Assembly (NCBI GenBank): GCA_035528375.1
Contig: DATKYS010000061.1
Location: 1-18,004, forward strand
Direction: 5' to 3'
Source: a bacterium
GTDB lineage: Bacteria; RBG-13-66-14
DNA: 18,004 bases
Below the pieces are notes generated by a model that did not search any database, had not been told where the DNA came from, and was given only the letters and a program-made list of their open reading frames with translations. The position numbers were made by a program, and so were the translations under genes. Shown here piece by piece: positions 1 to 18,004 of this stretch; positions within the stretch are counted from its first letter, which is position 1, and each line of letters starts with the position of its first letter.

Positions 1-163
1 GCGGGTCGCCCAGCAGAACCAGCAGTAGGATGAACGGCACCGGGAGGACGCCGCGGTGCCGGAAGAGCCATTTGCCGAGCCGTTCGGCGAGCCGCTCGGC
101 GGCGGGGCGGTCGCCCGGCTCCCCGTCGGAGACGCGCAGGTCCTCGTCGGAAGGGCTGTTCAC
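1..163 (-). CDS. N-terminal part of a membrane protein, cut by the window edge
   Basis: This leftward reading frame has no stop and runs off the left edge; only about 54 residues are visible. It begins at a GTG (163-161), with an in-frame TTG alternative at 175-173. The first 30 or so residues are charged and Pro/Glu/Arg-rich. They are followed by the stretch KWLFRHRGVLPVPFILLLVL, a positively charged segment leading into a membrane helix. That pattern resembles the N-terminus of isoprenylcysteine carboxyl-methyltransferase-like membrane methyltransferases, but this is a weak resemblance. The overlapping rightward frame at 56-259 is Gly/Pro-rich and reads into repeats, so it is not considered real. 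The function cannot be settled from this fragment. Confidence 0.5.
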   Translation of the reverse strand, partial: MNSPSDEDLRVSDGEPGDRPAAERLAERLGKWLFRHRGVLPVPFILLLVLLGDP

Positions 164-190
164 GGTTCCCGGCAAGGTCAGTCCGTCAAT

Positions 191-362
191 GTAGGGCGGT
201 CCCTCTGCGGGCCGCCGCCCTTTTCCGTTCCCATCCCTTACCCTCACCCTAGCCCGTAGGCGAGCCTCTCCCTGGGAGGGAGAGGGAGAACGCGGGCCGA
301 CGCCCTTTTACATTCGCAGGTCTTACCCTCACCCCAACCCTCTCCCTAAGAGGGAGAGGGGG
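191..362. repeat. Palindromic repeat array between the membrane protein and the S8 protease
   Basis: Three palindromic units lie in the gap. At 191-216 is a unit with arms GGCGG and GGGCCGCC (called family B here). At 241-286 and 325-360 are two units of the form CCCTCACCC, then CTCTCCCT, then AGGGAGAGGG (family C). The first C unit carries an extra segment, CCCGTAGGCGAGCC, that the second lacks. Neither C hairpin is followed by a T-run on the minus strand, so I do not call a terminator for the protease gene here. Confidence 0.8.
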
Positions 363-374
363 CGGCCCTTCCCG

Positions 375-3176
375 CTACCGGACCACGACCGCCCGGCGGG
401 TGAGAGACCCGCCCGCGGTCACCAGCCGGATCAGATACACGCCCACGCTGACGCCGGTGGTGTCCCAGGCGACGGTGTGGCGGCCGGCGGCCAGATCGCC
501 GTCGAAGAGGACGGCCACCCGCCGCCCGGCCAGGTCGTAAACCGCGAGGGTCACCTCGGAGCCGTCCTCCCCGCCCAGCTCGAACCGGATGGTCGCCGTA
601 TCCGAAACCGGGTTGGGGAAGGGCGTCGAGAGCGACGTGCGGTTCACCGTCGGCGTCCCACCCTCCACCTCCACCGGGCCCAGGAGCTCCCGGTTCCCGT
701 CTGCGTCCGTGACCTCGAAGACGTAGCTCTCACCACGGCCGCGGTCCAGGTAGTACCCGCGGTTCCCCGTGAGGGGCTGCTCGTTGAGCCGCGAACCGAG
801 ACCCGAGGACGACCGGGCGTCGCCCTGCCGGTAGATGTAGATGCCAGCCACGTCGCCGGTGATGTCCCAGCCCAACAGGGCGCCGTCGTCGGTGGAGCGG
901 GCGGAAAGGGCGGCGTCGCCCACGCCGACCTCGTAGTCCACGACGTAAATCTGGTCCGCGAAGGCGCCATCGTAGGTGTCGTCGGAGTCCGACTTGAACC
1001 GGAGCCGGAGCTGGGCTATCTCGCCCCGGTGCTCGGTGAGGTCGTTCGTGCGCTTGATCCAGTTGCCCAGCGTGCCCGACAGGGTGTGCAGGACGGTCCA
1101 GTCATCCTCCTCCGAGTAGCGAATCTCCACGTACAGGGCGTCCCGGCCGCCCTCGAGGTGGAACTTGCTCCACACGGTGAGGATGTAGTGCTCCGCGTCC
1201 ACGCGGAAGGGCAGGCTCACCAGTGAGCAGTCGAGGTTGGGCTCGTAGCCGCCGCCCACGTCGTTCGGGGTGAAGGAGTACCGCCCGTACACCGAGTCCT
1301 CGTCGGTCCGGCGCCAGGTGTTCTCCCCGTTGCTGGAGTAGCGCCAGAGCGGCTCGATGCCCGATTCGCAGTCCTCCCGCAGGCCGTAGCCGGGCACGAA
1401 GAGCTCGAACGCCTCCGCCAGGTCGTAGGGGTTGGTGGCGTGTACGTCGAGGTCGAGGGGGAGGCCCGCCGGCTCGGGACAGTCGGAGTCCACCTCGAGG
1501 GTGAACTCGGCGGAAGCCTCCTCGAAGGGGGCCAGGCTGCCCAGGGAGTCGTGGCCGTCGGTGACGGTCACGTCGTCGGAATCGGTGGAGAGGTCGGCGG
1601 TGACGCCGGTGGCGGTGACCAGGCTCATGTTGTATAGGCGGCAGTACACGGTGGCGGTCTCGCCGGGCTCCAGGACCCCGTCCGAGTCCTCGTCGGCGAC
1701 CTCGTAGCCGTCGAAGAGGAGGTGGAGCTCGGGGTCGGCGACGACGCTGGAGACACTGGCGAAGGCGTTGACACGCCCCGCGCCGTAGGTGTTGTCCTTG
1801 CCGGGGTCGCCCAGCTCGCGGGCGTAATGCTCCAGGGCGGCCTTGAGCTGGACGGGCGACAGGGCCGGGGCGGCGTCCAGGAGCAGCGACACCGTCCCCG
1901 CCGTGTGCGGGGTGGCCATGGAGGTGCCGTTCCAGCCCCAGATGTAGCCCTGGTCGTCTTCCCAGGAGCAGGAGACGATGTCCACGCCGGGGGCGCAGAC
2001 GTCGGGCTTGGTGAGGCAGGGGTAGTCGTGGTAGGGGGCCACGTCGGCCCAGCTCACCGGCCCGCGGCCGGAGAAGCCGGCGATTTCGTCGCTGACGTTG
2101 GTGGCGCCCACGGTGATGAGGCCGGGGACGTCGCCGGGACAGGTGATCGTCTGGGGGTCGGGCCCGTCGTTACCGCCGGCCACCACCAGTGCCAGTCCGC
2201 CGGCCAGGCAGTTCTCCGCCACGTCGCGCCAGGTGGCCCGGTCGGGGTCCCAACCGTAACTCCAGCCCAGGCTCACCGAGACGGCGTCCGCCCCGTTGTC
2301 CAGCGCGTACTGCCACGCCTCCCAGACCGAGGCCTCGCCCTGGGGGGTGGCCCACATCCAGACCTTGAGGCTCATTATCCGCGTCTTGGGCGCCACGCCG
2401 CAGCTCATGCCCGCCGCGCCGTCCGAGGACACCGAGCCGGCGCAGTGGGTGCCGTGGCCGTCGGTGTCCATGGGGTCCGGACCGCCGCCGCCCGCCCCGT
2501 CGAAGTAGTAGCCGAGGTAGTCGTCCACGTAGCCGTTGTGGTCGTCGTCCACGCCGTTGTCCGGAATCTCGTCGGTGTTGTGCCACAGGTGGTCGCGCAG
2601 ATCGTAGTGCTCGTAGTTGACGCCGGTGTCGGACACGGCGACCACGATGCCGTCGCCGTCGTAGCCGTAGTCGTCCCAGACGTATGGTGCGCCGATTTTC
2701 TCCACGCCCCAGGCCAGTCCGCCGTCGCGGTCCGACTCACCCACGCCGACCCACTCGTCGGGCCGGTCGGAGCCGGTCTCCACGCGCGCCACGTCGCCGC
2801 GCTCCAGAAGCTCGCGGATGACCGACGGCCTCGCCTCGCACACCACCAGGTTCGTGACCCAGAAAGCCCCGACGTACCCCACGTCGCCGAGGTTTCGCCG
2901 TCCTTCGAGGTAGGCCAGAAGGTCGCCCTGGGTGTCCGCCGCGATGTACTTGAGCCTTTCGATGACCGCCGCGCGGGCCGGCTCGGGGGGCAGCGTGGCG
3001 TTCAACTGCTGCAGCTCGGCCGGCGTCGCCTGTTCGGAGAGGGAGACGTTGACCCACAGGAGCTCGTCCTCGGCGAGGCCGGGTAGCCTGGCCTCCAGGT
3101 TGGGGCCGATCCGGGCCGCCGCGGCGCCGGTGACGAAAAGGGCCGCCACGAGTACGACAGACAGGCGTGCGCGCAT
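375..3176 (-). CDS. Secreted subtilisin-like (S8) serine protease with C-terminal FlgD/type-IX-like sorting domain
   Basis: This is predicted to be an exported endopeptidase that acts at or beyond the cell surface. Residues 1-21 form a signal peptide (Arg-rich start, hydrophobic core, AAA end), and about 22-155 look like a propeptide. The catalytic domain spans about 160-475 with the full subtilase triad: Asp183 in VSDTGV, His241 in DGHGTHCAG and Ser419 in NGTSMATPHTAG. The oxyanion Asn336 sits in AGGNDG. An Asp/Asn-rich loop at 205-220 probably binds calcium. Beta-rich regions follow, including DEDSDGVLEPGET near 495 and a jelly-roll-like stretch at about 600-755. Residues 851-933 match the FlgD-like/type IX sorting domain, with PFPNP, VYDLAGRRV and GVYLIRL. 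ATG at 3176 is preceded by AAGGACGG. The partner secretion machinery is not in the window, so the export route after Sec is inferred. Confidence 0.95.
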   Translation of the reverse strand: MRARLSVVLVAALFVTGAAAARIGPNLEARLPGLAEDELLWVNVSLSEQATPAELQQLNATLPPEPARAAVIERLKYIAADTQGDLLAYLEGRRNLGDVGYVGAFWVTNLVVCEARPSVIRELLERGDVARVETGSDRPDEWVGVGESDRDGGLAWGVEKIGAPYVWDDYGYDGDGIVVAVSDTGVNYEHYDLRDHLWHNTDEIPDNGVDDDHNGYVDDYLGYYFDGAGGGGPDPMDTDGHGTHCAGSVSSDGAAGMSCGVAPKTRIMSLKVWMWATPQGEASVWEAWQYALDNGADAVSVSLGWSYGWDPDRATWRDVAENCLAGGLALVVAGGNDGPDPQTITCPGDVPGLITVGATNVSDEIAGFSGRGPVSWADVAPYHDYPCLTKPDVCAPGVDIVSCSWEDDQGYIWGWNGTSMATPHTAGTVSLLLDAAPALSPVQLKAALEHYARELGDPGKDNTYGAGRVNAFASVSSVVADPELHLLFDGYEVADEDSDGVLEPGETATVYCRLYNMSLVTATGVTADLSTDSDDVTVTDGHDSLGSLAPFEEASAEFTLEVDSDCPEPAGLPLDLDVHATNPYDLAEAFELFVPGYGLREDCESGIEPLWRYSSNGENTWRRTDEDSVYGRYSFTPNDVGGGYEPNLDCSLVSLPFRVDAEHYILTVWSKFHLEGGRDALYVEIRYSEEDDWTVLHTLSGTLGNWIKRTNDLTEHRGEIAQLRLRFKSDSDDTYDGAFADQIYVVDYEVGVGDAALSARSTDDGALLGWDITGDVAGIYIYRQGDARSSSGLGSRLNEQPLTGNRGYYLDRGRGESYVFEVTDADGNRELLGPVEVEGGTPTVNRTSLSTPFPNPVSDTATIRFELGGEDGSEVTLAVYDLAGRRVAVLFDGDLAAGRHTVAWDTTGVSVGVYLIRLVTAGGSLTRRAVVVR

Positions 3177-3231
3177 CGGGATACCGTCCTTCGTGCGTGA
3201 AAAGGGCCGGGTTTTTCCTCATCACCCGGCT

Positions 3232-3261
3232 AATATAGTCCAGGAAAACGCCCGGTGTCCA
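3232..3261 (-). promoter_or_regulatory. Predicted sigma-70-type promoter for the S8 protease gene
   Basis: On the minus strand, TGGACA (3261-3256) and TATATT (3237-3232) are separated by 18 bp. This puts the likely transcript start near 3225, about 50 nt before the ATG. The match is by eye and is good at both boxes. Confidence 0.5.
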
Positions 3262-3268
3262 GGCGGGG

Positions 3269-3283
3269 GGGGCTTAAAGCCCC
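3269..3283. repeat. Short perfect palindrome between the CofE-like gene and the protease
   Basis: GGGGCTTAAAGCCCC can form a hairpin just downstream of the CofE-like stop codon. No T-run follows on the minus strand, so a terminator role is uncertain. A similar palindrome lies between secD and secF. Confidence 0.5.
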
Positions 3284-3289
3284 ATCGTA

Positions 3290-4120
3290 TTACGTGGGAG
3301 GGCTTTTCCTGCGAAGAAGGCCCAGGGGCGTCATCTGCAGCTCCTGGCCCAGGGGGTTGTCCGCCAGCGCCAGGGACAGCCAGTGCGCGTCAACCCCGTC
3401 GGTCCTGCCCAGGACGTCCACGTCGCCGTAGTCGTTGGCGTCTATGATGGCGGTCTCCAGGTCCACGGCGTCCCGGACCCGCTCGCAGACCCACTTGGGA
3501 AAAGCCGGGCCGTAGATGACCACGTTGATGTAACGCTCGAAGGTGCCGACGCGGGAGCCGTCAATCTGGGCCACCTGGGGTCCGGCGATGCGGTAGAAGT
3601 CGCCGGTGCGGCCGATGAGGCGGGTGAGGGCCGCCACGACCGCCGCCAGAAGAATCCGCGGCAGCCCCACCAGGTCAATCGCCGCCTGCATCTTCACCGG
3701 CAGGCCCACGGCGCCGATGCCCCACGGCGGCTTGGCCACCCGGGCCGACAGGAACCTCGCCCAGAACCCCTCTTTGATGTCCTCGAACCGGCGCGTCCGG
3801 CCCTGGGTGATGGCCACGATTTTTTCGGAGATGAACAGGACGTCGCCGGGCCGGGGGTTGGCCGCCGGCACGTAAAGCATGCACAGCTCGACGATGTCGT
3901 CGTCCTCGGTGACGAGGCGGGTTTTTATCGGGATTTTCTCGACGGTGCGGATGAGTGGGTTGGCGCGCTTGCGGCGGGCGTCGGGGCGGACGGCGACGCG
4001 GCCGGTCCGCTTGTCCGGCTCGGCGTACCACGCCTTTTCTTTGGAGCGGTACGGCCGGTAGCCGTCAATGTCCGGGGAGGAGTCGTCGGCGGGTTTCTTG
4101 GGAGAATTCTTCACGGGCAC
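3290..4120 (-). CDS. CofE-like protein (coenzyme F420-0:gamma-glutamyl ligase family)
   Basis: CofE adds glutamate to coenzyme F420 using GTP. This 276-residue protein carries the CofE-type signature GDVLFISEKIVAITQGR at residues 92-108 and an Asp-rich region (IIDANDYGDVDVLG) near 220. These are the places where family members bind metal and nucleotide. The first 55 or so residues are basic and Pro-rich and look like an extension to the usual core. No other F420 genes are visible, and CofE-like proteins of unknown role are known in bacteria that lack F420, so the substrate is unclear. The listed start is GTG 4120. A strong promoter at 4122-4151 puts the transcript start near 4115, so GTG 4114 (third codon) on a leaderless message is more likely. 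Confidence 0.75.
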   Translation of the reverse strand: MPVKNSPKKPADDSSPDIDGYRPYRSKEKAWYAEPDKRTGRVAVRPDARRKRANPLIRTVEKIPIKTRLVTEDDDIVELCMLYVPAANPRPGDVLFISEKIVAITQGRTRRFEDIKEGFWARFLSARVAKPPWGIGAVGLPVKMQAAIDLVGLPRILLAAVVAALTRLIGRTGDFYRIAGPQVAQIDGSRVGTFERYINVVIYGPAFPKWVCERVRDAVDLETAIIDANDYGDVDVLGRTDGVDAHWLSLALADNPLGQELQMTPLGLLRRKSPPT

Positions 4121-4121
4121 G

Positions 4122-4151
4122 AGTATACCGGCGGAAGCGCCGACCGGTCAA
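4122..4151 (-). promoter_or_regulatory. Predicted sigma-70-type promoter for the CofE-like gene
   Basis: On the minus strand, TTGACC (4151-4146) and TATACT (4127-4122) are 18 bp apart, each with five of six consensus bases. The expected transcript start is at about 4115, essentially on the coding start, and there is no room for a ribosome binding site. Confidence 0.6.
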
Positions 4152-4161
4152 CCGTAGCGGC

Positions 4162-4519
4162 GACCCGTAGGACGAGTCCTCCGCGGTCGCCCGCGGACGG
4201 GTCAGGACACCCGCCCCTGCGGATTGGGTGTGAATCGCGAATCAACCTCGTAGGGGCCGACCTTTAGGTCGGCCCGCGGGCGGACCTGAAGGTCCGCCCC
4301 TACGTCGGCGCAATCGGGGGTGAGGGCCGGGGCGTGTCCCCTCTCCCTTCCAGGGAGCGGCGCGCCGACAGGCTAGGGTGAGGGTCGGGGCCGAGAACGT
4401 TAATACGGCGACCCGCGGTCTCCCTCTCCCTGTGGGAGAGGGCCGGGGTGAGGGCTGCCTTAAAAAAAAACGGGCCGACCTGAACGGCGCGCCGTCGGTC
4501 GGCCCCTACGTCATCGCAA
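4162..4519. repeat. Dense palindromic repeat cluster between the CofE-like gene and ribH
   Basis: No gene is seen in this gap. It starts with a unit containing CCCGTAGGACGAGTCC (4162-4191). An inverted pair of family A units follows (4251-4302: TAGGGGCCGACC and AGGTCGGCCC, then the mirror GGGCGGACC and GGTCCGCCCC). Next is a composite unit read leftward (4339-4519): an A unit with a T9 run, a C unit, a linker, and a second C unit carrying TGTCGGCGCGCCGC. The same order recurs rightward at 17379-17560. Confidence 0.85.
4462..4505 (-). terminator. Intrinsic terminator of ribH, formed by a family A repeat
   Basis: Read leftward, the stem GGGCCGACC/GGTCGGCCC encloses an inner GGCGCGCC palindrome. 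One G and nine Ts follow (4470-4462). It begins about 29 nt after the ribH stop codon and has the form of a Rho-independent terminator. Confidence 0.75.
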
Positions 4520-4534
4520 ACGGAGGGAGGGGGA

Positions 4535-4993
4535 TTATTTCAGTTGGCCGTAGAGGTCCATCAGTTCCAGCGCGGCCAGGGCCGCGTCGGCGCCCTTGTT
4601 CCCCGCCTTGGCCCCCGCCCGCTCGATGGCCTGCTCGATGGAGTCCGTGGTCAGAACGCCGAAGACCACCGGCTTTTCGCTGGCCAGACCCACCTGGGCG
4701 ACGCCCTTGGCGACCTCGGCGGCGATGTAGTTGAAGTGGGGCGTTCCGCCGCGGATGACGGCGCCGAGGCAGATTGTGGCGTCGTATTTCGAGGCCACCC
4801 GCTTCGCCACCGCCGGAATCTCCCACGCACCCGGGCACCAGATGACGTCTATGTCCTCAGCCTCCACCTCGTGACGGTGGAGGGTGTCCAGGCAGGCGCC
4901 CAACAGGCGCAGGGTGATGAACTCGTTGAAGCGCGAGGCGATGACGGCCACCCGCTTGCCCTTGCCCTTCAGCTTGCCCTTGATGACGCCCAT
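4535..4993 (-). CDS. ribH: 6,7-dimethyl-8-ribityllumazine synthase
   Basis: This enzyme catalyses the second-last step of riboflavin synthesis. It condenses 5-amino-6-ribitylamino-uracil with 3,4-dihydroxy-2-butanone 4-phosphate in the cytoplasm. At 152 residues it has the usual length, and all main motifs are present: RFNEFI (21-26), PGAWEIP (54-60), [11 protein letters not shown] (77-87) with the catalytic-type His86, FGVLTTD (111-117) and the phosphate-binding [11 protein letters not shown] (124-134). ATG at 4993 is preceded by AAGGA at a spacing of about 9 nt. It stands alone here without other rib genes. It has a near-consensus promoter, a short leader of about 35 nt and its own terminator. 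The leader is too short for an FMN riboswitch. Confidence 0.97.
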
Positions 4994-5034
4994 GAGCCGC
5001 CGTCCTTGGAGGGGGATTTCCGTGTCGCGGGAAT

Positions 5035-5063
5035 ACTATACCCAAGCGCGGGCCCGCGGTCAA
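5035..5063 (-). promoter_or_regulatory. Predicted sigma-70-type promoter for ribH
   Basis: On the minus strand, TTGACC (5063-5058) and TATAGT (5040-5035) are exactly 17 bp apart. The predicted transcript starts near 5028, about 35 nt before the ribH ATG. Confidence 0.7.
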
Positions 5064-5073
5064 GGGAGGTCCC

Positions 5074-5102
5074 TTGCCCCGGGGCGCGGAAACAGGTATC
5101 CT
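5074..5102 (+). promoter_or_regulatory. Predicted sigma-70-type promoter for the LptF/LptG-type gene
   Basis: TTGCCC (5074-5079) and TATCCT (5097-5102) are 17 bp apart. The predicted start near 5109 leaves a leader of about 20 nt before ATG 5130. It lies back to back with the ribH promoter. Confidence 0.55.
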
Positions 5103-5129
5103 CTCCGTGCAACCTCTTCTCCAAGGCCC

Positions 5130-6224
5130 ATGCTCGGACGCACGCTCGACCGCTACATAGCCGGCCACTTCCTGCGCTACTACCTGTACGCGCTGGCGGC
5201 CTTCATCGCCATCTACCTCGTCGTCAACTTCATCGAGACGGTGGGCAAGTTCCTCCAGAAGGGGACCGACGTCGGCACCATCGCCAGCTACTACCTCTAC
5301 ATGATCCCCTTCGTGGTCAAGTGGGTCAACCCCATCGCTGTGCTGTTGGGGGTGCTCTTCTGCATCAGCATCCTGGGGAAGGGCTCGGAGATAACGGCGA
5401 TGAAGGCGAGCGGCGTGTCTTTGTACCGCGTTTTCGCGCCTTTAATCGTCCTCGGGGCGCTCATCGGCTTCGGGGTGTGGGTCTTCGGGGAGACGGTGGT
5501 GCCCTACGCCAACGAGCGCTGCGTGGCCATCAAGAAGTGGGTCTTCGACGGGCTGGACCGCGAGGCGATGATGAAGGTCACCGACTACTCGGCGTCGCTG
5601 ACCGGGAACCTGATCCTCTACACGGGTCAGATGGACGCCTTCAACGGTCGGATGAGCCGGCCGACGCTCATCAGCTTCGACCCCGAGGACCCGGGGCTGG
5701 CCGTCGAGCGGGTGGACGCCGCGGTGGGCGAGTACACCGACGGGGAGTGGCACTTCTACGACTGCGAGGTGCGCACCTTCGGCCCCGAGGGCCAGGAGCT
5801 GACGCTCGTTGAGGTGCAGGAGATGGTGGTGCCGATAACCGAGGCGCCGGGTGAGTTCGCCATCGAGGCGCGGACGCCGGAGGACATGACCTACGGCGAG
5901 CTTTCCGCCCACATCGAGCGGATGGAGCGGGCCGGCAAGGACCCGGCCAAAGAGCGGGTGGAGCTGGACCTGAAGGTCAGCGTCCCTTTGGCGAACCTGA
6001 TCGTGATTCTCATCGGCGCGCCGCTGGCGATTCGCACCGCCCGGTCCGGCACCGCCCTGGGGTTCGGGTTGGCGGTGCTTCTGGGATTCATTTTATGGGG
6101 ATTCATCGCCGTGGGCCGTGCCTTCGGCCAGCGCGGCGTCATCTCGCCCTTCATCGCCGCCTTCCTGCCGAACATCATCTTCGGTCTCACCGGGCTTTTT
6201 CTCATCCGGCGGGTGAACCGGTGA
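5130..6224 (+). CDS. LptF/LptG-family lipopolysaccharide-export permease
   Basis: This family forms the inner-membrane part of the LptB2FG ABC transporter, which pulls lipopolysaccharide out of the membrane toward the LptC/A bridge. The 364 residues have the expected topology. Helices lie near 15-37, 50-80 and 102-120, then a periplasmic beta domain of about 150 residues, then helices near 281-301, 308-328 and 338-358. The stretches SEITAMKASGVSLYR (86-100) and VSVPLANLIVILIGAPLAIR (273-292) are characteristic. The frame stays open back to 4884, but that part crosses ribH and the divergent promoters. ATG 5130 (with AAGG just before it) gives the normal start. LptF and LptG usually come as a pair; only one is here, and I cannot say which. 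Confidence 0.93.
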   Translation: MLGRTLDRYIAGHFLRYYLYALAAFIAIYLVVNFIETVGKFLQKGTDVGTIASYYLYMIPFVVKWVNPIAVLLGVLFCISILGKGSEITAMKASGVSLYRVFAPLIVLGALIGFGVWVFGETVVPYANERCVAIKKWVFDGLDREAMMKVTDYSASLTGNLILYTGQMDAFNGRMSRPTLISFDPEDPGLAVERVDAAVGEYTDGEWHFYDCEVRTFGPEGQELTLVEVQEMVVPITEAPGEFAIEARTPEDMTYGELSAHIERMERAGKDPAKERVELDLKVSVPLANLIVILIGAPLAIRTARSGTALGFGLAVLLGFILWGFIAVGRAFGQRGVISPFIAAFLPNIIFGLTGLFLIRRVNR

Positions 6225-6226
6225 GC

Positions 6227-6255
6227 TTGCCGCGGGGCGGGGCGTGTGCTAAAAT
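6227..6255 (+). promoter_or_regulatory. Predicted extended -10 promoter in front of tsaD
   Basis: TTGCCG (6227-6232) and TAAAAT (6250-6255) are 17 bp apart, and a TG one base before the -10 box makes an extended -10 element. It begins right after the permease stop codon and overlaps the GTG at 6246. The predicted transcript starts near 6262. Confidence 0.55.
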
Positions 6256-7307
6256 TCGCTCCTCCGAAGCGAGGTGGCGCGCTGCTGGTCCTGGGCCTGG
6301 AGACCTCGTGCGATGAAACGGCGGCCGCCGTCGTGGAGGACGGGCGCCGGGTTCTCTCCGACGTCGTCAGCTCCCAGGCCGCCTTCTTCTCCCGGTACGG
6401 CGGGGTGGTCCCCGAGCTGGCCGGGCGGAACCACGCGGCGAAGGTCCTGCCCGTGGTCCGTGAATCGTTGAGCCTGGCCGGGATCGCTTACGGCGACCTG
6501 GGCGGGGTGGCCGCCACCCACGGCCCGGGGCTCACCGGCGCGCTCCTGGTGGGGCTGAACTTCGGCAAGGCGCTGGCGGCGGGGCTGGGCGTACCCTTCG
6601 TCGGGGTGAACCACCTGGCGGCCCACCTCCAGGCGCCGCTTCTCGGGGAAGACCCGCCGGAGCCGCCCTTCGTGGGCCTTCTGGTCTCCGGCGGCCACAC
6701 GGCGCTCTACGAAGTTGGGCCGGGTAAGAAGGGGCGGGAGAGCCTGCTCCGCTTCAGGTTGTTGGGGGAAACCTTAGACGACGCCGCGGGCGAGGCCTAC
6801 GATAAAGTCGGGCGCCTTTTGGGCATACCCTACCCCGCGGGGGCGGTCCTCGACGAACTGGCGCGATCCTTCGACGGCGAGCCGGAGCCGTTCACCCGGC
6901 CGCTGCCCGAGGGACTGAACTTCAGCTTCTCCGGGCTCAAGACCGCCGCGGCGCGACGGGTGGCCGAGCTGGTCGGGGAGAGTCGGTTGGAGGAGCGGAG
7001 GTCGGCGGTGGCCGCCGGTTTTCAGGCGGCGGTCATCGAAATTCTCGCCGAAAAGGCGCTGGCCGCCTGCCGTGAGATTTCGCTGAATACTCTGGTCGTC
7101 GGTGGCGGGGTGGCGGCCAACCGGGGGCTGCGCGAAACGTTGTCCCGACGGGCCGAGGCCGAGGGTGTGGAGGTCCGCTTCGCCCCCCTGGAGTACGCGA
7201 TGGACAACGCGGCCATGGTGGCCGCCCGGGGGTATTTCCTCCTCGCCGCCGGCGTGACCAGCCCCCTGGAATTGGAAGCGGTGGCCTGCCTGGAACTGGG
7301 CGTGTGA
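6246..7307 (+). CDS. tsaD: tRNA N6-adenosine threonylcarbamoyltransferase
   Basis: TsaD transfers the threonylcarbamoyl group to adenosine 37 of ANN-decoding tRNAs (t6A), working with TsaB and TsaE in the cytoplasm. Counting from GTG 6246 (353 residues), the ASKHA-fold motifs are complete: GLETSCDETA (17-26), the metal-binding HLAAH (His123, His127), SGGHT (148-152), GEAYDKVGR (182-190), FSFSGLK (226-232), GGGVAANRGLR (286-296) and MDNAAM with Asp320. TsaD proteins normally begin just before LVLGxETSCDET, so the first 12 or so codons are probably not translated. A promoter covers the GTG, and GAGGTGG (6271-6277) precedes the in-frame CTG codons at 6282 and 6285, which may be the true start. 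The stop codon overlaps the next start (TGATG). Confidence 0.96.
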   Translation: MLKFAPPKRGGALLVLGLETSCDETAAAVVEDGRRVLSDVVSSQAAFFSRYGGVVPELAGRNHAAKVLPVVRESLSLAGIAYGDLGGVAATHGPGLTGALLVGLNFGKALAAGLGVPFVGVNHLAAHLQAPLLGEDPPEPPFVGLLVSGGHTALYEVGPGKKGRESLLRFRLLGETLDDAAGEAYDKVGRLLGIPYPAGAVLDELARSFDGEPEPFTRPLPEGLNFSFSGLKTAAARRVAELVGESRLEERRSAVAAGFQAAVIEILAEKALAACREISLNTLVVGGGVAANRGLRETLSRRAEAEGVEVRFAPLEYAMDNAAMVAARGYFLLAAGVTSPLELEAVACLELGV

Positions 7308-8104
7308 TGTTACGTGTGGCGTTCACTTTTTTAATGGTACTACCTTCGGTTCTGGTCGCCCGCACCTATCAGATACAGTACAGATGCGATGAATCGGATG
7401 CGCAACGGGTCAGGGAGATAGTTGATTCTCGGTTGGCTTTCATCGAGGCCGCCGTCGTTGATGAGTTTGACGACGACTTTGAAAATGTCCATCGGCAATC
7501 CATCAGTTTTGAAGCCCGCGATGACTTGTTCGGGTTGATTGGTCGTCTGTTCCATTTCCACGGGTCCTTGTCGCTCGTGCCGGTCGTTCCCGTAGGCGAT
7601 GCGGTGCCGGAAGTGGAGACATCACCCGGGGTTCAGGTCGTACCCGATGAAGCGGAGGATTGCTGGTTCATCGTAGGCGACGGAATGTACAGGATAATCC
7701 AGGATGGGGCTTATTGGAGGCTTGACCCGACGGAAGGCCGCGATGAGAGCTGGCGGAGACATTTTTATCTACTCGAAACCGAAGAGGCGTTGGGGTTGGA
7801 TGGGAAAATAGCACATGTAAATCCGGTAGATGACACCCCCGAGCCCTATCTTACCGTCAACCTACGCGATGAGTACGCCCCGGAGCTGGAAGACCTGACG
7901 GGGGATAACCTGGGACGGCGGCTGGCGCTTATTATTGACGATGATGAAGTCGTCACGACGATTGTCGTCAACGATGTCATAGGAAACGGTCAATTTAAAA
8001 TTGGGTTTCTCAGGGATGATATTGGAACCCTCCTGTTGGTTTGGCTTTCCGGCGAACTTTTACCGGGGAGTTACGATCTGTCCTCTGTAGGCGCAGATTA
8101 TTAA
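7307..8104 (+). CDS. SecD periplasmic-head-like protein without the membrane permease part
   Basis: A 265-residue protein of unknown role. Residues 1-19 form a signal peptide or membrane anchor. The rest follows the SecD periplasmic P1 head. Residues 31-98 (AQRVREIVDSRLAFIEAAVV, then LIGRL, then LSLVPV) parallel SecD's EIIRRRVDEFGVAEPEV, LIGERA and LEFMLV. Residues 181-255 (TGDNLGRRLALIIDDDEV, ending SGELLPGS) parallel SecD's TGTHVGNQLAIVLDDEV and NGALPVA. The six-helix export domain is absent. ATG 7307 overlaps the tsaD stop (TGATG); GTG 7304 is an alternative. secD follows after 97 bp. The gene is much less GC-rich than its neighbours: hand counts of two 60-base stretches give about 52% and 42%, against about 72% in secD. 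This suggests transfer or relaxed constraint. It may assist or modulate SecDF, but that is inference. Confidence 0.75.
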   Translation: MLRVAFTFLMVLPSVLVARTYQIQYRCDESDAQRVREIVDSRLAFIEAAVVDEFDDDFENVHRQSISFEARDDLFGLIGRLFHFHGSLSLVPVVPVGDAVPEVETSPGVQVVPDEAEDCWFIVGDGMYRIIQDGAYWRLDPTEGRDESWRRHFYLLETEEALGLDGKIAHVNPVDDTPEPYLTVNLRDEYAPELEDLTGDNLGRRLALIIDDDEVVTTIVVNDVIGNGQFKIGFLRDDIGTLLLVWLSGELLPGSYDLSSVGADY

Positions 8105-8201
8105 CCCTTTTCTCTTAATGCCTAGTGCCTCGATCCCCGGTCTTCGGTTTGAGGAACCGCGGTAACCCCCCAAGGTCGCCACTCACCCGCGAGGAGCGTA
8201 A

Positions 8202-9785
8202 ATGGCGAGAAAGCGCCGGTTTTACGGGCTCATCGGCTGGCTGGTCTTCGTCTTCGCCCTGGTCTTCGCCCTGCCGACCACCGGCCTCCTGGACGGCCTG
8301 TCCCCCGAGCTGACCCAGTGGCTGCCCGTGGAGAAGGTCAAGCTGGGCCTGGACCTCTCGGGCGGCATGGTGATGCGCTACGAGGCGGACATGACCAACG
8401 TGCCCCCCGGGGACGAGCAGGTCACCCTGGACACCGTCCTGGAGATCATCCGCCGCCGGGTGGACGAGTTCGGCGTGGCCGAGCCCGAGGTGGAGCAGAT
8501 AGGCGACGCGGGCATCACCGTCCGGCTGCCGGGCATCAGCGACACGGACCGGGCCAAGAATCTCATCGGGGAGCGGGCGGTGCTCGAGTTCATGCTGGTG
8601 GACGCCGAGGGCCGGCTGGGGAAGGTCCTGGCCAAGGCCGCGGGTTACCCCACCTACCGGACGATCCTCGCCAACGTCTACGACCTGGGGCACGGCATCT
8701 ACGCCCCCTCCTCCCTGAAGGAGGGGCTGGCGAAGATGGTCAACGACCGGGGCCTGGTCTCCGACTTCCCCGGCTACCGGCTGGCCCTCTCGGTGGAGCA
8801 GCGGCTGGACAAGGACTCCGCGGACTACGAGCAGGAGATAGCGCAGCGCCTGACCGAGGTGTACGGCTCCCCCGTGGAGGGCTACTTCCAGCTCTACCTC
8901 CTGGACGCCCGCCGCCCGATCAAGGGCTCCGACCTGACCGACGCCCAGTACACCCGCGAGCGCGAGCGGGGTCTGCCCGCCGTGAGCTTCTCCTTCAACT
9001 ACACCGGCGCCGAGTCCTTCCGGGAGGTCACCGGCACCCACGTGGGCAACCAATTGGCCATCGTCCTGGACGACGAGGTCATCTCGGCCCCGGTCATCGA
9101 GGAGGAGATTCCCGGCGAGGGCATCATCCGGGGCAACTTCACCGTGGACCGGGCCAAGGACCTGGCGATCAACCTGCGCAACGGGGCCCTGCCGGTGGCC
9201 CTGAACGTGGTCATGGAGGACACCATCGGGCCGAGCCTGGGCTCGGATTCGATCAAGTACGGGGTGACGGCTGCGCTCGTGGGCCTCCTTTTGGTGATGG
9301 GCTTCATGAGCTTCTGGTACCGCTTCTCCGGTGTGATCGCCGTGGTGGCCCTGCTCTTCAACATAGTCCTCATCATCGCCGCGCTGGCCATCTTCGGCGC
9401 CACCCTCACACTGCCCGGCATCGCCGGAATCATCCTCACCATCGGCATGAGCGTGGACGCCAACGTGCTCATCTTCGAGCGCATCCGTGAGGAGTTGCGC
9501 AAGGGCGAGCGGCTGGCCGAGTCGGGCGCGGTCAAGCCCGCGGTGGCGGTGGCCACGGCCATCAACGCCGGCTACGACAAGGCCTTCATCACCATCCTCG
9601 ACGCCAACATCACCACGCTCATCACCGCCGGGGTGCTCTACGTCCTGGGTACGGGTCCCATCCGCGGCTTCGCGGTCACGCTGGCCATCGGCATCGCGGC
9701 CAGCATGTTCACCGCGCTCATCGTGTCCCGGGCGATTTTCGATTACCGCGTGCGGCGCCGCCACCTGGAGAAGCTGTCCATCTAG
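8202..9785 (+). CDS. secD: Protein translocase subunit SecD
   Basis: SecD with SecF uses the proton gradient to pull proteins out of the SecYEG channel on the periplasmic side. The 527 residues show helix 1 (10-28), LGLDLSGG (48-55), the P1 head, and the family's TGTHVGNQLAIVLDDEVISA (277-296) with NGALPV (327-332). Five more helices follow from about 352 to 512, with GMSVDANVLIFERIR (415-429) holding the conserved Asp419 of the proton path. The head contains an extra stretch at about 132-230 between its two halves, longer than in compact SecD proteins. ATG 8202 has GAGGAG just upstream. The 97 bp before it hold a weak CGGTT/AACCG hairpin and no clear promoter. secF follows in the same direction. 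Confidence 0.97.
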   Translation: MARKRRFYGLIGWLVFVFALVFALPTTGLLDGLSPELTQWLPVEKVKLGLDLSGGMVMRYEADMTNVPPGDEQVTLDTVLEIIRRRVDEFGVAEPEVEQIGDAGITVRLPGISDTDRAKNLIGERAVLEFMLVDAEGRLGKVLAKAAGYPTYRTILANVYDLGHGIYAPSSLKEGLAKMVNDRGLVSDFPGYRLALSVEQRLDKDSADYEQEIAQRLTEVYGSPVEGYFQLYLLDARRPIKGSDLTDAQYTRERERGLPAVSFSFNYTGAESFREVTGTHVGNQLAIVLDDEVISAPVIEEEIPGEGIIRGNFTVDRAKDLAINLRNGALPVALNVVMEDTIGPSLGSDSIKYGVTAALVGLLLVMGFMSFWYRFSGVIAVVALLFNIVLIIAALAIFGATLTLPGIAGIILTIGMSVDANVLIFERIREELRKGERLAESGAVKPAVAVATAINAGYDKAFITILDANITTLITAGVLYVLGTGPIRGFAVTLAIGIAASMFTALIVSRAIFDYRVRRRHLEKLSI

Positions 9786-9826
9786 GCCGACGCGCCTGGT
9801 GGTTCGTTGAGACAAGGGGAAAGGCA

Positions 9827-9842
9827 AGGGGTTTAAACCCCT
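9827..9842. repeat. Perfect 16-bp palindrome between secD and secF
   Basis: AGGGGTTTAAACCCCT lies in the 117-bp gap between secD and secF. A GC-rich stretch follows rather than a T-run, so it is not a standard terminator. It could attenuate or stabilise the transcript, or be a dispersed palindrome related to the one at 3269. Confidence 0.5.
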
Positions 9843-9902
9843 CGTTCCCACCCCTCGTTACGGCCCCGTAGGAACGCCTAAACCGGGCAAGGGGGTTTGG
9901 AC

Positions 9903-11288
9903 TTGCAGATTTTCACCGACACCCACTACGACTTCATCGGCCGGCGGAGGATCGCCTTCCTAGTCTCCGGGGTGCTCATCCTGGCGGGCATCGTCAGCTT
10001 CATCATCCAGGGGGGATTCAACCTCGGCATAGACTTCACCGGCGGCGTGCGGATCCAGGTCAAGTTCGCCCAGGGCATCACCACCGGTGACCTGACGAGG
10101 ATCCGCAGCGGCCTGGACATGGACGTCTACACCCAGGGCACCGCCGCGGACGAGGTGGTCATCCGCAACAAGGTGGAGAACACGGGGGAGGCCATGGCCG
10201 CCGCCATCGTCAGCCGCCGGGAGACCGTCGGGCCCTTCACCTCCTTCGATGAGCTCACCCAGATCGAGGGCTTCCCCGCCGTGTACCTGGAGTTTTTCCG
10301 GGAGAACTTCGATCTGGACGAGAATCCCTTCGCGGTGACCGTCGGCGCGGAGGTGAGGCCGGCCCTCAACACCGCCGACGTGCGGGCGTTGTCCACCACC
10401 ATCGAGCGGATGATCGAGCGGGCGACCCGCGCCAGCATCAGCCAGGTCCTCTCCGAGCTGCGCCCCCCGGTGGGACTGCCCGCCGGGGTGTCTCCCACCG
10501 CCCGGTTGAACCTCAACGCCCCCAATTCCCGCTCGGATTACGTGAAGCTCCTCGAGCCCCTCCTGGGCGCCCAGAACGCCGGACGCCTCGCCGATGCGTT
10601 CGCCGGGGCCCGGAACCTCGGCGGCATCCAGACCATGCGCCTCCTGGGGGACACCGCCGAAGTCGAGCGGCTGGCCCGGGATGCGGGGCTCGACTCCGAG
10701 GTCGTCAAGCGGCTCATTGACAGCTCCTACCTCTCCGGTTTCGAGATCCAGAGCGTGAACGTCATCGGCCCCAAGGTGGGTGAGGAGCTCGGCTCCGCGG
10801 CCATATACTCGATCATCGCCGCCCTGGTGGGGCTCCTCTTGTACATCTCGCTGCGCTTCGAGTTCGCCTTCGCCCTGGGGGCCATCGTCGCCCTGTTCCA
10901 CGACGTGCTGGTGACCCTGGGCATCTTCTCCCTGCTGGGCAAGGAGATAAACCTCGCCATCATCGCCGCCGTCCTGACCCTGGTCGGCTACTCCCTGAAC
11001 GACACCATCGTCGTCTTCGACCGCATCCGCGAGGACCGCAAGCTCCTGCGGCGCAAGAGCCTGGTGGAAATCGTCAACAGCGCCATCAACGAGACGCTGT
11101 CGCGCACGGTGCTCACCTCGGGGACGACCCTGATCGTGACGCTGGTGCTCGTCCTCTTCGGTGGCAGCGTCATCCACGACTTCGCCCTGGCCCTGACCAT
11201 CGGCGTCGTCGTCGGTACGTACTCCTCGGTCTTCATCGCCGCGCCTTTCCTCATCGGCTGGTACCGGATGGTCAAAAAGGCGGCCTGA
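9903..11288 (+). CDS. secF: Protein translocase subunit SecF with an enlarged periplasmic head
   Basis: SecF is the partner of SecD in proton-driven protein export. Positions here count from the in-frame TTG at 9897. Helix 1 is at about 18-38, followed by FNLGIDFTGG (41-50). FEIQSVNVIGPKVGEEL (272-288) leads into five helices carrying FEFAFALGAIVALFHDVLVT (311-330) and GYSLNDTIVVFDRIRE (364-379). The start chosen is TTG 9903, because AAGGGGG ends 7 nt before it; TTG 9897 is too close. At about 461 residues it is far longer than usual SecF (roughly 300-330). The extra length lies in the first periplasmic domain (about 93-270) and includes a helix-hairpin-helix-like stretch at 99-130. The stop is 17 bp before the next gene. 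Confidence 0.95.
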   Translation: MQIFTDTHYDFIGRRRIAFLVSGVLILAGIVSFIIQGGFNLGIDFTGGVRIQVKFAQGITTGDLTRIRSGLDMDVYTQGTAADEVVIRNKVENTGEAMAAAIVSRRETVGPFTSFDELTQIEGFPAVYLEFFRENFDLDENPFAVTVGAEVRPALNTADVRALSTTIERMIERATRASISQVLSELRPPVGLPAGVSPTARLNLNAPNSRSDYVKLLEPLLGAQNAGRLADAFAGARNLGGIQTMRLLGDTAEVERLARDAGLDSEVVKRLIDSSYLSGFEIQSVNVIGPKVGEELGSAAIYSIIAALVGLLLYISLRFEFAFALGAIVALFHDVLVTLGIFSLLGKEINLAIIAAVLTLVGYSLNDTIVVFDRIREDRKLLRRKSLVEIVNSAINETLSRTVLTSGTTLIVTLVLVLFGGSVIHDFALALTIGVVVGTYSSVFIAAPFLIGWYRMVKKAA

Positions 11289-11305
11289 TCCGCCCGGGGG
11301 TGCCG

Positions 11306-12403
11306 ATGGAAGTCTTCAGGAACCTGGAAACGGCGGATCACGAGCAGGTGGCCTTCTGCGTGGCGCCCGCCGCCGAGCTACGGGCGATCATCGTCATCCA
11401 CGACACCACCCTGGGGCCGGCCATCGCCGGCATCCGCACCCTGGACTACCCCGACGAGGAGGCGGCCCTCACGGACGCCCTCCACCTCTCGCGGGGGCTC
11501 ACGTACAAGAGCGCCACCGCCGGGCTGAACTACGGCGGGGGTCAGATCAACATCCTGCGCCAGTCCGTGGGGGGGAAGCGGGAGCCCGCCTTCCGGGCCC
11601 TGGGGCGCTTCATCCAGGGGCTGGGCGGGCGGATAATCGGCGCCCCCGACGTCGGCACCGGCGCCTTGGATCTCACCTACGTGGCCACCGAGACCGAGTT
11701 CGTCGCCGGCGTCACCCTCTTCGAGGGCTCATTCGATCCGAGCCTGGTGACCGCCTCGGGCGTGATGATGGGCATCGGGGTCTGTCTGGCCGAGACGGGC
11801 CGGGGGAAGGACCTGGCCGGGAAGACCGTGGCGCTTCAGGGGGTGGGCGCCGTGGGCACCCTCCTCGCCGGCAAGTTCCTCGAGGCCGGGGCGAGGGTCC
11901 TGGTCCACGACCACAGCCCGGAGCGGCTGGAGAAGATTCTCAAGCGGATGCCCTCTCTGGTCCCCCGGGAGGTCGAGGGGCTCCTGGACGATTCGGTGGA
12001 CGTGTTCTGCCCCTGCGGTCGGGGGGGCGTCGTCGGCCCCGAGACCCTGGAGTCGCTGGCCGGCAAGATAGTCTGCGGCGCGGCGAACTCCCAGCTCGAC
12101 CCCACCTGGGACGATTACTCCCAGCTCGCCAAGCGGGGAATCACCTACGCCCCGGACATCGTGGTCAACTCCGGCGGGCTCATCAGCGTCGTCGGGGAGC
12201 TGGAGAATCACCCCGACCAGTGGGTCTTCGCCAAGATGAGACAGATCCCGGACCTCCTCCGGGAGGTCTTCGCCCTGGCCTCCGAGGATGGCATCTCCAC
12301 CGTGGAGGCGGCGATGCGGCTGGGCGAGCGCAGGATCAAAGCCATCGCGTCCCTGGCGCACAGCTACGTGCCGCGCAAGGGGAAGGGGGTGGGGCTTCCT
12401 TGA
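11306..12403 (+). CDS. Leucine/valine/phenylalanine dehydrogenase-family protein with altered catalytic lysine
   Basis: Family members reversibly deaminate branched-chain or aromatic amino acids to 2-oxo acids with NAD. The 365 residues match the short leucine dehydrogenase type, and key positions keep the numbering known for Bacillus leucine dehydrogenase: Lys68 in RGLTYKSATAG and Asp115 in APDVGT. The NAD fold includes ALQGVGAVG (about residue 175), and INSGG-like VVNSGGLISV lies near 290. The catalytic Lys80 of the GGGK motif is Gln here (GGGQ, codon CAG at 11543-11545), so the usual chemistry is in doubt. ATG 11306 with GGGGGTG before it is preferred to GTG 11300. The stop overlaps the next gene's TTG. 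The nearby ptb supports a branched-chain catabolic setting. Confidence 0.9.
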   Translation: MEVFRNLETADHEQVAFCVAPAAELRAIIVIHDTTLGPAIAGIRTLDYPDEEAALTDALHLSRGLTYKSATAGLNYGGGQINILRQSVGGKREPAFRALGRFIQGLGGRIIGAPDVGTGALDLTYVATETEFVAGVTLFEGSFDPSLVTASGVMMGIGVCLAETGRGKDLAGKTVALQGVGAVGTLLAGKFLEAGARVLVHDHSPERLEKILKRMPSLVPREVEGLLDDSVDVFCPCGRGGVVGPETLESLAGKIVCGAANSQLDPTWDDYSQLAKRGITYAPDIVVNSGGLISVVGELENHPDQWVFAKMRQIPDLLREVFALASEDGISTVEAAMRLGERRIKAIASLAHSYVPRKGKGVGLP

Positions 12404-13995
12404 CCGACTGGACCAACAAGCTCTTTTTCGGGGACAACCTGGACGTCATGCGGCGGCACATCGGCGACGAGTCGGTGGACCTCGTCTACCTCGATCCGCC
12501 CTTCAACTCCAAGGCCGATTACAACGTGCTGTTCAAGGAGGTGGACGGGACGCCGTCGGCGTCGCAGTTCCAGGCGTTCACCGATTTCTGGCACTGGGAC
12601 GAGAACTCCGCCCGGGCGTACCACGAGCTGGTCACGGGGGATAAGGCGCCCCCGGCGCTCGTTGATTTATTGCAGGGCTTCGAAAGGTTCCTGGGGCACA
12701 ACGACATGTTCGCGTACCTGGTGATGATGGCGCCGAGGCTGGTGGAGCTGCGGCGGGTGCTGAAACCCACGGGGAGCATCTACCTCCACTGCGACCCCAA
12801 TGCTAGTCACTATTTGAAGCTAGTTATGGATGCGGTGTTCGGATCGAAAAATTTTATAAATGAAATATGTTGGAAAAGAACAACTTCAAGTAGCAGTAAG
12901 AAGGTTGCAAATCGGTATGGTAGCGATCACGATATTATTTATTTCTACTCTAAGGTAAGCAACTTTGTTTTTAATCAGAACTATATCCCATATTCAAATG
13001 AGTATATAAAAGAGAGATTCAATCAGGAAGATAAAAAAGGACTTTATAAAGATGCACAATTAAAAACCTATTCGAAAGATAAATTAGAGCAATTACGTCA
13101 AGAAGGTAAATTAATAGTTACTTCAGGAGGTAAGTACCGATATAAAATGTACTTAGAGGAGGCCCCCGGAGTGCCGGTTGATGATGTTTGGGTTGATATA
13201 TTTCCTGTTAATGCCGTTGCACGGGAACGCCTCGGTTATCAAACTCAAAAGCCCCAGGCGCTGCTAGAGCGAATTATAAACGTCTCCTCTAACGAGGGCG
13301 ACGTGGTGCTCGACCCCTTCTGCGGCTGCGGCACCACCATCGCCGCCGCCCAGGCCCTCGACCGCCGCTGGATCGGCATTGATATAACCTACCTGGCGAT
13401 TAACCTGATAAAGAGCCGCCTCGCGGATCACTTCGGGGAGGAAGCAACCTACGAGGTCCACGGCGAGCCGCGCGACTGGGACTCGGCCCGCGAGCTGGCC
13501 CAGCGCACGGACATGCCGCGCAAGGAGTTCGAGCTTTGGGCCCTGTCTTTGGTCCACGCCCGCCCCCTCGGCGACCCGGAGAAGAAGGGCGGCGGCGACC
13601 GAGGCATTGACGGCGTCCTCTTCTTCCGCGACGGCAAGACCGAAAAAACCCTGACGACGCGGAAAATCATCGTCCAGGTCAAGAGCGACTTGAAGCCGAA
13701 GGTGAGCCACGTGCGCGACCTGCGCGGCGTGATGGAGCGGGAGAAGGCGGACTTCGGCGCGCTTATCTTGCTGTACCGGGCGGGGGAGCGGTCGGAGATT
13801 CACCGCGAGGCCGCCGGGGCGGGGTTTTATCACAGCGAATTGATGCAGCGCGACTACCCGAGGATTCAGGTGCTGCAGGTGGACGCCCTCTTGGAGGGGC
13901 GGAGCAGGCTGGATTACCCTCTGGTCGGGCGGCTGGACCTCCTGCGCCACGCGGGGAAAATCGGAAAATCGGGCGGGCAGTTGAAGCTGGAATGA
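12400..13995 (+). CDS. Fused DNA methyltransferase and Mrr-type restriction endonuclease
   Basis: A single-chain restriction-modification protein of 531 residues. Residues 1-345 are an N6-adenine/N4-cytosine methyltransferase of the beta order: DPPF (32-35) first, a target-recognition region (about 134-290), then QTQKPQALLERII (281-293) and the AdoMet motif DPFCGCGTT (305-313). Residues 375-500 form a PD-(D/E)xK nuclease of the Mrr_cat type, with GGGDRGIDG (Asp404) and QVK (Lys428). It should cleave unmodified DNA at the site its own methyltransferase protects. The start is TTG 12400, overlapping the previous stop (TTGA), after a G-rich ribosome binding region. The recognition region (about 12800-13280) is strikingly AT-rich and seems to have been swapped in. 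The frame is open upstream to 12220, but that part lies inside the dehydrogenase gene. Confidence 0.92.
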   Translation: MTDWTNKLFFGDNLDVMRRHIGDESVDLVYLDPPFNSKADYNVLFKEVDGTPSASQFQAFTDFWHWDENSARAYHELVTGDKAPPALVDLLQGFERFLGHNDMFAYLVMMAPRLVELRRVLKPTGSIYLHCDPNASHYLKLVMDAVFGSKNFINEICWKRTTSSSSKKVANRYGSDHDIIYFYSKVSNFVFNQNYIPYSNEYIKERFNQEDKKGLYKDAQLKTYSKDKLEQLRQEGKLIVTSGGKYRYKMYLEEAPGVPVDDVWVDIFPVNAVARERLGYQTQKPQALLERIINVSSNEGDVVLDPFCGCGTTIAAAQALDRRWIGIDITYLAINLIKSRLADHFGEEATYEVHGEPRDWDSARELAQRTDMPRKEFELWALSLVHARPLGDPEKKGGGDRGIDGVLFFRDGKTEKTLTTRKIIVQVKSDLKPKVSHVRDLRGVMEREKADFGALILLYRAGERSEIHREAAGAGFYHSELMQRDYPRIQVLQVDALLEGRSRLDYPLVGRLDLLRHAGKIGKSGGQLKLE

Positions 13996-14031
13996 CGGCC
14001 CCGGACGGCCGACTAAAAAAGGTAGAGTGAC

Positions 14032-14136
14032 TTGGATAAGTACGTGATTCACGGCGGGGCGCGGCGGGAGCGGGCAGAGGCATCGGCCGAGCGATGGGAA
14101 CCTGACCCGACGCGGGTGGGCGCAGCGTCCCCATGA
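14032..14136 (+). CDS. Possible 34-codon ORF overlapping the ptb start
   Basis: TTG at 14032 is preceded by GGTAGAGTG and encodes 34 residues. Its stop TGA (14134-14136) overlaps the ptb start as ATGA, an arrangement that allows translational coupling. The first residues, LDKYVIHGG, resemble the N-terminus of MurA (MDKFVI.GG), but the similarity ends there. It may be a remnant of a deleted murA copy, a leader peptide or chance. ptb lacks a well-placed ribosome binding site of its own, which slightly favours coupling. Confidence 0.3.
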   Translation: MDKYVIHGGARRERAEASAERWEPDPTRVGAASP

Positions 14137-15032
14137 CCGAGGACCATTTCACCGGGCTCATCCAGCGGGTGAAGGACGAGCCGTCGCGGCGGATCGCGCT
14201 GGCGGGCGCCGACGACCCCACGGCCCTCGAGGCGGTGGACCGGGCCCACCGGGAGGGGCTGGCCGAGGCGACCCTCGTGGGGGACCCGGCCGCCATCGAG
14301 GCCAACGCCGCCAACCTCGGCGTGGACCTGGAGCCCTTCGAGATGGTGGCGAGCGCCGACGCCGCCGGGACCGCCGCCTCACTGGTCGGCGGGGGCCGCT
14401 CCGACGTCCTGATGAAGGGGTCGGTCGCGAGCAAGGCCTACCTGCGGGCCGTCCTGAACGAGGACAACGGCCTGCGCACCGGGCGCCTTTTGTCCCACGT
14501 GATGGTCGCCGCCGTCCCGGCCTACCACAAGCTTTTGTTCCTGACCGACGCCGCGTTCAACATCGCCCCGACCCTGGCCGAGAAGGCGGACATCATCCGC
14601 AACGCCGTGGACGTGGCCCGGATCCTGGGGGTCGGGCGGCCCAAGGTGGCGGTCCTGGCGGCGGTGGAGAAGGTGAACCTGCCCGACATGCCCGCCACCG
14701 GCGACGCCGCGGCGCTCACGGTGATGGCCCGGCGCGGACAGCTCGGCGACTGCATCGTGGACGGGCCGCTGGCCTTCGACAACGCCGTCTCCAGGGAGTC
14801 GGCCAGAATCAAGGGCATCGAGAGCGAGGTGGCCGGGGACGCCGACGTCCTTCTGTGCCCCGACATCGAGTCGGCCAACATCCTCTACAAGTGCCTCATC
14901 CACTTCTCCGGGGCCCGGGCCGGGGCGGTCATCGTGGGGGCCGCCGCGCCGGTGGTCCTCCCCAGCCGGGCCGACGACGCCATGACCAAGTACCTCTCGA
15001 TCGTCACGGCCATGGCCATCGCCGGCGGGTAG
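14133..15032 (+). CDS. ptb: Phosphate butyryltransferase (phosphate acyltransferase family)
   Basis: Ptb converts butyryl-CoA or branched acyl-CoA and phosphate into acyl-phosphate and CoA; a butyrate-type kinase then makes ATP. The 299 residues match Ptb rather than the longer Pta. Motifs include LMKGSVASKAYLRAVL (92-107), GLRTGRLLSHV (112-122), LFLTDAAFNIAP (134-145), VAVLAAVEKVN (172-182), DGPLAFDNA (209-217), CPDIESANILYK (247-258) and SRADD near residue 286. In Bacillus and relatives ptb lies beside leucine dehydrogenase (bcd), buk and the branched-chain 2-oxoacid dehydrogenase genes. Here the dehydrogenase relative is one gene away, separated by the restriction-modification gene. No buk is visible. 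The start is ATG 14133, overlapping the small upstream frame. The stop (TAG) is one base from the next start. Confidence 0.95.
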   Translation: MTEDHFTGLIQRVKDEPSRRIALAGADDPTALEAVDRAHREGLAEATLVGDPAAIEANAANLGVDLEPFEMVASADAAGTAASLVGGGRSDVLMKGSVASKAYLRAVLNEDNGLRTGRLLSHVMVAAVPAYHKLLFLTDAAFNIAPTLAEKADIIRNAVDVARILGVGRPKVAVLAAVEKVNLPDMPATGDAAALTVMARRGQLGDCIVDGPLAFDNAVSRESARIKGIESEVAGDADVLLCPDIESANILYKCLIHFSGARAGAVIVGAAAPVVLPSRADDAMTKYLSIVTAMAIAGG

Positions 15033-15033
15033 G

Positions 15034-15657
15034 ATGGCTGAAAAAACGGGTTTGGTTCGTCAGTGGCCGGGGTATCTCTGGCGGGGTGCGACGGCGGCGC
15101 TGGCCTCCGTCATCCTCCAGTGCGGCGTGGACCTCGCCTTCGGCGTACAGTTCCGCGGCGTTATCTACCTCGCGGGCGACTGGCTGGGAAACCTCGCCTT
15201 CTTCGCCCTCGCCCAGGCCCTCTTCCCCAGCTTCATCGTCCGATTCAAGCACATCCCCACCGCCCTCGGGGTGAGCCTGGCCCTGGGCGGGTTCGCCGGG
15301 TACGTGGTGAGCTGGCTCTTCTCCCGGTTCACCGGTCTCGTGCCCTTCAGCGGCCAGCAGGTCTTCCTCTTCCTCTTCGTGGGGACCTTCCTGGGCCTGG
15401 CGACGGGGGTCGGCTGGAACCTGGCCAAGGGAAGGGCGGTTCTCTTCTGGGCCGGATTCCTGGCGGCCTGCGCCGTGGTCACCGCCTTCTACCACTTCAC
15501 CGCCCCGGTCGAGGTCCGGGAGACCCGCGACATCTTCGATCAGGGGCTCACCCTGGTGGCCGGCTACCTGCCCGTCGTGGCCGTCATCTGGTGGCGCCAC
15601 CGGCCGCGGGGCGACGCCGCCGCGGAGCCGTCGGATTCCCCAACCACATCCGGTTGA
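15034..15657 (+). CDS. Unknown polytopic membrane protein
   Basis: The family is not recognised. The 207 residues contain about six likely membrane helices (roughly 17-38, 45-70, 75-97, 108-130, 134-155 and 168-187). A basic, Asp/Ser-rich cytoplasmic-type tail follows (WWRHRPRGDAAAEPSDS). No catalytic or transport motif stands out. ATG 15034 begins one base after the ptb stop, so it is probably co-translated with ptb. Codon use matches the neighbours. The next gene also encodes a membrane protein of about the same size and helix count, so the two might form a complex. Confidence 0.85.
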   Translation: MAEKTGLVRQWPGYLWRGATAALASVILQCGVDLAFGVQFRGVIYLAGDWLGNLAFFALAQALFPSFIVRFKHIPTALGVSLALGGFAGYVVSWLFSRFTGLVPFSGQQVFLFLFVGTFLGLATGVGWNLAKGRAVLFWAGFLAACAVVTAFYHFTAPVEVRETRDIFDQGLTLVAGYLPVVAVIWWRHRPRGDAAAEPSDSPTTSG

Positions 15658-15671
15658 CCACCCACCCGCCG

Positions 15672-16298
15672 ATGGAGACTTTTCCCGCACAGCAACGGCC
15701 CGAGGAGGGATCGCCCCGCGTACCCGTTCCGGGGCTGGTCCCCAGGGCGCTCGCGTGGGGGGCGCCGGCGGCGCTGGTGCCAGCCCTCTTCACCCTCTTC
15801 GCCGGCGGTGCCCCGGTGGGCGTCGTCGCTGGGGTCTGGCTCGCCCACCTGCTGCGCTACGCGGCGGCCCTCGTGGTCTTCGGCCTGGTGAATCCGCGCT
15901 CCGTCCGCCGTCCGCTGGGTTACCTGAGCGGCACGGTGGCCGGGACGCTGGGCGCCGGTTTTATCATGGTCCTGGCGGCGCTGGTCTTCCCGGGGTGGCT
16001 GGGCGCCTGGGCGCCGGTGAGCCGGGTGCTCTTCGAGGGGGCCGAGGCGGCGGTAGTGGGCTGGTGCCTGTCGGCCGCCGCCACCGCCTGGGGGCGGACC
16101 GTCTGGTCGCCCGTCCTGGGACTGCTCCTGGGGACCCTGGTCGCCGGCATCTCGTCGGCCTGGCTTCCGATGCCCGACGGCATCTGGATGGCCGCCTTCT
16201 GGGGCCTGCGGACCCTGGTGGAGTTCGCGCCGCTGGCCGTCATCTACCACCTCTGGGCGCGCGACGCCGGAACCGTGGAGGAGAAAAATGCGGTATAG
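15672..16298 (+). CDS. Unknown polytopic membrane protein, second of a pair
   Basis: The family is not recognised. The 208 residues start with a Pro/Glu-rich stretch of 20 or so. About six hydrophobic segments follow (roughly 27-45, 48-72, 85-107, 122-140, 145-163 and 171-193), many Gly/Ala-rich. No motif points to a function. ATG 15672 lies 14 bp after the previous stop. The frame is open much farther upstream, to 15063, but that part is the out-of-frame shadow of the preceding gene. The 3' end overlaps the start of the lipoprotein gene by 11 bases, and GAGGAG near its end serves as that gene's ribosome binding site. Confidence 0.85.
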   Translation: METFPAQQRPEEGSPRVPVPGLVPRALAWGAPAALVPALFTLFAGGAPVGVVAGVWLAHLLRYAAALVVFGLVNPRSVRRPLGYLSGTVAGTLGAGFIMVLAALVFPGWLGAWAPVSRVLFEGAEAAVVGWCLSAAATAWGRTVWSPVLGLLLGTLVAGISSAWLPMPDGIWMAAFWGLRTLVEFAPLAVIYHLWARDAGTVEEKNAV

Positions 16299-17340
16299 CA
16301 TGCTCTTGGCCGTTTCGGCGGCCCTCGTTTTCTCCGGATGCACCCGCTCCATCGAGGACCTCGCCGAGGACCTCCGCGCGGGCGACTGGCGCGAGCGCAT
16401 GTCCGCGGTGGAGGAGTTCGCCGACCGGGGGCTCATAGATTACACGGCGCTGGGGCTGGCCGACGACGACTCGCGGGTCCGCAACACCGCCATCGGACGC
16501 CTGACCGCGATGGGGGACGAGGCGGTGCCGGCCATCCTGGCCGTGCTTCAGGGGCACCCCGAGGACGAGACCACCCTGGCGGCCTCGGTGGAGGTGCTGG
16601 AAAACCTGGGCACCCCGGCCCTGGACGGCGTTCTGGACGCGGTCTGGCGGGGCGAGACCGGCGAGGCCGAGATGGGCTACCTCATCCTCCGCCGCGTCCG
16701 GGACGCCGGGGACGAGCTGGAGCGGATGCTCTCGGAGCCCAAGGCCGTCGTCCGGCTCCTGAAGAGCGAGCTTCCCCGGGTCCGCATCTCGGTCATCGGA
16801 GACCTCGTCACCCGCGACGCGGAGTACCTCGAACGGCTCCTGGACCTCTTCTCCGACGGTCGGGCCGGGCAATACATGGCGGCGGCGGCGATGCCGAACC
16901 CGCCCGAACCGCTCCCCGGAGCGGAGGATTTCGGCCCCCCGGGAGCCGGGACGAACGTGCTGAACAACTTCACCGCCCTCAGCCTCAGCCTCTTCATCCA
17001 CCGGCAACGGTTGCTGGCCGCGGGGGAGGACGAATCGCTCCGCGCCGGGATGGCCGGTTCCGTGGAGCCGGTTTACATGACCTACTACGACGAGGTCCCC
17101 TGGCGCCCCTTCTACGAAAACTGCATCCGGGCGGCGGAGAGGGTGGGGGTGGGGGGCGAGCCCTTCGAAAACCTGACCCTGGACCAGTTCGAGGAGATGA
17201 TGGGCGAGCTCTCGGCCTTCTACCATGCGGTGAGCGAGGCCCACTTCGACTTCGAGGGATCGGCGAGGCTCCTGGAGTACTCCAAGGAGTTCGCCCTATT
17301 GCGGGGGGAGATGGCCGCGCTGGCCGGCGGGGGAAGCTGA
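16288..17340 (+). CDS. Predicted lipoprotein with HEAT-like repeats
   Basis: The exact family is not recognised. Residues 1-18 form a lipoprotein signal ending in VFSGC, with lipidation expected on Cys18 (Phe at -3 is unusual). Residues 25-175 look like HEAT-type helical repeats. Examples are DWRERMSAVEEFADRG, DSRVRNTAIGRLTAMGDEAV and RVRISVIGDLVTRDAEYLE, each with the repeat's usual Asp/Arg spacing. Such repeats commonly bind other proteins. The part after residue 190 is Pro/Gly-rich and then helical, with no known motif. ATG 16288 has GAGGAG upstream. This is the last gene of the rightward run; a hairpin with a T-run follows about 50 bp after the stop. A role in envelope assembly is only a guess. 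Confidence 0.85.
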   Translation: MRYSMLLAVSAALVFSGCTRSIEDLAEDLRAGDWRERMSAVEEFADRGLIDYTALGLADDDSRVRNTAIGRLTAMGDEAVPAILAVLQGHPEDETTLAASVEVLENLGTPALDGVLDAVWRGETGEAEMGYLILRRVRDAGDELERMLSEPKAVVRLLKSELPRVRISVIGDLVTRDAEYLERLLDLFSDGRAGQYMAAAAMPNPPEPLPGAEDFGPPGAGTNVLNNFTALSLSLFIHRQRLLAAGEDESLRAGMAGSVEPVYMTYYDEVPWRPFYENCIRAAERVGVGGEPFENLTLDQFEEMMGELSAFYHAVSEAHFDFEGSARLLEYSKEFALLRGEMAALAGGGS

Positions 17341-17392
17341 TAGGGGGCGGCGGCACCGTCCGGCCCGTTCCACGCGGGTTGCGATGACGTAG

Positions 17393-17432
17393 GGGCCGAC
17401 CGACGGCGCGCCGTTCAGGTCGGCCCGTTTTT
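17393..17432 (+). terminator. Intrinsic terminator at the end of the rightward run, formed by a family A repeat
   Basis: The stem GGGCCGACC (17393-17401) pairs with GGTCGGCCC (17418-17426), with the GGCGCGCC palindrome inside the loop. TTTTT follows at 17428-17432. It lies 52 nt after the lipoprotein stop. The same unit ends ribH in the opposite direction. Confidence 0.7.
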
Positions 17433-17652
17433 ATAAGGAAGCCCTCACCCTTTGTCCCTCTCCCACAGGGAGAGGGAGACCGTGGGCCGCTTTATTTACG
17501 TTCCCTGCCCCTTACCCTCACCCCGACCCGTCGGCGAGCCGCTCCCTAGAAGGGAGAGGGGGCCGTCGCACCCTTTATCCGCGCCTGCGATGACGTAGGG
17601 CGGCCCCGTAGGACGAGTCCTCTGCGGGCCGCCGCGAATTGCAATGACGTAG

Positions 17653-17681
17653 GGGCCGACCTTCAGGTCGGCCCGCTTTTT
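17653..17681 (+). terminator. Second hairpin and T-run in the repeat array
   Basis: GGGCCGACC and GGTCGGCCC enclose a loop of four bases (TTCA), and GCTTTTT follows. It is the short form of the family A unit, without the inner GGCGCGCC palindrome. It would act as a backup terminator or simply be a repeat copy. Confidence 0.5.
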
Positions 17682-17857
17682 CATAAGGTGGCCCTCACCC
17701 CCATCCCCTCTCCCGGAGGGAGAGGGGGGCCCGTTCCGGCCCTCACCCGCATTTGCGATGGCGTAGGGGCGGGTCTACTGACCCGCCCGGTGCACTGATG
17801 TAGGGCGGCCCCGTAGGACGAGTCCTCTGCGGGCCGCCGCGAATTGCAATGACGTAG

Positions 17858-17898
17858 GGGCCGACCGACGGCGCGCCGTTCAGGTCGGCCCGCTTTTT
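17858..17898 (+). terminator. Third hairpin and T-run in the repeat array
   Basis: This is the same long-form family A unit as at 17393, with stem arms at 17858-17866 and 17883-17891 and TTTTT at 17894-17898. It belongs to the third copy of the composite repeat. Confidence 0.5.
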
Positions 17899-18004
17899 CA
17901 TAAGGTGGCCCTCACCCCCATCCCCTCTCCCGGAGGGAGAGGGAGACCGTGGGCCGCTTTATTTACGTTCCCTGCCCCTTACCCTCACCCCGACCCGTCG
18001 GCGA

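Follow-up and report, generated by a model that had tools for sequence, protein, structure and literature searches.

A free SecD P1 domain encoded beside secD suggests an undescribed addition to the general export machine in Coatesbacteria and relatives

Introduction

What might a SecD P1 domain do when it is encoded as a separate exported protein right in front of secD? Proton-driven movement of the P1 domain is the presumed means by which SecDF pulls exported chains. This domain binds the chain emerging from SecYEG, and its movement is coupled to proton flow (PMC7793623, PMC11470409). It also contacts PpiD (PMC7793623), and SurA is probably contacted, or proposed to be recruited, by the P1 domain of SecD (PMC9987972). 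The question is raised by a gene for a 265-residue protein in an 18,004-nucleotide stretch of bacterial DNA (assembly GCA_035528375.1, contig DATKYS010000061.1), the whole of which is called the window. A preliminary description, made from the letters alone, had read its product as a stand-alone SecD head in two halves. The gene and its counterparts in other genomes are referred to here as solo P1.

The solo P1 locus

The genes and borders around solo P1 are as follows.

6246-7307, + strand: gene upstream of solo P1, named tsaD from its sequence family; its stop codon and the start of solo P1 overlap
7307-8104, + strand: solo P1 gene, for a 265-aa protein with a predicted signal peptide and a full SecD P1 domain but no membrane helices
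8105-8201, + strand: spacer of 97 nt between solo P1 and secD, with a Shine-Dalgarno-like GAGGAG at 8191-8196
8202-9785, + strand: secD, full length, 527 aa
9897-11288, + strand: secF

All four genes lie on the + strand of the window. The overlap with tsaD and the 97 bp before secD, both part of the preliminary description, are borne out by the coordinates: the tsaD stop and the solo P1 ATG share the letters TGATG, and the secD ATG stands at 8202. Solo P1 and secD probably belong to the same operon. The GC content of solo P1 is 52.7% (GC3 0.58) against 70.6% (0.87) for tsaD and 67.4% (0.96) for secD, so that the much lower GC noticed earlier is real; however, it is a feature of the window's genus only, as two other genera of the family have copies with 68-69% GC. 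A foreign gene need not be invoked to explain it, given these same-site copies in sister genera and a synonymous distance between the window's genome (G000) and its congener G003 of 0.77 for solo P1, near the 0.64 of tsaD. These distances are consistent with vertical descent.

Elsewhere in the window, SecF carries a helix-hairpin-helix match (HHH_3, E 1.4e-7) at residues 93-136, in its periplasmic domain, and HHH-like stretches are also seen by eye in SecF of G001, G005, and G007. A large subtilisin-like secreted protease is encoded at 375-3176 on the - strand, and on inspection its C-terminal end resembles a type IX secretion tail. A single frame at 12397-13992 joins a DNA methylase to an Mrr-like restriction domain; its middle part has 38% GC and it is probably foreign.

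Sequence evidence for descent from SecD

The Pfam family SecDF_P1_head (PF22599) matches the window protein with E 3.6e-6 and 27.3 bits, just over the curated cut-off of 27, and NCBIfam gives SecD matches below threshold only. Direct comparison with the SecD of the window by blastp yields E 1e-4 at 22% identity, and a profile built from nine solo P1 proteins of the phylum matches the P1 chain of Thermus SecDF (3aqo) with E 5e-21. The stretches TGDNLGRRLALIIDDDEV and TGTHVGNQLAIVLDDEV, quoted earlier for their likeness to the adjacent SecD, are present as given, and the match of the protein to SecD goes beyond chance by Pfam, blastp, and profile alike. SecDF_P1_head is matched in all nine solo copies (E up to 0.1); SecD_1st (PF21760), the N-terminal base of P1, is matched in five of the nine, the window protein not among them. 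Judged from these matches, the product of 7307-8104 is SecD-derived.

The solo copies all lack the GLDLxGG motif (Sec_GG) of SecD, and the SAP motif is replaced, so peptide binding by solo P1 may have been lost. The window protein has no match to PF02355 (SecD_SecF_C).

Domain layout and predicted fold

The layout of the window protein is given below.

7307-7360, + strand: predicted signal peptide MLRVAFTFLMVLPSVLVA, likely cut after A18, with no lipobox cysteine (inspection and hydropathy)
7361-7588, + strand: N-terminal part of the P1 base, residues 19-94, strand-helix-strand-strand-helix-strand, without GLDLxGG (model, VIA alignment, and sequence alignment)
7589-8008, + strand: P1 head, residues 95-234, with the Pfam match at residues 165-232 (7799-8002) (model and Pfam)
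8009-8101, + strand: closing helix and strand of the P1 base, residues 235-265, absent from the truncated G003 congener (model)

Hydropathy of the window protein peaks at the N-terminus (15-residue maximum 2.41) and reaches a 19-residue maximum of 1.19 beyond residue 30. The solo P1 proteins of relatives likewise start with signal-like sequences, and inspection and hydropathy reveal neither a lipobox nor a second strongly hydrophobic segment in any of them. Together with the missing PF02355 match, this upholds the earlier picture of a 265-residue signal-peptide protein with none of the six membrane helices.

The structure was predicted with AlphaFold2 from an alignment of the nine solo proteins of the phylum, with SecD left out. 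The resulting model is of moderate confidence (pLDDT 63, pTM 0.57), with residues 98-152 of the head poorly modelled; it shows, in order, the signal helix, a ferredoxin-like base, the head, and the helix and strand that close the base. When it was searched against the PDB with Foldseek, the top nine matches were all to SecDF, and the first of them was the isolated Thermus P1 (3aqo_C, E 7.4e-10). In the VIA alignment, model range 19-264 superposes on 3aqo_C with Z 16.8 over 203 of 222 residues (rmsd 3.9), whereas among unrelated chains the highest score is Z 11.2, over just 82 residues, in keeping with the base alone. A second model, for a solo copy of another family, is globally poorer (pTM 0.49), and only SecDF is found for it at E < 1e-3 in Foldseek. 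On the strength of the SecDF matches and the 203/222 coverage, the window protein is modelled as a complete P1 domain with both base and head, and not as a head alone. The head derived from SecD that had been proposed is thus there, but the two halves belong to a full P1 that includes the base.

Distribution in the phylum

A profile search found solo P1 in 9 of 14 genomes of the phylum, in three families, and in each of the nine it lies directly before secD, coding for 265-325 aa. The upstream gene, named from sequence, differs between the families: tsaD in f1 (G000, G003, G004, and G006), a branched-chain amino-acid permease in f3 (G008, G010, G011, and G013; 22-24 nt to secD), and pgpA in f5 (G012; 63 nt to secD). 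Solo P1 adjoins secD even in the f3 and f5 genomes, where secF is found at another place in the genome or on a different contig.

The gene is absent from the other five phylum genomes (G001, G002, G005, G007, and G009). In G001, G005, and G007 only about 105-180 nt separate secD from the upstream gene, too little to hold it, and an unrelated gene with a Por_Secre_tail domain precedes secD in G009. The G003 copy stops 31 residues early, with an 11-bp duplication after the stop. Solo P1 is therefore dispensable or optional, given its five absences and one truncation. All the same, relatives do keep it beside secD, and with the profile match and the SecD-like fold this means that the gene shows none of the failings feared for it at the outset, namely a missing match, a different fold, or absence or breakage throughout its relatives.

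Two further observations concern these genomes. Candidatus Coatesbacteria RBG_13_66_14 (G002), a close relative of the window's genome (SecD identity 93%), carries at the exact solo P1 site (L035:3518-4849) an unrelated gene of 33% GC, whose 443-aa product has a Schlafen AlbA_2 domain; the flanks are 92-94% identical to the window, and the tsaD-secD interval may be an insertion hot spot. Additionally, frames of 76 and 80 aa (G013:C1:299982-300089 and G011:C48:51547-51648) are 64-65% identical to the last helix region of SecD (residues 485-520), and the one in G013 follows secD at a distance of about 1.1 kb and is flanked by two similar secreted proteins.

Selection and origin

Between G000 and G003, dN/dS of solo P1 is 0.22 (bootstrap 0.14-0.33), near the 0.20 of tsaD, which indicates that the gene in the window's genus is under purifying selection, in answer to the substitution check proposed in the preliminary description. 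For the other two intact f1 copies (G004 and G006) the value is 0.62, from a weak alignment. In a tree, the f1 copies form one clade and the f3 and f5 copies another (support 100 each), on branches several times longer than those of SecD. The AU test neither supports nor rejects a single origin of the f1 and f3/f5 groups (all p > 0.4), and the profile match between the groups cannot settle a common origin because both derive from SecD. Our best guess is that the 5' part of secD was duplicated, that its first helix became a signal peptide, and that the copy then diverged fast.

Outside the phylum

A PF22599 search of 276 genomes outside the phylum found no solo P1 adjacent to secD; a second match occurs in 13 of them, none being a short frame beside secD, and an ORF scan of 120 loci agrees. 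SecDF_P1_head proteins without the rest of SecD do occur scattered elsewhere (e.g. L064, L070, L071, L073, L074, and L076). Like solo P1, they carry the head outside SecD, often after a signal or lipoprotein-like N-terminus; unlike it, they lie away from secD, have different N-terminal parts, and score much lower with the solo P1 profile.

Discussion

Solo P1 has the base-plus-head fold and the SecDF_P1_head family in common with the P1 domain of Thermus SecDF (PDB 3aqo, 3aqp, 5xam, and 5yhf). Unlike SecDF, it stands alone as a protein with a signal peptide of its own and lacks the six membrane helices, GLDLxGG, the proton pathway, and attachment to the motor. PpiD/YfgM and SurA are periplasmic helpers at the Sec exit for which contact with the SecD P1 head is reported or proposed (PMC7793623, PMC9987972); their folds are unrelated to that of solo P1. 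A role for solo P1 as a substitute for missing parvulin chaperones was rejected, as parvulin-domain proteins are present in 14 of 14 phylum genomes, with or without solo P1.

At roughly even odds (about 0.5), we regard solo P1 as a soluble periplasmic P1 acting in trans at the Sec exit, an optional accessory that either holds chains passively, as a ratchet or holdase, or modulates SecDF. The protein would be exported via Sec and then remain in the periplasm near the translocon, where, by analogy with the SecD P1 head, it would bind the chains as they exit SecYEG, or else P1's partners. Without membrane helices it could not pull by proton force, so its action would be that of a passive ratchet or holdase, or of a tuner of SecDF; the loss of the gene in relatives makes the accessory optional. 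A role at Sec is supported by the linkage to secD, and to secD only, kept in nine of nine cases and three families although the upstream genes differ. Against it count the changed SecD motifs, the fast divergence, the patchiness, the moderate confidence of the model, and the dN/dS of 0.62 for G004 and G006.

The same linkage bears on the idea that the P1 fold now serves an exported function with no tie to Sec, with the place beside secD reflecting descent by tandem duplication only. Head-domain proteins away from secD in other phyla, some of them lipoprotein-like, and the fast divergence of solo P1 would agree with such reuse, but adjacency in all nine cases, despite changed upstream genes and, in f3 and f5, a secF located elsewhere, makes it unlikely. 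Slightly less likely again is a negative regulator or decoy, in which free P1 would compete with the P1 of SecD for substrate or partner chaperones and damp SecDF. Such a competitor would have the same fold and a probable operon with secD, would lack the motor part, and could owe non-productive binding to its altered head motifs. However, linkage to secD fits helper and competitor alike, and the anatomy is equally compatible with both roles.

A decaying duplicate without function is improbable. The gene is missing from G001, G002, G005, G007, and G009, the G003 copy is cut short by a stop followed by the 11-bp duplication, and GC is atypical in this genus; because of the truncated congener copy and the five absences, the earlier suggestion of a diverging duplicate stays partly alive. 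Yet eight intact copies persist across great divergence, dN/dS is 0.22, and signal peptide, fold, and linkage to secD are retained.

Least probable of all, and less likely than an accessory in trans, is a secretion monitor whose export-sensitive translation arrest tunes secD, as with VemP, ApdA, and ApdP before secDF. The arrest peptides VemP, ApdA, ApdP, and uDF are, like solo P1, exported proteins encoded directly before secD or secDF, and a signal peptide and a site before secD agree with published search criteria (PMC10987492, PMC7897499). Moreover, the f3 copies have a conserved C-terminal tail rich in proline (SRPIPQPSK-like), and proline is the last residue of the f5 copy. Unlike solo P1, however, these peptides are short, finish with a conserved motif, lack a folded SecD domain, and act by translation arrest (PMC7897499, PMC10987492); those tested have 108-140 aa and no annotated function (PMC7897499), against a folded domain of 265-325 aa conserved over its full length, so that solo P1 is not small and unannotated. 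A RAPP-like motif is absent, the families share no C-terminal motif, their C-termini being alike within f3 only, and no second SecDF was found, whereas VemP, ApdA, and ApdP precede a second SecDF copy (PMC7897499, PMC10987492). A hairpin hiding the start of secD was likewise rejected, as no consistent stem-loop over its Shine-Dalgarno site was seen.

The preliminary description knew of no system built this way. For a full P1 beside secD this stands within the searchable literature, since no published description of a secD-linked free P1 was found in open-licence sources; for P1_head domains outside SecD it does not, as these occur elsewhere. Thus the P1 fold and PF22599 domains outside SecD are known, and what is new is a whole P1 as a separate signal-peptide protein, linked to secD across a phylum. 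Somewhat more tentatively than the accessory role itself, a detached, diffusible P1 across the phylum may serve as an additional passive grip on chains under export, or as a regulator of SecDF, and would then be a soluble subunit of the Sec holo-translocon. The secD-adjacent P1 gene in Coatesbacteria and relatives suggests that the general export machine has an add-on not yet described. A natural P1 without its motor separates binding from pulling. If solo P1 aids or damps export, it would offer a direct test of how much holding contributes to the work of SecDF, and would represent a new type of subunit at the Sec exit in a little-studied phylum.
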